From the NCBI RefSeq assembly GCF_027257155.1, contig NZ_JAPWDU010000002.1, forward strand, positions 496,001-560,000: DNA of 64,000 nt, in the 5' to 3' direction. Shown piece after piece: positions 1 through 64,000 of this stretch; the stretch's first letter is position 1, and each line of letters opens with the position of its first letter. The position numbers and the translations under genes are program-made. The notes below the pieces were generated by a model, which was not told where the DNA came from, made no database searches, and saw nothing but the letters and a program-made list of their open reading frames with translations. This DNA is from Cerasicoccus sp. TK19100 (GTDB taxonomy: Bacteria; Verrucomicrobiota; Verrucomicrobiia; Opitutales; Cerasicoccaceae).

Positions 1-1
1 A

Positions 2-1240
2 CGTGCGCTGAAGGCCGCCGAGGGTTGGATCAACGACCGCGTCACCCACGGCTCCGACGGTATGGGGGCCATTTTCCCGGCGATGATGAATGTCCTCCTC
101 GCCCTGGAGTGCTTCGGCTACGAGAAGGACCACTGGATTTTCGAAAAGAACTACAAGCACTTCGTCGACCTGACCACCGACGGCGACTGCTGGCCGACCT
201 ACGGCAAAACGCAGGGCAACACCACCGACGGGCCCGACGAGTGGCGCATCGCGCCGTGCTTCTCGCCGACGTGGGACACCGCCATTGCCACCATGGCCAT
301 CGCCGAGAGCGGCCATGATCCGGAGGACCCACGCCTCCAAGCCGCTGCCGACTGGTTGCTCGACCGCGAAATCACTTTCCGCGGCGACTGGAAGGAAAAC
401 TGCGAATTCACCGAAGCCACCGGCTGGGCCTTCGAGTTTAACAATGACTTTTATCCGGACGTCGACGACACCTTCCAGGTCGTCCTCGGCCTCAAGCCCC
501 TCCTCGCCACCAACACCAAGTCGCAGGAGCAAACGCTCGACCGCGCCATCCGCTGGTGCCGTGCCATGCAGTGCAAAGAAGGCGGCTTCGCGGCGTTCGA
601 CAAGGATATCAACGACGCCTGGCTGGAAGAAATTCCCTTTGCCGACCACAACGCCATTCTCGATCCGCCCTGCTCCGACATCACTGGCCGCGCGCTCGAA
701 ACGCTGGCGCTCATGGGCTACGGCCTGGAGGACGATGTCGTCGACCGCGCCGTGCAATTCCTCAAGGACACGCAGCTCGAAGACGGCTCATGGTTTGGCC
801 GCTGGGGCGTGAATTACATCTACGGCACCGGCCACGCGCTCCGCGGCCTGCACGCCGTAGGTGCCGACATGAGCCAGGGCTACATTCAGCGTGCCCGCAA
901 CTGGCTGGAAAACTGCCAAAACGAAGACGGCGGCTGGGGCGAATCCATCTGGACTTACCACGACGAGACCACCAAGGGCGAAGGCGAGTCCACACCCTCG
1001 CAAACCGCTTGGGCGCTCCTCGGTCTGCTCACCTTCGGCAACCCGAACCGCCCGTCCATCCAACGCGGCGTCAACTACCTGCTGAACAATCAGAAGGAAG
1101 ACGGCTCCTGGCGCACCCGCCTTTTCACCGGCACTGGTTTCCCGCGCATTTACTACCTGAAGTATGACAGCTACGAATGGAGCTGGCCACTGTATGCGCT
1201 GTCGAAATATCGGCAGTTGGCGAAGACCGGCGAAGAATAA
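2..1240 (+). CDS. shc: Squalene-hopene cyclase, C-terminal part (5' end outside window)
   Basis: The frame is open from the window edge, so only the C-terminal ~412 residues are present. The enzyme cyclises squalene to hopene or hopanol at the inner membrane, the first committed step of hopanoid synthesis. The catalytic acid motif DVDDT lies at bases 458-472. Several QW-type repeats follow, including QLEDGSWFGRWG and QNEDGGWGES, and the C-terminus carries the conserved FPRIYYLKY-type stretch. The family is about 620-680 aa, so roughly a third is missing upstream. ispH and a possible hopanoid side-chain aminotransferase lie 2-3 kb downstream on the same strand, which fits an isoprenoid/hopanoid neighbourhood. 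The family call is firm. Confidence 0.95.
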   Translation, partial: RALKAAEGWINDRVTHGSDGMGAIFPAMMNVLLALECFGYEKDHWIFEKNYKHFVDLTTDGDCWPTYGKTQGNTTDGPDEWRIAPCFSPTWDTAIATMAIAESGHDPEDPRLQAAADWLLDREITFRGDWKENCEFTEATGWAFEFNNDFYPDVDDTFQVVLGLKPLLATNTKSQEQTLDRAIRWCRAMQCKEGGFAAFDKDINDAWLEEIPFADHNAILDPPCSDITGRALETLALMGYGLEDDVVDRAVQFLKDTQLEDGSWFGRWGVNYIYGTGHALRGLHAVGADMSQGYIQRARNWLENCQNEDGGWGESIWTYHDETTKGEGESTPSQTAWALLGLLTFGNPNRPSIQRGVNYLLNNQKEDGSWRTRLFTGTGFPRIYYLKYDSYEWSWPLYALSKYRQLAKTGEE

Positions 1241-1609
1241 TCCTCGCCGTTGAATCCTCACGCCCACGCTGCTGGTAAACCAGCTCAAGACCATTGCGGC
1301 ACCACCAAGCTCTTCATTGAATCGGCAGAAATGACCACCGAACCTTTCCTCGATAATGACGGGTTGCGCGTTGATAACTGCGAATGTGACGCCAATTAAG
1401 CCCCTCGTTGGACGAACGTTTGCATCCAGGTTTTCGCAGTCCGGGTTTGAAAGCTGATTGGCTCAGCACCGCCAGGGAAAGTTGCGCAAGCCCCTTTTGC
1501 GGAAGATCTAGACCCCCAATCATGACAGCGAAAAATCTCCTACGGATTATCTAAAGGCAATTCAATCGCATTTGCTCGACCTACCACCGAAGTTCAATTA
1601 ACAGACAAC
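1241..1609. other. Intergenic gap, no gene seen
   Basis: This 369-bp gap is visibly less GC-rich than the cyclase gene. A small hairpin, GCTGG-TAAA-CCAGC at 1271-1284, follows the cyclase stop but lacks a T-run, so it is at best a weak terminator. A 69-codon minus-strand frame here has no recognisable features and was not called. Confidence 0.5.
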
Positions 1610-1612
1610 GTG

Positions 1613-2497
1613 ATGAAAAAATGGATTCAAGATCTAGATAAGACCGAATTTGGAGAAGGGACATACTCCCAGTCATACCAAGACACTCTTTTGGACATTA
1701 TTTTTGAGAATATCGGCACGGTAAATAACCCTCCGTATTGCGTTGAATTTGGCTACAACTGCGACTCCCTTACCGGTGGTTCGGGCGCAAATGTCGCCAA
1801 GTTGATCCTGGACCATGGCTGGAAGCACCTCCTGCTCGATGGGGGTAATGAAAATCCAGCAATCAACCTGCACCAACATTTTCTTTACTCGCATAACATT
1901 TGCGAAATTTTTCGTAAGTACAACGTCCCGCAAGAGCCGGATTACGTCTCCATCGACGTCGATTCGACCGATATGTGGCTTTTTGATGCAGTCTTGAAAG
2001 AATTCAAGCCGCGGGCATTGACCGTGGAGTATAATTCGCACTTTCCACTAGACCGCGCGATCACCTTCCCGGAAAACAGCGAAGAGCAATGGGTTGGCGA
2101 CCGGGCCTTCGGAGCTTCCCTGAAGGCGCTAAACATCGTCGCCCAGAATCATGGTTACTCGCTTATCTGGGTGATTCCCTGCCTGGACGCCTTTTTCGTT
2201 CGCAATGACCTAATCGACGACGGTTCCGGCGAGTTGACGTTCCCCTATGAAAAATGGGAGCACTGCTGTAAGCTGGTTAACAAAAAACCACTGTACGACC
2301 CCAAACGCACCGCCATTTTTCTAGATTATGAAGTATACTTGAAAACCGGTGGCAATGAGGAGGCCGCGCACCAAGCAGCTCAGGATGTTTGCAACCACGT
2401 TCTACTAGATACGTTACCCAGAAAGTTCTTACGCCGCATGCGACGACATTGGATGCGCCTTAAGCAGCCGAAAGGATATCTACTGGAGCGAATCTGA
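1613..2497 (+). CDS. FkbM-like SAM-dependent methyltransferase
   Basis: A 294-aa protein resembling the FkbM-type methyltransferases found near polysaccharide genes. An N-terminal YSQSYQDTLLDIIF stretch leads into VEFGYN (first Rossmann strand with the SAM-binding glycine region), then KHLLLDGG and DYVSIDVDSTDMWL, which match the usual E-F-G / L-x-E-G / S-I-D-x-D-G layout. A GTG at 1610 directly precedes the ATG at 1613; the ATG was preferred. The tail is very basic (RKFLRRMRRHWMR). It overlaps the end of the convergent Nudix gene by 18 bp. It has no glycosyltransferase or capsule neighbours here, and its base composition is more AT-rich than flanking genes. Substrate unknown. Confidence 0.65.
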   Translation: MKKWIQDLDKTEFGEGTYSQSYQDTLLDIIFENIGTVNNPPYCVEFGYNCDSLTGGSGANVAKLILDHGWKHLLLDGGNENPAINLHQHFLYSHNICEIFRKYNVPQEPDYVSIDVDSTDMWLFDAVLKEFKPRALTVEYNSHFPLDRAITFPENSEEQWVGDRAFGASLKALNIVAQNHGYSLIWVIPCLDAFFVRNDLIDDGSGELTFPYEKWEHCCKLVNKKPLYDPKRTAIFLDYEVYLKTGGNEEAAHQAAQDVCNHVLLDTLPRKFLRRMRRHWMRLKQPKGYLLERI

Positions 2498-3037
2498 CGA
2501 TTCACCGAAAAAGGCCTGCGCGTCCTGCTGGCGGACAATGCCCCAGATCAGGCGAAAGCTCGGCGCATAGTTGCGGCGATCTTCGCGGATCAGCGCATCC
2601 AAGGCGTCCGGCTGATACCAGGCACCGGCGTCGATTTCCTCGGGATCTAGCGTCATATCTGCATCCCAGACCAAATGATAAACTTGGATAAATTCGGCAC
2701 CCGTATGTTTGCAGGCGGGATGTTTAAAGAGCAGCTGCATCGCCTCGGGACCCTGGATTTGGATGCCAAGCTCTTCCCCGAGTTCGCGCACGGCAGCGGT
2801 ATCGTAGTCCTCCCCGGAGTCGACATGCCCGGAGGCGGAGGTAGTCCAGACACCGGGCATCTGGTCTTTGCTCATTGAGCGCTTTTGCAGGAAGACTTCG
2901 TTGCGACTATTCCAGACCAAGATATGCACGGCACGGTGCATCAGGCCTTCGGCGTGTACGCGTCCACGTGGGGCCTGGCCAATCACCTGGTCTGTCTCGT
3001 CGACGATATCAAAAATTTCGTTGGGGCTGGAGGGCAT
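2480..3037 (-). CDS. Nudix hydrolase, isopentenyl-diphosphate-isomerase-like subgroup
   Basis: A cytoplasmic Nudix-fold protein of ~185 aa. A complete Nudix box is present: GHVDSG-E-DYDTAAV-RELGEELGI, matching Gx5Ex7REUxEExGU, so Mg2+-dependent pyrophosphohydrolase chemistry is plausible. The N-terminal pattern (EIFDIVDETDQVIG, then MHRAVHILVWN and FLQKRS) is typical of the Nudix group annotated as IDI-like or YfcD-like, which often hydrolyses nucleotide or isoprenoid diphosphates. The start is uncertain. An in-frame TTG at 3091 and an ATG at 3085 would add 16-18 residues; the ATG at 3037 gives the usual family length. ispH lies divergently 185 bp away, but no functional link is shown. Confidence 0.8.
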   Translation of the reverse strand: MPSSPNEIFDIVDETDQVIGQAPRGRVHAEGLMHRAVHILVWNSRNEVFLQKRSMSKDQMPGVWTTSASGHVDSGEDYDTAAVRELGEELGIQIQGPEAMQLLFKHPACKHTGAEFIQVYHLVWDADMTLDPEEIDAGAWYQPDALDALIREDRRNYAPSFRLIWGIVRQQDAQAFFGESSDSLQ

Positions 3038-3222
3038 ATCGATTTGAGATTGGGGGTAGCGGAAATTGTTCCTAAATGGATGCATATCCAAGATTTATGC
3101 AACTTATAACCTATTAGTTGGATTTCCACGGGTGTTTACTGACCAGACAGACCCTTGTCCCAAAATAAACTTGCCTCATAGCATGGTGGGACACACTCTC
3201 ATTTGTTTGATTCAAGATTGCT

Positions 3223-4098
3223 ATGGAAGTTATTAGAGCAGACAGTGCTGGATTTTGCTGGGGTGTTGAGCGCGCCATTGATATCGCCGCTAAATTTGCG
3301 GCTGAGGGCAAGCGCCCCGTCTACACAGACGGACCCCTGATTCACAATAAGCAGATGATGGAACGCCTTGAGGCGACCGGCATTAAGGAAGTCGGCGACT
3401 ACCAGAGCAAATCCGACCTGACCGTCTCCGATGAAGACAAGGAAAACGGCGTGCTCGTCGTCCGCGCACACGGCATTTCGCCTGAGCGCCGTGAGTATCT
3501 GAAGAGCCTCGGCATGAATTTCAAGGACGCCACCTGTCCGGACGTCGGCATCATCGCCGGTAAGATCAAGATGCATGCCCGCAAAGGCTTTGACACCGTC
3601 ATTTTCGGCGACCCCAAGCACCCTGAAGTGATGGGCCTCATGGGCTACACCGAAGGACGTGGACACGTCGTAAAGAACGATGAAGACATCCGCGCCCTGC
3701 CCGACTCCATCGGCCCACAAGTCTGCATGGTTTCGCAGTCCACGATGTTTACCGACGAGTTCGAGCGCCTTTCGAACATCCTACGCGAGCGCTTCCCGGA
3801 AGCCAAGGTCTTTGACACCATTTGCGGTGCCACCAAAGAACGCCAATCCGATATTCATGTCCTCATGAACAACGGTGCCGAAGCCATCGTGGTCGTTGGT
3901 GGCCGCCACAGCGCCAACACCAAGAAATTGGCTGCGCTCGTGGAAAAAACAGGCCTCCCCGCCTACCACGTTGAAACCGTGGCTGAGCTGGACATCACGC
4001 ACCTGCACGATAATTACAACAAGGTCGGCGTGACCGCTGGGGCCTCCACACCGGAGTTTCTGATCAAGGAAGTCGTTGAAAAACTCCAGTCTGCCTAG
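3223..4098 (+). CDS. ispH: 4-hydroxy-3-methylbut-2-enyl diphosphate reductase
   Basis: The last enzyme of the MEP isoprenoid pathway. It uses a [4Fe-4S] cluster to reduce HMBPP to IPP and DMAPP. The three cluster cysteines are in place: C12 in GFCWGV, C105 in DATCPDVG and C201 in TICGATKERQ. The active-site histidine/glutamate loop HPEVMGLMG (E135) is also present. At 291 aa it is a normal full-length single-domain form. The ATG start puts the Fe-S motif at the expected distance from the N-terminus. It probably supplies precursors for the hopanoids made by the cyclase at the left edge. A GGGACA/TGTCCC inverted repeat (3156-3161, 3188-3193) lies just upstream; its role is unknown. Confidence 0.96.
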   Translation: MEVIRADSAGFCWGVERAIDIAAKFAAEGKRPVYTDGPLIHNKQMMERLEATGIKEVGDYQSKSDLTVSDEDKENGVLVVRAHGISPERREYLKSLGMNFKDATCPDVGIIAGKIKMHARKGFDTVIFGDPKHPEVMGLMGYTEGRGHVVKNDEDIRALPDSIGPQVCMVSQSTMFTDEFERLSNILRERFPEAKVFDTICGATKERQSDIHVLMNNGAEAIVVVGGRHSANTKKLAALVEKTGLPAYHVETVAELDITHLHDNYNKVGVTAGASTPEFLIKEVVEKLQSA

Positions 4099-4210
4099 CA
4101 AGTCGCTAAGCAGTAGAGCTTGTAAAACGACAGAAAATCGATTGTAACGTCTGTTTAAACGCAGAATAGGCGCGTCATTTGGCGTCTATAGTGACTATTG
4201 AGAGCGAACT

Positions 4211-5620
4211 ATGTCCGAATTTGACATCACTCGCCTGATAAATGAGCGCGCAGGCGAAAATTACGAGCTCCACGACCAGCATGTAAATCGCACGCTGGTT
4301 AAAGTGTTACGCACCATTGGTTTCGATAAAGTTTATACCCGAGCAAAAGGCTCCTATCTCTACGACGCCGAGGGCAATGACTACCTGGATTTTCTAAGCG
4401 GTTACGGTGTTTACAACATCGGCCGTAACCACCCTCTGGTCGCCAAGACCATTAAGGACGTCCTGGACCTGGACATGTCCAACATGGTCCAGATGGACTG
4501 CGCCCTTCTCAGTGGCTTGCTCGCGGAAAAAGTCGTGGAGATCACGCCGCCGCACCTGGATGCCGTCTTTTTCTGCAATTCCGGTGCCGAAGCCGTCGAA
4601 GGCGCACTGAAATTTGCCAAGGGCGCAACCGGCCGCAAGCGCATCCTGTCACTCGCCGGTGCTTATCATGGCCTGACTCTCGGAGCCCTCTCCTTCACCA
4701 ACAACGGCAACTTCCAGGAGGGCTTTGGCCCGCTGCTGCCCGGCGCGGAAATGGTGGCCTATGGCGACCTCAACCAACTCGAGGAAAAACTACGCCAGGG
4801 CGACGTCGCGGCCTTCATTGCTGAGCCCGTTCAGGGCAAAGGCGTTTACTGGCCAGATGAAGACTATTTCCCGCAGGCTCAGGCACTCTGCCGCCAGTAT
4901 GGTGCCCTCTTCATTATGGACGAGGTGCAGACTGGCCTCGGCCGCACTGGCAAGATGTGGGCCTTCGAACACTGGAATCTCGAGCCCGACATTCTCACCA
5001 TGGCCAAGGCGCTTTCGGGCGGCTATGTGCCAACTGCTGCGTTTGTCACCCGTCGCGACATTCACCAGAAAGTGTTTTCGCGCCTCGACCGTTGCGTGGT
5101 TCACTCCACCACTTTTGGGCGCAACAACCTCGCCATGGCCTGCGGCTTGGCAACGATCCACATTCTCCAGCATGAAAAGCTCGTGGAAAATGCCGCCTGG
5201 GCCGGCAAAGTCATTGAGGAAAAACTGCTGGAGCTCAAAGCCCACCATGAGCTGATTAAGGAAGTCCGCGTCAAGGGCTGCATGGTCGCCATCGAGTTCG
5301 GCGAACCCCGCTCCATTAAAATGAAGCTCGCCTGGAAGGGCATCCACGCAGTGGACAAGGGCCTGTTCCCGCAAATGGTGGTGACGCCGCTGATGACCAA
5401 GCACCGCATCCTCACCCACGTCGCCGGCCACAATTTGGACATCGTTAAGGCCCTGCCGCCGCTCATCATTGGCGAGCCGGAAATCCACCGTTTTGTGAAT
5501 GGCCTGGATGACATTTTGCAGGACTGCACACGCCTGCCTGGCCCGATGTGGGACTTTGGTCGCAACCTCGTGCAAACTGCGATAAAGCAGCGCAAGGGCA
5601 AGAAGCTCGCGACGGCATAG
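4211..5620 (+). CDS. Class III aminotransferase, possibly HpnO-like (hopanoid side chain)
   Basis: A 469-aa PLP-dependent class III (ornithine/acetylornithine-type) aminotransferase. Visible landmarks are FFCNSGAEAVEGALKFA (phosphate-binding loop), AYHGLTLGALS, the cofactor aspartate in FIMDEVQTGLGRTG and the Schiff-base lysine in TMAKALSGGYVP. The family does not fix the substrate. The N-terminal INERAGENYELHDQHVN...LSGYGVYNIGRNHP region resembles hopanoid-associated aminotransferases (HpnO, which makes aminobacteriohopanetriol). squalene-hopene cyclase and ispH lie within 3 kb on the same strand, so that role is a reasonable inference. Alternatives are ornithine, putrescine or 4-aminobutyrate aminotransferase. 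It stands alone, 112 bp after ispH. Confidence 0.8.
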   Translation: MSEFDITRLINERAGENYELHDQHVNRTLVKVLRTIGFDKVYTRAKGSYLYDAEGNDYLDFLSGYGVYNIGRNHPLVAKTIKDVLDLDMSNMVQMDCALLSGLLAEKVVEITPPHLDAVFFCNSGAEAVEGALKFAKGATGRKRILSLAGAYHGLTLGALSFTNNGNFQEGFGPLLPGAEMVAYGDLNQLEEKLRQGDVAAFIAEPVQGKGVYWPDEDYFPQAQALCRQYGALFIMDEVQTGLGRTGKMWAFEHWNLEPDILTMAKALSGGYVPTAAFVTRRDIHQKVFSRLDRCVVHSTTFGRNNLAMACGLATIHILQHEKLVENAAWAGKVIEEKLLELKAHHELIKEVRVKGCMVAIEFGEPRSIKMKLAWKGIHAVDKGLFPQMVVTPLMTKHRILTHVAGHNLDIVKALPPLIIGEPEIHRFVNGLDDILQDCTRLPGPMWDFGRNLVQTAIKQRKGKKLATA

Positions 5621-5672
5621 CGTGTCATTTCGATCTTCACACGGCATGCGTTTCATTGCTTAACTGCTGCGC

Positions 5673-6749
5673 ATGCCCAGACTGAATCCCCCCATCCAAG
5701 CGTTCCTGGACGAGCTCATTGACCAGGCTGACGAACGCGGCTTGCAGGTTGTCGCCTATCACCATGGCGAACTCGTCGTCGACGCCTTTGCTGGCGTGGC
5801 GGATATCAACACCGGGGCACCTGTCGATGCGGATACGCTTTTTCCCGTTTTCTCGGTGACCAAGGCCCTTGCGGCAACTGCCATCCACCTGCTGGCTGAG
5901 CGCGGGCAACTCGACTACGACGCGACCGTGGCCAGCTACTGGCCGGAGTTTGCCGTTAACGGCAAAGAGGGAATCACCGTACGCCAGATTTTGGGCCACA
6001 CTGCTGGTCTTTACAAAATGCCCGATGACCTCGACCACACAAAGCTGGCCAGTTGGGATTACATGGTCAATGCGCTGGCCAAGGAGACTCCGGCCTACAC
6101 TCCCGGCGAGCAGCAAATCTACCATGCCATGACTTACGGCTGGCTGACTGGCGAACTGATCCGCCGCATCGATGGCCGGGCTTTTCCGCAGTTTCTCGAA
6201 GAGGAAATCAAGGCTCCACTCGGCATCGAGGCGATGTATTGCTCGATTCCCGATGAGGTCGAGCGCCGCATTGCGTGGTTGGAGGAGGACAACCCCGGCT
6301 CACCCGACAACCTCGGCAACGGCTCCGTCCCGGGGTGGCTTCGCCCGCTGCATGTCTGGATGAACCGCGATGACGCCCGCCGCGCCTGCATCCCTGCCAG
6401 CAGCGGCATCATGAACGCGCGCTCGATTGCGCGACACTTTGCAGCCCTATTGCCCGGTGGCGTCGATGGGGTTTCGCTGTTGCCCAAGTCTCGTATTGCG
6501 ACTGCGACCGAGCGCCAGTGGCCAACCACCGCCCCGGAAAACTCGCTTAACTTCGGCCTCGGTTTTGCCCTCGGCAGCGAGGATAGCGCGATCGGCCCTC
6601 ACGGCTTCGGCCACGGCGGCTACGGTGGCTCGCAAGCCTTTGCCGATCCCGATGCCGGTCTCGCCTTCGCGCTATGCAAGAACCGCTTCAATGATCAGGG
6701 CAACACGCGCAAAGTCATCGATAAAGTGCGCGAACTGATCGCGAGCTAA
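5673..6749 (+). CDS. Serine hydrolase of the beta-lactamase/family VIII esterase type
   Basis: A 358-aa penicillin-binding-fold hydrolase. The catalytic serine-lysine pair appears as SVTK within FPVFSVTKALAATAIHLLAERG. The following YHAMTYGWLTGELIRR is the tyrosine motif typical of EstB-type carboxylesterases. HGGYGGSQAFADPDAGLAFALCKNR near the C-terminus replaces the KTG box of true beta-lactamases. No signal peptide is apparent, so it is likely cytoplasmic. That argues for an esterase or related hydrolase rather than a periplasmic beta-lactamase. Its stop overlaps the end of the convergent phosphatase gene by 4 bp. Natural substrate unknown. Confidence 0.85.
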   Translation: MPRLNPPIQAFLDELIDQADERGLQVVAYHHGELVVDAFAGVADINTGAPVDADTLFPVFSVTKALAATAIHLLAERGQLDYDATVASYWPEFAVNGKEGITVRQILGHTAGLYKMPDDLDHTKLASWDYMVNALAKETPAYTPGEQQIYHAMTYGWLTGELIRRIDGRAFPQFLEEEIKAPLGIEAMYCSIPDEVERRIAWLEEDNPGSPDNLGNGSVPGWLRPLHVWMNRDDARRACIPASSGIMNARSIARHFAALLPGGVDGVSLLPKSRIATATERQWPTTAPENSLNFGLGFALGSEDSAIGPHGFGHGGYGGSQAFADPDAGLAFALCKNRFNDQGNTRKVIDKVRELIAS

Positions 6750-7282
6750 TCCAGCGTCGCCACAAATTCCACAATCGAATCGTAGAGCGGAATACCATGC
6801 GCGGCGAGCACGGTCGAGGCCTTCTCGTTGATGGCCTTCCCCGTCTTGAGCGCCACCGGCTGGATGCCGGCATTGACGCCGCATAGCCAGTCACTCTCGC
6901 GGTCGCCGAGCATGTAGCAGGCATCGGGATTCAGCCCGTCGCGCGCAATCATTTCGAGAATGTATTTCGGCGACGGCTTGCGGTATTCGCTGGGTTCGTC
7001 CGGCCGCTCCGGCGCGATGCAGATGCCCGCAAAAAGATCGTCTCCCATGTTCAGCAGCTCGAATAGCCGCCGATTGCAGGCATGGACGTCGTCCATCGTC
7101 AGCATGCCACGGTTCACGCCGCTCTGATTCGTGACCATATAAAACACATAACCCAACTCCCGGGCCCGGAGCAGCGCCTCGCGCGCGCCCGGTATCAGCG
7201 CTACCTCATCCGGATCGCGCAAGTAATGCGTGTCGTGATTCAGCGTGCCGTCGCGATCGAGAAAAAGCGCTTTTTTTTTCAT
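6746..7282 (-). CDS. HAD-IIIA phosphatase, GmhB-like
   Basis: A 178-aa HAD phosphatase of the histidinol-phosphate / D,D-heptose 1,7-bisphosphate phosphatase group. Motif I is LFLDRDGTLN (nucleophile D9, acid D11), motif II VTNQSG, motif III the lysine in YRKPSP, and motif IV MLGDRESD. GmhB removes the C7 phosphate during ADP-heptose synthesis for lipopolysaccharide. The zinc-binding cysteine/histidine loop of classical GmhB is not present; the segment reads CIAPERPDEPSEYRKP with a single cysteine. It could therefore be a zinc-free GmhB or a related sugar phosphatase. It starts at an ATG after a run of T/A bases and is divergent from the DUF192 gene. Confidence 0.8.
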   Translation of the reverse strand: MKKKALFLDRDGTLNHDTHYLRDPDEVALIPGAREALLRARELGYVFYMVTNQSGVNRGMLTMDDVHACNRRLFELLNMGDDLFAGICIAPERPDEPSEYRKPSPKYILEMIARDGLNPDACYMLGDRESDWLCGVNAGIQPVALKTGKAINEKASTVLAAHGIPLYDSIVEFVATLD

Positions 7283-7348
7283 GCACTTCGAGTCAGCCAG
7301 TAGACTTTCGCGTTGGCAAGCATCCGCTGCTCACGTAAAAACGAAGGC

Positions 7349-7864
7349 ATGATTTTACCTCGCCACATGTTGCTCGGCTGCCTGCTGCTTGGCCTGACCT
7401 TTGCCGTCGCCGACCAGCCAAGCACCGACACGCCCGAACGCGTCACTGCGGAGACTTATTTTCCGCTGACCATCGGCGACAAAGACATCCGCGTACAGCT
7501 CGCCATCCTGCCCAGTGAGCAAGCACAAGGCCTGATGTTCCGCCAGGAGCTGGGCGAGAACGACGGCATGCTGTTCGTTTTCCGTAAACCGGGACCACGC
7601 GGCTTCTGGATGAAAAACGTCGATATCCCGCTCGACGTCGGTTACATCCTTGCCGATGGCACGCTGGCCGAAGTTTACCCGATGTATCCACACGTGGAGG
7701 AGTCCGTAAAATCCAAGAGCGACAAAATCAAAATCGTGCTGGAGATGAACCAGGGCTGGTTCGCGGAAAACGGCATTAAGCCCGGTGATAAAATCGACCT
7801 CGCCCAAGCCGCAGCGGCCATGGACGCTCGCGGCTACAGCGCCGCCCGCTACGGCTTGAAATAA
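7349..7864 (+). CDS. DUF192 family exported protein
   Basis: The ATG at 7349 gives an N-terminal signal peptide ([17 protein letters not shown]), whereas the upstream TTG at 7313 would bury it; a purine-rich AAGG lies just before the ATG. The mature part is a DUF192 domain: [26 protein letters not shown], then [22 protein letters not shown], and the closing [13 protein letters not shown]. The family is a small beta-rich, probably periplasmic fold without an established activity. It sits 10 bp upstream of the tyrosine phosphatase gene and overlapping downstream kinase gene, so the three are probably cotranscribed. Confidence 0.85.
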
Positions 7865-7874
7865 CCCACCCAAC

Positions 7875-8351
7875 ATGAGCACACAACGCATCCTTTTCCT
7901 CTGCATGGGCAACATCTGCCGTTCACCAGCGGCGCACTGTGTCTTCCAGCATCTCGTCGACACCGAAGGCCTCACCGAGTACTATGACATCGAGTCCGCA
8001 GGCACAACCGGCTACCACGAAGGCGCTCCGCCCGACAGCCGCATGCAGCAGGCCATGCGCCGTCGTAATATTCCGATCATTGGCCGTTCGCGCCCTCTTG
8101 AGCGACGTGACCTCATCGACTACGACTTGATACTTGCGATGGACAAAGACAACCTCGCCGGAGCCCGTAGCCTCGCGCGGACCGACGAAGAGCGTGGCAA
8201 AATCAAACTCTTTTCCCACTACTGCACCCAACACGATGAGCTGGAAGTGCCCGACCCCTACTACGGAGGTGACAACGGCTTTGAGCACGTATTAAACATG
8301 GTCGAAGACGGCTGCGCGGGCCTGCTTGCGGCCACCCGCCCCGATGCCTGA
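7875..8351 (+). CDS. Low-molecular-weight protein-tyrosine phosphatase
   Basis: A 158-aa LMW-PTP. The catalytic P-loop near the N-terminus is C10-MGNIC-R16-S in [15 protein letters not shown], matching CX5R. The general acid is D127 in VPDPYYGG. Length and order are standard, so it should be catalytically competent. Bacterial members act on tyrosine-phosphorylated proteins, often exopolysaccharide kinases, or serve as general small phosphatases. No cognate BY-kinase is visible in this window. It lies in a tight unit with DUF192 upstream and overlaps the downstream kinase gene by 8 bp, which implies translational coupling. Confidence 0.93.
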
Positions 8352-9213
8352 GACCTGGCAGCAGGCAGTCGGTGAAGCCATCACCGAGGCAACCGGCGAT
8401 TACTTTGCGATACAAAGTGAAACACCCTGTGGCGGTGGTTGCATCAACGAGGCCACCCTGCTCCACGGTGATGCGATAAGCTACTTCGTGAAGCTCAATG
8501 ATCGCAGCGCAGAAGCTATGTTTGCCACGGAGTTTCGCGCGCTGGAGGCCATCAACTCGGCAAACGCCATTCGCGCGCCCCACCCCATTGCCTTGGGTCA
8601 ATTTGCAGGTCGGGCTTTTCTGGTACTCGAAGCCATCGAGTTTGGAGCAGCACCCGCCGACTGGTCTGCCATGGGCGAACAGCTCGCTACTTTGCATCGC
8701 AAAGTAAGTGATCGCTTTGGCTGGGCGGAGGGCAACTACATCGGCTCATCCCCGCAGTGCAACGCATGGGCCGACGACTGGACGACCTTCTTTCGCGAGC
8801 AGCGCCTGAGGCCACAGCTGGAGATGGCCAAGCGACGCGGCTCACCGATTCGCGGCGCCGTTCATTTACTCGCCGCGGTGGATGATCTGCTGGCTGGCCA
8901 TCGCCCGGAGCCCTCGCTGCTTCACGGTGACTTGTGGGGTGGCAACGCAGGCCACGATGCCAGCGGTTCGCCGGTTATCTACGACCCGGCCAGCTACTAC
9001 GGTGACCGCGAGACCGACCTGGCATTCACCGAGATGTTTGGCGGCTTTCCCCCGTCATTTTACGCCGCCTACGACCGAGCGTGGCCTCGCCCAGCGGGCT
9101 ACGAGCAGCGCAAGGCATTGTATAACCTATACCATGTGATCAACCACGCGAACTTGTTCGGCGGTGGCTACCAAAGCCAGGCCGAGTCGGTGATCCGGCA
9201 GTTGTTGGCGTAG
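8344..9213 (+). CDS. Fructosamine/ketosamine-3-kinase family protein
   Basis: A 289-aa aminoglycoside-phosphotransferase-like kinase. The N-terminal [12 protein letters not shown] and YFVKLND (ATP lysine) are typical of fructosamine kinases. The catalytic loop is [14 protein letters not shown] with the metal-binding [24 protein letters not shown]. This family phosphorylates ketoamine adducts on glycated proteins or low-Mr amines, and bacterial genes often pair with LMW-PTP genes, as here. The ATG at 8344 lies inside the stop region of the phosphatase gene and is preferred over TTG 8326. It ends directly against the stop of the convergent fabI gene. It contains the palindrome at 8688-8706. Confidence 0.9.
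8688..8706. repeat. 19-bp perfect palindrome inside the kinase gene (copy 1)
   Basis: TACTTTGC-ATC-GCAAAGTA, with 8-bp perfect arms, encoding T-L-H-R-K-V. Eighteen of nineteen bases are shared with the copy at 22452-22470. Confidence 0.5.
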
Positions 9214-10014
9214 CTAGATTTTGGTCGCGGCGCTGACCACTTCTTTCTGGAAGTAGTTCAGGTCCATGCCTTGGTTGACCACGATGCCCTGCGCGTTAAT
9301 GCCGCTGCTCATCGGGCTCAGCAAAAATACGGCAGTGTTCGCGACCTCTTGCGTCGTGATCGCTTTGCCACGCAAAGTAAGTTTCTCCGCGAAAAGATAA
9401 TTCTCCAAGTAGCCGGGGATGCCGGCACTGGCGCTCGTCTTAAGCGGGCCGGCGTTGACGGTGTTAAAACGGATCTGCGTGTCTTCACTGAAGGACTTAG
9501 CGAGGAAGCGTGAGGTGCTTTCGAGCGCGGCCTTGATCGGGGACATGTAGCCGTAGTTTTCCGCAAGCACCTGGCTGGAAATGCCAATCGACACCACCGT
9601 GGCGTCAGGCTTCATGAGCGGCTTAAAAGCACGGGCAATCTCGACCAGTGAAAAACTGGAAATCGCTGTGGCTTGCAGGAAATCCTCACGCTCCGTTTCA
9701 TGAAATGGGCGGATGCCCTTGCTGTAGTTTGCAAACGCGATCGAGTGGACAACGCCATCGAAGGGTGCCCCACCCTCGGCCTGAATCTTCGCGGCCAATG
9801 CGGTGATTTCCTCTTCGCGTTCAACGTCGCATATGTGGACCTCACGGTCGCCCATGAGCTTGGTCAACGACTCCTGACGCGCCTCCGAGCGCACCGAGTA
9901 AACGACTTGGGCACCCTCGTCTTCCAAGGACTTGCCAATGGCCCAGGCCACGCTTTTGCGGTTCGCGACGCCAAAAATCAGATAGCGCCGGTTGTTAAGA
10001 TCGAGCAGAGACAT
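9214..10014 (-). CDS. fabI: Enoyl-[acyl-carrier-protein] reductase (NADH)
   Basis: A 266-aa short-chain dehydrogenase-fold enzyme that performs the last reduction of each fatty-acid elongation cycle. The N-terminus RYLIFGVANRKSVAWAIGKSL is the FabI-specific nucleotide-binding motif. The catalytic Y154-x6-K161 pair lies in ENYGYMSPIKAALE, and ISSQVLAENYG precedes it as in FabI. The C-terminus INAQGIVVNQGMDL is also typical. The start is 5 bp after the stop of the RsbW-like gene upstream, so it is probably the distal gene of a PP2C-RsbW-FabI transcript. This coupling of lipid synthesis with a partner-switch module is unusual. Confidence 0.95.
   Translation of the reverse strand: MSLLDLNNRRYLIFGVANRKSVAWAIGKSLEDEGAQVVYSVRSEARQESLTKLMGDREVHICDVEREEEITALAAKIQAEGGAPFDGVVHSIAFANYSKGIRPFHETEREDFLQATAISSFSLVEIARAFKPLMKPDATVVSIGISSQVLAENYGYMSPIKAALESTSRFLAKSFSEDTQIRFNTVNAGPLKTSASAGIPGYLENYLFAEKLTLRGKAITTQEVANTAVFLLSPMSSGINAQGIVVNQGMDLNYFQKEVVSAATKI
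9362..9379. repeat. Imperfect copy of the GCAAAGTA palindrome in fabI
   Basis: CTTTGC-CAC-GCAAAG with a shared GCAAAGTA right arm, encoding L-R-G-K on the minus strand. Its arms are shorter (6 bp) than those of the perfect copies at 8688 and 22452, so it may be coincidental. Confidence 0.3.
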
Positions 10015-10019
10015 GTTGA

Positions 10020-10442
10020 TTAATCCTCGGGCAAGGCGACGTTCTTTTTCTTCATCGTCAGCCGGTTCTTGTCGCCGTCGCGCTCGTAGTCGAGTTCGTC
10101 CATCATCTGCTTTAGAAAGAAGATGCCGAGGCCGCCGATTTCGCGGTCTTCCAATGCGGATTCCAGGTCGGGATCCTTGGAGTCAGTCAGCGGATTGAAG
10201 GCCTTGCCGTTGTCGGAGATCTGGGCAACCACCAGCTCACCTTCCATGCTCATTTCGAGGTCGATCCGATGATCGGCACCGTCCTCAAAACCGTAGGAAA
10301 TAATGTTGGTGATAATCTCGTCGAGGCAGAGATTGAAGGCATGAACCACGGCCATATTAATGTCGTGCTTCTCGCCAAATGATTCAAGGTCCGTCGCCAG
10401 TTTTTCCAGCTCGGACAAATCGTTTTGATAAGTGAAGTGCAT
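10020..10442 (-). CDS. RsbW-like ATP-binding protein (anti-sigma/serine kinase fold)
   Basis: A 140-aa GHKL ATPase domain protein (HATPase_c_2). The N box is FNLCLDEIITNIISYGF, the G1 region ISDNGKAFNP and the G2 region EIGGLGIFFLKQMMDEL. Proteins of this kind bind and phosphorylate an anti-sigma-factor antagonist (STAS protein) or hold a sigma factor. It follows the PP2C phosphatase gene by 35 bp on the same strand, the usual RsbU/RsbW pairing. No STAS antagonist or sigma factor gene is adjacent, so the third partner must be elsewhere. Confidence 0.88.
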   Translation of the reverse strand: MHFTYQNDLSELEKLATDLESFGEKHDINMAVVHAFNLCLDEIITNIISYGFEDGADHRIDLEMSMEGELVVAQISDNGKAFNPLTDSKDPDLESALEDREIGGLGIFFLKQMMDELDYERDGDKNRLTMKKKNVALPED

Positions 10443-10477
10443 CAGCAGGTGTCAGGGTTTTAGGCGAGAGATGGCGC

Positions 10478-11647
10478 TTACTTGAAAATAATTTCGACGA
10501 GGGAGTAATCGTCTTCAAAGGCGTCGCGGCCCTGGGCTTCGCGCACCCAGTCAACCATGTGGTCGACCTTGGATTTCTCCGATGGGGCCGGCTTGTCGAG
10601 CTCGATCGCGAATTCGTCGTCGGTCATCATGCCGGAGCCGTCCTTGTAATCGACTTCGTAGACGCCGTCGCTGAATACGTAAAGCTTGTCGCCGGGCTCA
10701 ATTTTGACGGTCTCGGTCATAAAGCTCAGGCCCGGCATCCCACCTATAATCATACCCGGCGTAGCCAGGCGCTGCAGATTCGCGCCGTCGCGGACCAGCA
10801 CTGAGGCCGGGTGACCACCGGAGCTGTAGACCATTTCGCGGGTCTGCTTATTGTAAACGCCATACCACATGGTGAAGTACATGTCGTTGTGCTTCTCCAT
10901 GTCGAAGGCTTCATTGAGACCGCCCAGCACAGCCCCCGGATCGTGGAAGTCTACCCCGGGCAGCGACATCGCGCGCATCACATTGATCGCCGACACCGAG
11001 TGCAGCGCCGCGCCCACCCCATGACCGCAAACATCGAGCAGGTAGATGGCGAAATGATCGTCGTCCAGCCAATGGTAGCCAAAGGTGTCGCCCGCCAAAT
11101 CCGTTGATGAGATGAAGACCCAGTCGGTCTTGACGATGTCGTCCTCATGCTTGGCCGGGAAAAGCGATTGCACGTAGCGGGCGGCTTCATCGAGCTCGGC
11201 CTGCAGCGCGGCTTGCGCGGCATTTCTCTCCAGCAGGCGGATATAGCCCGTAGAGTGGTAGCGAATGCGCGCGATGACCTCCAACTTGTCCGGCAGCTTG
11301 ACCATGTAGTCGTTGGCACCGAGCTCGAAGGCCTTCTTTTTGGTTTCCGGCTCTTCTTTGGATGAGAGCACAATGATTGGCACGTCCTTCAGCTCGGGCT
11401 TGGCGCGGTAGAACTTTACCAAGGTCAGTCCGTCGACATCCGGCATGACGAGGTCCTGCAATATGACGGTCGGCTGGATGTGAAGGGCGGACTCGATGGC
11501 CTTGGTTGGCTCGGTCATCGAGTGGAATTCGATGCCGGGCTCATCGGCTAACATGCGACGTACGGCCTCGCACACCATGCCCTGGTCGTCGACCATTAGC
11601 ACCTTGATTTTAAAATCCTGTTTCGCAGCTTCGAGGGCGTCACTCAT
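10478..11647 (-). CDS. Response regulator fused to PP2C-type (RsbU/SpoIIE) serine phosphatase
   Basis: A ~389-aa two-domain protein. The N-terminal receiver domain has the acidic pair in MVDDQG, phospho-acceptor D65 in VILQDLVMPDVDG and the lysine in VLSSKEEPE. A helical linker (AAQAALQAELDEAARYVQSLFP) leads to a SpoIIE-type phosphatase with metal-binding DLAGDTFGYHWL, LLDVCGHGVGAALHS and FSDGVYEV. Phosphorylation of the receiver should switch dephosphorylation of a STAS antagonist. It is cotranscribed with the RsbW-like kinase and fabI. Upstream GTG 11686 and ATG 11665 are alternative starts; MSDALEAAKQ looks the most natural. Confidence 0.9.
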   Translation of the reverse strand: MSDALEAAKQDFKIKVLMVDDQGMVCEAVRRMLADEPGIEFHSMTEPTKAIESALHIQPTVILQDLVMPDVDGLTLVKFYRAKPELKDVPIIVLSSKEEPETKKKAFELGANDYMVKLPDKLEVIARIRYHSTGYIRLLERNAAQAALQAELDEAARYVQSLFPAKHEDDIVKTDWVFISSTDLAGDTFGYHWLDDDHFAIYLLDVCGHGVGAALHSVSAINVMRAMSLPGVDFHDPGAVLGGLNEAFDMEKHNDMYFTMWYGVYNKQTREMVYSSGGHPASVLVRDGANLQRLATPGMIIGGMPGLSFMTETVKIEPGDKLYVFSDGVYEVDYKDGSGMMTDDEFAIELDKPAPSEKSKVDHMVDWVREAQGRDAFEDDYSLVEIIFK

Positions 11648-11686
11648 AGTATTACGGGTCAACATAGCGCACGTGATGCCCAGCAC

Positions 11687-11967
11687 AAGCGTTCAGTCGC
11701 AAAATGAGCGCTTAACCCGCTAAATTTTAAGCAGTTAGCACCAAAAATGCGCAAACAAGCACTGATTATTATGTTAGTGCTCAGATGGCACATAGGTTGC
11801 TGAGACCCCAATATATCGTTTTATTCCATAAAAGACTTACTATATTTAGGGGGAACAAAATCCTTTTTGACGCTTTCTTAACCAAAAATCATTTGACGAA
11901 TCGCCCCATTCATACGATTGTATGGATACCGGCGATTTGCCGTTAACTAACGCCAAACAACCACAAC
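11687..11967. promoter_or_regulatory. Divergent intergenic region with possible promoter elements
   Basis: This AT-rich region separates the phosphatase gene (minus) from a small plus-strand gene. TTGACG at 11893-11898 could be a -35 element for the latter. A CATAC-GATT-GTATG inverted repeat at 11911-11924 lies 17-26 bp downstream and could be an operator or overlap the -10. An 11/14 match to the CCTAACTGNTAAAG element reads towards the phosphatase gene at 11726-11739. All assignments are tentative. Confidence 0.35.
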
Positions 11968-12345
11968 ATGCCAGCAACACTCGAGACACCAAAAGCGCGT
12001 CAGGCCCCCAAGCCCAAGACGTCCCCGAAGCTCGCCGAAATCGTTGACCGTATTGACGACCTTGGCGAATGGCCCATCACCAAGTGTGACGAAGCCAATG
12101 TGCCGCTGAATATAGTAATCAGCGAACCCGATGAATTCAATGCACGGTGGACCCTCCTTGCGGACAATTTCAAGCCGCTCAATGCCACCATCGAAATTGA
12201 ATCCTACGAAATCGAAGCCGATTCCAAGGAAGACCTCCTGGCCATCGTCAACGAAATCATCCTGCCACTGTATAAGGCCGCCGTTTTCCAACTCGAAACG
12301 AAGGGCACCTGCTTCTTCTGGAGTAAAGACAACAGTCAGCAGTAA
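11968..12345 (+). CDS. Small acidic protein of unknown function
   Basis: A 125-aa protein with a Pro/Lys/Ala-rich N-terminal 25 residues (TPKARQAPKPKTSPK), then an acidic alpha/beta-looking domain (ISEPDEFNARWTLLADNF, IEIESYEIEADSKEDLLAIVNEIILPLY) ending in ETKGTCFFWSK. There is no signal peptide or membrane segment. It has its own promoter-like region upstream and a good rho-independent terminator 30 bp downstream, so it is probably a monocistronic, possibly well-expressed gene. I do not recognise the family. The even acidic/hydrophobic spacing and start context support it being a real gene. Confidence 0.75.
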   Translation: MPATLETPKARQAPKPKTSPKLAEIVDRIDDLGEWPITKCDEANVPLNIVISEPDEFNARWTLLADNFKPLNATIEIESYEIEADSKEDLLAIVNEIILPLYKAAVFQLETKGTCFFWSKDNSQQ

Positions 12346-12375
12346 GGCAGATTGGCACAGTTCAGTTAACGGATC

Positions 12376-12407
12376 ACGGGCCGGAGTAGTTTACCAGCCC
12401 GTTTTTT
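12376..12407 (+). terminator. Rho-independent terminator
   Basis: ACGGGC at 12376-12381 pairs with GCCCGT at 12397-12402 across a 15-nt loop, followed by a run of six T. It ends the transcript of the small acidic gene. Confidence 0.75.
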
Positions 12408-12418
12408 GTGTACGGATG

Positions 12419-12871
12419 TCAGGAATTGAGCCCCGCGATCTGCTGGCGGAGCCACTGCTCGAACTGCGGTTTCGGTAAGGCACCCTGCTGCTTCGCCACG
12501 AAGTTACCGCCCGCAAACAGCATCAGCGCCGGTATCGAACGAATCTGAAACAACCCGGCGGTCTGCGGGCACGCCTCGGTGTCCACCTTGAGGAACACTG
12601 CCTCCGTCGCCATCGAAGTCGCGACCTCCGCAAAGGTCGGCGCAAACATCTGACACGGCCCACACCAGTCAGCCCAAAAATCCACCACTACTGGCAGGCT
12701 CGACTTGCCCAAAAAGCGCCCGAAGTTGGCATCGGTCGCATTAATCGGCTTCCCGGGGAGCAGCGGTGCCTGGCATTTGCCGCACTTGGGCCCGGCGGCC
12801 AGTTTTTCACGCGGTGCGCGGTTGATGGCGTTACAGCTTGGGCAGACGATTTGGACAGGTTCGGTGGACAT
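12419..12871 (-). CDS. trxC: Thioredoxin 2 (zinc-finger thioredoxin)
   Basis: A ~150-aa thioredoxin of the TrxC type. An N-terminal zinc-binding pair of CxxC motifs (CPSC and CGKC, near residues 10-34) precedes a thioredoxin fold with the redox-active WCGPC in VVDFWADWCGPCQMFAP, and the cis-proline loop IRSIPALMLF. It reduces cytoplasmic disulfides, and the zinc module is linked to oxidative-stress function in this family. A GTG directly precedes the chosen ATG. It shares a strand with the downstream-located YacP nuclease gene but is separated by about 37 bp, so cotranscription is possible. Confidence 0.93.
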   Translation of the reverse strand: MSTEPVQIVCPSCNAINRAPREKLAAGPKCGKCQAPLLPGKPINATDANFGRFLGKSSLPVVVDFWADWCGPCQMFAPTFAEVATSMATEAVFLKVDTEACPQTAGLFQIRSIPALMLFAGGNFVAKQQGALPKPQFEQWLRQQIAGLNS

Positions 12872-12908
12872 CACTTGAAACTAGAAACACAAATGCCGCC
12901 ATGACAAC

Positions 12909-13409
12909 TCACTTCAGCCCATCCAGAGCGTCCCACGGGCTCTTTTCCTTCCACTGTTTTTTCACCTGCTTCTGGCGCTGATTGATCGCCTGTCGGCTGC
13001 GGGAGTCGCAGCGGGCCACCCAGTCGCGCAAGTCATCAGGGCGGATGGCGAAGCCACCACTGGCGCGAATAGACTCCGCAATCAGGTTATCCCGGCTGAC
13101 CACGGTGCACGTTTTGGGGTCCTTGGCGTTCTTGACAATTTGTTCGATCAGGCCGTCAGCCGAGAGATCGCTGGGCGAATAAAGGACGGCAAATGTGGCG
13201 ATATTGCCCGGAAACTGCGCATCGACCATCGCGCCGCGCCCATCGAAAACGACCGTGACGCGGTAGTTGTCGATGTCGTGGATGACGCGGACCGTTTCCA
13301 CTAGGTGATCACAAGCGCCCGCCGGGTCGCGGTGGAAGTATTCGGCGAAATCCGGCCACTGGTGGATTACGTTGTAGCCGTCGATCAGCAGATGATTTTT
13401 CGCCCTCAC
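12909..13409 (-). CDS. NYN domain (YacP/Rae1-like) RNase-fold protein
   Basis: A 166-aa PIN-like NYN domain protein. HLLIDGYNVIHQWPDF is the signature first strand with metal-binding aspartate. VTVVFDGRGA and CTVVSRDNLIAESI supply the other acidic residues. The tail is basic (RQAINQRQKQVKKQWKEKSPWD). The Bacillus relative is a ribosome-associated endonuclease acting in mRNA turnover; function here is inferred from the family. The GTG start (MRAKNHLLIDGYN) places the motif at the N-terminus as usual. It is divergent from pyrR across a 90-bp gap. Confidence 0.88.
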   Translation of the reverse strand: MRAKNHLLIDGYNVIHQWPDFAEYFHRDPAGACDHLVETVRVIHDIDNYRVTVVFDGRGAMVDAQFPGNIATFAVLYSPSDLSADGLIEQIVKNAKDPKTCTVVSRDNLIAESIRASGGFAIRPDDLRDWVARCDSRSRQAINQRQKQVKKQWKEKSPWDALDGLK

Positions 13410-13499
13410 GCTGCCTACGTTTCAAAAGTAACGGTAAATAGCAATACCGGTGTAAAAACCATTGCGCGTCGCCACGGCGCATTGCAAACTTCGCCGCCA
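13410..13499 (+). promoter_or_regulatory. Leader of the pyrRBC operon
   Basis: A 90-bp gap between the divergent YacP and pyrR starts must hold the pyr promoter. A TGCGC...GCGCA hairpin at 13463-13481 ends 19 bp before the pyrR start. I see neither a clear PyrR-binding loop nor a T-tailed attenuator, so any PyrR control here is not visible. Confidence 0.3.
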
Positions 13500-14036
13500 A
13501 TGGAAACCCAAGTCCGCATTGGCCCGGAAGAGATCGACGCTGCGATCAAGCAGCTCGTCGACGCAATCGTGGCGCTGGAGCCCACGCCGGAGAACGTCGT
13601 TGTCGCCGGCATCGCCAATGGCGGTGTGCCCTTTGGCGAAATCCTGGCCCAGGCCTTGAGCAAGCGTTACGATACCGAGATCCCGCAGGGGCAGCTCAAT
13701 ATTACCTTCCAGCGCGACGATTTGGCGACGAATCCCATTCCGTCGGAAAAATACCGCACCTCGCTCCCCGTCGAGCCCAATGGCAAGACCGTCATCCTAG
13801 CCGACGACGTCATCTTCTCCGGGCGCTCGGCCCGCGCCGCTCTCGCGGAGCTGCACGACCTGGGCCGCCCGGATTGCGTGCGCCTGGTTACCCTCTTCGA
13901 CCGCGGCGGGCGCAAGCTGCCCATCGCCACCGACGCCACCGGCTTCCGCCAGGAGGTCGACGCCTCCAGCAGCGTTCGCGTCGAGCTTAACCCGGCCGAC
14001 CGTTCCCAGAACAGCATCACCATTTCACCCAAATAA
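13500..14036 (+). CDS. pyrR: PyrR, pyrimidine operon regulator / uracil phosphoribosyltransferase
   Basis: A 178-aa type I phosphoribosyltransferase-fold protein. The PRPP-binding motif is VILADDVIFSGRSARAAL, and VVAGIANGGVPFGEILAQAL and QLNITFQRDDL match PyrR. In the family it binds UMP and pyr mRNA leaders and has UPRTase activity. The ATG at 13500 (METQVRIGPEEIDAAI) matches the family N-terminus; the open frame upstream of it is spurious. Its stop directly abuts the pyrB ATG, and pyrC overlaps pyrB, giving the classic pyrR-pyrB-pyrC order. This context supports a regulatory role. Confidence 0.93.
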   Translation: METQVRIGPEEIDAAIKQLVDAIVALEPTPENVVVAGIANGGVPFGEILAQALSKRYDTEIPQGQLNITFQRDDLATNPIPSEKYRTSLPVEPNGKTVILADDVIFSGRSARAALAELHDLGRPDCVRLVTLFDRGGRKLPIATDATGFRQEVDASSSVRVELNPADRSQNSITISPK

Positions 14037-14990
14037 ATGAGCACCGAAGCAGAGTGGAAACGCAAAGACCTTGTCGGCATTGAGGAATTAAGCCGCGAGG
14101 AGCTCGAAATTATTTACGCCAAGGCCGAGGAGTTTAAGGCGACGCTTAACCGCTCGCAGCGCAAGCTCCCCACCCTGCGCGGCAGCACCGTGGTCAACCT
14201 CTTTATGGAGCCCAGCACGCGCACGCGGTTGGCCTTCGAGGTCGCCGCCACTCGCCTCAGCGCGGACGTGCTGACCGTCTCCGGCAACGCCAGCAGCCTG
14301 GTCAAGGGCGAGAGCCTGCGTGACACCGCTAAGAACATCGAGGCGCTCAGCGCAGACATCATCATCATGCGGCACTCGGCGGCAGGCGCGGCGCGTTACC
14401 TTTCGCGGCAAATCGACATCCCCGTCATCAACGCGGGTGACGGCGCGCACGAGCACCCCACCCAGGCCCTGCTCGACACCTTTACGATGCGCGAAAAACT
14501 CGGCAAGGACCTGACCGGTAAGAAGGTAACGATCCTGGGCGACATCCTTTTCAGCCGCGTGGCGCGCTCCAATATCTGGGCGCTGCGTAAGCTCGGCGCA
14601 GAAGTCACGCTGGGCGGCCCATCCACGCTAGTCCCCAAGGATTTCGAGCACTTCGGCGTAAAGGTCATCCACGACCTGCGCGAAGCCTTGGCCGAGGCCG
14701 ACGCCGTGATGCTGCTCCGCATCCAGCACGAGCGCCAGTCCTCCACGCACTTCCCGTCGCTGGGCGAATACACCAGCATGTTCGGCCTCAACGAAAAGCG
14801 TGAAAGCTGGCTGAAAAAAGACGCCATCATTATGCACCCGGGGCCGATTAACCGCGGAGTGGAGCTGGACTCCAAGCTCGCCGACTCTGGCCGCTCCGTC
14901 ATCCTCGAACAAGTCACCAACGGCATCGTTGTCCGCATGGCCGTGCTTTACCTTTGCGCCTCTTACGCAGCCCAACACCGATCGGCATGA
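14037..14990 (+). CDS. pyrB: Aspartate carbamoyltransferase catalytic subunit
   Basis: A 317-aa catalytic chain that condenses carbamoyl phosphate and aspartate in pyrimidine synthesis. The carbamoyl-phosphate loop reads FMEPSTRTRLAFE, and the HPTQALLD motif and the LRIQHERQ substrate loop are intact. The C-terminus VTNGIVVRMAVLYL is typical. No pyrI regulatory chain follows, consistent with class B/C ATCases that pair with dihydroorotase. The start codon directly follows the pyrR stop and the last four bases (ATGA) overlap the pyrC start, indicating translational coupling. Confidence 0.97.
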   Translation: MSTEAEWKRKDLVGIEELSREELEIIYAKAEEFKATLNRSQRKLPTLRGSTVVNLFMEPSTRTRLAFEVAATRLSADVLTVSGNASSLVKGESLRDTAKNIEALSADIIIMRHSAAGAARYLSRQIDIPVINAGDGAHEHPTQALLDTFTMREKLGKDLTGKKVTILGDILFSRVARSNIWALRKLGAEVTLGGPSTLVPKDFEHFGVKVIHDLREALAEADAVMLLRIQHERQSSTHFPSLGEYTSMFGLNEKRESWLKKDAIIMHPGPINRGVELDSKLADSGRSVILEQVTNGIVVRMAVLYLCASYAAQHRSA

Positions 14991-16270
14991 GCATTCATTG
15001 GATCAAAAACGGTCGCATCATCGACCCGGCAAACCAGCGCGACGCAGTGGGCGACCTCTTCACCGTCGACGGCAAAATCGTCGATTCGCTGAGCGAGTCG
15101 CAAAAGCAGGAAGCCAAGGTGTTCGACGCCGATGGCCTCGTTGTTTGCCCGGGCTTCGTGGACCTGCATTGCCACCTGCGCGAACCCGGCGACCGCCACA
15201 AGGAAACCATTAAGTCCGGCAGTCGCGCTGCGGCCAAAGGCGGCTTTACGACCGTCGTAGCCATGTCCAACACCAAGCCGCCGACGGATACCGTGGGCGC
15301 GATCCGGCAAGTCGTGGACGTCATCGACCGCGACGCCGTGATCAACGTTTTGCCCACCGGCTGCCTCACCCAAAATCGTGACGGCAAGGCCCTGGCCCCG
15401 ATAGGCTCGCTGAAGTCCGCCGGTGCCGTGGCAATCACCGATGGCGGCCATTGCGTGCAGAATCATGAACTCATGCGTCGGGGCGTGGAATACGCAGCAA
15501 TGTTCGGCCTGGTCGTCATGGACCACTGCGAGGACGTTACCCAAACCGATGGCTGCGTGATGAACGAAGGCGTCTGGTCACTGCGTCTCGGCCTGCGCGG
15601 CATGCCCCGGGCAGCGGAAGACATCATGGTCTCGCGCAACGTTATTTTCGCCGCGCATTACGGCGCGCACATCCACCTGCAGCACATCTCCTCGGGCTAC
15701 TCGGTGGACATCATTCGCCGCGCCAAAGAACGCGGTATCAAGATCACCGCCGAGGCGACGCCACACCACCTGTCACTCACGGAGGCCTCGCTCAAGGACT
15801 ACAGCACGCACTTTAAAGTTGTCCCGCCGCTGCGCACCGAGAAAGACCGCCAGGCCCTCATCGAAGGTCTCCAAGACGGCACCATCGACTGCATTGCAAC
15901 GGCCCACGCGCCCCATACCGAGATCGAGAAAGACAAGGAATTCGACTTTGCGCCCTTCGGCATGAATGGCCTCGAAACCGCCCTCTCCGTCTGCCTCGAT
16001 ACGCTGGTGCACAACGAGCTACTTACGCTACCGCAGCTCATTGCTTGCATGACGCATAAGCCGGCGGGCATCCTCGGCCTTGACCGGGGAACGCTATCCA
16101 GCGGTGCTCCGGCAGACATCACCATCTTCGATCCCGAGGAAAACTGGGTGGTCTCCCGCGACAACCTCGCCAGCCTCTCCCACAACTCTCCCTGGCTTGG
16201 GCTAACGTTGCGGGGCAAAGTTCGCGCAACTTATTCCGAGGGCGAGCTGGCGTATCCATTTGCCGACTAG
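14987..16270 (+). CDS. pyrC: Dihydroorotase
   Basis: A ~427-aa class I amidohydrolase that closes N-carbamoyl aspartate to dihydroorotate. Metal ligands appear in VDLHCHLREPGD, the HLQHISSG histidine and the TAHAPHTEIEKDKEFD segment with the catalytic aspartate/histidine. The substrate loop AMSNTKPPTD is also present. The ATG at 14987 overlaps the pyrB stop by four bases and is preferred over the in-frame upstream codon at 14954. Class I dihydroorotases are often partnered with ATCase, which suits the pyrB-pyrC overlap. Confidence 0.96.
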   Translation: MSIHWIKNGRIIDPANQRDAVGDLFTVDGKIVDSLSESQKQEAKVFDADGLVVCPGFVDLHCHLREPGDRHKETIKSGSRAAAKGGFTTVVAMSNTKPPTDTVGAIRQVVDVIDRDAVINVLPTGCLTQNRDGKALAPIGSLKSAGAVAITDGGHCVQNHELMRRGVEYAAMFGLVVMDHCEDVTQTDGCVMNEGVWSLRLGLRGMPRAAEDIMVSRNVIFAAHYGAHIHLQHISSGYSVDIIRRAKERGIKITAEATPHHLSLTEASLKDYSTHFKVVPPLRTEKDRQALIEGLQDGTIDCIATAHAPHTEIEKDKEFDFAPFGMNGLETALSVCLDTLVHNELLTLPQLIACMTHKPAGILGLDRGTLSSGAPADITIFDPEENWVVSRDNLASLSHNSPWLGLTLRGKVRATYSEGELAYPFAD

Positions 16271-16279
16271 CGGCGGCCA

Positions 16280-17134
16280 ATGTTCATCAGCGCATACGTC
16301 ATCGGCATCTTCCTCGCGGGTCTCTATTGCCTGATCCTTGAGGTGCGCCGCGTTGGCAGCTTCAACGGCCAGCAGTTACCCGCCTGGAACATTGCCTTCT
16401 GGGACTTCATTCAACGCTTCGGCTGCGCCGTGGTGGTCTATCTGCTCAGCAGCATGCTCGCGGCAGAAGTGACCAAGGACTGGAACGCCAACGAAGCCCT
16501 CGAACCGTGGCGAATCGTGATCATCGGCTATGCCGCGCACGGCTCAATACTGTTGCTCCTGGCTTCCATGTTTCACCCCTATTTACGCCGACACCTACAG
16601 GTAAACTTTGCCGAGTCCTCTCTGGTGTTCAGCGTCCAGCGTCTGCCGATTACCAAATTTTTTCAGTGGGGCCTGTTGTCGTTTCTCGCCGCAATCCCGA
16701 TCATTTTTGTCGCCAGCGCCGGCTGGGAGCAGGTGCTCCTTTTCCTGAATAATGCCGGGTTCGAGATTTCCATGGACCGCCAGGCGCAGGTGGAAATGTT
16801 TACCGAATACGAAAATCTGCCCGCGACTATTCTGCTTATTGTGCTCGCGGTAATCGTCGCCCCGATCAGTGAGGAGCTGTTCTTCCGCGGCTGCGTTTAC
16901 CGGTATTTCAAAGGGCGCATGCCGACGGCTTTGGCCATGCTTGCCAGCGCGGCACTGTTCTCCTCGATCCATGGCAACTGGCTGGCAGCGGCACCTTTGT
17001 TCATCCTTGGCATTCTGCTTTGCTACGCCTATGAACGCCATGGTAACATCTTTGTATCGATGGCAATGCATGGCTTTTTCAACGCAAATACCATTTTGAT
17101 CCTGTTTCTTGCGCCCGACCTCGATTCGCTGTAA
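16280..17134 (+). CDS. CPBP family intramembrane glutamic endopeptidase
   Basis: A 284-aa polytopic membrane protein of the CAAX/CPBP (Abi) family with several hydrophobic segments. Motif 1 EELFFRG in APISEELFFRGCVYRYF carries the catalytic glutamates. Motif 2 FSSIH and motif 3 HGFFNANT supply the histidines and asparagine. Bacterial members process or protect against peptides, or act in membrane protein turnover; the substrate is unknown. It starts 9 bp after pyrC and ends 11 bp before thiL, so it is likely read through from the pyr operon. Confidence 0.9.
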   Translation: MFISAYVIGIFLAGLYCLILEVRRVGSFNGQQLPAWNIAFWDFIQRFGCAVVVYLLSSMLAAEVTKDWNANEALEPWRIVIIGYAAHGSILLLLASMFHPYLRRHLQVNFAESSLVFSVQRLPITKFFQWGLLSFLAAIPIIFVASAGWEQVLLFLNNAGFEISMDRQAQVEMFTEYENLPATILLIVLAVIVAPISEELFFRGCVYRYFKGRMPTALAMLASAALFSSIHGNWLAAAPLFILGILLCYAYERHGNIFVSMAMHGFFNANTILILFLAPDLDSL

Positions 17135-17145
17135 ACGAAAACATT

Positions 17146-18126
17146 GTGACTCCTTTTACTGACCAGACTGACGACCAGATCATCCGCATTGGCGAAGTGC
17201 GACTGATCGAGAAAATCACCAAATGGATGGAGCCCATTTCCCCGCCACCGCCCTTTGGCATCGGCGATGACTGCGCCGTGATGGACTCCGGCGACGTCGG
17301 CACGCTCCTGACGACGGTGGACGCCTTAATCTGGAACGAACACTTTGACGACACCTTCACCCCCGAAGAGGCCGGTGCGAAACTCGTCAAACGCAACCTA
17401 AGCGACATCGCGGCCATGGGCGGTGCCCCGGCTGGCGCGGTCATCGCGCTGACCATGGCCGACAACGTCAGCATCTCCTGGCTGGAGCGGTTTTACGCCG
17501 GGATTTGCCAGGCGGCGATGCAGAATTATTTCCTCATCGTTGGCGGCGACATCACCCGGGGCGGTGCCAAAGATTTCTTCGGCGCACACCTGACCCTGAT
17601 GGGCAGCGCCCCGCGCGCCATCCGGCGCCAAGGGGGGCAAAAGGCGGGCGACTTCATCCTCGTCACCGGTGAGTTGGGCGGCACCCGGCACGGCAAGGAA
17701 AAGACCTTCACTCCACGCCTGCGCGAGGGGGAATGGTTCGGCCAGCAAAACGTCGTCAAGGCAATGATCGACGTCACCGACGGCCTCGCCAAAGACCTCC
17801 CCGCCTTGCTACCCGAGGGCACGTGCGCCCACCTCGACGTCCCCAAGCTCCCCATCAGCGAATCGGCAAAACAGATTGCCACCAAGTCCGGTAAAACGCC
17901 ACTGGAACACGCCCTGTGTGACGGCGAAGACTACGAGCTGCTGGTGATCCTCGACAGCGAAGTCGACCCCGAGCTCATGATTGGCGAGTGGCAAAAAAAG
18001 CACGACGCACCGCTCAGTTTGATTGGCCGTATCGCCGCAGCCGCCGACGGCCAAAACCGCGCCCTGCTCGACGCTGCCACCGGGGAGATTATCCAATGCG
18101 CCGCATTCGAGCATTTCCAGCGTTAG
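17146..18126 (+). CDS. thiL: Thiamine-monophosphate kinase
   Basis: A 326-aa ThiL that phosphorylates thiamine monophosphate to the active diphosphate. The N-terminal ATP/Mg motif is FGIGDDCAVMDSG, followed by the typical VKRNLSDIAAMGGAPAGAVIAL and GGDITRGG. MIDVTDGLAKDL and CDGEDYELLVIL complete the AIRS-type layout. The GTG at 17146 is the best start, 11 bp after the CPBP protease stop. No TPP riboswitch is visible, consistent with it being a distal gene in a longer transcript. Confidence 0.95.
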   Translation: MTPFTDQTDDQIIRIGEVRLIEKITKWMEPISPPPPFGIGDDCAVMDSGDVGTLLTTVDALIWNEHFDDTFTPEEAGAKLVKRNLSDIAAMGGAPAGAVIALTMADNVSISWLERFYAGICQAAMQNYFLIVGGDITRGGAKDFFGAHLTLMGSAPRAIRRQGGQKAGDFILVTGELGGTRHGKEKTFTPRLREGEWFGQQNVVKAMIDVTDGLAKDLPALLPEGTCAHLDVPKLPISESAKQIATKSGKTPLEHALCDGEDYELLVILDSEVDPELMIGEWQKKHDAPLSLIGRIAAAADGQNRALLDAATGEIIQCAAFEHFQR

Positions 18127-18296
18127 CGCACGCCCGGCAAAATGTCCGTGACTGACAAACTAAAGGGCTTATTCCTCGGAACCATGCGACATAGAGCAAT
18201 TAGTGTGCAGAGGACGCCTCGGAGAAACGTCCCTACTCTTCATTGAAGTCCCCCCATTTGCCCAATGGGCAAATCCATGGATAGAACCGCAGGTTC
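18127..18296. repeat. Convergent gap with two short palindromes
   Basis: A 170-bp gap between thiL (plus) and the GPP34 gene (minus). It contains ATTTGCCCA-A-TGGGCAAAT (18256-18274), a perfect 9-bp-arm palindrome, and AGAACC-GCA-GGTTCT (18283-18297), which touches the GPP34 stop. Neither has a T-run, so they could be rho-dependent or processing hairpins, or protein-binding sites. Confidence 0.45.
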
Positions 18297-18953
18297 TTAC
18301 ATGCCAGAGTAGGCCATGACTTCGAGCAGGGCCTGCTGAATCTTAGCCACGGCGGCACTGAGGGCCTGGCCGACGAAGTCCATTTTGGCGATGGTTTGGA
18401 TGCGCTCCTTGTGGTCGATACGCTCTTGCTCGGTGAAGACGACGTTGCTCAGGTCGCAGGCGTCCATGAGGCAAATAATCACGACATCGCGCGGGTCCGG
18501 AATAGCATCGTGGTCGAGCACCACATCGCGGATGCGGGACTTGACCTCCTGCTCTTCGCGATCGTCGATCACCGGGTAGCGGCGCTCCTTGAGCACAAAC
18601 AGAAAGCGGTGTTCCTCCTGTTTGAGGATGCCGCCCTGCTTGAGCTCGTCAAACAGGCGGGTCTTCCATTCGTCGATGTTGGCATTAACGGCGTTGAGCG
18701 CGCGCTGGATGGAGAGGTCGCTCTCGGCGGGGATCTTTGCCAGCACATCGTCCAGCAGCGCATCGCCGGTCGGCTGGCGGGAGATGACCTGCATGGTCTT
18801 GTCGTCGGAATCCAACACCCCCTTGAAGGCCAGCTCCATAATGAGCGCGCCCGAAATCGCCAGGCCCAGTGAGCCCTCCGGCAACGGGTGGACTTTGCCC
18901 GACGCATCGTCGAGCGCGAGCAAGAGGATTTCTTCCGCAAATCGTAGAGACAT
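18297..18953 (-). CDS. GPP34 (GOLPH3-like) family protein
   Basis: A 218-aa, largely helical soluble protein. The N-terminal RFAEEILLLALDDASGKV, then LGLAISGALIMELAFKGVL and DSDDKT, match the GPP34/GOLPH3 fold, which in eukaryotes binds phosphatidylinositol-4-phosphate at the Golgi. Bacterial members, best known from Actinobacteria, have no settled function. The C-terminal half (DVVIICLMDACDLSNVVFTEQERIDHKERIQTIAKMD) is well conserved in style. The ATG at 18953 follows a GTG at 18959. It is divergent from the polyamine cluster across 88 bp. Family call fairly firm, role unknown. Confidence 0.8.
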   Translation of the reverse strand: MSLRFAEEILLLALDDASGKVHPLPEGSLGLAISGALIMELAFKGVLDSDDKTMQVISRQPTGDALLDDVLAKIPAESDLSIQRALNAVNANIDEWKTRLFDELKQGGILKQEEHRFLFVLKERRYPVIDDREEQEVKSRIRDVVLDHDAIPDPRDVVIICLMDACDLSNVVFTEQERIDHKERIQTIAKMDFVGQALSAAVAKIQQALLEVMAYSGM

Positions 18954-19041
18954 AAGCACAGCATGAGCGACTTTTCGGGCGGGCTAAAGCGAAAAGTTTT
19001 AGGTGTTGAGCTATCCCTCAAAATTCAACTCACTGTGCGGT

Positions 19042-20238
19042 ATGGCAAAAGTCATCATCGTAGGAGCGGGAGGCGTCGGTAACGTCGTTGCCCATAAGTG
19101 TGCCCAAGCCCCGGAAGTATTTTCCGAGATCGTGCTCGCTTCGCGCACGGTGTCCAAGTGCGAGGCGATCGCGGCGGACATCAAGGCCAAGCAGGGTCGC
19201 GAGATTCGCGTAGCCGCGATCGACGCTGATGACGTCGCCGCGATGACGGAGTTCCTCAAGGCCGAGAAGCCCGACCTGCTGCTCAACGTTGCCCTGCCCT
19301 ACCAGGACCTGCCGTTGATGGATGCCTGCCTTGCCGCCGGTGTGGACTACCTGGACACCGCCAACTACGAGCCGCCGGAAGAAGCCAAGTTTGAATACAA
19401 GTGGCAGTGGGCCTACCAGGACCGCTTTAAGGACGCCGGCCGCATGGCGCTGCTCGGCAGCGGCTTCGACCCCGGCGTGACCAATGTTTTTTGCGCCTAC
19501 GCCCAGAAGCACTATTTTGACGAGATCGAGACCATCGACATCCTCGACGCCAATGCTGGCGACCACGGCCACCACTTCGCCACCAATTTTAACCCGGAGA
19601 TCAACATCCGCGAGATCACGCAGGACGGTAAATACTGGGAAGAAGGCGAATGGAAGGAAATCCCGGCCATGAGTGTCATGCAGGTGTATGATTTCCCCGT
19701 TGTCGGCCCCAAGGACGCCTACCTGCTCTACCACGAAGAGCTGGAGTCACTGTGCCAGAACATCAAGGGCCTCAAGCGCATCCGCTTCTGGATGACTTTC
19801 GGGCAAAAATACATCACGCACCTCAACGTGCTGCAAAACGTCGGCATGACGTCGATCGAGCCCATTAACTTCAAGGGCCAGGAGATCGCCCCGATTGAGT
19901 TCCTCAAGGCCGTGCTGCCCGACCCGGCGTCCCTTGGCCCCCGCACCAAGGGCAAGACCTGCATCGGCTGCGACATCGTCGGCTACAAGGACGGCCAGAA
20001 GAAGCGCATTTTCATCTACAACGTCTGCGACCACGAGGAGTGCTACGCAGAGGTTTCCAGCCAAGCCATCAGCTACACAACTGGTGTGCCCGCCATGATA
20101 GGCGGCATGATGATGGTCACCGGTAAATGGCGTCAGGACGGCGTCTGGAACATGGAACAGCTCGACCCCGATCCCTTCATGGAACAGCTTAACCTGCGCG
20201 GCCTCCCTTGGCAGGTGCAGGAGCTACCCGTCGAGTGA
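19042..20238 (+). CDS. Carboxynorspermidine dehydrogenase (saccharopine dehydrogenase family)
   Basis: A ~398-aa NAD(P)-dependent enzyme that joins aspartate semialdehyde to a diamine, giving carboxynorspermidine or carboxyspermidine. The nucleotide-binding VIIVGAGGVGNVVAHK stretch starts four residues into the protein from the ATG at 19042; upstream GTG 19003 gives an unlikely extension. Family features GVDYLDTANYEP, LGSGFDPGVTNVF and DANAGDHGHHF are present. The matching decarboxylase gene is 1.8 kb downstream on the same strand with two genes between, all closely spaced. This supports the alternative spermidine/norspermidine route rather than lysine metabolism. Confidence 0.92.
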   Translation: MAKVIIVGAGGVGNVVAHKCAQAPEVFSEIVLASRTVSKCEAIAADIKAKQGREIRVAAIDADDVAAMTEFLKAEKPDLLLNVALPYQDLPLMDACLAAGVDYLDTANYEPPEEAKFEYKWQWAYQDRFKDAGRMALLGSGFDPGVTNVFCAYAQKHYFDEIETIDILDANAGDHGHHFATNFNPEINIREITQDGKYWEEGEWKEIPAMSVMQVYDFPVVGPKDAYLLYHEELESLCQNIKGLKRIRFWMTFGQKYITHLNVLQNVGMTSIEPINFKGQEIAPIEFLKAVLPDPASLGPRTKGKTCIGCDIVGYKDGQKKRIFIYNVCDHEECYAEVSSQAISYTTGVPAMIGGMMMVTGKWRQDGVWNMEQLDPDPFMEQLNLRGLPWQVQELPVE

Positions 20239-20241
20239 TAA

Positions 20242-20940
20242 ATGCCTTACGTGGACCCATCTCCCTCAGGTAAAAAGCGCAAGCGCCGCAAGAGCGCCAA
20301 CAGCAGCGGAAGTAGCCGAAACAGCAAAAGCGGGAGTAGCCCAAAGCGCTCCCGCAAAGCGAAGTCTGCGACCTTTAAGGACAAACCGGTGCCCACGTTC
20401 AGCATTGCCAGCTCGCTCTTTAACCGGGTTGAGCCCGGGGCCAAGGCGCGTAAGCTGCGTGCACGGGAGAAAGTCGCGTTGTATGTCCTGGGCTTTGTGT
20501 GCCTGGTCACCATCACATTAGTCACGTTTGCGTGGAATTCCCGCAGCCAGCCACTGCTCGACTGGCAAACCGTGGAAGCCTTGCCCACGCTGGAGGACCA
20601 CGTGCTCGGCGTCAGCAGCGGAGCCGAAAAAGACAGCGCGGCCTACATCGAGCCCTTTATCTGCCGCGGCGACACCCGCTTTGCCCTGGATAACCTGGAG
20701 GCGCTTCTCCGCGCCGATGACAACTTCCGCTCGGTTCGCCGGACCCGCAACCAACTCCAGGCCGTGTATGTTTCCACCGCACTCGGCTTCAACAACGACC
20801 TGGTTTTTCAGGCCCGTAGCAAACCGGAGCGACTGGAGGTTTATGCCTCGGCCCGTATCAGCATTGGCGACTTCGGCACCAATCGCGTGGCACTGGAAGA
20901 TCTGCGTGAGCGCTTGCGTGAACTGCATGTGTTGCGGTAG
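20242..20940 (+). CDS. Membrane-anchored DUF1499 protein with a basic N-terminal tail
   Basis: A 232-aa protein in three parts. Residues 1-50 are a highly basic, Ser/Lys/Arg-rich disordered tail (KKRKRRKSANSSGSSR). Residues ~80-100 form one membrane segment (VALYVLGFVCLVTITLVTFAW). Residues ~130-232 resemble DUF1499: DNLEALLRADDNFRSVRRTRNQLQAVY, FNNDLVFQARSKPERLEVYASARIS, FGTNRVALEDLRERL. The DUF1499 fold has no known activity. The basic tail should face the cytoplasm, where it could bind nucleic acid or acidic lipid. It starts 3 bp after the dehydrogenase stop, so it belongs to the polyamine transcript. Confidence 0.75.
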   Translation: MPYVDPSPSGKKRKRRKSANSSGSSRNSKSGSSPKRSRKAKSATFKDKPVPTFSIASSLFNRVEPGAKARKLRAREKVALYVLGFVCLVTITLVTFAWNSRSQPLLDWQTVEALPTLEDHVLGVSSGAEKDSAAYIEPFICRGDTRFALDNLEALLRADDNFRSVRRTRNQLQAVYVSTALGFNNDLVFQARSKPERLEVYASARISIGDFGTNRVALEDLRERLRELHVLR

Positions 20941-20964
20941 TTTTCCCGCAACACCATCACTGCC

Positions 20965-22044
20965 ATGATCAACCAATACCACATGAAGGGGGGCGGCTAC
21001 TACAACGCGCACTCCACCCCACAACACGATGCCATGTATGGCTGCCTGCCGTGGCTGCTCGAAGCGGTCGCATCGATGAAGCTCCCCGCCGATAAGCAAC
21101 TGCGCACGCTGGATGTCGGGTGTTCGCAGGGCGCGAACTCCGTGGACATGCTCAAGCAACTCGTGGCCAAGCTACGCGAGGCCGGTGCCACTTCCATCCA
21201 GCCAAGCCTGGCTGACCTGCCCAGTAACGACTTTAACAGCGTTTTCGAGAACCTGTTTCCCGGCGGAGATAACGTCTTTGGTGGCACGGACGTGCTGCCG
21301 GCTGCGATCGGCGGCTCAGCCTATGAGCGCCTCGCCCCCACGCAATCGCTGCATGTCGTAACCACGTTCAACATGCTGGGCTGGCGCAAACAACCGCCAG
21401 TGACGCGGCTGCGCAACACCATTGCCGCATTTCATCCCACGCCATACGCAGAGCCACATGGTCCGCAGGCCGACCCGGCCGCGATTGACGCCGCGGTGGC
21501 AGAAGCCAAGCCGGACTTGGTCGACTTCTTCCGTGCCCGCGCCGAGGAACTAGTCCCCGGAGGCAAAATGCTCGTGCAAATATTCGGCAGCAGCGACGAT
21601 GGTGGCAACACCGCACATGGCTGGCTGGACGCCTTGAACGACGTTTTGTTTTCGCTCATTGACGAGGGTAAATTGACCCAGCAGGCGATGGATGACTTTA
21701 CCTTCCCCGTGGTTTGGCGTACCTTGGCAGAGCTGAAAGAGCCGCTGGAAAACGAACCCGACTTACGCGCCGCCTTCACCATCGAAAAGGCCGACAGCTG
21801 GGAAGTCCCGGTCGATTTTAACGTGCGTTACGAAGAAAGCGGCAACCTGCAAAACTGGGCGCACGAATACACCGAGGTGTTCCGCGCCGTCACCGAGACG
21901 ACCTTAGCAGGCATCTTCCCCGAGGAGACGTGCGAAGCCTTGATCGATGAAGTTTACAAACGCATTGAAACGCGGTTTGCCGAAGATCCCGTTCGCTACC
22001 AGTTCCACTTTTATTCCATCGCCGTCTTGCTAACGCGCAACTGA
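20965..22044 (+). CDS. SABATH-type carboxyl methyltransferase
   Basis: A 359-aa SAM-dependent methyltransferase resembling the plant SABATH family (salicylate, jasmonate, caffeine methyltransferases). The N-terminus MKGGGYYNAHSTPQH is the SABATH substrate/SAM entry motif. LRTLDVGCSQGANS binds SAM, SLADLPSNDFNSVFENL is the typical PSNDFN element, and TTFNMLGWRK occupies the place of the SSYSLHWLS segment. The C-terminal EYTEVFRAVTE and FHFYSIAVLLTRN also fit. These enzymes O-methylate carboxyl groups. It lies between carboxynorspermidine dehydrogenase and decarboxylase, 3 bp before the latter, so a carboxylated polyamine intermediate is a possible but unproven substrate. Confidence 0.8.
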   Translation: MINQYHMKGGGYYNAHSTPQHDAMYGCLPWLLEAVASMKLPADKQLRTLDVGCSQGANSVDMLKQLVAKLREAGATSIQPSLADLPSNDFNSVFENLFPGGDNVFGGTDVLPAAIGGSAYERLAPTQSLHVVTTFNMLGWRKQPPVTRLRNTIAAFHPTPYAEPHGPQADPAAIDAAVAEAKPDLVDFFRARAEELVPGGKMLVQIFGSSDDGGNTAHGWLDALNDVLFSLIDEGKLTQQAMDDFTFPVVWRTLAELKEPLENEPDLRAAFTIEKADSWEVPVDFNVRYEESGNLQNWAHEYTEVFRAVTETTLAGIFPEETCEALIDEVYKRIETRFAEDPVRYQFHFYSIAVLLTRN

Positions 22045-22047
22045 AAC

Positions 22048-23265
22048 ATGGCCCAAGACCCGACACCACCTTTGACACCCGAGCGCCTGCAAGCGCTACG
22101 CGACATCCCCGCCCAAGACACACCCTCACCGTGCTACGTGGTCAACCTCGACCGACTGGAGGACAACTGCCGCATCCTGGCCAGCGTCCGCGAACGCTCC
22201 AGCGCGAAGGTCATACTTGCGCAAAAGGGATTCTCCATGCACGCCACCTACCCGCTACTGGCGCGCTACCTCGACGGCTCCACTGCAAGCGGTCTGCACG
22301 AGGCGCTGCTGGCCGAGGAGTATTTTGGCAAGGAAGTCCATGTTTACTCAGCGGCGTTTAAAGAGACGGACATCGCTTCGCTAGGCCGGTTCGCGCACAC
22401 GCTGGTGTTCAATTCCGTGCGCCAATGGCAGCGCCACCAACCAGCGCTGGATACTTTGCAACGCAAAGTAGAAGTCGGTCTGCGCGTTAACCCCGAGCAT
22501 TCCGAGGTCGAGACCGATCTCTACAACCCGGCCGCCCCCTGCTCCCGCCTGGGCATCACACGCGCCGAGCTGGACCGCCAAATGGCCGAAGCTGGCCTCA
22601 CCGATTTAAGCGCGCTCGACGGCCTGCATTTCCATGCGCTCTGCGAACAGGACTCCGATGCGTTGGAAGGTGTTGCGCGCGCGTTCGAGGAGAAGTTTGG
22701 CGACCTGATTGCGAGTGGTAATTTCAAGTGGCTGAACTTCGGCGGCGGCCACCACATTACCCGCCCGGGCTACGACCTCGACCGCCTGTGCCGCGTCGTC
22801 TCGGAGTTTCGCGAAAAGTATGGCGTCGAGGTTTACCTGGAGCCCGGCGAAGCCGTGGCGCTGCATACCGGCGTGCTCGTGGCCACCGTGCTCGATGTGC
22901 TGGAAGCTGGCGGCGTCACGAACGCAATTCTGGATGTCTCCGCCACCTGCCACATGCCCGACGTGCTAGAAATGCCTTACCGGCCCAACATCCTAGACGC
23001 CGGTCAACCGGGCCAACGCGCCCACAACTACCGCCTCGGCGGCCCCAGCTGCCTGGCAGGCGATGTGATCGGCGATTACAGTTTCGACGCCCCGCTCGAG
23101 CCCGGCAGGCGCATCGTCTTCCTCGACATGGCGCACTACACGATGGTCAAGACTTCGACCTTTAACGGCGTGCCCCTACCCGCCATCGCGACCTTTAGTC
23201 AGGCCGATGGGCTGCAAGTCGTGCGCAAGTTTGGGTATCGGGACTTCGCGGAGAGGCTTAGTTAA
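22048..23265 (+). CDS. nspC: Carboxynorspermidine decarboxylase
   Basis: A 405-aa PLP-dependent fold-III (alanine-racemase-like) decarboxylase that converts carboxynorspermidine or carboxyspermidine to the triamine. The N-terminal TPSPCYVVNLDRLEDN and the PLP lysine K60 in KVILAQKGFSM are typical. ASGLHEALLAEEYFGKEVHVYS, LRVNPEHSEVETDLYNP, FGGGHHITRPGYD and PSCLAGDVIGDY follow as in the NspC family. It starts 3 bp after the methyltransferase stop. Together with the dehydrogenase it gives the complete two-step pathway. It contains the second perfect copy of the 19-bp palindrome. Confidence 0.95.
   Translation: MAQDPTPPLTPERLQALRDIPAQDTPSPCYVVNLDRLEDNCRILASVRERSSAKVILAQKGFSMHATYPLLARYLDGSTASGLHEALLAEEYFGKEVHVYSAAFKETDIASLGRFAHTLVFNSVRQWQRHQPALDTLQRKVEVGLRVNPEHSEVETDLYNPAAPCSRLGITRAELDRQMAEAGLTDLSALDGLHFHALCEQDSDALEGVARAFEEKFGDLIASGNFKWLNFGGGHHITRPGYDLDRLCRVVSEFREKYGVEVYLEPGEAVALHTGVLVATVLDVLEAGGVTNAILDVSATCHMPDVLEMPYRPNILDAGQPGQRAHNYRLGGPSCLAGDVIGDYSFDAPLEPGRRIVFLDMAHYTMVKTSTFNGVPLPAIATFSQADGLQVVRKFGYRDFAERLS
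22452..22470. repeat. 19-bp perfect palindrome inside nspC (copy 2)
   Basis: TACTTTGC-AAC-GCAAAGTA, with 8-bp perfect arms, encoding T-L-Q-R-K-V. It differs from the copy at 8688-8706 at one loop base. Confidence 0.5.
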
Positions 23266-23274
23266 AAGCGGCCA

Positions 23275-23937
23275 TTATTGCTTAGTCCAAAAAACGCAGT
23301 GTCCGGAGTCTTTGGCATGTCGCCAAACCCGCATAACTTGCTCCCAATCCTCGGTCACACGTGTGAAGGAATTGGCGCGATAGTATTCGTATAAGCTATC
23401 AACATCACGGTAAATTGTCGCCAAGTTTTCCGTCTGAATTTTGATCGCACTGTGATGTGGGTCCGCGGCTTGCACCCTTTCGATGACTGAGCGGGCTTGA
23501 TCCTGATGCCATTTCAATCGTTTTTCCGTAGCCTCGCGCTGAGCACGCACACGGGCATAGACCCCCACTACATCGCTAATATCAATTTGCTCAATCAACG
23601 CAAACTCCCGCACCACGCTTTCATGAAAGTAGACCGCAACGTAAACTTCCGGCATGTCTGAATAAAATTCTTTTTCATTAAAGAAGTGGCGGTTCACATG
23701 TGAGATAAATTCGATATAGGCCAACCGACTGGATGACGTTTCAACCTCAAAATTGATAATTTCAGCCGCTTCGGAAAAACGCAGCATCTGATTTTTGCTG
23801 AAGCTTGAATTTACCACGAGTGGGCGCAACTCAAACAAGTAAGCAACGCTACCTTCATCGAAATTGTCACCAAACTCTTTCCACCCTTGTTCCAACACCT
23901 GACGAGGTGCAGAAAAATGAATATCCTCAACCCCCAT
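23275..23937 (-). CDS. Unknown protein linked to an ABC transporter
   Basis: A 220-aa soluble protein with no recognised family. Residues ~1-110 look alpha/beta (GSVAYLFELRPLVVN, EIINFEVETSSSRLAYIEFISHVNRHFF, MPEVYVAVYFHESV). Residues ~120-170 are a long charged helix (RVRAQREATEKRLKWHQDQARSVIERVQ), possibly a coiled coil. It starts 1 bp after the stop of the upstream ABC transporter gene, so the two are translationally coupled. Its base composition is clearly more AT-rich than that of the transporter. An accessory or regulatory role for the transporter is the simplest reading, but nothing in the sequence proves it. Confidence 0.65.
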   Translation of the reverse strand: MGVEDIHFSAPRQVLEQGWKEFGDNFDEGSVAYLFELRPLVVNSSFSKNQMLRFSEAAEIINFEVETSSSRLAYIEFISHVNRHFFNEKEFYSDMPEVYVAVYFHESVVREFALIEQIDISDVVGVYARVRAQREATEKRLKWHQDQARSVIERVQAADPHHSAIKIQTENLATIYRDVDSLYEYYRANSFTRVTEDWEQVMRVWRHAKDSGHCVFWTKQ

Positions 23938-23938
23938 A

Positions 23939-25591
23939 TTACCACTGCTTCTTCGAGCAACCGATGGCCACCATCACGATGCCAGCGGCACCCTGTAGCC
24001 CAAGGACCGTCAGCGCGAGCCATGGGGACGTAATCCACTCCGAATGCGAGTCGCGATAGGCGTCGAAAATACGGCTATCGATCATGGAGCTCATGTAGCC
24101 GCCCCAGCCCCAGTAGGCGTTGATGAACGGGCGGCAGACCCAGATCAGGTAGCTCGGCAGCGCCAGCACCACGCCGGACAAAGGCAACTGAAAACCGACC
24201 AAGTAGATCGACAAGAGCGAGGCTTTTTCCGCCGAGCGAAACAGCGCGCTGAAGCCCAGGCAGACCAGCGTCATCGACACACAAACGCCCGCCAAAACTG
24301 CGATCTGCGGCAGCCATGGGCCGGGAAATTGACAGATCACCTTTACGAACGCCGTCATCCACGCACCTTGCAGCGCGGCGAGCACGCCAACGAAGATCAG
24401 CTTGGACAAGGCATATGCGCCGACACTCAGGCCCGACAGGCGCTCCTTTTCGTAAATAGTGCGCTCACCTGCGATTTCGCGCGCGCCGTTGTTGGAGCCC
24501 ATCAGCGTGAGCAGAATCACCTGAAACATGATCAGCCCCGTGACCAGTGAGGCGGTCTCCATTTTTTCAATGCGTATCTGAATCTCCTCCTGCATTTGCT
24601 GCAGGGTGTCGACCCGCTCCAGGGCCAGGCTCTCGATTTGCGGCAGCCCATCGAGCGCGAAGATCACCACCAGACACGGGAAGCCGAAGGTAATGGCCAG
24701 CGTCAACCAGAGGTAGCCGGTATCGCGGAAAAACAACACCATGCGTCGGCTAAGCAAGGTCATCAGCTGCGCCGCCATCGACGGGCGCTTTTCCGTGGGG
24801 TGGTCGGCCCGCTTGGGCGGTGGTGTTTGCAGCGCCTGCTTAGCCTGGGCCCAGCGCTCTTGCCAGTGGCTCAGCTCGTGCTGGTTGAGCAGGTCGTAGA
24901 GGTGCAACGCGTCGGGGATGCCGAAGTAGGCGCAGAGCTCTTCGTTGTTGCCCTGGAAGACGACATCGCCCTCGTATACGACCGTAATACGGTCAAAAAG
25001 CTCCAGCTTGGCGAGGTTGTGGATAATGCACAGGAAGGTCTTGCCATCGCGCTCGCTGAGTTGGCGCAGCAGCGCGAGAATCTGGTCTTCGGACAACGGG
25101 TCGAGGCCGGAGGTCACCTCATCACAGACCAGGCACTGTGGGTCGAGCGTCATTTCCAGCCCAAGGCCGAGGCGGCGCAATTGCCCCCCCGAAAGCGACT
25201 CCACTCGCTTTTCCCGGTGCTGGGCCAGGCCGATGGTTTCCAAAATATTCTCTAGGCGCTCCTTACGCTTGGCGGCGTCGGCCACATTTAGCTGGAGCGT
25301 AAAGCGGATCGACTCCTCCACCGTTAGCTTTGACTGGGCGATGCTAAACTGTGGCGCGAACCCCACGTGCCCCACGAGATCCTCTGAGCGGGTGATTTTC
25401 TGATCCCCGAAATAGGCCTCGCCCTCCGAGGGAAGGATGCCCAGAATTGCTTTCATGAGGGTGGTTTTACCACAACCGGAGGGGCCGATCACGGCATTGA
25501 GCCCGCCATCGAGGAACTCCGCGGATGCTCCGCTCAGGATCATGGGGCCCTGGCCGCCGGCGCGGACAATCATATTTTTGCAACGAAGCAT
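23939..25591 (-). CDS. ABCG-like half transporter (ATPase-permease fusion)
   Basis: A 550-aa protein with an N-terminal ATPase and a C-terminal ABC-2 membrane domain, the order of eukaryotic ABCG half transporters. Walker [10 protein letters not shown] is at residues 36-44, the signature is [14 protein letters not shown], and Walker [15 protein letters not shown] charged linker (~235-270) leads to about six membrane helices in residues ~280-550, with the conserved [20 protein letters not shown] amphipathic region. The substrate could be a lipid, hopanoid or hydrophobic compound, but no evidence fixes it. The following gene at 23275 is translationally coupled. Confidence 0.88.
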
Positions 25592-25634
25592 GAATCAAAA
25601 AAGCGTTTGCGTGGTTTAAGAGGATTGATTGACA

Positions 25635-26237
25635 ATGATTGTGGCAATGAGAAAAAACATCCCTCTTTATTTACTCCTCGGTTTGCTAATGGCGTTCACC
25701 CCGCTACAGGCAATCAAGGTCAAGGAAAACGCCTTGCGCAACAAGCGCTTGTTCGGCATCGAGATGCCGACGAACCTACAGTCGTTCTACGGGCGGCACG
25801 ATCGGCTGAATTCCGTCTCACTACAAGAGTATCAGGCAGGCCCCTACAAGGTGACCGAGGTGGTTATCGACATTGCGTCCAGCCCCTGCCAAGTGCGGAT
25901 CTACCACACCGAAGTCGGCTCGCTGCAGGATGCCCACGCAGCTGCGCCAACGGGCCCCACCGACAAGAAGCCGAATATTCCGTCTCAAGTGCAAAAGGTG
26001 GCCGACAAAGGTCGCAGCAAGATCAACGAAATCAACCCGCCGGTCATTAAGGATTACCCGATCACCACTCACGCCAAGACCATTGAGTTCCGCGTGTCTA
26101 CCAAAGAAGAGCTGGAGGAATTTTATCGCCTGTTTGTCGGTGCCTACACCCAAAATAATGCCGTTGGTGCCGCCGATGAAGGAGACGATGAAGCCTCGGC
26201 CCGTGGACTGGCTGGCACCATTTTCCAGTTGGAATAA
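25635..26237 (+). CDS. Exported hypothetical protein
   Basis: A ~200-aa secreted protein. The start region offers ATGs at 25635 and 25647; an AGAGGA-type ribosome site favours 25635. A signal peptide is clear (IPLYLLLGLLMAFTPLQA). The mature region (IEMPTNLQSFYGRHDRLNSVSLQEYQ..., VTEVVIDIASSPCQVRIYHTE) has no recognised domain. A proline/lysine-rich linker separates it from a C-terminal segment with IEFRVSTKEELEEFYRLFVGAY. It is divergent from the ABC transporter gene. No function is proposed. Confidence 0.7.
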   Translation: MIVAMRKNIPLYLLLGLLMAFTPLQAIKVKENALRNKRLFGIEMPTNLQSFYGRHDRLNSVSLQEYQAGPYKVTEVVIDIASSPCQVRIYHTEVGSLQDAHAAAPTGPTDKKPNIPSQVQKVADKGRSKINEINPPVIKDYPITTHAKTIEFRVSTKEELEEFYRLFVGAYTQNNAVGAADEGDDEASARGLAGTIFQLE

Positions 26238-26429
26238 GCACGGCTCGCGATCGGTTAATCTTTGCCGTGACCCATTAGGAACTTTGCCTGACGGGCCACC
26301 GGCTCACTGATTTGTGCTTCCACAACTCGCATGGTGGAAGGAAAATGTCTGTCCGCTGTCATTTTTCATTCCCAGACACCCCCAAAAGCATAATGTGTAT
26401 GGTAAAATGAACCCATTGCCCACCCGTTA

Positions 26430-29390
26430 ATGCCCCAAATCCCCCAAGGACCGTTTACGCCAAGTCATCGCGGTGAATTTTTCGCCGGAGCTGAGTGCAT
26501 CTGGAAGCTAGAGCTTTCCCAGAGCTACAATTGCCACTTGGCCTTTCGAAAATCATTTACCTGCGAATACGAGCTGTTCGCCGGCGAGCTTCGCATTAGC
26601 GCCAGTGACACCTACCGGTTGTTTATCAACGGCGCGGCAGTCGGTGAAGGCCCGGCCCGGAGCGAACGCGGCCAATGCTATGCCGATCTTTACGATGTCT
26701 CCCTGCTGCCTTTCACGCCCGGCGAAAATATCATTACGGTTCTCGCGCTAAATAAGAACTTGGCGGAGCACGGGCAGCCCCCCAAGAACGGCGCGCTTAT
26801 CGCATCTCTCCTCGCCCACGACATTCGGGGAAACACCGTTAAGGTTCTCACTGGACCGGATTGGAAAGTTAGCGTGGCCGACTGGTATGTCACCCCTGCT
26901 CCCCGCCGCTTTTTTCCCGTGGGCTTCAACGAACACGTCGATTTTCGACGGGTCCAACACGACATCCTCGCGTTCAACTATCCCGACGATGACTGGGAAC
27001 TCGCAGACGTGGTTGGCGACACCCACATGGCGCAATGCCTCAAGCGCCCGATCCCGCCCTACAAACAGAACCACATATTTCCCAAGCGGATCCTTCGTTA
27101 CGGCAAGCTGGGTGAGCAATCGGGCATCATGGGCGTCGCGCTTAGCCAAACGCAACCATTCGACGCCCAGCACGCGCAGTTTCGGACATGGGTTTACGCG
27201 GAAAAAGACGTCGCGGAGGCCTATCTGTATTTCGGCTGCGACAACTACTCGCGCGTGCTTTTAAACGGTGACGAAATCTGGACTCAGGGCGAGCCCGACC
27301 ACGGGTTCATTCATCATCTAAGCCATTACGAGGCGGCAACTTATGAGGGTATGATTCACGGCCAAGGGCTGCGCTACGAACCCAATACCAGTTGCCGTGA
27401 ACGTGCGGCTTGCCAACTAAATACCGGTTGGAACGAACTCATTGTTGAGGTCAATTTCCTGAATCATGGCTACGGCTTTGAGCTGGTCTTTTGTGATTCG
27501 AAAACAGATTTACCGCTGCCGTTAATCTGCAGTGCGGAACAAAACGCTAAAACACAACACGGTTGGCACTGGCGCGAAAAGGACACCGAGATATGGCAGC
27601 CTCTGCCGACTGATTTGCCCGACCACCGCCCCTGGCTATCGCCCTCGCACTTGGCAGCCTGGGACCAGCGTATGTCAACCACCGCCAATGAATCCATTGA
27701 GTCGTTATTCCGACTGGGCGTTGATGAGGAAGTCGCCGTTTTGCAACCGGGAGAGTTTATTGAACTTGAGTTGGAAACCTACGCGATTGGCTACCTGAAA
27801 CTACAGCTCACAGGGCCAGCCGGAAGCATCATCGACTTCGCCATTGCCGAGCGGGATGACGCAGACAGTGATCGGCTGCCATTCCTGAACAATGGCCTTT
27901 GGTTGGCCGAGCGCATCGTCCTGAGTGGCGATGAAAATTTCTACACCGGACTCGAACGCCGTGGCGGCCGCTTTCTGTACCTATGTGTGAGGCAGGCGGA
28001 TGGTCCGGTAGCGATCAACTCCGTCATGATCCGCAATATCCGCTACGGCAACAGCCGTGCTGGAGAATTCACGTGTTCAGACCCCATCCTCAACTGGATG
28101 TGGAAGGCTGGCACGCTCACCACCGAGCTGGCCACTTTCGACCTCAGTGAAGATTGCCCAACTCGTGAAATGGCTCAATGGAGCGGCGACAGCTACCTGC
28201 GCATGTTTCTACTCGCGGGTCTGTGGGGAGACATGCGCATTTCCGAGAAAGCCTTACGCGAATTCGCCGCCGACCAAACCAACGTTCGTTGGGGCCGTGC
28301 CATGGTCCCGGCTGGCTATGGCGACAGCATTGTCGACTATGCCTTGCTCTTGCCCATTTGGTCGTGGGAGCACTACCAATTGACCGGCGATAATCAGTTC
28401 CTGCCTGCCGTTTTTTCCGGCGTCAGGAATTTGCTCGAATTCGCCGCAACACAAGTAGACATCCGCGGCTACTTGATTCCAAAAGATCGACATGCCAATC
28501 AGGTGTATCTCGACATGAAACTGGTCGGTGTCGTGCGCCAGCTACCACTCGTAACTGGTTTACAGGCCTACTACGTAAAGTCTCTTGAATGCGCTGCGCT
28601 GCTTGCCGAACTGATGGAGGAGCCGAACTTGGCGCGCAACTGGCGAGACACGGCGTCGAAACTGCGCCTGCAAATTAACCACGATCTATGGGCCGTTGAC
28701 GAAGCGCTTTACGTCGATGGAGAGGACAGAGACGGAAACATCGCCCCCACCACCCGCGCCGCTACGAACTACATCATGCTCTGGGCCGACATCCCCGAGG
28801 CCCCGCAGCGCCAAGCAATTTTGCGTCAACTGTTCCCCAGAGATGCCAAGGAAAACCTTGCACTGTGGCGCAATGGCGAAGGTGTTTACTTAAAGCATTT
28901 CATGGCCGAAGCGCTTCTTAAGAACGGCCACGTAAAAGAAACCCTTCACGCATGGCGTGGGTTCTATGGCTCCATGATGAAACAACTGGAAACCATTCCC
29001 GAGGCCTGGGACCGCAGTTGGGCCGAGGAACTGCCAACCGGACAGGGAGGCACCCCATCGGCCAATGGGAATCCGGTCAGCACGGCCTCCCTACGCAGTA
29101 TGGTACACCCCTTTGGTATCAGCACCATTTGGCATTTCATCTACTACATTGGCGGCATTCAGCCAGCCAAGCCGGGCTATCGGGAAATTTTTTGGGTTCC
29201 CATGCCGGGCGATTTGGAATTCCTCAACCTCCGTTTTCCACTCCCCAATAGTAATGAATATCTTACGCTCAAGATGGAGCCCAACAGTCGCGGCGGACGC
29301 GATTTAATCCTAACTTGCCCAGACAACATCCCCGTTCACCATGACGCGCGTTGGCTCAACCAGCGGGATAGCATGCAGGTGACACCGTAG
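26430..29390 (+). CDS. GH78-type alpha-L-rhamnosidase
   Basis: A 986-aa glycosidase, the left edge of the CAZyme island. N-terminal beta-sandwich domains (LRISASDTYRLFINGAAVGEGPAR...) precede an (alpha/alpha)6 barrel. The catalytic segment EDCPTREMAQWSGDSY (E580) matches the GH78 DCPxRE...WxGD motif carrying the general acid. The family removes terminal alpha-L-rhamnose from rhamnogalacturonan, glycosides or surface glycans by inversion. No signal peptide is seen, so it probably acts on imported oligosaccharides in the cytoplasm. The upstream region has only a degenerate TGGTAAA match to the island's regulatory element. Confidence 0.9.
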   Translation: MPQIPQGPFTPSHRGEFFAGAECIWKLELSQSYNCHLAFRKSFTCEYELFAGELRISASDTYRLFINGAAVGEGPARSERGQCYADLYDVSLLPFTPGENIITVLALNKNLAEHGQPPKNGALIASLLAHDIRGNTVKVLTGPDWKVSVADWYVTPAPRRFFPVGFNEHVDFRRVQHDILAFNYPDDDWELADVVGDTHMAQCLKRPIPPYKQNHIFPKRILRYGKLGEQSGIMGVALSQTQPFDAQHAQFRTWVYAEKDVAEAYLYFGCDNYSRVLLNGDEIWTQGEPDHGFIHHLSHYEAATYEGMIHGQGLRYEPNTSCRERAACQLNTGWNELIVEVNFLNHGYGFELVFCDSKTDLPLPLICSAEQNAKTQHGWHWREKDTEIWQPLPTDLPDHRPWLSPSHLAAWDQRMSTTANESIESLFRLGVDEEVAVLQPGEFIELELETYAIGYLKLQLTGPAGSIIDFAIAERDDADSDRLPFLNNGLWLAERIVLSGDENFYTGLERRGGRFLYLCVRQADGPVAINSVMIRNIRYGNSRAGEFTCSDPILNWMWKAGTLTTELATFDLSEDCPTREMAQWSGDSYLRMFLLAGLWGDMRISEKALREFAADQTNVRWGRAMVPAGYGDSIVDYALLLPIWSWEHYQLTGDNQFLPAVFSGVRNLLEFAATQVDIRGYLIPKDRHANQVYLDMKLVGVVRQLPLVTGLQAYYVKSLECAALLAELMEEPNLARNWRDTASKLRLQINHDLWAVDEALYVDGEDRDGNIAPTTRAATNYIMLWADIPEAPQRQAILRQLFPRDAKENLALWRNGEGVYLKHFMAEALLKNGHVKETLHAWRGFYGSMMKQLETIPEAWDRSWAEELPTGQGGTPSANGNPVSTASLRSMVHPFGISTIWHFIYYIGGIQPAKPGYREIFWVPMPGDLEFLNLRFPLPNSNEYLTLKMEPNSRGGRDLILTCPDNIPVHHDARWLNQRDSMQVTP

Positions 29391-29419
29391 CTAGAGCAGG
29401 CAGGCTAGAAAATACAAAC

Positions 29420-29446
29420 GCCCGACGCCAATAAAGACGCCGGGCG
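29420..29446 (-). terminator. Probable terminator of the PEP-CTERM gene at 29470
   Basis: CGCCCG (29420-29425) pairs with CGGGCG (29441-29446), with partial pairing inside the loop. On the minus strand it is followed by TTTGTATTTTC. It lies between the convergent GH78 and PEP-CTERM genes. Confidence 0.6.
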
Positions 29447-29469
29447 CGGTTCACTGCTCCCCAAAAAAA

Positions 29470-30492
29470 TTACTTTCGGCGGCGTATTGCGACGTATCCC
29501 AATACCAGGATACCTCCGCATAGCGCGAAGCTGCTAACTTCAGGTACCGCCGTTAAATAACCACTTCCGTCAATGTAGGCAGAGCCACCATTCAACATAA
29601 TTTGTGAAAGCTGAGTGTTCGTTAAGCCCGAGGCATCAGTCCCAAATCGAATGCTGTCAACGCCCTCCACGAAGTTCATAATATTAAGCACTGTTGAAGC
29701 ATTCCAGCTAATGGCGCTGCTATCGGAAAAGCTAAGGTCGGAATCACCGGCTCCCAGGTCGATAGCCGAGTCAGCCGAAAGCTGCAGCGTGCCCATTGCA
29801 TCGGAGAAGCCGTTCGTCGAAAGCGTGCCGCCGTTGAAGACGATAGCACTCGTATCCGCGATGCGATCAGCGGCTCCCAGCAGCAGCGTTCCACTAGTAA
29901 GCGTCGTCGCTCCGGTGTAAGTATTTGCGCCATTGAGCCTGAGCGTTCCAACGCCCACCAACGAGATTCCGTTTGCACCACTCACATCGCCATTAATCTG
30001 AAAAGTGCCAGACGTATCCTTCACATTAATGTTGAGATTACTGTTCAGTATTACCCCGGTATTGATCTCCATCGTTGGATTCGCAAACAGGTTTTGGTAA
30101 TTCAGAGTGGCAGAACCACTAGTGGTTTGAAAAACAAGACTGGCAGACCCTCCAGACACATTGTTTACCTCATACGAATGTGAACTCGCTCCACCTCCGC
30201 CACCAGATCCTAATGTCAGCGTACCAACGGTAAATGACTGATCAACACCTGCACTATTGGCGAGAATAAGTTTCTGATTAACATTAATGCCGCTCTTTTG
30301 AAGTGAAGCCACCGTATCGACACCGTCCGGAAATGAACCACCTACCCAGTTGGCACCATTGCCCCAGTAATTATCACCACCTGCATTATCAAAAGTAAAG
30401 GCGGACAACTGGGTCGCGAGCGCGGACAAGCATATAGGTGCCAGTGCCTTATGGTAATTTTTGATTATAGTTATGGCTTTTGGGGTTTTCAT
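29470..30492 (-). CDS. PEP-CTERM protein with autotransporter-type beta-strand repeat
   Basis: A 340-aa exported surface protein. An N-terminal signal peptide (LAPICLSALATQLSA) is followed by FDNAGGDNYWGNGANW and a Gly/Ser-rich beta-helical body. The body contains one autotransporter-associated repeat unit (LRLNGANTYTGATTLTSGTLLLG, split here for length). The C-terminus VPE-VSS, a hydrophobic stretch (FALCGGILVLGYVAI) and RRRK form the PEP-CTERM exosortase-sorting signal. Such proteins are anchored or released at the outer surface, often with exopolysaccharide. Copy 1 of the CCTAACTGNTAAAG element lies 100 bp upstream in the matching orientation. Confidence 0.9.
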   Translation of the reverse strand: MKTPKAITIIKNYHKALAPICLSALATQLSAFTFDNAGGDNYWGNGANWVGGSFPDGVDTVASLQKSGINVNQKLILANSAGVDQSFTVGTLTLGSGGGGGASSHSYEVNNVSGGSASLVFQTTSGSATLNYQNLFANPTMEINTGVILNSNLNINVKDTSGTFQINGDVSGANGISLVGVGTLRLNGANTYTGATTLTSGTLLLGAADRIADTSAIVFNGGTLSTNGFSDAMGTLQLSADSAIDLGAGDSDLSFSDSSAISWNASTVLNIMNFVEGVDSIRFGTDASGLTNTQLSQIMLNGGSAYIDGSGYLTAVPEVSSFALCGGILVLGYVAIRRRK

Positions 30493-30591
30493 GATCAGAT
30501 CTTTCGATAGGGGTTAGGAATCAAGCGAGAGTTCGCATGTAGATAACTAATAGGAGTAATCATGCCTAAGACTATTTACAGACCTTTGAAT

Positions 30592-30608
30592 CTTTATCAG
30601 TTAGGTAA
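30592..30608 (-). promoter_or_regulatory. CCTAACTGNTAAAG element, copy 1
   Basis: Reads TTACCTAACTGATAAAG on the minus strand, ~100 bp before the PEP-CTERM gene start at 30492. TTACC and GATAA form an imperfect dyad around TAACT. Identical over 17 bases to copy 3. Confidence 0.75.
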
Positions 30609-30686
30609 GCCATCATTGAAGATTCCTAAAAAGTTCTAAGATCATGTACGGGAACTTTCAGCCAGCAAAGACGCCGCTACCATGAG

Positions 30687-30701
30687 CCCTAACTGGTAAA
30701 G
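30687..30701 (+). promoter_or_regulatory. CCTAACTGNTAAAG element, copy 2
   Basis: Reads CCCTAACTGGTAAAG on the plus strand, ~230 bp before the GH94 gene that leads a four-gene operon. Confidence 0.75.
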
Positions 30702-30928
30702 CATGCCCAATCTTGTGAACGGATTCTCCTGCATCAGAATTGTGCAAAGTTCGGGCAAGGTCAGTCTTCTCATTCGCTGACCGGTATTGCCCTCCACGCC
30801 CCCGCCGAGTGCAAGATGTGGGACAGCGTTTGCCCCTAACCAAGGCTACAAAACCAAGGCCATTCATCGAAAACAAACACTACAACCAACGACAGGAATC
30901 TTCCCCAAGCGTTTACGCCCAATAAAAC

Positions 30929-33307
30929 ATGAGCAGCTCATACGGATACTTTGACGACTCGAATCGCGAGTACGTCATCACTCGCCCCAACACGCCACGC
31001 CCTTGGAGCAACTACATCGGCAACGCCAACTTTGGTGGTGTCATTACCAACAATGCCGCAGGCTACACCTTTTATCGGTCTGCTGCTCAGGGGAAGTTGA
31101 CTCGCTACAAATTTAACGCCCATGCAGGCGAGCTTAACGGTCGCTATGTTTACCTGCGCGACCAAGCCAATGGCGATTTCTGGAGCATTTCCTGGATGCC
31201 CGTTAAAAAACCACTGGCCCAATTTGAAAGCACCTGTCGCCATGGCACCGGCTATACGTGTATTGAGTCGACATACGGCTCGATAGCCAGCGAAGTCACA
31301 TACTTTACGCCAGCCGGGGCGCTCTACGAAGTGTGGCGAATCACCGTTACCAACACCGGTAAACAAGCCCGTCACCTCAAAGTATTTCCGTGTGTGGAGC
31401 CCCAGTGTAACTGGAGCGCCGAAGACGACACGAAAAACCTGCAATACAATCAATACATCAGCGTAACGACCGGGACGCAAAACCTGATCGATATCGGCAG
31501 TAACATCAACATGCCGGAAGACCCCGGGCATTTTGAAAACAAGGATCAGGCGCGACACACATTTTTCGGTTTGGCCGGAGCCAAGGCCAACGCGTTCGAC
31601 GCCGACCTGACGACCTTCCTCGGTACCTATGGGACTTACGCTGCCCCCGAGGCCGTGGTTCAGGGCCGTTGCTCCAACTCCACTGCTTCCGGCGACATGC
31701 CAGCCGCAGCCTTTGAAATCGAACTACAGTTGGCCCCCGGTGAAAGCAAAACTTTCGCCTGTGTCTTCGGCGTTGGTAAAGCCGAAGTCGAGGGCCGGGT
31801 AGCATTGCAATCGATGGCGAGCACTGAGCAGATCGATGCGGCGCTGAATACCATTAAAACCGAGACGCATCAGAAACTGCAATCCTTCGAAGTGCAAACA
31901 CCCGATGCTGGCTTCAACAGCATGCTCAACACGTGGGCACCCTACAACTGCCTGATGACATTCTATTGGTCGCGCACGGCCAGCCTGGTTTACGCAGGTG
32001 AGCGCGACGGCCTTGGCTTCCGCGACACCATGCAGGACATGCTCGGCGCGATGGCGATAGAGCTGGACGAAGCACAGCGACGCATCGAACTCCTCCTGAC
32101 CGGGCAGTTGGCCAACGGCGGTGCCCTGCCGGTTGTCAAACCCTTTGCCCATACCCCTGGCGCAATGCAGGAGCCCGATCATTACCGCGCCGACGACTGC
32201 CTTTGGTTCTTCAATGCCATCCCGGAATTCGTCAGGGAATCGGGCAATATCGACTTTTATAAAAAAGTCCTTCCCTACGCCGACAAAGGCAACGACACGG
32301 TGCTGGCGCACATGCGCCGCGCGATGGAATTCAACTTCGAGCGTTGCGGTGCCCACGGCCTTCCCTGCGGCTTACACGCCGACTGGAATGATTGCCTACG
32401 GCTCGGAGAATCGGGTGAGTCCATCTTCGTCGCTTTCCAGCTTCGCTTTGCGCTGCGCGAATACATCGACATTTGCGAACGCCTAAGCGAGCCGGAAGAG
32501 AAGGAATGGGCCACCGAAAAGCTTAAGGCATACGATACCGCCTTGGCCGAGCATGCCTGGGACGGGCAATGGTATTTGCGCGCCTATCGACATGACGGGC
32601 TCAAGTTCGGCTCTCAGGAAAATGAGGAAGGCAGCATCTTCATGAACCCGCAAGCGTGGGCCATCATCAGTGGACACGCGGACGATGAACGCGCAGCTCA
32701 ATCCATGCAGGCGCTAAGGGATAAGCTGTCGACGGAGTATGGAGTCATGCTTTGCAGTCCACCCTACGTGAAAACCGATCCCAAGGTCGCCTTGTCCGTG
32801 CTGTTCAATCCTGGCATGAAGGAAAACGCTGGCATCTTTAACCACACGCAGGGCTGGGCGGTCATCGCGGAAGCCATGCTCGGGCACGGCGACCAAGCAT
32901 GGCAGTATTTTCAAGCTTCGATGCCCGCCAGCTATAATGACAGAGCTGACCTGCGTGAAGTCGAACCATACGTCGTCTGCCAAAGCACACACAGCCAATA
33001 CAGCCCACGCTTCGGTGCTGGCCGTGTTTCCTGGCTGTCGGGCAGCGCGACCTGGAACTACCACGCCGCGACGCAATACATCCTCGGCATCCGCCCCGAC
33101 TACGATGGGCTGCGAATCGCTCCCTGCCTGCCAAGCCATTGGCCGGAAGTCAGCATTAGCCGCACGTTCCGCGGCAAACGTTTCGACATCACGATACGCA
33201 ACGGAAGTGGTCAGCCGAAAATCGTATGCAATGGGCAATCGCTTCCATCCAATCTCATCTCCATGGAGCTTGCTGAAGCCAGCAACCAAATCCTCGTCAC
33301 TCTTTAA
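30929..33307 (+). CDS. GH94 glycoside phosphorylase, cellobiose-phosphorylase-like
   Basis: A 792-aa cytoplasmic enzyme of the cellobiose phosphorylase type, which splits a beta-glucosyl disaccharide with phosphate to give alpha-glucose-1-phosphate and a sugar. The N-terminus [22 protein letters not shown] and the [20 protein letters not shown] stretch are hallmarks of this subgroup. The barrel carries [11 protein letters not shown] (residues ~484-493), where the catalytic acid lies in known members. The acceptor could be glucose or another sugar; the neighbouring GH130 suggests gluco-mannan breakdown. There is no signal peptide. First gene of an operon with GH130, GDSL and CE4 genes (gaps of 10-17 bp). 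Confidence 0.9.
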
Positions 33308-33321
33308 GCCAAAATTACCGC

Positions 33322-34500
33322 ATGAATAACACCTATCAAACGCGTCGCGACCAAATCACCCAGAGCTATCAAGCGCTCATCCAAACGCCCAACGAGGTGA
33401 ATACCCATTGGACAAACGGCTGGTATGAACGCTGGAAGAACCCTGTGCTGACGGCGGCGCACGTGCCCCCGCATTGGCGCTACGATTACAATCCGGAAAC
33501 CAATCCGCACTTCCTGGAACGCCTGGGTATCAATGCCATTTGTAACCCTGGTGCCATCGAAATGGATGGCAAATTTTTGTTGGTTGGCCGCGTCGAAGGC
33601 TTTGACCGCAAATCGTTTTTCGCGGTGGCGGAAAGCCCGAACGGAGTCGACCAATTTCAGTTTTGGGATGAGCCGATTGTCATGCCCGAAACCGACGTGC
33701 CAGACACCAACGTTTATGACATGCGCCTGGTTCGCCATGAAGATGGCTGGATCTACGGCCTCTTCTGCACGGAGCGCAAAGACCCGAACGCGAAGCCCGG
33801 CGACCTCTCGTCCGCCATTGCCCAGTGTGGCATCGCTAAGACCAAAGATCTCAAGACATGGACTCGTCTGCCGGACTTGAAGACCAATTCCGCTCAGCAA
33901 CGTAACGTCGTGCTGCACCCCGAGTTTATTGATGGGCAATACGCCTTCTACACACGGCCGCAGGATGGCTTTATCGATGCTGGCAACGGCGGTGGCATCG
34001 GCTGGGGACTGTGCGCAGATATTAACCATGCGCAAATTGGCGACGAGATCATTATCAACGAGCGCGCTTATCACACGATCAAGGAATCAAAGAACGGCCA
34101 AGGCCCAGCCCCAATCAAGACCGAGCACGGCTGGTTGCACATTGCTCACGGGGTCCGCGGCTGCGCGGCCGGCCTTCGCTATGTCATTTACGGGTTTATA
34201 ACGGCCTTGGATGAGCCATGGCGCATGACGCATAATCCGGGCGGATACCTGATCGCCCCAGAGGGAGAGGAACGCATTGGCGATGTGTCCAATGTCGTCT
34301 TTACCAATGGTGCCATTGCCCGCGACAATGGCGACGTGTATCTCTACTACGCCAGCTCTGACACGCGTTGCCACGTGGCCACCACGACTATAGAGCGTCT
34401 AACGGATGTCTTGATGAACACACCTGCTGACCCACTGCGCAGCGCAGCTTGCGTAGATCAACGACTGAAATTGATTCGCGCGAACCAGCAATTTCTCTAA
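33322..34500 (+). CDS. GH130 mannosylglucose phosphorylase
   Basis: A 392-aa five-bladed propeller enzyme matching 4-O-beta-D-mannosyl-D-glucose phosphorylases (GH130 subfamily 1). It converts Man-beta-1,4-Glc and phosphate to mannose-1-phosphate and glucose. Conserved parts are [19 protein letters not shown], the catalytic acid D133 in [39 protein letters not shown] and [21 protein letters not shown]. No signal peptide. It starts 14 bp after the GH94 gene. In known pathways an epimerase converts mannobiose to mannosylglucose; no epimerase gene is seen here, so direct glucomannan-derived substrates are plausible. Confidence 0.93.
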
Positions 34501-34510
34501 ACTATCCAGC

Positions 34511-35167
34511 ATGATTACCCTGCGCCCGGAACAAACCATCGTCTTCGATGGCGACAGCCTCACGGCATTGCGATCCAGCCCCACAATGGATCAATGGCCT
34601 TGGCTAAAAATCAGCAACAATCATCGCTCATGGGCCGATGTTTTCTCCGAGCTGATTTTCGCCTGGCGTCCGGATCTGGGGCTGAACTTTCGCACTGCCG
34701 CAGTCGGCGGCTCAACCTGCATCGACTTGGAGCAGCGCTTTGATGCGACCATCGCGAAGATACGCCCCGATTGGGTGTTCATGACACTGGGCAGCAACGA
34801 TGCCGCACAATCAATTCCCCTCGAACGTTTCGAGTCCACCCTTCGCAACTATGCGGAACGACTGAGCGACTGGGGCGGACAGCTGGTCTTCCTCCATAAT
34901 TTTAAAAGCTGCGCGGGTGCCAGCGAGGAAGCGATTCGCAAAGAGTCGCTTCGCGTCCCCTACTACGAAGCTGAAGCCCAACTGGCTGAGGAAAGGCCAA
35001 ACGTGCATCTCATCGATGTCGGTGAAGCATTAAGAACGAAAGCGGAGGCCTTACATGCGCAATACAACGGGCATAGTGTTTACAGCGACGGCCTCCATTT
35101 TAGTCATCTCGGCGCTATCATAATCGCCGGCGAAGTGCTCAAGGCCTGCGGCATCGTTACCCAATAA
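34511..35167 (+). CDS. SGNH/GDSL hydrolase (probable sugar esterase)
   Basis: A 218-aa SGNH-fold esterase. Block I is IVFDGDSLTALRSS (catalytic Ser), block II VGGSTCI (Gly), block III LGSNDAAQS (Asn) and block V SDGLHFSHLG (Asp/His). There is no signal peptide, so it should be cytoplasmic. Its place after two phosphorylases suggests removal of acetyl groups from imported mannan or glucan oligosaccharides. That substrate is inferred from context only. Confidence 0.85.
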   Translation: MITLRPEQTIVFDGDSLTALRSSPTMDQWPWLKISNNHRSWADVFSELIFAWRPDLGLNFRTAAVGGSTCIDLEQRFDATIAKIRPDWVFMTLGSNDAAQSIPLERFESTLRNYAERLSDWGGQLVFLHNFKSCAGASEEAIRKESLRVPYYEAEAQLAEERPNVHLIDVGEALRTKAEALHAQYNGHSVYSDGLHFSHLGAIIIAGEVLKACGIVTQ

Positions 35168-35184
35168 ATCACATCAAGCATTTT

Positions 35185-36222
35185 ATGATAAAATCCATTC
35201 ACCAAACGATCCGCCTGATCTTCGCAATTTGCATTCTTGTGAACTTCACCAGGACGGCGTCGGCCAGCGCTGATGATTCCACCGGAGCCACGCGCGTAGC
35301 CAGTTGGAAAGATGACCGCACCGCTGCGTTCATGCTCATGTTTGACGATGGGTGGCCAGGGCAATTACAGGTAGCCATTCCGGAGCTACAGAAACGCGAG
35401 TTGACGGCCACCTTTTACATGGTCCCCGATAAGGGCGAATACAAGACACTTGCCCCCAAGTGGGCCGAAGCGATTAAGGGTGGATACATCATCTATGGTA
35501 ACCACACCATGACGCATCAGGGCGTCCGCGACTACGAACACGCGCAGACTGAAATCCTTGAATGCACACGCATCATCCGGGAAGAGCTTCAACCAATTCC
35601 AGGCAAGCCCAATCGCCTAATCTCTTTTGCTCAGCCCGGCGTACCAAAGGGTAAGTGGACCCTCCCGAAGGAAGATTTAATCCGGGTTTTGGAAGAAGAC
35701 AACATGATCAAGCGACCAACCTTCCGCGGACATGGTGCCATTTCTCACTTGCAAGAACTCGAGCAAATGACCGCCTTAGCCGAGGAAGCGATCGCCTCCC
35801 AAGGGACAGAGTATCTCATCTTGCACGGCGTCGAACGCATCGGCTCCAAGTGGCAGGATTTTTGGGCGCTCAAGCAGGACATCTTCCTCCCTCTGCTGGA
35901 CTACCTGGCAGAGAAACAGGCAGCCAATGAGCTCTGGATCACCGACCACATTTCCTGGCATCAATACGAAACCGAGCGCAACGCAGCATCCGTCAAACTC
36001 CTGCAAGCCAACGACTCCAAAATTGAGCTCGAGCTCACGGCCTCCGTGAATCCTGAGCTATATGACCTGCCGCTCACCCTGATCACCAATGTGCCCGCAG
36101 AATGGAGCGAGTGTCAGATTAAGCAAGGTGATCGCACCGCCCTTGTCAGCGTCACCGATGGCAAGATCATCTATGACGCACTCCCTAACGGTGCCACGAT
36201 TCAGATATCGGCGAAGAAATAA
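35185..36222 (+). CDS. Exported polysaccharide deacetylase (CE4/NodB)
   Basis: A 345-aa protein with a signal peptide (IRLIFAICILVNFTRTASASA) and a NodB-type domain. The catalytic base/metal pair is in FMLMFDDGWPGQ, and the metal histidines are in YIIYGNHTMTHQ (H-x3-H). A third metal-binding region RLISFAQPGVPKGKWTLP and LILHGVERIG follow. The C-terminal ~90 residues (KLLQANDSKIELELTASV...) form a small beta domain not typical of short deacetylases. The last gene of the phosphorylase operon, it is probably periplasmic or secreted and acts on acetylated polysaccharide. Confidence 0.85.
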   Translation: MIKSIHQTIRLIFAICILVNFTRTASASADDSTGATRVASWKDDRTAAFMLMFDDGWPGQLQVAIPELQKRELTATFYMVPDKGEYKTLAPKWAEAIKGGYIIYGNHTMTHQGVRDYEHAQTEILECTRIIREELQPIPGKPNRLISFAQPGVPKGKWTLPKEDLIRVLEEDNMIKRPTFRGHGAISHLQELEQMTALAEEAIASQGTEYLILHGVERIGSKWQDFWALKQDIFLPLLDYLAEKQAANELWITDHISWHQYETERNAASVKLLQANDSKIELELTASVNPELYDLPLTLITNVPAEWSECQIKQGDRTALVSVTDGKIIYDALPNGATIQISAKK

Positions 36223-36288
36223 ATTTCCACTGCGCTTACTGACGTGTAGCGCTTCAGTAAAAAGCGCATGAATATACACAAAAAAAAA

Positions 36289-36313
36289 AGCCGTCGCGTA
36301 ATTGCGACGGCTT
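36289..36313. terminator. Bidirectional rho-independent terminator
   Basis: AAGCCGTCGC (36289-36298) pairs perfectly with GCGACGGCTT (36304-36313), flanked by an A-run on the left and a T-run on the right. It serves both the phosphorylase operon and the convergent PEP-CTERM gene. Confidence 0.9.
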
Positions 36314-36332
36314 CTTTTTTAAAAGTGCACGA

Positions 36333-37058
36333 TCAGTTGGACCGGCGACGCAATATTGCCAGGCCTAGAACAGAGAACCCAACCATCATGGCGTAAGTGC
36401 TAGGCTCGGGGATGGCGACGAGTTCGATCGCGTTAACAAAGGCTGCGTCCGTCGACAAAGTTCCGGTAACAGGAATGCTTACTACAATTTTCCCGGTTCC
36501 GTCCGTATTTAATCCTGAGAATGAATAAACATTCGTATTGTCTTCCGGCTCGATAGTGACCGAGTCTTGGCCCGCAATGTTCCAAGTAAAACTGGCTCTG
36601 TCGGTTCCAGCCGGCGTCCGGCTGATGAACGAAAGCGTATAGCTCAGACTGTCGTCCAAATTGGAGAAAGTAAACGTATTGGTAGAATTCTCGTTACTAA
36701 AGTATGCCAAATCCTGATAGGCCGTTTCCGGAATGGCCCCACTACCAATAAATCCCGGCGACGAAAAGCTTCCCGGATCGGTAACGGTGTTGATGCCGCC
36801 AATGCCGACTTTCGAGAGGGACTGGTTAGCGAGTGCTAACCCCACCCCGGTTGAGGCTCCGTCAGAAAACCGGATGGCATTCGTCACCGCATTGGCAGAT
36901 TGCCCACCAGATGCAGCGGATAAGTTATTCCAATTGCCCCCCGTCGTGGAAGCAGAGAGTCCCAAGTCGAACACCAGCACATCGCCGCTTACGATGACGG
37001 CAGATGCCGGTACAGGCATGCTGAGAGAAGCAATAGCTAGGGGAAGTATTATTTTCAT
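36333..37058 (-). CDS. PEP-CTERM surface protein
   Basis: A 241-aa exported protein. The N-terminal signal peptide is IILPLAIASLSMPVPASA. The body is a beta-rich domain with motifs FDLGLSASTTGGNWNNL, NTFTFSNLDDSLSYTLSFISR and GTDRASFTWNIAG, a pattern common in PEP-CTERM proteins of unknown role. The C-terminus IPEPSTYAMMVGF-SVLGLAILRRRSN is a full sorting signal. Copy 3 of the regulatory element is ~80 bp upstream. No exosortase gene is in this window. Confidence 0.9.
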   Translation of the reverse strand: MKIILPLAIASLSMPVPASAVIVSGDVLVFDLGLSASTTGGNWNNLSAASGGQSANAVTNAIRFSDGASTGVGLALANQSLSKVGIGGINTVTDPGSFSSPGFIGSGAIPETAYQDLAYFSNENSTNTFTFSNLDDSLSYTLSFISRTPAGTDRASFTWNIAGQDSVTIEPEDNTNVYSFSGLNTDGTGKIVVSIPVTGTLSTDAAFVNAIELVAIPEPSTYAMMVGFSVLGLAILRRRSN

Positions 37059-37307
37059 AAGTTTGTTGGGATATTGAGTGTGATTGTGGAACTAAATACT
37101 GAAAAATTTCGAATTTGAAGGCGAGCCCGCCTCCACTTTATCAGTTAGGTAAACTGCATCAGCTGCCTTTGGTGACAGGTATTCCTTCTGATGCACAGCC
37201 CTGGACGATCGCCCTAGCTGAGGCCCGGATACCCGGCAAACATGATGTTCTCACAGTCACCGATCCGTATTGCCGCAGCCAGGACGACACGTTGAGGCTA
37301 GTTCAGT
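37059..37307. promoter_or_regulatory. Leader of the PEP-CTERM gene at 36333
   Basis: A 249-bp gap that carries copy 3 of the element. It also has the word TCAGCTGCCTTTG (37159-37171), which recurs at 45753-45765 in the leader of the PEP-CTERM gene at 44830. No gene is seen. Confidence 0.5.
37136..37152 (-). promoter_or_regulatory. CCTAACTGNTAAAG element, copy 3
   Basis: Reads TTACCTAACTGATAAAG on the minus strand, 78 bp before the ATG at 37058. The surrounding sequence is otherwise unlike copy 1. Confidence 0.75.
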
Positions 37308-40300
37308 CTACTGACTCTGGAAGACACCGCGGCCTTTCGTGCCAATGAAGACTTTGCCATAGTTTTGGCGGTCTCCGGCAAGGGCTTGAATATCTTTGAT
37401 CGTTGGATTGGGAAGCGCCTCCCAAGTGGAGCCATAGTCATCCGAGCGATAGATACCAGGAACGCCGCTGATTCTTCCGTGGATAAAGACCGTGTAACCT
37501 GACCCGGTCTCAGCCTTACCAAAGCTAACCGCTGTTACCTTACCAACAGTAGTGATCGGTGACCAATTGTCGCCGGCATTAGTGGAGCGCCACAGGCCAC
37601 CTCCGTTGTCATTGTAGGAGCCATCGTCACAGAGCCAGACATCGCCTCCGCTGGGACAAGTGGGCGATACCGGTGCCGCAACCAACTGAGGTGTACGCAT
37701 ATTGTAACTATTGCCATTCGAGACCGTCGCAACCTGTGTCCAATTAGCACCTTGGTTGGTGCTGCGATAGATTTTATGTGAAGTACCGCCGAAATTCGCG
37801 GCGTAGAAGTAGCCATTGGCGCGGTCCGATGCCAGAGGCTGCCCCAAAGGAGCCACGCTACTTCCGTTCGTATAGATGCCAGTGATTTCGGTGTAAGGGC
37901 CACCCGAAGCAGCCGACCAAGTCACGCCACGGTCCTTGCTATAATACATGGGCGTATTGGAGCCACCATTCTTAATGCCCATCCATACAATATTGTCAGG
38001 ATTGGTCGCCGATACGGCAACACGTCCCCCGCCCTTCCAGAGCGCGCCCGGTGTCGAGTGCAGGTTCGTCGGGCGATTCGACCAGGTAATTTCGTTAGCG
38101 GGCGAATTGTCCGTACCACCATCGCCTTCGACCCAAGTCGTTGTCGGGGTCGCTTCGATAGTGGTATAGAAAGCCGTTGTGTCCGAGGCCTCGGCAAGTC
38201 GGTAAAGACGTAGAGTGGCCGATGTGATCGGCGCCTGTCCGCTGAGATCAAATTTCAGGTAGCTCCAGCGATGATAGTTCGCCTGACCGTAATAATTCTG
38301 AGCCTGTAATTCGACGTGATTCCCGTAGTTACTGCTCCCTCCGGCCGCACGAACGTAAGCATCGGCTGTCGGCGTTAATGTTGTGCTGCCGTTCAGCAAA
38401 AGCTCAGGTGGGTTCGTTCCTTCTTTCGAGGAGAAGTGCAAATAGGCATGGTTGGTTTGACCCGACTTGGCACGCAGCACCAAGGTGACCGAAGTGGCAC
38501 CATCAGCCTGTCTTTTGCGGAGATACGGGCCAACATCGAATGTTTCCCAACCGGCAGTAGACGCATTGCTGACGTCCTTGGAATCCAGCACGCCAAATGT
38601 GCTCCAGTTCTCGCCGCCATCAATCGAAACACCACCTGATCCAGTGGATCCATTTGAGTTAACGGTTCCACGAACCCAGACATCTGGCGTCCCCTCAGAA
38701 AAATCCAAACCCGTAATATTGCTACCACCGGTTGTGTTACCACCGGCACCGTAAGGACGCGCGTTTGTATCCAGGTAACGCATGCCACCCACGTCCGCAA
38801 GGCCCGTGAGGAGTGCCGCGCCACTGGGTGCATTTTTCAGCGAGAGCGCCACCGTTTCTTCCTGGCGCTTTTGAAGCGTATGCCAGGTCGCTGCGGGGCT
38901 GCCGCCCAGATTTTGCGCATCCCGCGTCCGGCTAACGCCAAAGAAATCGCTGTGCCAGAGTTCATTGGAATCGGCGGGGTTTACCATCAATGAGGCCGTC
39001 GACCCAAACCAGTAGCCGGTTAAAGATTTCGTGCCGTCCGGCTCTTCCCGGCTCTGGCTAATCGAAGTCTGATTCGCCCACGTCGCACCACCATCCGTCG
39101 AACGCAGAACAATGCCCGAACCTTTGGTGACTTCTGCTACATAGACCGTGTTACCGGTCGCATCATTCGGATCGACCGCGACTGCATGATAGGCGACGGT
39201 CCGGCTGGGATAGCCGGCGGTCGTTGGCAGTGTGCTAAGTAGGCTCAACGTGCCATTGCGTGGCAGCTTGGCCACTCCGTCCGTACCACCCGACACATAT
39301 AACGTGCCGTTATCCGCGATCTGCGCGCGGCGGGGCTCCGGCAAGGAGTCACCACCAACCTTCGACCAGGACGAGCCACCATCGGTGCTCTTATAGACGC
39401 CGCCGACGGACGGATCTGAAACGCCAGCATACAGAATTGTGCTACCGCCATTTGCGTCGCAAACCACGAAGGAGATGCCCGTATTGGTCGTACCGTAGGG
39501 CACTTCGCTGGAAGAAATTTGTGTGGCTGTCCAGGTGCCGCCACTCTTCTCAAATTTGCGCAGGCCCGAAGTGGAGGAGCCATACCAAAAAATATCGGAA
39601 TCGTTCGGATCGACGGCCAAACGTTCGCCGTGAGCACGCTTACTTCCGTTACCTTGAATCACGAAGGTGTTACTATTGTCGACGAGCGACCAAGTTGCCC
39701 CGTAATCATCCGAAGTGTAGATGCCCCTTGCCGTAGGTGAAATTGAAGGATTGCCCACTGCTTTATAGAGCCGGCCTGGCGTACTCGGATCAACGGCAAT
39801 ACTCTCCACACACATCAATGCCGAAGCATCTACCGTATCATAGGGGACCATGGCGTCTGAAATAGAGACCCATGAACCATTGCCATCGACATCATCGGTC
39901 GGAGCCCAGCGAAAAGCACCGCCAACATCCGTGCGACAGTAAATCGCGTCGCCCGAAGGATCACTGATAACTCCGGTCACATAGCCGCCGCCGCCCAGTG
40001 GGACAGAGGTCCACAGCGGTACCGACTCCGTAGTATAATCCAGCGTAGGCAGATAACTACCACCACTATCAGCCATGCCAACTTGATAGAAGTTCCAGTA
40101 AATATAGGCATCGGGATTGATCCGGAAAAACACATAACCCTCGGTCGCATTGGCTTCGCGCATCGCGTTAAGTTGCAAATTCAGGTAGTCAACCAACGCA
40201 GCGCTGGAGTTGCTAACCTGCGTGTAAGATGGCGTACTTGGAAGGATGAAGTTGTCCTCGATGAGCACGCTATCGCTATCGAAAGGCCCACTGTAAAAAT

Positions 40301-40697
40301 CCGATGGGTAAACGTCAGCGCCCGTCATGCTGTAGCCGATGCCATAGAGGTCTCCATTAATTGAGTGTGGAGACATGTAAGCAGTTCGCACGGTGTAAGT
40401 GGCCGAGGAAAACTGCTGCGTCGGGTCATTCAATATCGAATCAGGGATTTCAAACATATTGACCACTGCATACTGAACGCCGGAAATACCACCAATTCGC
40501 CCAGCGGTCGAAGTCGTACTTCCAACGGTTCCATCACTTCGGACTTCTGCGTCTTCGGTTAGGCCATCTAACGTGCCCGTTAAGGCTGATGCCGATGTAG
40601 AAAAAGTCACTGAGGATCCGATAGCAAGGAGCGCATAAGCGAGGGGGTTCCACCATTTTTTCCCAGCCGGTGGACGGCTGATTCTTATTTGTTTCAT
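37308..40697 (-). CDS. GH74-like beta-propeller enzyme with DNRLRE carbohydrate-binding modules
   Basis: A 1129-aa secreted protein (signal peptide ALLAIGSSVTFSTSASA). Residues ~40-225 form a DNRLRE/CBM96-like domain (DAEVRSDGTVG...YLPTLDYT). From ~229, VPLGGGGYVTGVISDPSGDAIYCRTDVGGAFRW starts a GH74-type double propeller with many STDGGSSW repeats. Candidate catalytic aspartates are D257 (TDVGG) and D635 (ADVGGMRYLD), placed as in xyloglucan hydrolases. A second DNRLRE-like module at ~699-874 interrupts a propeller loop and has its two halves in swapped order. Xyloglucan or another beta-glucan is the likely target. Second gene of an operon, 36 bp after the gene at 40734. Confidence 0.82.
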   Translation of the reverse strand: MKQIRISRPPAGKKWWNPLAYALLAIGSSVTFSTSASALTGTLDGLTEDAEVRSDGTVGSTTSTAGRIGGISGVQYAVVNMFEIPDSILNDPTQQFSSATYTVRTAYMSPHSINGDLYGIGYSMTGADVYPSDFYSGPFDSDSVLIEDNFILPSTPSYTQVSNSSAALVDYLNLQLNAMREANATEGYVFFRINPDAYIYWNFYQVGMADSGGSYLPTLDYTTESVPLWTSVPLGGGGYVTGVISDPSGDAIYCRTDVGGAFRWAPTDDVDGNGSWVSISDAMVPYDTVDASALMCVESIAVDPSTPGRLYKAVGNPSISPTARGIYTSDDYGATWSLVDNSNTFVIQGNGSKRAHGERLAVDPNDSDIFWYGSSTSGLRKFEKSGGTWTATQISSSEVPYGTTNTGISFVVCDANGGSTILYAGVSDPSVGGVYKSTDGGSSWSKVGGDSLPEPRRAQIADNGTLYVSGGTDGVAKLPRNGTLSLLSTLPTTAGYPSRTVAYHAVAVDPNDATGNTVYVAEVTKGSGIVLRSTDGGATWANQTSISQSREEPDGTKSLTGYWFGSTASLMVNPADSNELWHSDFFGVSRTRDAQNLGGSPAATWHTLQKRQEETVALSLKNAPSGAALLTGLADVGGMRYLDTNARPYGAGGNTTGGSNITGLDFSEGTPDVWVRGTVNSNGSTGSGGVSIDGGENWSTFGVLDSKDVSNASTAGWETFDVGPYLRKRQADGATSVTLVLRAKSGQTNHAYLHFSSKEGTNPPELLLNGSTTLTPTADAYVRAAGGSSNYGNHVELQAQNYYGQANYHRWSYLKFDLSGQAPITSATLRLYRLAEASDTTAFYTTIEATPTTTWVEGDGGTDNSPANEITWSNRPTNLHSTPGALWKGGGRVAVSATNPDNIVWMGIKNGGSNTPMYYSKDRGVTWSAASGGPYTEITGIYTNGSSVAPLGQPLASDRANGYFYAANFGGTSHKIYRSTNQGANWTQVATVSNGNSYNMRTPQLVAAPVSPTCPSGGDVWLCDDGSYNDNGGGLWRSTNAGDNWSPITTVGKVTAVSFGKAETGSGYTVFIHGRISGVPGIYRSDDYGSTWEALPNPTIKDIQALAGDRQNYGKVFIGTKGRGVFQSQ

Positions 40698-40733
40698 GTA
40701 TACTTAGGGGTGTTACGGGGTTAGTTGATAAAC

Positions 40734-43391
40734 TCACTGCTTGATCTTATAGAGTCCGACATAGCCGACCCAAAGTTCGCGAGTGAGTGGGTTGTAACGT
40801 AGAATTTGAGGACGGTTGTAGGGGATGTCTCCAGTCATATCCTGCCAGCTAGAGCCTCCATCAATGCTTTTGTAAATTGCGCCATCTGCAGCGTTGCTCC
40901 ACACGTTGGCCGATATCCATATCGTATTGGGATCTTCCGGGTGAACCTCAATGCCGACGATAGAACGGTTGTTCTTAAAGTTCGTCAGCGTTTGCCAGGT
41001 TTTCCCCTGGTCCGTACTGCGATAAAGCTCTTTACCACCCGCATAGATGACGCCATCAGCCGTTGCCTTCAGATTGAACAAATACTGATCCTTGCGAAAC
41101 ACTCGCTGCCAGCTCTCACCGGCATCTTCACTACGATAAACACCGCCCTTTGAACCGAAGCCCGCCCAGAATATGCGCTGTGGATTCGTAGGATCGATAG
41201 CGAGCCCATAATACATGCGACGGCTGCCGGGTTGGTTCTTCAATTGGTCCCAAGTGTAGCCGCCATCAACGGATTTAAAGACTCCGCCACCGTTTTTGCC
41301 CGGAGTTGGGTCACCATCAATTCCCATGTAAACGATCTGCGGATTGGACGGGTCCACCGCCAAGGCGCGCGGATAACCGCGACCCCACATCGTGTTGGCG
41401 CTGATTTGATAATCCGGGAGGCCTGCTTTGGTCGCCTGATAGGTTTTGCCGCCGTCCTCGCTCACGACGACCAGCTGTGGGTATTCTCCACCCCATGGGC
41501 TAGCAGTCGAAATAATGCGATCCTGCCCCTCAATTTGATCCACTCTGACACGCCAATTGTGACCACTAAGATTGGCCTCATATTTCATCGGCCAGAGCTG
41601 CCTCCAACTATTCCCGTTGTCCGAGCTCATCAATGTCCCCTCATCCATGACCGATACGTAAACCCGGTCTCCCACGAACTGAATATCCGTGATGCAAGAG
41701 ATGTCGGCGCCTTTAATGCGCTCCTCCCAAGTCACACCGCCATCCTCACTGAAAGAGCAGCGCCAATTGGCGCTCGTAAAGAGCTGCTCAGGATTGGCGG
41801 GATTGATTGTGACGTTCGTGACCGTGCTCATGCTCACGACCTTCCCCGACTCCGGCAGCGTCGGATTCCAAACGTAATCGGGCCTTGTTTTAGACGAGTT
41901 CGCCCATGTATTCCCACCATCTTCGGAACGATAAAATGCGCCATTCCAGCCGTCAGCACCAACGACATAGACATCCTGCGAATTGGTTGGGCTCACCGCG
42001 ACTTCCAACAGGGATACTTTGTCTGAAATCCCCTCTTCCAAGCGGCTCCATGTCTTACCGTAATCAACCGACTTCCAGACGCCGTCGGAAAAGAATGTTC
42101 CATACACGACGTTTGCATGCTGCGGATCAAACGCGACACCAGAGGCTTTTTGTGGCGTCTCCAAGCGCACCCAGCTATTGCCCTGGTCACTGCTCAATAC
42201 CAAGCCATTACTATCTGTCGCCGCAATCACGCGTGTAGGATCGACAGGAGAAACCGCCACCGAGTAAACCGAACCGACTACAGGATCGCCAATACGAAGA
42301 TTGCCGTATTTAGACGGCTTTGAGTTATTGCTTAAAACCTTGGTCGGGATGATTACCGGCTTCGCAACCGAACCAGCTTGCCCGTCGATTGTTTGCGTGG
42401 CGGCAATGAAGAATGAACTGATGCTTGCCACATGCTGCTCCCGTGGCAGATCTCCAACGCAAGATAGATCAACGCGATCAATCTTAGACCAATCCGGCGT
42501 CGCTGGTGCCTCTGCCGCTTTGGCCGGGTGCTTTTTAGCGAACTCGGGATCGATTGAAAAGTCCTCCGCAGTCAGGATCACATCACGAGCGTCAGTATCG
42601 GCAAGAAGTCCATTGAGATTGCGACTGCGGTAGCTAAAGCCTGGCCCTTTCAAATAAACAAAGAAGCCTTTTGACGGAGTCGATCCATCGCCTTTGAAGT
42701 TCATGCCGAAGCCCACGGCATCAGCAGGATTCACGTTCTCAGGGAACGAGAGCTTCGTCCACATACCGCCGAAGTAATTGTCGTTGGCCTTGCCAAACTG
42801 CAAGCGGAGGCGGCCTTCCTCCGCGCCCTTGACGGCGACTTGATAAACCTCTTTCCAGAATTGTCCGCCATCTTTACTGCGAAAGACCTTCCCATTCGGA
42901 GTCCCGGCAAATATGATGTTTCCATCCGATGGCACAACAGCTACAGAGCGGATGCTCTTCTTTTTCTTACCAATAATGGCCAGCTCCTTCGGGCCCGCCT
43001 GGGGCAGCAGCTGCCAGCTCTCGCCTGCATCGGTGCTCTTGCATAGGCCACCAACAGTGGCTGCATATACCGTGTCAGGATTGCTTGGATCGACAGCCAA
43101 TGAAAACACCGCGTAATCAACCAAGCCTTTATTGATTATGCGCCAATTCCGGCCGTGATCCTCGGTTTTATAGACACCACCCACATCGCCGGCCAGATAG
43201 ATAACGCCATCACGAGTTGGATGGAAAGCAGCTGCATAGTAATAACCGCCTCCCCCCCAACCGGCGTGTTCCCATTCGGCATCGGAGGTCGATGTCGCCG
43301 CCAATGAAGAGAAGGCTAAAATGAGCCCTGCTAAAAACAGTCCAACCACATGGAAGCGAAAATGACGGAACGAGAAATAAGGGTACATCAT
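40734..43391 (-). CDS. GH74/VPS10-like beta-propeller protein with inserted beta-sandwich domain
   Basis: An 885-aa exported protein. The signal segment is VVGLFLAGLILAFSSLAATS. The start GGGGYYYAAAFHPTRDGVIYLAGDVGGVYKTEDHGRNW resembles GH74, and SxDxGxxW BNR repeats (KSTDAGESW, RSEDGGNTW, KSVDGGYTW and others) run to the end. The first DVGG aspartate is kept, but I do not see the second GH74 catalytic region, so activity is doubtful. Residues ~180-335 are a separate module inserted between blades, related to residues ~979-1135 of the protein at 47167. It leads a two-gene operon with the GH74-like gene. Copy 4 of the element lies upstream. Confidence 0.75.
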   Translation of the reverse strand: MMYPYFSFRHFRFHVVGLFLAGLILAFSSLAATSTSDAEWEHAGWGGGGYYYAAAFHPTRDGVIYLAGDVGGVYKTEDHGRNWRIINKGLVDYAVFSLAVDPSNPDTVYAATVGGLCKSTDAGESWQLLPQAGPKELAIIGKKKKSIRSVAVVPSDGNIIFAGTPNGKVFRSKDGGQFWKEVYQVAVKGAEEGRLRLQFGKANDNYFGGMWTKLSFPENVNPADAVGFGMNFKGDGSTPSKGFFVYLKGPGFSYRSRNLNGLLADTDARDVILTAEDFSIDPEFAKKHPAKAAEAPATPDWSKIDRVDLSCVGDLPREQHVASISSFFIAATQTIDGQAGSVAKPVIIPTKVLSNNSKPSKYGNLRIGDPVVGSVYSVAVSPVDPTRVIAATDSNGLVLSSDQGNSWVRLETPQKASGVAFDPQHANVVYGTFFSDGVWKSVDYGKTWSRLEEGISDKVSLLEVAVSPTNSQDVYVVGADGWNGAFYRSEDGGNTWANSSKTRPDYVWNPTLPESGKVVSMSTVTNVTINPANPEQLFTSANWRCSFSEDGGVTWEERIKGADISCITDIQFVGDRVYVSVMDEGTLMSSDNGNSWRQLWPMKYEANLSGHNWRVRVDQIEGQDRIISTASPWGGEYPQLVVVSEDGGKTYQATKAGLPDYQISANTMWGRGYPRALAVDPSNPQIVYMGIDGDPTPGKNGGGVFKSVDGGYTWDQLKNQPGSRRMYYGLAIDPTNPQRIFWAGFGSKGGVYRSEDAGESWQRVFRKDQYLFNLKATADGVIYAGGKELYRSTDQGKTWQTLTNFKNNRSIVGIEVHPEDPNTIWISANVWSNAADGAIYKSIDGGSSWQDMTGDIPYNRPQILRYNPLTRELWVGYVGLYKIKQ

Positions 43392-43744
43392 ACTTTTCGG
43401 TGAAAAGGCAAAAATAGCATCACCATAGCGAATTCAGAGAATTCGATAATCAGATGAAGGGCCGCATGTAACTGCTGGGGAATCGAGAAGCCGTCATCAT
43501 TAATGCCTACCATCAAAGCATCAAATAAGTTGCTTCTTTAACAGTTAGGGCCACATCCACATCCGCCGATTCCGCACATAGCTGCGCTCTACAAGTGATA
43601 CACAAGACACAGCAAGAGTGCTGGAACCATGCTTTTTGTAGACCTATATTTGAAAGCACAGATCTGACGCTCATCACTAGCCGACTGACCAGGCAACCGC
43701 TACGGCTCAATCGCAATGATGCAGAACCGCATCACATATCCTAA
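43392..43744. promoter_or_regulatory. Gap carrying element copy 4
   Basis: A 353-bp gap before the propeller operon (minus strand). Apart from the element at 43536-43550 nothing was recognised; a 67-codon minus-strand frame here has no support. Confidence 0.5.
43536..43550 (-). promoter_or_regulatory. CCTAACTGNTAAAG element, copy 4
   Basis: Reads CCCTAACTGTTAAAG on the minus strand, 145 bp before the propeller gene starting at 43391. Here the variable base is T. Confidence 0.7.
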
Positions 43745-44701
43745 CTACCGATGATCGTAACGATCACTTAAAAATAAAGCAATAGCATCAACTTCCACGG
43801 CACTGGCAGGCAAATCAATCAACTCCCAGAGCACTTTCCATTCTTGCTTTTGCCCCTTGGGCAAAGCCCATGTCGGGCTGATCGTTTCAATTTCGAAAGT
43901 TTCGCTTTCGCGTTTTAGGTATGACTGAAGATTACTCAGCTCTAAGTATAATTCATTAGGATCGAACTCAATGCTTTGGCAAAAAGCTTGTCTGTCCCTG
44001 ACCATGGCAATCCAATTCCCATAAGTCCCGATTTTTTGCTCAGTATCATTTGCCACGCTAAACATTAAAACTCGCGAATCCGGTATGAGCGATGCAATGG
44101 GAGCTTCAGGAAATTTTGCAGGCCAGCGTCGATACGGTTTCTTCTTGGCATGCGCGATTCTCTCATCGGAATCCAATAAAATGTAATCTCCCTCACCCAC
44201 CCCGGTAATCGTCCAAACATGCACTGGGTATGGGCTCTCTGCTACGCGATCCAGCCAATAGGTATGCAGTACTTTTGCGCTGTCTTCAAGTAGCTCAATA
44301 TGATGAGTAATCTGCAAACCCAACTCAGGGCTGATGCCACTACGCATGGTCAAGCTCGTATCCGTTTTCGCAATCAACTCCCATGGTTCACCATCAATGA
44401 CAGGATCAAAACCCGTATTACCATAAATCTGAGGGTTTAAATGCTGAGCTGTCGGCCAGATGCGATCACCACCCCATGGATGCCAATGCCAACTGGGAAT
44501 TGATTCGATATCGAAGACAACAATCCAATCTGGTTCGTTATGCTGCTTGAATGATACAATGCGCCCGACCTCAAGCGCTACTTGTAAGCTCACAACATCG
44601 TTATCTATAGTTTCAACGGGCCCCAAATACTCGTAGTCGGCACGACTCCTGAGCAAAGATACGATAAAAAAAATGAGCGCTAAAGAATGCTTTTTTACCA
44701 T
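43745..44701 (-). CDS. Exported DUF4380-like protein
   Basis: A 318-aa protein with a signal peptide (LALIFFIVSLLRSRA). The mature part looks like DUF4380, a galactose-mutarotase-like beta fold: LEVGRIVSFKQHNEPDWIV, HPWGGDRIWPTAQ, LTMRSGISPELGLQITHHIEL, VHVWTITGV. The WGGDRIWP signature is typical of that group. Function is unknown, but the family often lies beside CAZyme genes, suggesting sugar binding. It is 128 bp downstream of the PEP-CTERM gene at 44830, past a hairpin, so it may be read by partial read-through. Confidence 0.65.
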   Translation of the reverse strand: MVKKHSLALIFFIVSLLRSRADYEYLGPVETIDNDVVSLQVALEVGRIVSFKQHNEPDWIVVFDIESIPSWHWHPWGGDRIWPTAQHLNPQIYGNTGFDPVIDGEPWELIAKTDTSLTMRSGISPELGLQITHHIELLEDSAKVLHTYWLDRVAESPYPVHVWTITGVGEGDYILLDSDERIAHAKKKPYRRWPAKFPEAPIASLIPDSRVLMFSVANDTEQKIGTYGNWIAMVRDRQAFCQSIEFDPNELYLELSNLQSYLKRESETFEIETISPTWALPKGQKQEWKVLWELIDLPASAVEVDAIALFLSDRYDHR

Positions 44702-44774
44702 GTCGATAACAGCGATATGATGCCCCCCTCCCCTTCGAATAAACTGACAGCAACGGGGCTACATAATAATAAAA

Positions 44775-44803
44775 AGGCTGTCCAGCCAACTGCCAGACAA
44801 CCT
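44775..44803 (-). terminator. Probable terminator of the PEP-CTERM gene at 44830
   Basis: AGGTTGTC and GACAGCCT (one mismatch) pair on the minus strand, followed by a TTTTTATTATTATG tail. Confidence 0.65.
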
Positions 44804-44829
44804 CAAGAAACAAGCTTTTCGCGAGAGAC

Positions 44830-45606
44830 TTACTTTCTGCGCATCAGCACAACGCCCAAGAGGGCAAAGGCACCAGCTATAGCCGCGTAAGTACCAGGCT
44901 CGGGAACTACTGCAGCGGAGAAGGAATCAAAGTTGACGGTTGTGCCACCGCCAGAGGGAGTACGAACACGCATCCCCATCGCAGAGCCCGTGTAATGTGT
45001 TGAGGCATCAAAGGCAGACGCAGTAATCGTTTGCGTCGGGCTACCGTCATCATAATCAGCCGAAAGCGTCAGCATGGAGCCGACATAGGTGCCCGTAACG
45101 GTAAGCGTAATGGACTGACCCAACGCAAAGGTGCCTCCAAAACTGGATGCGGATACAGCTGTGCCCGTCCCCGCTCCACCGACGTTGATGATCCGAAACT
45201 GGCCATTGCTGCCTTGATAGTCGACTAAGATGTAATCACTGGGAGAGCTTTCGCTGCTGCCGAGAATCGCCAAGCCCCAGTAAGCCTGCCCTGGGTCCAC
45301 GGAGGACACCGAAAAAGTTGTGCTCACAGTGAAATCTGTGAAGTTGGAACCGGGGTTACCACCAAGCGTCAGCATCGAAAACCCAGCGGAGGTTGAGGTG
45401 TTTGCAGTAAACTGATAGGCGTCAGGATTCGTGTCTGAGTTCGTATCAACCAAGTTCCAACTGCCAACACCGGAAGTTGTGAAATCGGCCGCAGAGCTCG
45501 TAAAATCATTTAGGTAAGGAGATGCTACCGTTGCAGCGGATAATGAGCTGGTAAAAGCAATGGCTGCACTGCACGCGCCAATGAGAGTAATGTGATGAGT
45601 CTTCAT
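44830..45606 (-). CDS. PEP-CTERM surface protein
   Basis: A 258-aa exported protein with signal peptide (LIGACSAAIAFTSSLSAA). The body is a concanavalin/LamG-like beta-sandwich: FTTSGVGSWNLVDTNSDTNPDAYQF, DFTVSTTFSVSSVDPGQAYWGLAIL and LTLSADYDDG. The C-terminus VVPEPGTYAAIAGAFALLGVVLMRRK is a textbook PEP-CTERM signal. A carbohydrate-binding surface role would fit the fold and neighbours but is not proven. Copy 5 of the element is ~90 bp upstream, and the divergent LacI gene starts 226 bp away. Confidence 0.9.
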   Translation of the reverse strand: MKTHHITLIGACSAAIAFTSSLSAATVASPYLNDFTSSAADFTTSGVGSWNLVDTNSDTNPDAYQFTANTSTSAGFSMLTLGGNPGSNFTDFTVSTTFSVSSVDPGQAYWGLAILGSSESSPSDYILVDYQGSNGQFRIINVGGAGTGTAVSASSFGGTFALGQSITLTVTGTYVGSMLTLSADYDDGSPTQTITASAFDASTHYTGSAMGMRVRTPSGGGTTVNFDSFSAAVVPEPGTYAAIAGAFALLGVVLMRRK

Positions 45607-45696
45607 TTGGGATTTATCTGTTTGGGGTTAGTGAAAATATTACGTTTATATCAGCAAAAATGCCACAGATGTAAGCAGAGCTCAATTTACATTTTA

Positions 45697-45710
45697 CTTT
45701 ATCAGTTAGG
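45697..45710 (-). promoter_or_regulatory. CCTAACTGNTAAAG element, copy 5
   Basis: Reads CCTAACTGATAAAG on the minus strand, ~90 bp before the ATG at 45606. The left flank (GAGG) does not extend the TTACC arm seen in copies 1 and 3. Confidence 0.75.
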
Positions 45711-45831
45711 CCTCTATTTATCTTGCATTCGCAGCATATTTGATCCCATCTGTCAGCTGCCTTTGCAAATGTAATGCTGCAAAATTTACCAACTGCGCTA
45801 CCATCATCGATCCGACTCAAATAATCGATCT

Positions 45832-46854
45832 ATGGCAGAATCCCGACGCCCCCGTTTAAAAGATATCGCTGCAGAAGTTGGCGTATCGACCATGCTGGTT
45901 TCCATCGCTCTGCGAGGGATGACTGGAGTCTCTGAAGAAACGCGCAAGAAAATCAAAGACTGCGCAGACCGTCTTGGCTATAAGCCCGATCCGGCGCTTG
46001 CGGCATTGGCCGATTATCGACGTCGCACACGCGAACCGTCGTCATTCGAGCAGTTGGCCTACGTGACCAATTATGCGGTTAAAAACGACCCCTCCTGGGA
46101 TTTCTCTAATCAGTTTTTTATCGGAGCCCAAAGACGTGGGATGGATTATGGCTACAAGGTTGTCCCCTATTGGTTAAAAGAAGATGGCTGCTCCCAAAGC
46201 CGGGCAAGTTCGATATTGTTCAACCGTGGAATCCGTGGGCTCATCATTGCCCCCGTGCCCGAAATTGAAGATAAGCTGGAACTGAACTGGAAGTATTTTT
46301 CCTCGGTGGCCATTGGCACATCACTCGTCAGCCCGGAACTGGACCACGTTGCATTCGATCACCACCATGCGATGAGAACAACGCTCGAAAAGCTACACGA
46401 GAAAGGCTATCGCAGAGTGGGACTATATATACGCAACCCGATAAATCGCCTGCGATTTTCACCGATGGATGCCTATCTAGGCTACCAGTATCGTGACGCT
46501 GATTCATCGCCCATCCCACCGTTAATGTTGCTGGGAGTTTCGTCTTCGGCTTTTTGGTCGTGGTATGACGAACATAAACCTGACGCGATCGTTACCGACA
46601 GCGATCCTGCTGTCCTTGGCCTCTTAAAAGAGCGTGGGCTTCAGGCACCTAAAGACGTCGGCCTAGCCTGCTTCAACCGATTCAGTCACGACAAGCGCAG
46701 CACCTCCTCCGTAACGCAGGACCTCCAGGCCATTGGAGCGGCATCGGTTGATCGTCTACACACCAACTTGTTGAGGAATGCATACGGAATCCCCGAGAAC
46801 TCTTATGGCATTCACCTGCAAGGCCAGTGGTTCGCGGGCGATACGCTTCGCTAA
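45832..46854 (+). CDS. LacI-family transcriptional regulator
   Basis: A 340-aa regulator. The N-terminal HTH is RLKDIAAEVGVSTMLVSIALRG followed by the hinge RLGYKPDPALAAL. A periplasmic-binding-protein-like sensor domain follows (NRGIRGLIIAPVPE, DHHHAMRTTLEKLHEKGYRRVGLYI, DAIVTDSDPAVLGLLKERG, LACFNRF). The ligand is presumably a sugar or oligosaccharide from the neighbouring enzymes. It is divergent from the PEP-CTERM gene and stands alone. Whether it reads the CCTAACTGNTAAAG element is unknown; that element lacks the central CpG common in LacI operators. Confidence 0.93.
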   Translation: MAESRRPRLKDIAAEVGVSTMLVSIALRGMTGVSEETRKKIKDCADRLGYKPDPALAALADYRRRTREPSSFEQLAYVTNYAVKNDPSWDFSNQFFIGAQRRGMDYGYKVVPYWLKEDGCSQSRASSILFNRGIRGLIIAPVPEIEDKLELNWKYFSSVAIGTSLVSPELDHVAFDHHHAMRTTLEKLHEKGYRRVGLYIRNPINRLRFSPMDAYLGYQYRDADSSPIPPLMLLGVSSSAFWSWYDEHKPDAIVTDSDPAVLGLLKERGLQAPKDVGLACFNRFSHDKRSTSSVTQDLQAIGAASVDRLHTNLLRNAYGIPENSYGIHLQGQWFAGDTLR

Positions 46855-47166
46855 CTCGCCGAAGTCACTGAGTGATAGGCATATTCGATAGCTGCAATTG
46901 CCCACAGCTCGCTACCTAACTGGTAAAGTTTTTAAAGTTTTGAATAACCTCTTCAATTCCCAGAAACTGTCGACCATTAACGGCAATCATACCTCCGACT
47001 CCGCCGAGTGAAACAACCTTCCAAAGGCGTAAAATAATAGCCCCGAAATCCCGAAAAACGATTAACGTCTTGGCTTGCCAAAACGAAGTGCGGCAGGCGA
47101 ACGGCGTAACTTTATTCTCAAACAAGTCCTATTCAGGCACTGCATCCATCCATCATCGATTGGATT
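46855..47166. promoter_or_regulatory. Leader of the GH5-like operon
   Basis: A 312-bp gap holding copy 6 of the element and the word CCGCCGAGTG at 47001-47010. No supported gene. Confidence 0.5.
46913..46928 (+). promoter_or_regulatory. CCTAACTGNTAAAG element, copy 6
   Basis: Reads TACCTAACTGGTAAAG on the plus strand, ~240 bp before the gene at 47167. TACC and GGTA form a perfect dyad around TAACT. Confidence 0.75.
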
Positions 47167-50100
47167 ATGCACGTAAATCATTCATCAATGAACACGTTTA
47201 AGCGCATCAAAACCCATTATACATTCGCCTTAGTTTTCTTAAGTTTAAGCGTGGGCATTAGCCATGCACAGGAATCGTCGACCAAGGAAATAGTATCGGG
47301 CAATGCGATGGTTATCGCCCAAGCACCCGAAGATGAATTGCCCGCACCGAGCGACTTAGTCATCTGGAAAGAGAGCCGCTACCCACGGTTTGAGAAAGGC
47401 TCTGTTGTGGATGCCGGAGAATGGCTTGGCGACGGCCAACCCGCGGGCGTCCATGGTGCGCTGCTAACGAACGATGAGGGAAATTTCGTCTTTGAAGACG
47501 GAACACCTGCGCGCTTTTGGGGCACCACGCTCGCCTATGGAGCCAGCTTCCCCAAGAACGATCATCAGATCGAAGCAATGGCGGATGCAATCGCTGCCAA
47601 GGGTTACAATGTAGTCCGCTTTCATCACAATGACCATATCTGGGGCAGCGTCAGCTTTCTGAAAAATGGTGAAGTGTTTGATCTCGACCCGAGCCGGATC
47701 GACATCGTTGACAAGTTGATAAAGGCCTTCATCGATCGCGGCATCTATATCTACATTGATCTGGTAGACCAACGCGGATGGACGGAAGAGGTTGGCATCC
47801 CCGATTGGGAGAAATTTGCAAAGCTCGAGAACTTCGGCTGGAAGGGCGTCTTCCCCATGCCGGTGATGGTCGATGCATGGAAGCGCGCCACAGACAAACT
47901 CATCAACCATGTAAATCCCTACACGGGCAAAAGCTATGCAGAAGATCCCGCCGTGATCTGCATAGAGATCATCAATGAAAACGGCCCCTTCTGGGATTGG
48001 ACTTTCCTGACGCCGCCATCCGTAAAAACATGGTTCGATACGGCCTGGAATGCTTGGCTGTTGGAACGCTACGGAAATCGGGAAACGCTCGCCGCAGCCT
48101 GGACCGATGAAGAAGGCGTCTGCGGACTCTTCGATGATGAGGACCCCGCAGAGGGCAATGTTTACCGCCCCCAACTACAAGTGCTCGACAACTGGAATCG
48201 CTCCTATCGATCCAAGGCTCGTGGGGCCGCTCGCTACAATGACTTCATCGCCTTTTACCGGGACATCGCTACGGAATTCTATCAAGAGGCCAGTGCGCAT
48301 TTGCGGGAAAGCGGATATAAGGGCCAGATCGTTGGGAGCCATGAATTACGCGGTCCCCAAAATCAGCTAGCCGAGATTGAAGGAGCCGGAACGATTTCCG
48401 CGCACCTTTACGGCGGAGACAAGATCGCATTCATGACGCGGCCAGGCACCTCCGGCGTCTCAATCGACGGAGTCGATGTCAGCTCGAAAAATTGGTTTGC
48501 CAACATACTGCGCATCAATGTGGACGGCACCCCGAGTTGGAATAACGAGTGGACCGCTGGCGGTCTCAGCTACCGCGCCGATTCTCACTTGGCAATCGCA
48601 GCCATGTTGGCCTTTCAGGGCATCAACGGTAGTGTGCATTTCACTTGGAGCCAGATTTGGGGTGGCGAACAAATGCCGGACCGCGATATCACCTACGACT
48701 GGATTGGTTGGCGCAAAAAATTCCACAAGTCCTTCACGACTTTGCATGACTCGCCCACGATGGCGATCCACCGCATCGCCGCCGCGCTCATGCGTCGCAG
48801 TGATCTGCCCCCTGCCCGCTACACGGTTCAGGTGGCTCATTCCGCGGAAGATGCCGCTGAGCAAAACCTACATGCAGTCGGTCTTGAAGGAGGCTCGGGC
48901 ACCATTGGTGGCGCGGCGAACTTCCTGCCGATGTTGCATCAAACGGAAACGTATTTCTTCGAAGAAGCCTACGACGGTGATGCGGATGTCGTCTTCAGCA
49001 CCGGCCGAACCGCTAGCGGCGATTACAGTCAGGCCAAGCACGCAGTCATCCTTGGCGATAATCCTTGGAACGACCGTTACCATAAAACACGTGACCTAGC
49101 CGCCCCTGCCCGCAAGTTACACCCGAAGCTGGTAACGACGAATCTCAGTGCGCCTACCGACTTCACCATCGAGCTCGGCTACGATGAGCCACTCACGGTC
49201 ACATTCAGCAAGCTCGAAGCCGCCATCGAAGTTGATTCACTGCCCGACGGATCGACACCGATTGGCCTGAGCAAGGATGGCAAATATACACTGGGATGGC
49301 TAGATGACCGCTTTTTGGTTTTCCCTGCCGCAGGTCAATTTGATCGCTTGGGCCAGGACCCTCGTTGGCTCTATCGTTTCTACTTACAGGCGGCTGAGCA
49401 CTGGGGCATGGACCTGGGAGAGAACAGCATGGAAAGCGCCACCTACTTCAGTGACAATGGGGCGCTTCGCACCGACTGGGGAACTGGCACGCAGTTTATC
49501 AATAGCCCGCGCACCCAAGCCATTGCAGGCTATCCTGGCTTTCGTCAAAAGAACCAAACTGATAACCTGGAAGTAGAACTCGTTCGCCCCTATGGCGTCG
49601 TTGCACTGACCAGCGCCGATGGCGAGCCGATTGAAAACTCCAAGCGCATGCTACTCGTCGCAGCAGGCCGCGTCCAGAATACCGATACGGAATACGTGAC
49701 GGGTGAAGACGGCAAAGTACGCATGAAAAAGCTTGGCAAGGCACCGATCCGTGTCGAAGGCCTACATGGTCGCGTGACGCTTTCTAATTTGAAGCGCAAC
49801 GACTTGGTCGTCCATGCCCTGGATGTCGAAGGTCGTCGCCTCGGCGAAGTGCACGTTGACCGCAAGGACAATGGTTTGGAATTTAACCTGAACCCGAGCC
49901 TGCAAACGATATGGTTCGAAATCGCGAGCCCGGAAATTTCGGCCCCATTGCTGGCTAAAGATGAACCATGGCCAACGGAAACAGTGCCGACTCCAGCCAA
50001 GCCCGACATTGCACCGTTAACGGTGAGCGAGTACACTGCATTGCTGATTCAGGACGGAGAAACCGCTACCGTAGTCGAAGACAGTGAAGACAATTTCCGC

Positions 50101-51255
50101 ATTCCGCTAACCATCGCGGCTGACTTCAAACCCTATCAAGCTTACGGTAACTTAAAGGCGAGTTCAGCCAAATACAGTGATGAGTCCGCAGTCAAACTCG
50201 ACCTTGGCGAGCACACTCAAGATTGGCACGCGGGAGCTTGGTTTGATGCAGCGCCAACTCCGGGTCTGAAGCCGGATGATGGCGAGGGCTTGAGCTTCTT
50301 CTTTGCTGGAGATGGCACAATGCCCCGCGATTGCAATATCGTCGTAAAGTGGACCGACGATCAAGGCAACAAGCAGCAGGCGAAATCCAGGAACCTCAGC
50401 GAACTGTTTGAAGATACCGCATGGAAAGAAATCATCCTGGGCCAGAACGATTTCCCCAATAAGGAGGTTGATTTCACGCGCATCGATCGGATCGATTTTT
50501 CCGTGGTTTCAAATCTGATGGCATCCAAGCATTTGGGCTACATTGGCGGTTTCCGCCTAGTGACCAAGACAAACTCTGCCGATGCGATGCTCCTGCAATA
50601 TCTAGCTGAACGCATGCCGGCAGTTCAACAGCCCACGAGCGCAAAAATACGTTTGCCAATTGTTGCCGACACTAAAATCACTGCAGACGGAATGCCAGAT
50701 GAAGCTGCCTGGGCTCAGAGCGTCAGCATTTCGATTGATGAAGGCAATGTACCTGGTTGGCAGAGTATTGGAAGCGCCCTCGTCACCGGTAACCGCAAAG
50801 GCGATGAGAAAGCAGACGTATGGATGCTAGCAACCCCAACCGGTTTGGCGCTCTACGTGGCGGTGGACAAGGCAGGCGCTCCAATCGTAAACGATGGCAC
50901 CGAATGGTTTGAAGGCGACTGCATCGAAGTCTTCATCGATAAAGCTAACAGCAAAGGCAAACCGAGCAGCCAGCTATTCTTTGCCTACAAACGCCCGGGC
51001 ATCAATCGCGCCACTACGAAAACCAGAGCGGCTGGAGTTGGGCGTATGCGCACACCTGAAGGCTACGCGCTGGAGATTTTTATACCGTGGAATGCAATAC
51101 AGGTCAGCCCGGTTCCAGGCACCGTTTTCGCACTGGATTTTCAAATTAATTTTGGCGATCCCTCTGGTCGCTACCTCCAATACAGCTACGCCACCGGCAC
51201 GAACGAGGCATGGTTCTCCAGTGAACGATACCTCGAAATTACCTTAGCCGAGTGA
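47167..51255 (+). CDS. Large secreted GH5-like (clan GH-A) glycosidase with CBM9-like C-terminus
   Basis: A 1362-aa protein with signal peptide (FALVFLSLSVGISHA); an ATG at 47188 is an equally good start. Residues ~60-560 are a TIM-barrel domain of clan A type. The acid/base is E271 in ICIEIINENGP and the nucleophile probably E461 in WNNEWTAGG. A beta-rich region follows (~640-950). Residues ~979-1135 are a beta-sandwich module shared with the protein at 40734. Residues ~1163-1360 match CBM9 (DGMPDEAAWAQS, CIEVFIDKAN, YALEIFIPWNAI). It probably cuts a beta-glucan or mannan outside the cell. It leads an operon with the pseudopilin-like gene, an exported protein and a LacI gene. Confidence 0.83.
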   Translation: MHVNHSSMNTFKRIKTHYTFALVFLSLSVGISHAQESSTKEIVSGNAMVIAQAPEDELPAPSDLVIWKESRYPRFEKGSVVDAGEWLGDGQPAGVHGALLTNDEGNFVFEDGTPARFWGTTLAYGASFPKNDHQIEAMADAIAAKGYNVVRFHHNDHIWGSVSFLKNGEVFDLDPSRIDIVDKLIKAFIDRGIYIYIDLVDQRGWTEEVGIPDWEKFAKLENFGWKGVFPMPVMVDAWKRATDKLINHVNPYTGKSYAEDPAVICIEIINENGPFWDWTFLTPPSVKTWFDTAWNAWLLERYGNRETLAAAWTDEEGVCGLFDDEDPAEGNVYRPQLQVLDNWNRSYRSKARGAARYNDFIAFYRDIATEFYQEASAHLRESGYKGQIVGSHELRGPQNQLAEIEGAGTISAHLYGGDKIAFMTRPGTSGVSIDGVDVSSKNWFANILRINVDGTPSWNNEWTAGGLSYRADSHLAIAAMLAFQGINGSVHFTWSQIWGGEQMPDRDITYDWIGWRKKFHKSFTTLHDSPTMAIHRIAAALMRRSDLPPARYTVQVAHSAEDAAEQNLHAVGLEGGSGTIGGAANFLPMLHQTETYFFEEAYDGDADVVFSTGRTASGDYSQAKHAVILGDNPWNDRYHKTRDLAAPARKLHPKLVTTNLSAPTDFTIELGYDEPLTVTFSKLEAAIEVDSLPDGSTPIGLSKDGKYTLGWLDDRFLVFPAAGQFDRLGQDPRWLYRFYLQAAEHWGMDLGENSMESATYFSDNGALRTDWGTGTQFINSPRTQAIAGYPGFRQKNQTDNLEVELVRPYGVVALTSADGEPIENSKRMLLVAAGRVQNTDTEYVTGEDGKVRMKKLGKAPIRVEGLHGRVTLSNLKRNDLVVHALDVEGRRLGEVHVDRKDNGLEFNLNPSLQTIWFEIASPEISAPLLAKDEPWPTETVPTPAKPDIAPLTVSEYTALLIQDGETATVVEDSEDNFRIPLTIAADFKPYQAYGNLKASSAKYSDESAVKLDLGEHTQDWHAGAWFDAAPTPGLKPDDGEGLSFFFAGDGTMPRDCNIVVKWTDDQGNKQQAKSRNLSELFEDTAWKEIILGQNDFPNKEVDFTRIDRIDFSVVSNLMASKHLGYIGGFRLVTKTNSADAMLLQYLAERMPAVQQPTSAKIRLPIVADTKITADGMPDEAAWAQSVSISIDEGNVPGWQSIGSALVTGNRKGDEKADVWMLATPTGLALYVAVDKAGAPIVNDGTEWFEGDCIEVFIDKANSKGKPSSQLFFAYKRPGINRATTKTRAAGVGRMRTPEGYALEIFIPWNAIQVSPVPGTVFALDFQINFGDPSGRYLQYSYATGTNEAWFSSERYLEITLAE

Positions 51256-51336
51256 TCTTGAATCCCAATCGAATTCCATTACCATCAACTCACCCACCTC
51301 CAATTGCTCTTATTCGCGATGATAAAAACATCGTGA

Positions 51337-54300
51337 GTGGACCCCCTCCCCTTGAAGAAACACAAAAATCAGAATAATGCCCCGGGCTTCGCGCTAATCA
51401 TCGCGTTGAGCTTGATGGCATTCATCGTGTTACTGCTTTTGAGTTTCACGACTTTGGCTTCGATTGAAGTGAACCGCAGTGAACTCGACCGGGTGAAGCT
51501 TCTGGCGCAGGAAAATGCGCGCCTTGGAATACTTTCTGCGATTGGTGAGCTACAAAGACATACCGGGCCGGATCAACGCACCACAGCCCGAGCCGACATC
51601 AACGCAAACCTGGTCAACGCGACGAATGCCAACGCACATTGGTTGGGTGCTTACAAAAATGGCACCAGCGGAGATTACACTAAAACCCCCGGCGAAGTTG
51701 CCACGGAAATTATCAATGCTTCATCCAGCAATGGTAGCCAGGCCAAGTTATTAAACTGGTTGGTTAGCGGAAACGAAGGACTCGTCAGCTCCGACGGAAC
51801 CTCCAATGGGCTCAAATTCTCGCCGGAAAGCACAGTCAATAATTTAACGTCCGCCAATGCGCTTTCGACAGACATCACGATTGCCAACAGCCCTGCCCGC
51901 CTACTGGTCGGCCCAAAAACGGTTGGTCAATCAGCCGTGGATTACGTTGCCGCACCACTGGTAGAAGTCGTCAATGATGACAACGTCGTCACCGGAGGCT
52001 ACGCATGGTGGATCAGTGACAACGGCACCAAGGCCCCCCTCAATCTAACGATGCCCGAAGCGCTCGAAGAATCGAGCTATGCGTTTGTCACTTCACCCCG
52101 TGCGGCCATTGAGCTGATGGATGCCGAAAACGCGTCCGACCAGGTAACATTGGCCTCTTCTGACATGTTGGAGTTGGATCCGATGAGCGACGAGGCAGTA
52201 TACGATCCAACGGACCCTGATTTACCAAGATTGCTGGATTTGGATCAAATGCCACTCCTGAAAGGTAGCGCAAATCGTTCTACCCTATCCAAACTGATTG
52301 ACCTTCGCTACCACGACCTGACGACCGAATCGCAAGGCCTCTTAACCGATACCTATGCGGGTGGACTCAAGCAGGATATGTCAGTACTGCTATCGACATC
52401 CGCCCTCGAACCGCTGGACACGGATTTTCTCTTCCAAACAGAACCTGATCCCAATGATTCCGCCGAGCCGGACTTCGGCGTGCCGACCTGGGGTCAGCTG
52501 CGCAGCTTTGCTCAAACCACAGTCAACGATGAGTTAACGCCACGACTGCCGACTGAAACGGAAAGCGGCATCGCTCCATTACTCACCTACTTTTCGCTTG
52601 GCTTTGAGTATATCGTCTCAGCCGCTGGTATCGACATCCACCTGGCAGTCTCCCCCGTGGTCGTTCTTTGGAATCCCTACACAGTGCCCATCAAAGCCGC
52701 GAAATACGAAGTTGGCATGCAGCGCCGTAGTTCGGACAAAGCATGGTTTCAGCTTCAGGAATCACAACCGGATGGTAGCTGGAAAGACAAGGAGACACGC
52801 AGTTTGAACCGCGCTGGTGGCACATGGAATGGTGGCGAAAAACACAGATACTTTCGTTTTGTTGTTGATGCGGATGCCATTCCACCGGGCAAGAGCATCA
52901 TCTACACATTAGAAGGCTCCGAGAGTGGAAAGACTTACGACGCTCCTTCGGATGGTGAGCCAGAAAACGTTTTAACTCCCGGCTTCAATCCAACTGGTCA
53001 CGTATTGATGCGCTCTATTTCCAAGAAGAGCGAAGATAGTGATGCCTCCACTGTGTATCGAGTTGCCGTTGATCGAACCGATACGAGCAACAGAACCATT
53101 ACAGGCAATACGTCCTATATCTCCTATAATAATTTCAAACCCAATCAAGGTGAGCTGTGCACCTACCTAGGAGAAGTCGTCAGTACGGAACCAATTGGAA
53201 CAAACCCTACGGCTGATAAGCGTTGGTATCAAAGCTTCACCCGGGCTTATCCCGGAACGTTTCCCGGGATGTCCAGCAGCGGCCACACAGGACTCGCCCA
53301 GGGGCCAGCTCCGCTATCTTCGCTGACAACGCCTGCCTTTGCGCAAACATTCAAAGCCAGATTCTCCGGCTCGCCGATGCGCTGGCTTGCCCAAGGCAAT
53401 CCCCGAGCATTTATCGCAATGCGTTATCCCCGCCGTTTGGGAGATTCAGGTGATGGTATGGACACCACCACCCCGGGATACATCGGCACCTCAAGTAATA
53501 CAGATTGGCCGCAGTTTATTGTGGGCGATGATGAGGACGCCTCGTCCGGCTACGGACTAGACGCCGATGGCTCGGGAGAAACGATTCAAGCAACGCTGTT
53601 TGAGTATCGCCCGGAAAACCAACCCTTGCTGAGCTTGGGCCAGCTACAGCACGCAAATCTAGGTATCACCAACGGGCACCCCGCCTACGCAATCGGCAAT
53701 AGCCTCGCAGATTTCCGATTGGGATCACTCAGTGACGTGCTATACTTCGCCAACGACAATACGTATAAACCGACGGCACTCGTCCGCATTTACTATGATT
53801 TTTCCTGGAATTTGAACCGTGCATTGTGGGACCGCTACTTCGTCTCCACGGTACCCAATGTCGGAACTGGCAAAATCACCGATACCGTATTAACGCCGAT
53901 TCCAGACCAACTACCCAATTCTCGTATCAAGCTGAACGACGTCTACGTTGAGTCCGAAATCAGGGATGCGAATCTGGCGGCCAAGCACATGTCAATAAAC
54001 GGTGCGTTCAACATCAACTCAACTTCCGAACAAGCATGGCGAGCGGTTCTGGGCGGTGCGAATCAACTGGGCTACGATCCGGTATCCGGAACACTTTCCA
54101 CGGATCGAACTCAAGCTGCACTCTCGCGCTTTACCAAACCGACCACCGCTCCGAATGCAGTGAGCGCGACTTGGCAGGGGCATCGCGAACTCGACGAAGA
54201 ACAGATCGCACAACTGGCGGCAAACATCGTTGAAGAAATCCGCAACCGTGGTCCCTTCGTATCACTGGCCGATTTCGTCAACCGCCGATTGGTCGACAAT

Positions 54301-54813
54301 CCGAACACTCAATATCCCGATGGCGATCCTCTGGACGAACGTCTCCGCGGTACACTGCAGGGCGCAATTGACCGCACAACCAGCGGAGCCCTAGCCGCCA
54401 ACAACGACACCACGCTGCACCTTGATGACATTCCAGACTACAGTGACACTAGCCAATACTACAACAAAAGCGCGATGCGTGGCGGTCGGGATTCGGTCGC
54501 ACCATACAGCTCGAAGTCGGCCTTTGCGCCACAGTTCTTAACACAGGCAGACATCCTTTCCGCGATCGGTCCTATTTTATCCGCTCGGTCAGATACCTTT
54601 ACGATACGCTCCTATGGCGAGTACGTAAACCCCTTGACCAATAACATAGAAAGTCGCGCATGGTGCGAAGCTGTCGTTCAGCGAACATACAATTATGTCG
54701 ATGACGGAGTCAGTCCCGAGACACCGCCATCCCTGGCCGGTGCTATCAACCAATCCCTCGGGCGCAAATATGAAATCATATCTTTCAAATGGCTAACACC
54801 CGAAGAAATTTAA
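51337..54813 (+). CDS. Giant pseudopilin-like protein, similar to Verru_Chthon cassette protein A
   Basis: A 1158-aa protein. Residues ~15-45 (GFALIIALSLMAFIVLLLLSFTTLASIEVNRSE) are a type IV pilin/PilX-like N-terminal helix after a basic cytoplasmic tail; the rest is a long extracellular region with no known enzyme motif. The domain layout and length fit the Verrucomicrobia-specific 'Verru_Chthon cassette protein A' family, whose partners B, C and D are small prepilin-like proteins. Those are absent here. The start is GTG 51337 or TTG 51352; neither has a clear ribosome site. It lies 82 bp after the GH5-like gene and overlaps the next gene by 25 bp. Confidence 0.7.
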   Translation: MDPLPLKKHKNQNNAPGFALIIALSLMAFIVLLLLSFTTLASIEVNRSELDRVKLLAQENARLGILSAIGELQRHTGPDQRTTARADINANLVNATNANAHWLGAYKNGTSGDYTKTPGEVATEIINASSSNGSQAKLLNWLVSGNEGLVSSDGTSNGLKFSPESTVNNLTSANALSTDITIANSPARLLVGPKTVGQSAVDYVAAPLVEVVNDDNVVTGGYAWWISDNGTKAPLNLTMPEALEESSYAFVTSPRAAIELMDAENASDQVTLASSDMLELDPMSDEAVYDPTDPDLPRLLDLDQMPLLKGSANRSTLSKLIDLRYHDLTTESQGLLTDTYAGGLKQDMSVLLSTSALEPLDTDFLFQTEPDPNDSAEPDFGVPTWGQLRSFAQTTVNDELTPRLPTETESGIAPLLTYFSLGFEYIVSAAGIDIHLAVSPVVVLWNPYTVPIKAAKYEVGMQRRSSDKAWFQLQESQPDGSWKDKETRSLNRAGGTWNGGEKHRYFRFVVDADAIPPGKSIIYTLEGSESGKTYDAPSDGEPENVLTPGFNPTGHVLMRSISKKSEDSDASTVYRVAVDRTDTSNRTITGNTSYISYNNFKPNQGELCTYLGEVVSTEPIGTNPTADKRWYQSFTRAYPGTFPGMSSSGHTGLAQGPAPLSSLTTPAFAQTFKARFSGSPMRWLAQGNPRAFIAMRYPRRLGDSGDGMDTTTPGYIGTSSNTDWPQFIVGDDEDASSGYGLDADGSGETIQATLFEYRPENQPLLSLGQLQHANLGITNGHPAYAIGNSLADFRLGSLSDVLYFANDNTYKPTALVRIYYDFSWNLNRALWDRYFVSTVPNVGTGKITDTVLTPIPDQLPNSRIKLNDVYVESEIRDANLAAKHMSINGAFNINSTSEQAWRAVLGGANQLGYDPVSGTLSTDRTQAALSRFTKPTTAPNAVSATWQGHRELDEEQIAQLAANIVEEIRNRGPFVSLADFVNRRLVDNPNTQYPDGDPLDERLRGTLQGAIDRTTSGALAANNDTTLHLDDIPDYSDTSQYYNKSAMRGGRDSVAPYSSKSAFAPQFLTQADILSAIGPILSARSDTFTIRSYGEYVNPLTNNIESRAWCEAVVQRTYNYVDDGVSPETPPSLAGAINQSLGRKYEIISFKWLTPEEI

Positions 54814-55538
54814 GCATCCTGCCGGTCTACGTCATCCTGGCACTACTCACGTTTTCCAGTCAGCCGCTGCTGGCTGCGGCAACCGATGCACTGACTTTCC
54901 GCACGTTGGCGGTGAGGCGTGCTTCGCCAAAATTGTTTTACAATGATGGTGAGAAGGAAGTGCGGCTTCACGCTGGCGATACAGCCTTGTCCAACGCATA
55001 CACCGCTCCCCCCTCTGGAAAAATTGAAATATACTGCTATGTGCCAGCCAAGGATCCCAAGCTGCCCCCTGTGAAAGTGACCTTGGCTGAAGAACAGTTG
55101 TCGAATACCAGCGACAACATTCTCCTGATCCTGACTAACTCCAACAGTGATGAGGCAAACAAGGGGGCACCTTCGATTGAAACCCGCATGGTCGATGCCT
55201 CACTCGAAGCGCATCCGCTGAATACCGCCAGAGTTTTTAACTTCTCCAAACGAGATGCGGCCGCGAAGATTGAGGATGAATTTGCGCAGATCAATTCGGG
55301 AAAGGACCACCTGTTTAAATTTCCGGAAGACAATAAAATGTGGGTCAAAATTGCCGCCTATGAAGGATCTGATGAAGGTTGGATTATGAGAAATGGCGGC
55401 CCCAAGGCGGTCTTCCCCAACACGCGATCCATCATCGTGCTCTCAGACGCGTATCCATCGCGCGAAGACCCCGAGGGAAAACGCATCACGCTTCGCAACA
55501 TTGTCGACCGCCACCCGCCCGTCCCTGCGGAAAGCTAA
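54789..55538 (+). CDS. Exported hypothetical protein paired with the pseudopilin-like gene
   Basis: A 249-aa protein with a signal peptide (ILPVYVILALLTFSSQPLLAAA). The mature part is beta-rich (LTFRTLAVRRASPKLFYNDG, GKIEIYCYVPAKDPKLPPVKVTLAEEQLS, NILLILT, WVKIAAYEGSDEGW). I do not recognise the family. The overlap with the end of the giant pseudopilin-like gene implies coupled translation, so a joint function in a surface or pilus-like structure is likely. It overlaps no further gene; the LacI start is 32 bp downstream. Confidence 0.7.
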   Translation: MANTRRNLSILPVYVILALLTFSSQPLLAAATDALTFRTLAVRRASPKLFYNDGEKEVRLHAGDTALSNAYTAPPSGKIEIYCYVPAKDPKLPPVKVTLAEEQLSNTSDNILLILTNSNSDEANKGAPSIETRMVDASLEAHPLNTARVFNFSKRDAAAKIEDEFAQINSGKDHLFKFPEDNKMWVKIAAYEGSDEGWIMRNGGPKAVFPNTRSIIVLSDAYPSREDPEGKRITLRNIVDRHPPVPAES

Positions 55539-55569
55539 ACACTCGCATTATCTGGCAATCCTAAGATCG

Positions 55570-56571
55570 ATGGCGGTGCAGTATCCAAAACCGACGATGC
55601 AGCAAATTGCTCAGGCTGCCGGAGTTTCGCAGGCCGCAGTCTCCATGGCTTTGCGCAACCACGCTCGTATATCGAAGGCGACCTGTAAGCGCATTCAAGG
55701 CATAGCGAAAGAAATGGGCTACCGTCCGGACCCGTTGATCAGTACGCTTATGGCACAGCGACGTACGCGCAGCGCAACCAGCACCCAAGTCTGCCTGGCG
55801 ATCATATCACTCTGGCCTGAAAGAAACGAAGCTTGGGAGAATAGCGAATTTTACAAACCCTACCGCGAAGGCATTGAGCAGCGGGCTGAGGCGCTCTCTT
55901 ACCGCACCGAGATATATCCCTGTGATGGCTCAGCAAAAGAAGTAAGCTGCTTGCTGCGCATACTGAATGTCCGTGGTATTCAGGGAATTATTTTTTGCCA
56001 GGCTCACGAATCGATAACGACCATTCCCTTCCCTTTGGATTCATTTGCTTCGGTATTGATTGGCCCAGGCATTCGCGAGCCGAATATCTCGCGAGTAGAT
56101 TCAGCGCTCGATTATGACATACATTTGGCTTGGCAAAGACTGCTCGATGCGGGGCGCAAGCGCATTGGGCTAGTCACTCACTCAATCTTTACGCACAAGA
56201 CGCGTGGCGCGGCAATGGGCACTTTTTTAAATCTACAACGTCGCCTCGCCATTAAGGATAGCTTGGCTCCACTGGAGCTGGGGCAAGCCGATGACCTGCA
56301 GTCCATCTCTGAATGGATACAAGCTACGCGCCCGGATGCCATCCTGACTGAGCGGGCAGATATCGCCGAAGAACTGTCGCGCACATATCCTCAACTCGAT
56401 GTCGTATGCTTTGCCTTATCTGATGGTCAGACCGGCCGTGGCATTCGCGTGGAGCGCAAAGAGATTGGAATGACTGCCGTCGATATTGTCGTCACGCAAT
56501 TAAATCAAGGCGAACGCGGAATCCCGGCCGTTCCCAAGCGTCTATTAATCGAAGGTCATTGGCAGGATTAA
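55570..56571 (+). CDS. LacI-family transcriptional regulator
   Basis: A 333-aa regulator with HTH TMQQIAQAAGVSQAAVSMALRNHARIS and hinge MGYRPDPLISTLM. The sensor domain has LNVRGIQGIIFCQAH, RVDSALDYDIHLAWQRLLDAGRKRIGLVT, RPDAILTERADIAEEL and the C-terminal RLLIEGHWQD. The ATG at 55570 gives the proper N-terminus; the long in-frame extension to 55393 lies inside the preceding gene and is spurious. It closes the GH5-like operon, so it may regulate that operon or the pectin-type genes just downstream. Confidence 0.92.
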   Translation: MAVQYPKPTMQQIAQAAGVSQAAVSMALRNHARISKATCKRIQGIAKEMGYRPDPLISTLMAQRRTRSATSTQVCLAIISLWPERNEAWENSEFYKPYREGIEQRAEALSYRTEIYPCDGSAKEVSCLLRILNVRGIQGIIFCQAHESITTIPFPLDSFASVLIGPGIREPNISRVDSALDYDIHLAWQRLLDAGRKRIGLVTHSIFTHKTRGAAMGTFLNLQRRLAIKDSLAPLELGQADDLQSISEWIQATRPDAILTERADIAEELSRTYPQLDVVCFALSDGQTGRGIRVERKEIGMTAVDIVVTQLNQGERGIPAVPKRLLIEGHWQD

Positions 56572-56587
56572 ACCCACCTAATGAATC

Positions 56588-56612
56588 GCCTGCCGTCATT
56601 TTAACGACAGGC
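56588..56612. terminator. Hairpin between convergent genes
   Basis: GCCTGCCGT (56588-56596) and ACGACAGGC (56604-56612) form a 9-bp stem with one mismatch and a 7-nt loop. No strong T-run on either strand, so termination is likely weak or rho-dependent. Confidence 0.45.
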
Positions 56613-56624
56613 TTCGCCGGTTCT

Positions 56625-58052
56625 CTATACAGTAGCCACCGAATGAGGCAAAGCAGCCAAATCCTCTGCCTCGCTAAGGCGTATGTTGCGCGTGTAGCGG
56701 GTGGTAATCTCGAGCTCGTCGATGTCCTGAACCACATGGTCGTTAATACGCATGTTAATGATGTTCACATCCTCAATGAGGTTGTCTTGGCTCCAGCCAC
56801 CGATGATGGAAACGGTGTATCCTTGATTGCAAGGCATCATATGCCAGTGGATGCCGCGCAGGGTCACGCCACGGATGTGACCACGTTCTTCATCACTGCT
56901 GAAGCGCGATTTCGAAATGCGGAAGTCGATAAATTTGTCCCAGCAATGCTCGATACGGATATCCTCAAAGGTGATATTCTCGATGTTTGCCCGGTCATTA
57001 TTGTGCAGGGAAAACACCGCGCCATTAGTATGGACTGAGAGCACGTCGATGTTTCGGAAAGTGACATCGCGCACATACTCGACACTTAGCTCATGCCCGA
57101 TTTCCATGGCGTTACCCGCCTCAGCGCAAAGCAGTGTGCAGTTCTCGATAAGGATATCTTCCGGACATTCGCGAAAATCAAATTGTGCCGCCGTCAGATT
57201 CTTTTTGCCCAGGAGAAGAGCCTTTACCACGACGCAGTCGTCATTGTTCCGAAGGAAACAATCGTGGATGTGCACATGCTTGGATCCAACGATGTCGATA
57301 CCGTCCGAGCAGACGACTTCACCGATTTGTTTCAGGTTATAGATTTCGACATGCTCAGAGGCTCCAGGCACCACCATCCAGCCACTGGGATGAATCATCG
57401 TAATGTCATGCAGCGTCACCCGGCGGCATCGGTTAAAAACAATGCTGGCAACATAGTCGCCACGCTCTCGGTCGTAAAAACCGCCGTCCAAAATGCCATA
57501 TCCGCGAATGGTGACATCCTGTGCATTGTTGCATATCACGCGCGCCTTTAGCACCGCACCACCTTCGATGTAGAGCGTTTCACCGGAGTTTATTTCCAGC
57601 TCACCAATTTCGTATATTTGCCCTCGCTTGAAATAGCGGACCTTCGGATCCTCCGGAGAAGGCTTAACCGTTTCGGGCGGATTCGCCCAGAGAAACAGCG
57701 GGCGCATGCCTTCGATCTCGACACTCACTTTATCGGTATTCTCCAGCGTAAATCGCAGCTCTTTAACCTCTGCCTTTCCTTCGATACCAAGCTTTACCGG
57801 GCGGATTGCGAACTCTTCAATCGTATCGTGAAGCCGTTTCACCACCACCTCGACGGGTCCGTCCGATGGATCAAAAACGAAGTTCGCGAATGCCGCTGCT
57901 TCAGTGTGAAGCACCTCAATGGATTGGCCTGCCACGGTGAGCAGGAACTCCTTCGAAAAAACGCAGGAACGCGGATGCTTGAAATGCTGAATTGCAGGTG
58001 CCTTGGTTGCATCGACACGCTGCGAAGAAGAATCTTGGGCGGTTGAAATCAT
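56625..58052 (-). CDS. GH28-like parallel beta-helix glycosidase
   Basis: A ~475-aa protein of the polygalacturonase fold. After an N-terminal beta domain (~1-150) comes a right-handed beta-helix with GYGILDGG, the catalytic-type SDGIDIVGSKHVHIHDCFLRNNDDCVVVKA (split motif: GID, then DDC), and GHELSVEYVRDVTFRNI. These match GH28 DGID/DDC motifs, so hydrolysis of galacturonan or rhamnogalacturonan linkages is plausible. There is no signal peptide at either start (58052 or 58124), suggesting cytoplasmic action on oligosaccharides. Upstream 132 bp away is the GDSL esterase gene on the same strand, a likely partner. Confidence 0.82.
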   Translation of the reverse strand: MISTAQDSSSQRVDATKAPAIQHFKHPRSCVFSKEFLLTVAGQSIEVLHTEAAAFANFVFDPSDGPVEVVVKRLHDTIEEFAIRPVKLGIEGKAEVKELRFTLENTDKVSVEIEGMRPLFLWANPPETVKPSPEDPKVRYFKRGQIYEIGELEINSGETLYIEGGAVLKARVICNNAQDVTIRGYGILDGGFYDRERGDYVASIVFNRCRRVTLHDITMIHPSGWMVVPGASEHVEIYNLKQIGEVVCSDGIDIVGSKHVHIHDCFLRNNDDCVVVKALLLGKKNLTAAQFDFRECPEDILIENCTLLCAEAGNAMEIGHELSVEYVRDVTFRNIDVLSVHTNGAVFSLHNNDRANIENITFEDIRIEHCWDKFIDFRISKSRFSSDEERGHIRGVTLRGIHWHMMPCNQGYTVSIIGGWSQDNLIEDVNIINMRINDHVVQDIDELEITTRYTRNIRLSEAEDLAALPHSVATV

Positions 58053-58183
58053 AGAGTGCAATTGGGGTGCTATCCAGAACACGCCCATCTTGCACGATGC
58101 TCCCTTTTTCCTTACGGGGAACAAACCATTTGTTGCTTATATCGATCAGCAAAACCCCGCATCAGCAAAGCACCTTGAATGAA

Positions 58184-58849
58184 CTAAAGCCCGAGTAATT
58201 CACGAAGCCGCACATAAATCCTGGTAGCAATAAAAAGGTGGCCGGATGTATTCGGGTGCACACCGTCGTCAGCCAAATCGCTGGGCTTAATATGATGCAT
58301 GAGCTCGGCAAAGGCTGCATTCAGATCCAGGAAATCGGTGCCATGTTTTTCGGCCGATGCTCCACTCGCGCTGACGTATAATTTCACTGATTCGCGAATC
58401 CTTGCTCGATACGAGTCGGGAAGATCGTCGTCCAAACTCAGATAGAATGGTGACACGAGCAAGAACCTCGTTGCTGGCAAGTGGCGGCACGTTAGCTCAA
58501 TAATTTGGTCCAGAATTTTCGCATAACTTTCCGGGCTTTGTAGCACATTGGTAGCCGGGTCGACCTCGTAACGATTGCAGTCATTGATTCCCACCTTCAG
58601 CACGATCCAATCCGGTTTTTCGCACAAAGCATGATCCGTCCAGCGCGACCTCAAGTCTTCCATCGTATTACCCGCAATACCACGGTTAACCACCTCAAGC
58701 GGCCGCTCGGGGTGATAAATTTTCAGCATGTCCGCGACCAGTTGGACATAGCCATTGCCCAATGGCTGGTTCGTCGTGCGGCGATTGCAATCAGTAATGC
58801 TATCACCGATAAACAAAATGCGGGTCAGGTTTCCACTAACGCTTTTCAT
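58184..58849 (-). CDS. SGNH/GDSL hydrolase, acetylesterase-like
   Basis: A 221-aa SGNH-fold esterase. Block I RILFIGDSITDCNRR holds the serine, block II NRGIAGNTMEDL the glycine, block III LKVGINDCNRY the asparagine and block V LADDGVHPNTSGH the Asp/His. It lacks a signal peptide. It is quite different from the GDSL protein at 34511. Lying just before the GH28-like gene on the same strand, it could remove acetyl groups from pectin-derived oligosaccharides, as rhamnogalacturonan acetylesterases do. That role is inferred from context. Confidence 0.87.
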   Translation of the reverse strand: MKSVSGNLTRILFIGDSITDCNRRTTNQPLGNGYVQLVADMLKIYHPERPLEVVNRGIAGNTMEDLRSRWTDHALCEKPDWIVLKVGINDCNRYEVDPATNVLQSPESYAKILDQIIELTCRHLPATRFLLVSPFYLSLDDDLPDSYRARIRESVKLYVSASGASAEKHGTDFLDLNAAFAELMHHIKPSDLADDGVHPNTSGHLFIATRIYVRLRELLGL

Positions 58850-59103
58850 AAAGTAGCGCGGATCTAAAAATCAAACCGCTGGCTGCGCAACCTAAAGAAA
58901 CGAAGTCGATTGACGGTAGTAAATTAACCCCTGAAAAAGTGGCCCAACCAACGGCGATGATGGCGGGCCTTTCAGCTTGGAGGTCGTCCGTATTAAAACT
59001 TTCGGACATCCGATCCATCGCGCAAGTATCATCTAGGCATTGACGCAGACCTGGGCTGGCACTTTGATAACCGGGCTTAATCCCCTTGATAAGGTTCACC
59101 GTA

Positions 59104-60471
59104 ATGTCGCTTCAGACCGTCAACCCAGCCACCGGTGAGCTCGTTCGCGAGTTCCCATCCATCGATATACCCGAAATACTCCGCATCCTCGAAAACGTCG
59201 AGGCCGATGCAGCCGCTTGGCGTGAGGTGGCTTTCGAAGATCGCACCAAGTGCATGCGCAAGGCCGCGGAAGTACTGCTCGCCAACAAGGAAGCCTACGC
59301 GAAAACCATCACGCTCGAAATGGGCAAACCGATCAGCGAGGCCCTCGCTGAGGTCGAAAAATGCGCCAAGGTGTGCGAATACTACGCCGAAAACGCCGCC
59401 AACTTCCTGCAAGATCAGCCCTTGGAAGGCTCTGGACAAAAAGCCTTTGCAACATTTCAGCCGATCGGCTGCGTGCTGGCGATCATGCCTTGGAACTTCC
59501 CCTTCTGGCAGGTGTTCCGCGCGGCGGCCCCTGCCCTCATGGCGGGCAACGCCATGGTGCTCAAGCACGCCTCCAACGTCCCCCAGTGTGCACTGACCAT
59601 TGAGGCCATTTTCCAGCAGGCAGGCTTTCCGATGAATTTATTCCGCACGCTCATGGTCGGCAATGACGGCGCAGCGGTTGCCATCGCCCACCCCACGGTG
59701 AGCGCGGTCACGCTGACTGGCTCCACCGCCGCCGGGGAGAAAGTTGCCGCCATGGCCGGTTCCCAGATCAAGAAGACGGTGCTGGAGCTCGGTGGTGCCG
59801 ATGCCTACATCGTTCTCGAAGACGCCGATCTGGACCTCGCGGTAGAAAAAATTGTCGCCGGGCGTATGCTCAATGCGGGCCAAAGCTGCATTGCCGCCAA
59901 GCGCGCGATCGTGCTTTCCGAAGTGCGCCAAGCCTTTGAAGCTAAAGTCGTTGCGGCAATGGAGAAAATCTCTGCCGGCGATCCCACCAGTGCCGACACG
60001 AAGCTCGGCCCGATGGCTCGCGTCGACCTGCGAGACGAGCTTCACCAACAGGTGAGCGACAGCCTGAAGGCCGGTGCCGAGCTGCTAACGGGCGGCGTGG
60101 TTCCCGATAAGCCCGGTGCTTGGTATCCACCGACAGTGATCACTGGCGCACCGGAGGGCTCCCCCGGCTACGGCGAGGAACTGTTCGGCCCGGTGTTATC
60201 CATTATCGAAGCAAAGGACGAAGATGACGCAGTCCGCATCGCCAACAGCAGCGAATACGGACTCGGTGGCGGGGTTTTCACGCAAAACCACGAGCGCGGC
60301 ATCGCTCTGGCCCGAACAAAACTCCATACGGGCACCGTGTTCATCAATGATTTCGTGAAATCCGACCCACGATTACCCTTTGGAGGCGTAAAAAGGTCTG
60401 GCTATGGCCGCGAATTGTCCGATTATGGCATCAAAGAATTTGTGAACATCAAGACGGTCTTGCTCGCCTAG
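59104..60471 (+). CDS. NAD(P)-dependent succinate-semialdehyde dehydrogenase-like ALDH
   Basis: A ~455-aa aldehyde dehydrogenase of the short GabD/SSADH type. Key sites are PWNFPFWQVFR (Asn), LTGSTAAGEKVA (cofactor loop), the general base E in VLELGGADAYIVLEDADL, the catalytic Cys in NAGQSCIAAKR and the FGPVLSI and PFGGVKRSGYGREL motifs. It oxidises an aldehyde, probably succinate semialdehyde, to the acid. An ATG at 59104 follows a GTG-type alternative at 59086. Diamine or 4-aminobutyrate breakdown is a possible link to the polyamine genes, but they are 36 kb away. Confidence 0.92.
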   Translation: MSLQTVNPATGELVREFPSIDIPEILRILENVEADAAAWREVAFEDRTKCMRKAAEVLLANKEAYAKTITLEMGKPISEALAEVEKCAKVCEYYAENAANFLQDQPLEGSGQKAFATFQPIGCVLAIMPWNFPFWQVFRAAAPALMAGNAMVLKHASNVPQCALTIEAIFQQAGFPMNLFRTLMVGNDGAAVAIAHPTVSAVTLTGSTAAGEKVAAMAGSQIKKTVLELGGADAYIVLEDADLDLAVEKIVAGRMLNAGQSCIAAKRAIVLSEVRQAFEAKVVAAMEKISAGDPTSADTKLGPMARVDLRDELHQQVSDSLKAGAELLTGGVVPDKPGAWYPPTVITGAPEGSPGYGEELFGPVLSIIEAKDEDDAVRIANSSEYGLGGGVFTQNHERGIALARTKLHTGTVFINDFVKSDPRLPFGGVKRSGYGRELSDYGIKEFVNIKTVLLA

Positions 60472-60529
60472 ACACAATAAGGTCGTAAAATTCCTTTCCT
60501 ACCCTCAAGATTTCAATCCAAGCAGTCCC

Positions 60530-60922
60530 ATGAGTAATTTTTTCCCTCACGAATCGCAAAAAGTCTACCAACTCGGTATCGAGTGGGTGGTTATGGTCGA
60601 AAATATCATCGAGGGAGATACACGTCGCAAGGGTCTCGCAGACCAGTTGGACAACATCGCCAACACCATTCCGATCCACATCGTTGCAGGCCTCGGCAAG
60701 AACTCAGCGGGTGAGCGCGTGAAGGCGTTTGACGCCGCCAAAAGCCAAGTCCTCGCCTGCTCCGCCGTAATGGATATGATGGTCGCGCGTAATGTCATGG
60801 AAAATGGCGACGCCAACCGCGGCAAACGCCACTTATCGGAAATGGCCCGCCTCCTCAACGGCATGATCCAATCCGCCAATACGCACGAGCTCATTCGCAA
60901 CCGCCTACAGGTGCCGAGCTGA
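60530..60922 (+). CDS. Four-helix bundle protein (23S rRNA IVP family)
   Basis: A 130-aa all-helical protein of the S23/IVP four-helix-bundle family. Typical pieces are HESQKVYQLGIEWVVMVENII, RKGLADQLDNIANTIPIHIVAGLGKNSAGERVKAFDAAKSQVLA (read as two parts) and HLSEMARLLNGMIQ. The family was first seen inside 23S rRNA intervening sequences but is now found as free-standing genes with no firm function. It stands alone, 58 bp after the dehydrogenase gene, and is not within an rRNA operon. Confidence 0.88.
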   Translation: MSNFFPHESQKVYQLGIEWVVMVENIIEGDTRRKGLADQLDNIANTIPIHIVAGLGKNSAGERVKAFDAAKSQVLACSAVMDMMVARNVMENGDANRGKRHLSEMARLLNGMIQSANTHELIRNRLQVPS

Positions 60923-60955
60923 TTGTTCACAATCGCACATTGAAACGAAAATCAG

Positions 60956-61606
60956 CTAGCGCGCCAGAATGGTGTAGCTGACCACGTTGGGCATGGGTGA
61001 CATAAAATAGACGTCGATGGCGTCGTTTGCCGGAATGACCGTCGGCACGAAGGAAGTCTTGCCGGAACCCGCACTCGACGAATTAAAATTGCACGCTACG
61101 CGCGTGTCCAAATCGCTGTCCGTCAGGTTGTTAACGCGCACCCATACCCGCAGCGATCCATCGGTCAACGGATGCGCCTCGATACGGCCGAAACTGACGT
61201 TATCCGTGTGCGCATGAGACATTTGCGCGCCTGCCGGGATGAGCACGGTGCCATCCCAATCGCGCTCCAGTCCCTTGGGCGTAACGCCGAGGCCTGAGTT
61301 GCTGATCGGGGAGGCTTTTTCCACGCGAACCACGGTATGGTTGGCGTCCGTGGTACGAAGTTGCGGCTTCTTGGATCCCGTTTTCACGCTTTCGAGAGCG
61401 GCCGGAAACTCCGTGGCGCTGTCCACCGTATGCGGCATGGCCACATCAGCGCCGCCATCCATGGCCACGAGATTCGCGCCACCGGCGGAGACTTTATCTT
61501 GCTTGGCCTCCGGCTTAGCGCAGCCGGATAAGGAGAGGCCGACCAACAAACTAACGCCAAGGGCGATGCGTGCAGCCAACGCAGGCTTGGGAGATTGAGT
61601 TTTCAC
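60956..61606 (-). CDS. Lipoprotein, YcfL-like
   Basis: A 217-aa lipoprotein. From GTG 61606 the signal is MKTQSPKPALAARIALGVS followed by LLVGLSLSGC (lipobox), so the mature Cys is lipid-modified. The longer frame to 61669 would bury this. The C-terminal domain (FGRIEAHPLTDGSLRVWVRVNNLTDSDLD, FNSSSAGSGKTSFVPTVIPAND) has a weak likeness to YcfL/DUF1425. Fitting for a lipoprotein, the lnt gene lies just upstream on the same strand. Confidence 0.7.
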   Translation of the reverse strand: MKTQSPKPALAARIALGVSLLVGLSLSGCAKPEAKQDKVSAGGANLVAMDGGADVAMPHTVDSATEFPAALESVKTGSKKPQLRTTDANHTVVRVEKASPISNSGLGVTPKGLERDWDGTVLIPAGAQMSHAHTDNVSFGRIEAHPLTDGSLRVWVRVNNLTDSDLDTRVACNFNSSSAGSGKTSFVPTVIPANDAIDVYFMSPMPNVVSYTILAR

Positions 61607-61717
61607 AGCAGAAAATGTAGAGCAGTTAACGCAAACTAAGCTAAGCCACCTGTCTCTCCAGGTCAGCAAAAAAGCGTAGAAAATTACCCGAACTGACCCG
61701 GGTCACGGTTCCGTTAA

Positions 61718-63355
61718 CTACGCCACTGTCTGCCTGCGCTGCCAAATAGCCGCCAGGAAAAACAGCCCGCCCAGCCACAGCACCCAGTCGCCATAGCGCG
61801 CATAGAAGGTCAGTTGATCCCGCCAGATTGGATCATAGCTAAGCGCAAAAGATTTGCTCTGGCGCGAGTAAACCCGGCCATCCTCAGCCAGCAGGACATC
61901 GCGCACGTTGCCATATTCGTCGATCCAGCCACTCCAGCCATGGTTGCCGCAACGAACGACTGGGCGACGCGTTTCGACGGCGCGCAGCACTGAATGTGCT
62001 GCATGTTGGTAGGCACCGGCCTCTTCACCATACCAACCGTCATTGGTCACAACGACAATAAAGTCCGCGCCACTACGCACGACCTCCCGCCCTAGTCGCG
62101 AAAAGATGTCCTCATAACAAATCAGTGGCCCAGCTTGCCAGGTCTCCTCGCCCACAGTAACCGGTAAGGGTCGGGAGTGGTCGCCGGGCTTCAAATCAAT
62201 GTCCAGCGGAACCACCGTACTGATGAAAAACAACACATCACGCAGCGGTATGTATTCGCCAAAAGGCACGAGCCGACGCTTGGCGTAATGCCCGTCATAG
62301 AGGCCTTTTTCCGGTTCCAGTAAGAAGAGCGCGTTGGCCCATTCGCCATTGGGGAACTGCGCCAGAGCGCCCGTTATCAGCGGGATGCCATGCTTGTCCA
62401 CCCCACCCTGAATCCACAGCTCCATTTCGCGCTGCCCCTTGGCATTGATGATCGGGTAAGGTGGCGCGGCCTCCGGCCACAGGATCAGATCGGGTTTGGG
62501 CGTGGAGATCACCGCCTGCTCGGTCAGTTGACGCAGGACCCGGAAATTCTCATTCACCATGGACTGGTCCCATTTCAGGTCGGCCGGTATCCAAGGTTGC
62601 ACGGCGGCAACGTTGAGCATCGGCTCCCGCTCCTGCGCCTTGCCAACTGTGCGCACATAGAGCCATACCGAGACAAACACCAGCGCCAGGGCCACGTAGA
62701 ACTCAGGGCAAAACTGCCACCGCAGCTTCAGGCGGCTCGCCTTAGCGGGAGCGTCAGCCTTACCATCCTTCTCGTCATTGGCCGGGGTCAGGAAGAGCCG
62801 CTTGATGTAGAAAGCCAGCGTGAGATTAAAGAAGATCAGGATAAACGAGACCGCATACTGCCCGCCGAATTCTGCGGTTTGCAGCATCGGCGGGCGCTGC
62901 CATTGACTCGCCGCCAGTGGCAGCCAAGGGAAGCCCGTGAGTACCCAGGTCTTCAGCCATTCCAGGATCACCCACAGACCGGCCATACCCAGTAGCGCCA
63001 AAAGCCGCGCACCGAACCCGCGTTTCACGGCGTTGGGTAATATCCAGCGCCCCGCCAGTGCCCAGCCAGCCGGAAACAGCCCCAGCAAAAATGACAAGAT
63101 CACCAGGCCGACCGAGCCCATCGGCGGATGCACATGGCGCAGCCAGATGATCAGCAAAAACCAACTAAGCCAAAAGCCGCCCAGCGCGCAGAAAAACGTC
63201 CGCCAGCGGGGCGGATTTGTCAGCAGCCAGAGCAACAGCGGAATAGCAAAGACATAGGCCGCCTCCGCCACATTACCCGGAGGAAACGCAGCAAAATGCA
63301 GCAAGCCCGAGGTAATCCCCGCCAGCGCGCCGATTAAACAGGGGCGTCTCGTCAT
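61718..63355 (-). CDS. lnt: Apolipoprotein N-acyltransferase
   Basis: A 545-aa inner-membrane enzyme that adds the third acyl chain to lipoproteins. Several N-terminal membrane helices (~1-200) and a last one near the C-terminus flank a periplasmic nitrilase-like domain. The catalytic triad is in place: E295 in LWPEAAPP, K359 in YAKRRLVPFGEYIP and C413 in PLICYEDIFSR. The YGEEAGAYQHAAHSVLRAVETRRPVVR segment is also typical. It lies 3 bp after the lipoprotein gene at 63359 on the same strand. Confidence 0.95.
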   Translation of the reverse strand: MTRRPCLIGALAGITSGLLHFAAFPPGNVAEAAYVFAIPLLLWLLTNPPRWRTFFCALGGFWLSWFLLIIWLRHVHPPMGSVGLVILSFLLGLFPAGWALAGRWILPNAVKRGFGARLLALLGMAGLWVILEWLKTWVLTGFPWLPLAASQWQRPPMLQTAEFGGQYAVSFILIFFNLTLAFYIKRLFLTPANDEKDGKADAPAKASRLKLRWQFCPEFYVALALVFVSVWLYVRTVGKAQEREPMLNVAAVQPWIPADLKWDQSMVNENFRVLRQLTEQAVISTPKPDLILWPEAAPPYPIINAKGQREMELWIQGGVDKHGIPLITGALAQFPNGEWANALFLLEPEKGLYDGHYAKRRLVPFGEYIPLRDVLFFISTVVPLDIDLKPGDHSRPLPVTVGEETWQAGPLICYEDIFSRLGREVVRSGADFIVVVTNDGWYGEEAGAYQHAAHSVLRAVETRRPVVRCGNHGWSGWIDEYGNVRDVLLAEDGRVYSRQSKSFALSYDPIWRDQLTFYARYGDWVLWLGGLFFLAAIWQRRQTVA

Positions 63356-63358
63356 GCC

Positions 63359-63862
63359 TTATTTTCCGGCGGTGGGAAAGCTCGCCATCAGCGTCTGCAC
63401 GCCAGCATCCAAAGCATTGGTGGAAAGCGGCTCGTTTGCCGACCAGAGCTTTTCGCCATCCTTGCTTGCAGACAGGAACACATAAAGCGCGCGTTGCACA
63501 TGCATGCTGCTATCACTGTAGCCCACGCTGTTGTTGGCCGACGTCGCCGACGACTGGTTCACGACCTTCCCCTGCTCATAGCTTCCGGAAATGACAATAT
63601 CTGCGCTGCTCTTATCCTGAGTCACGTGGTATCCCTTCGCGGTCAGAACGTTAGCAATTGCCTCGTGGATGGCATTATCCACGCGCTCATGCGGAGCCGG
63701 ATAACCATCGGTTTCCGGGAAATCCGGTTCAATATAAGCCGAGCTGGAGGCAGCTAGCTTTGCATTACCAGCCGAGCTGGAGTCCACATCCACATTTTCA
63801 CAGCCCACCAGAAATAGCGCTACTGCAACAATGCTCGAAAAAACAGATAGTAACTTTGCCAT
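63359..63862 (-). CDS. Lipoprotein, DUF4136-like
   Basis: A 167-aa lipoprotein with signal SVFSSIVAVALFLVGC (lipobox LVGC). The mature domain has RVDNAIHEAIANVLTAKGYHV, SSADIVISGSYEQGKV and VQRALYVFLSASKDGEKLWSANEPLS, in the style of DUF4136 outer-membrane lipoproteins. Function unknown. It is cotranscribed with lnt. Nothing was recognised in the AT-rich remainder of the window (63863-64000). Confidence 0.75.
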   Translation of the reverse strand: MAKLLSVFSSIVAVALFLVGCENVDVDSSSAGNAKLAASSSAYIEPDFPETDGYPAPHERVDNAIHEAIANVLTAKGYHVTQDKSSADIVISGSYEQGKVVNQSSATSANNSVGYSDSSMHVQRALYVFLSASKDGEKLWSANEPLSTNALDAGVQTLMASFPTAGK

Positions 63863-64000
63863 GCCGTAGTAATCCGCCGACTGCTTCCGTATTGCAATTG
63901 AATTTTCCCATATTTAAGATTCCTCTAATCATTACCCAAGCAGCGCCCCCTAGCGCAAAATTGCTGAAACTTAATTTTCCATTAAGGGTTAAATACCTGC

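Follow-up and report, generated by a model that had tools for sequence, protein, structure and literature searches.

Cerasicoccus sp. TK19100 carries a gene for a SABATH-family methyltransferase between the dehydrogenase and decarboxylase genes of what is most likely a spermidine operon. By a small preference, we read this gene as an accessory insertion encoding a carboxyl O-methyltransferase that acts on a small acid and is probably not a required step of the pathway. This reading includes the case in which the gene is a passenger of the operon, and it also fits a rival in which the pathway intermediate is esterified, except for the clause that the reaction is probably not a pathway step; the likelihoods given below therefore overlap.

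Operon layout and polyamine pathway

In the 64,000-nucleotide window, the whole stretch of DNA that was analysed, four open reading frames form one tight run on the + strand, separated by 3, 24 and 3 bp, which bears out the gene order described in the initial annotation. They encode the dehydrogenase (CASDH/CANSDH, saccharopine-dehydrogenase-like, 398 aa; 19042..20238), a DUF1499 single-pass membrane protein (232 aa; 20242..20940), the predicted SABATH-family SAM-dependent carboxyl methyltransferase (359 aa; 20965..22044) and the decarboxylase (CASDC/CANSDC, NspC family, 405 aa; 22048..23265). One promoter-like and three terminator-like sites were detected, all on the - strand and below shuffle counts, which argues weakly for an unsplit + strand run. 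GC3 of the SABATH gene (0.733) is close to that of its operon neighbours (0.733–0.817). We infer that the four genes are co-transcribed.

The dehydrogenase matches PF16653 and PF03435, and reaches 538.9 bits against the B. fragilis CASDH structure 8deb. Its HEE motif (residues 231–233) has His228-Glu229-Glu230 as the BfCASDH counterpart, according to the accessible text of PMC10413350. The decarboxylase scores 479.8 bits against the NspC equivalog TIGR01047 (cut-off 409), a model that probably cannot separate the spermidine from the norspermidine routes. The operon had initially been labelled as a carboxynorspermidine operon, a label that is probably wrong: the dehydrogenase obtains 455 bits against NF043000, under the model cut-off of 800, and no diaminobutyrate aminotransferase exceeds the TIGR00709 cut-off in this 97% complete genome (best piece 152 versus 401.6 bits), this aminotransferase being the enzyme searched for as a 1,3-diaminopropane source. 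A putrescine source, as the spermidine pathway requires, was found in arginine decarboxylase SpeA (708 bits, over cut-off), an agmatine-deiminase-type PF04371 protein (338 bits, above the Pfam cut-off; 223 bits, below the AguA equivalog cut-off of 382) and, encoded next to the latter, an AguB-like amidase (327.6 bits, under the cut-off of 410). Given the arginine decarboxylase and agmatine-deiminase-type genes, and no diaminobutyrate aminotransferase over cut-off, carboxynorspermidine is a less likely pathway intermediate than carboxyspermidine, the most probable one, or carboxyaminopropylagmatine.

Carboxyaminopropylagmatine may be an alternative intermediate beside carboxyspermidine. The hydrolase partner of arginine decarboxylase in the carboxyaminopropylagmatine route is presumably of the agmatinase family, and PF00491 gave no match at 1e-5 in this genome. 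ADC genomes have been linked with that route in the accessible part of PMC11999265. Both core enzymes of the CASDH/CASDC spermidine pathway (PMC10413350, PMC11999265; accessible parts) are present in Cerasicoccus, with open reading frames; no methyltransferase is mentioned in those parts of the two papers, whereas DUF1499 and SABATH genes intervene here.

The description of the DUF1499 product as a membrane protein is fair: its N-terminus is basic and Ser-rich, one strongly hydrophobic 19-residue stretch starts at residue 78, and the PF07386 domain occupies residues 124–225 (55.9 bits, cut-off 22.6). The gene occurs in all four genomes of the genus and in none of six other family genomes, and the C. 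maritimus copy carries an in-frame stop.

The SABATH protein and its carboxylate clamp

Assignment of the protein to the SABATH family, as first proposed, is firm: residues 42–357 match PF03492 at 136.9 bits (cut-off 29.8) over profile positions 12–334 of 335, and salicylate carboxyl methyltransferase 1m6e is a full-length match (E 6.8e-21; 6e-25 and 91.3 bits with a 3-row orthologue profile). The plant SABATH carboxyl methyltransferases CbSAMT (1m6e) and AtIAMT (3b5i) are alike in PF03492, the SAM motif and the DLP-NDFN motif, but they are distant (91 bits, profile), and the bacterial copy differs in its operon context. The fatty acid O-methyltransferase 5f2k, 5f2o (mycobacterial enzymes, we assume) is a solved SABATH-like enzyme that matches over residues 13–342; compared by score and span, its 67 bits are weaker than the 91 bits of plant SAMT.

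The proposed carboxyl-methylation chemistry is backed at the level of sequence by the family, the 1m6e match and the clamp residues. In CbSAMT, K10, Q25 and W151 fix the carboxylate (accessible text of PMC13376665). These align with K8, Q20 and W140 of the SABATH protein, a Lys/Gln/Trp clamp that was checked in full against 1m6e and is invariant in all three orthologues. Among five of the 11 PDB alignments, which were compared at the Q20 position, Gln is shared by the two carboxyl methyltransferases, 1m6e and 3b5i, whereas Ser or Thr is found in 8uzd IpCS3, which we take to be a caffeine synthase, and in 6lyi and 6lyh, chains that are named N-methyltransferases. Five of the six SAM-site residues listed for IAMT in the accessible part of PMC13376665 (K21, S33, D68, D108, L109, F140) are matched, by K8, S17, D50, D84 and L85, with Ala119 at the Phe position.

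Read from the alignments, N136, G139, V250 and A119 take the places that Y147, M150, Y255 and the SAM-site F130 hold in 1m6e, and N136 and G139 are invariant in 3/3 orthologues. Given the N136, G139 and A119 replacements, plant substrates are not transferable to this protein, and an AlphaFold2 model built on the three orthologue rows (pLDDT 41.6, pTM 0.32) was too poor for pocket inspection. We infer methyltransferase activity: the enzyme would bind SAM and clamp a carboxylate by Lys8, Gln20 and Trp140, and the methyl group would pass by proximity to yield a methyl ester. A 'proximity and desolvation' mechanism is described for SABATH enzymes in the accessible text of PMC9822479.

Distribution and divergence

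The SABATH gene is present in three of four Cerasicoccus-group genomes, each time between the DUF1499 and decarboxylase genes, and in none of six other family genomes. Surveys of the class and phylum for SABATH recovered the genome's own copy alone (1 of 286 and 1 of 387 genomes drawn, respectively), while in the order four of 177 genomes drawn matched, three from the same genus and one through a 42-residue, 18-bit match. Conservation of the gene order, raised as a check in the initial annotation, therefore holds within the genus (3/4 genomes) and fails at phylum level (1/387 genomes drawn). In the outgroup G271, the fourth Cerasicoccus-group genome, the operon reads CASDH, DUF1499, 107 bp, CASDC, and no SABATH remnant was detected in the 107-bp gap, whose scores against the three orthologues are reached by 46, 45 and 152 of 200 shuffles. 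Counting G271, the decarboxylase occurs without SABATH in seven genomes of the family; in four genomes of another genus CASDH and CASDC are adjacent, with 71–190 bp between the matched segments, and no SABATH gene was found between them in other Verrucomicrobiota genera among the genomes drawn.

This restriction to three genomes of the group, the outgroup operon without SABATH and the core genes side by side elsewhere suggest that the gene was probably inserted as an accessory and has been under constraint ever since. It would have entered between DUF1499 and decarboxylase genes in the common ancestor of the three species, probably as a single gain, and would be transcribed together with the spermidine operon; loss in G271, rather than gain in the other three, may also account for the pattern. 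No relatives were present in viral contigs (17 pattern stretches, no relative among them), phage sequences gave no match, and PHROGs gave none for SABATH or DUF1499.

Orthologues in C. frondis and C. maritimus are 68 and 67% identical to the TK19100 copy; identity among the three species is 65–68% for SABATH, 92–98% for CASDH and 88–89% for CASDC. A dN/dS of 0.14 for the TK19100–C. frondis pair, the other two of the three pairs being saturated at synonymous sites, points to constraint on SABATH in that one species pair, and this value and the same-slot orthologues in C. frondis and C. maritimus argue that the gene is no chance frame. We considered whether divergent SABATH alleles had been acquired separately by the species, as its saturated synonymous sites (pS 0.68–0.81) would suggest when set against the CASDH pS of 0.27 for C. 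frondis–C. maritimus; however, pyrC (0.59) and CASDC (0.64) are also high in this pair, so that it is CASDH that stands out as low, as does GPP34 (0.39) to a lesser degree. Separate acquisition may nonetheless have occurred. The SABATH-to-decarboxylase spacing is 2–4 bp in all three species, which would also fit a pathway link. GPP34, which lies outside the operon, is also retained beside it.

Alphaproteobacterial plasmid proteins (Sinorhizobium, Novosphingobium, Rhizobium) are 22–28% identical to the Cerasicoccus SABATH protein, and PF03492 is found in six of six members of their alignment. The clamp is complete in Sinorhizobium (Lys, Gln, Trp), retains Gln and Trp with Ala for Lys in Novosphingobium, and has neither Gln nor Trp in Rhizobium. 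No polyamine genes were recognised beside these relatives among the neighbours annotated or tested.

Candidate substrates and significance

A SABATH gene that landed behind an active promoter, with a substrate unrelated to polyamines and an incidental position, comes close to an even chance. Its occurrence in a single lineage among the genomes drawn and the three alphaproteobacterial relatives, which adjoin no recognised polyamine genes where annotated or tested, are consistent with this, and the stretch seems to accept genes, as DUF1499 is likewise lineage-specific there, with a stop in C. maritimus. The slot has nevertheless been kept in three species with strongly diverged synonymous sites, an objection that is tempered by the retention of the non-operon GPP34. 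The opposite possibility, that the pathway intermediate is the substrate, is not favoured, because relatives retain the pathway without SABATH. Here the enzyme would methyl-esterify carboxyspermidine and CASDC could not use the ester, resulting in throttled spermidine synthesis or a new, more cationic end product. In 3/3 species the gene does sit between those for the enzymes that produce and consume an intermediate with a free carboxylate, close against CASDC, and its product combines a retained clamp with altered, invariant G139 and N136; but CASDC occurs without SABATH in G271 and in six further genomes of the family, SABATH diverges more quickly than CASDH and CASDC do, and the SABATH substrates tabulated in the accessible text of PMC9822479 are aromatic, terpenoid, indole or xanthine compounds, not polycationic amino acids, which together make this outcome unlikely.

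There is a slim chance that the enzyme methyl-esterifies carboxyspermidine and that the activated ester closes, via its gamma amine, to the five-membered lactam 3-amino-1-(4-aminobutyl)pyrrolidin-2-one. Diaminobutyrate esters undergo such ring closure to a lactam. Equally improbable is N-methylation of a polyamine nitrogen, akin to that of xanthines by SABATH caffeine synthases: the family includes N-methyltransferases, and IpCS3 (8uzd) scores nearly the same as 1m6e with the profile (89.9 versus 91.3 bits), but Gln20 agrees with the two carboxyl methyltransferases compared and not with the three Ser/Thr chains. Under the accessory-insertion reading, the SABATH enzyme most likely esterifies a small carboxylic acid, an accessory activity that would probably lie outside required spermidine synthesis.

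Among the matches listed (titles and abstracts, subscription journals thinly covered), no report of a SABATH enzyme in polyamine synthesis was found, and nearly all SABATH literature was plant work; no literature joining Cerasicoccus and polyamine was found, again with thin coverage of subscription journals. The position of this gene, between those for the enzymes that form and consume a carboxylated intermediate, provides a concrete and cheap substrate hypothesis for a bacterial SABATH enzyme. If the pathway intermediate is the substrate, the reaction would open a new branch in polyamine metabolism; should the lactam form, the branch would lead to a cyclised polyamine, with methyltransferase and decarboxylase competing for a single intermediate and so gating it. 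If it is not the substrate, the locus would show clearly how an accessory gene can settle into a conserved operon, in a slot that is still empty in a sister species.

Operon layout and the methyltransferase

Four plus-strand genes lie head to tail, with intergenic gaps of 3, 24 and 3 bp: a carboxyspermidine/carboxynorspermidine dehydrogenase with saccharopine-dehydrogenase domains (CASDH/CANSDH, 19042-20238), a DUF1499 gene (20242-20940; PF07386, 55.9 bits, cut-off 22.6), a SABATH gene (20965-22044; PF03492, 136.9 bits, cut-off 29.8) and the matching decarboxylase (CASDC/CANSDC, 22048-23265; TIGR01047, 479.8 bits, cut-off 409). Coordinates and family matches agree with the initial annotation, which had placed DUF1499 and SABATH between dehydrogenase and decarboxylase with gaps of 3-24 bp. 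A terminator search of the operon stretch returned no terminator-like site on the plus strand, making a single shared transcript plausible. The host genome comprises 5.07 Mb in 13 contigs and is 97% complete.

At E ≤0.001, 11 of 177,635 distinct PDB sequences match the SABATH protein. Ten are named methyltransferases, the exception being IpCS3 (8uzd), and the best match is the plant salicylate carboxyl methyltransferase 1m6e. According to PMC13376665, K10, Q25 and W151 of this enzyme hold the substrate fixed; they align with K8, Q20 and W140, which are invariant in all three SABATH orthologues. Together with the PF03492 score, their retention bears out the proposed SABATH-like identity. Five of six SAM-site residues also match, the Phe position being occupied by Ala119. 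In the five of 11 PDB alignments compared at Q20, both carboxyl methyltransferases carry Gln, whereas IpCS3 and two chains named N-methyltransferase carry Ser or Thr, which favours an ester as the product. Y147, M150 and Y255, which we take to be further pocket positions of 1m6e, correspond to N136, G139 and V250, so the substrate is not inferable from the plant enzymes.

Two further genes flank the operon. A homologue of Golgi phosphoprotein 3 (GPP34, 18297-18959, minus strand; PF05719, 148 bits), oriented divergently to the operon, adjoins it in all four Cerasicoccus-group genomes. By Cerasicoccus group we mean the window's genus as sampled by the genome search, four genomes in all. On the other side, a 220-residue minus-strand ORF (23275-23937) has a GC content of 46.5% and a GC3 of 0.495, compared with 0.65-0.82 in the other 11 genes measured. 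It has no Pfam match above cut-off, and tblastn against the related loci found no counterpart, although the C. maritimus contig ends too early to judge; the ORF was possibly acquired.

The polyamine route

PMC11999265 presents the diamine source encoded in a genome as the better guide to the route, with ADC yielding agmatine, ODC putrescine, and diaminobutyrate aminotransferase/decarboxylase diaminopropane. In the host genome SpeA scores above its cut-off, and a search for the aminotransferase step alone (TIGR00709) gave no match above cut-off. PF02784 matches only SpeA and a second gene that most resembles LysA (270 bits, below the cut-off of 298); no ornithine decarboxylase was seen in this search, which covered the PF02784 fold only and at the same limit missed the window's own decarboxylase. 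On this criterion, ADC by itself would point to the carboxyaminopropylagmatine route. However, a PF04371 gene, above its Pfam cut-off and below the AguA equivalog cut-off, adjoins an AguB-like amidase that scores below its own cut-off, and together these would convert agmatine to putrescine. Because this pair is present and no arginase/agmatinase-family gene was matched in the genome, we prefer carboxyspermidine as the route. With SpeA present and TIGR00709 unmatched, the carboxynorspermidine label initially given to the operon probably gives way to this reading.

CASDH aligns to the B. fragilis carboxyspermidine dehydrogenase (8deb) with 538.9 bits and contains the HEE motif; two chains named only saccharopine dehydrogenase outscore 8deb (4ina, 618.9; 4rl6, 575.6). 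In PMC10413350, the B. fragilis enzyme favours putrescine 5.6-fold over diaminopropane, while that of C. leptum has no preference between them. In each candidate route, an intermediate carries a free carboxylate.

Distribution and origin of the operon slot

Searching with the single SABATH protein (E 1e-8) found one of 286 class genomes drawn, and PF03492 one of 387 phylum genomes drawn, in both cases the host genome; G558 and G559, which we equate with C. frondis and C. maritimus, were not among the genomes counted and entered with a later order search. There, a profile of the three orthologues matched 4 of 177 genomes drawn, namely the host genome, G558, G559 and G591, and the G591 match we took as chance (42 residues, 18 bits only). 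PF03492 matched none of 14 control genomes. Within the family, SABATH occurs in three of four Cerasicoccus-group genomes and in none of the six others, while CASDC is present in all ten. The survey of gene order in other Verrucomicrobiota suggested at the outset thus found no SABATH gene in this slot in another genus among the genomes drawn. A contig scan across bacterial phyla, at a sensitivity suited to close relatives, returned only C. frondis and C. maritimus, the nearest named loci. Plasmids yielded three alphaproteobacterial relatives at 24-27% identity (tblastn); phages and viral contigs yielded none. On a Rhizobium plasmid (L024, 3253-8357), the neighbours of a PF03492 gene are a protein weakly matching B12-binding and radical-SAM families (below cut-off) on one side and an FAD-dependent oxidoreductase on the other; the three may form a small biosynthetic cluster.

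In four genomes from a different genus of the family, CASDH and CASDC are neighbours, their matched segments 71-190 bp apart; around CASDC in G560 and G561, no CASDH was found within the 15-16 kb examined. DUF1499 is present in all four Cerasicoccus-group genomes and none of the six others. The group's fourth genome, G271, has the order CASDH, DUF1499, 107 bp, CASDC, with no SABATH trace above shuffles. Pairwise protein identities of pyrC, GPP34 and CASDH place G271 outside the other three, and CASDC sets it apart weakly (86-88% versus 88-89%). Most simply, DUF1499 would have been inserted into a CASDH-CASDC pair and SABATH afterwards; loss of SABATH in G271 is the alternative. In C. maritimus, DUF1499 (L019, 9464-10162) has an in-frame TAG ending the ORF after 145 codons and looks like a decaying gene, or a sequencing error; both polyamine genes are open there, as is SABATH in all three species.

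Constraint and candidate substrate

SABATH orthologues are 65-68% identical, versus 92-98% for CASDH and 88-89% for CASDC in the same three species. Its dN/dS is 0.14 for the window-C. frondis pair, the other two pairs being saturated at synonymous sites. SABATH thus appears constrained, though more loosely than the core enzymes, which is what an accessory function would lead one to expect. Between C. frondis (L018 5441-7567) and C. maritimus (L019 7394-9518), DNA identity is 89.5% over GPP34-CASDH versus 72.6% over DUF1499-SABATH-CASDC, and pS is 0.27 for CASDH and 0.39 for GPP34 versus 0.59 for pyrC and 0.64 for CASDC; these differences could stem from recombination whose boundary lies at the CASDH/DUF1499 junction.

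The position of SABATH in the operon makes carboxyspermidine a reasonable substrate candidate. Counting against this choice are the relatives that manage without the gene, its faster evolution, and the kinds of substrate typical of the family. We infer that a carboxyspermidine ester would not be decarboxylatable by CASDC. From sequence, we take the protein to be a predicted SABATH-type carboxyl O-methyltransferase that would be produced along with the spermidine enzymes and not be required for spermidine synthesis: a real but narrow case, in which an enzyme of a familiar type occupies a new operon slot.
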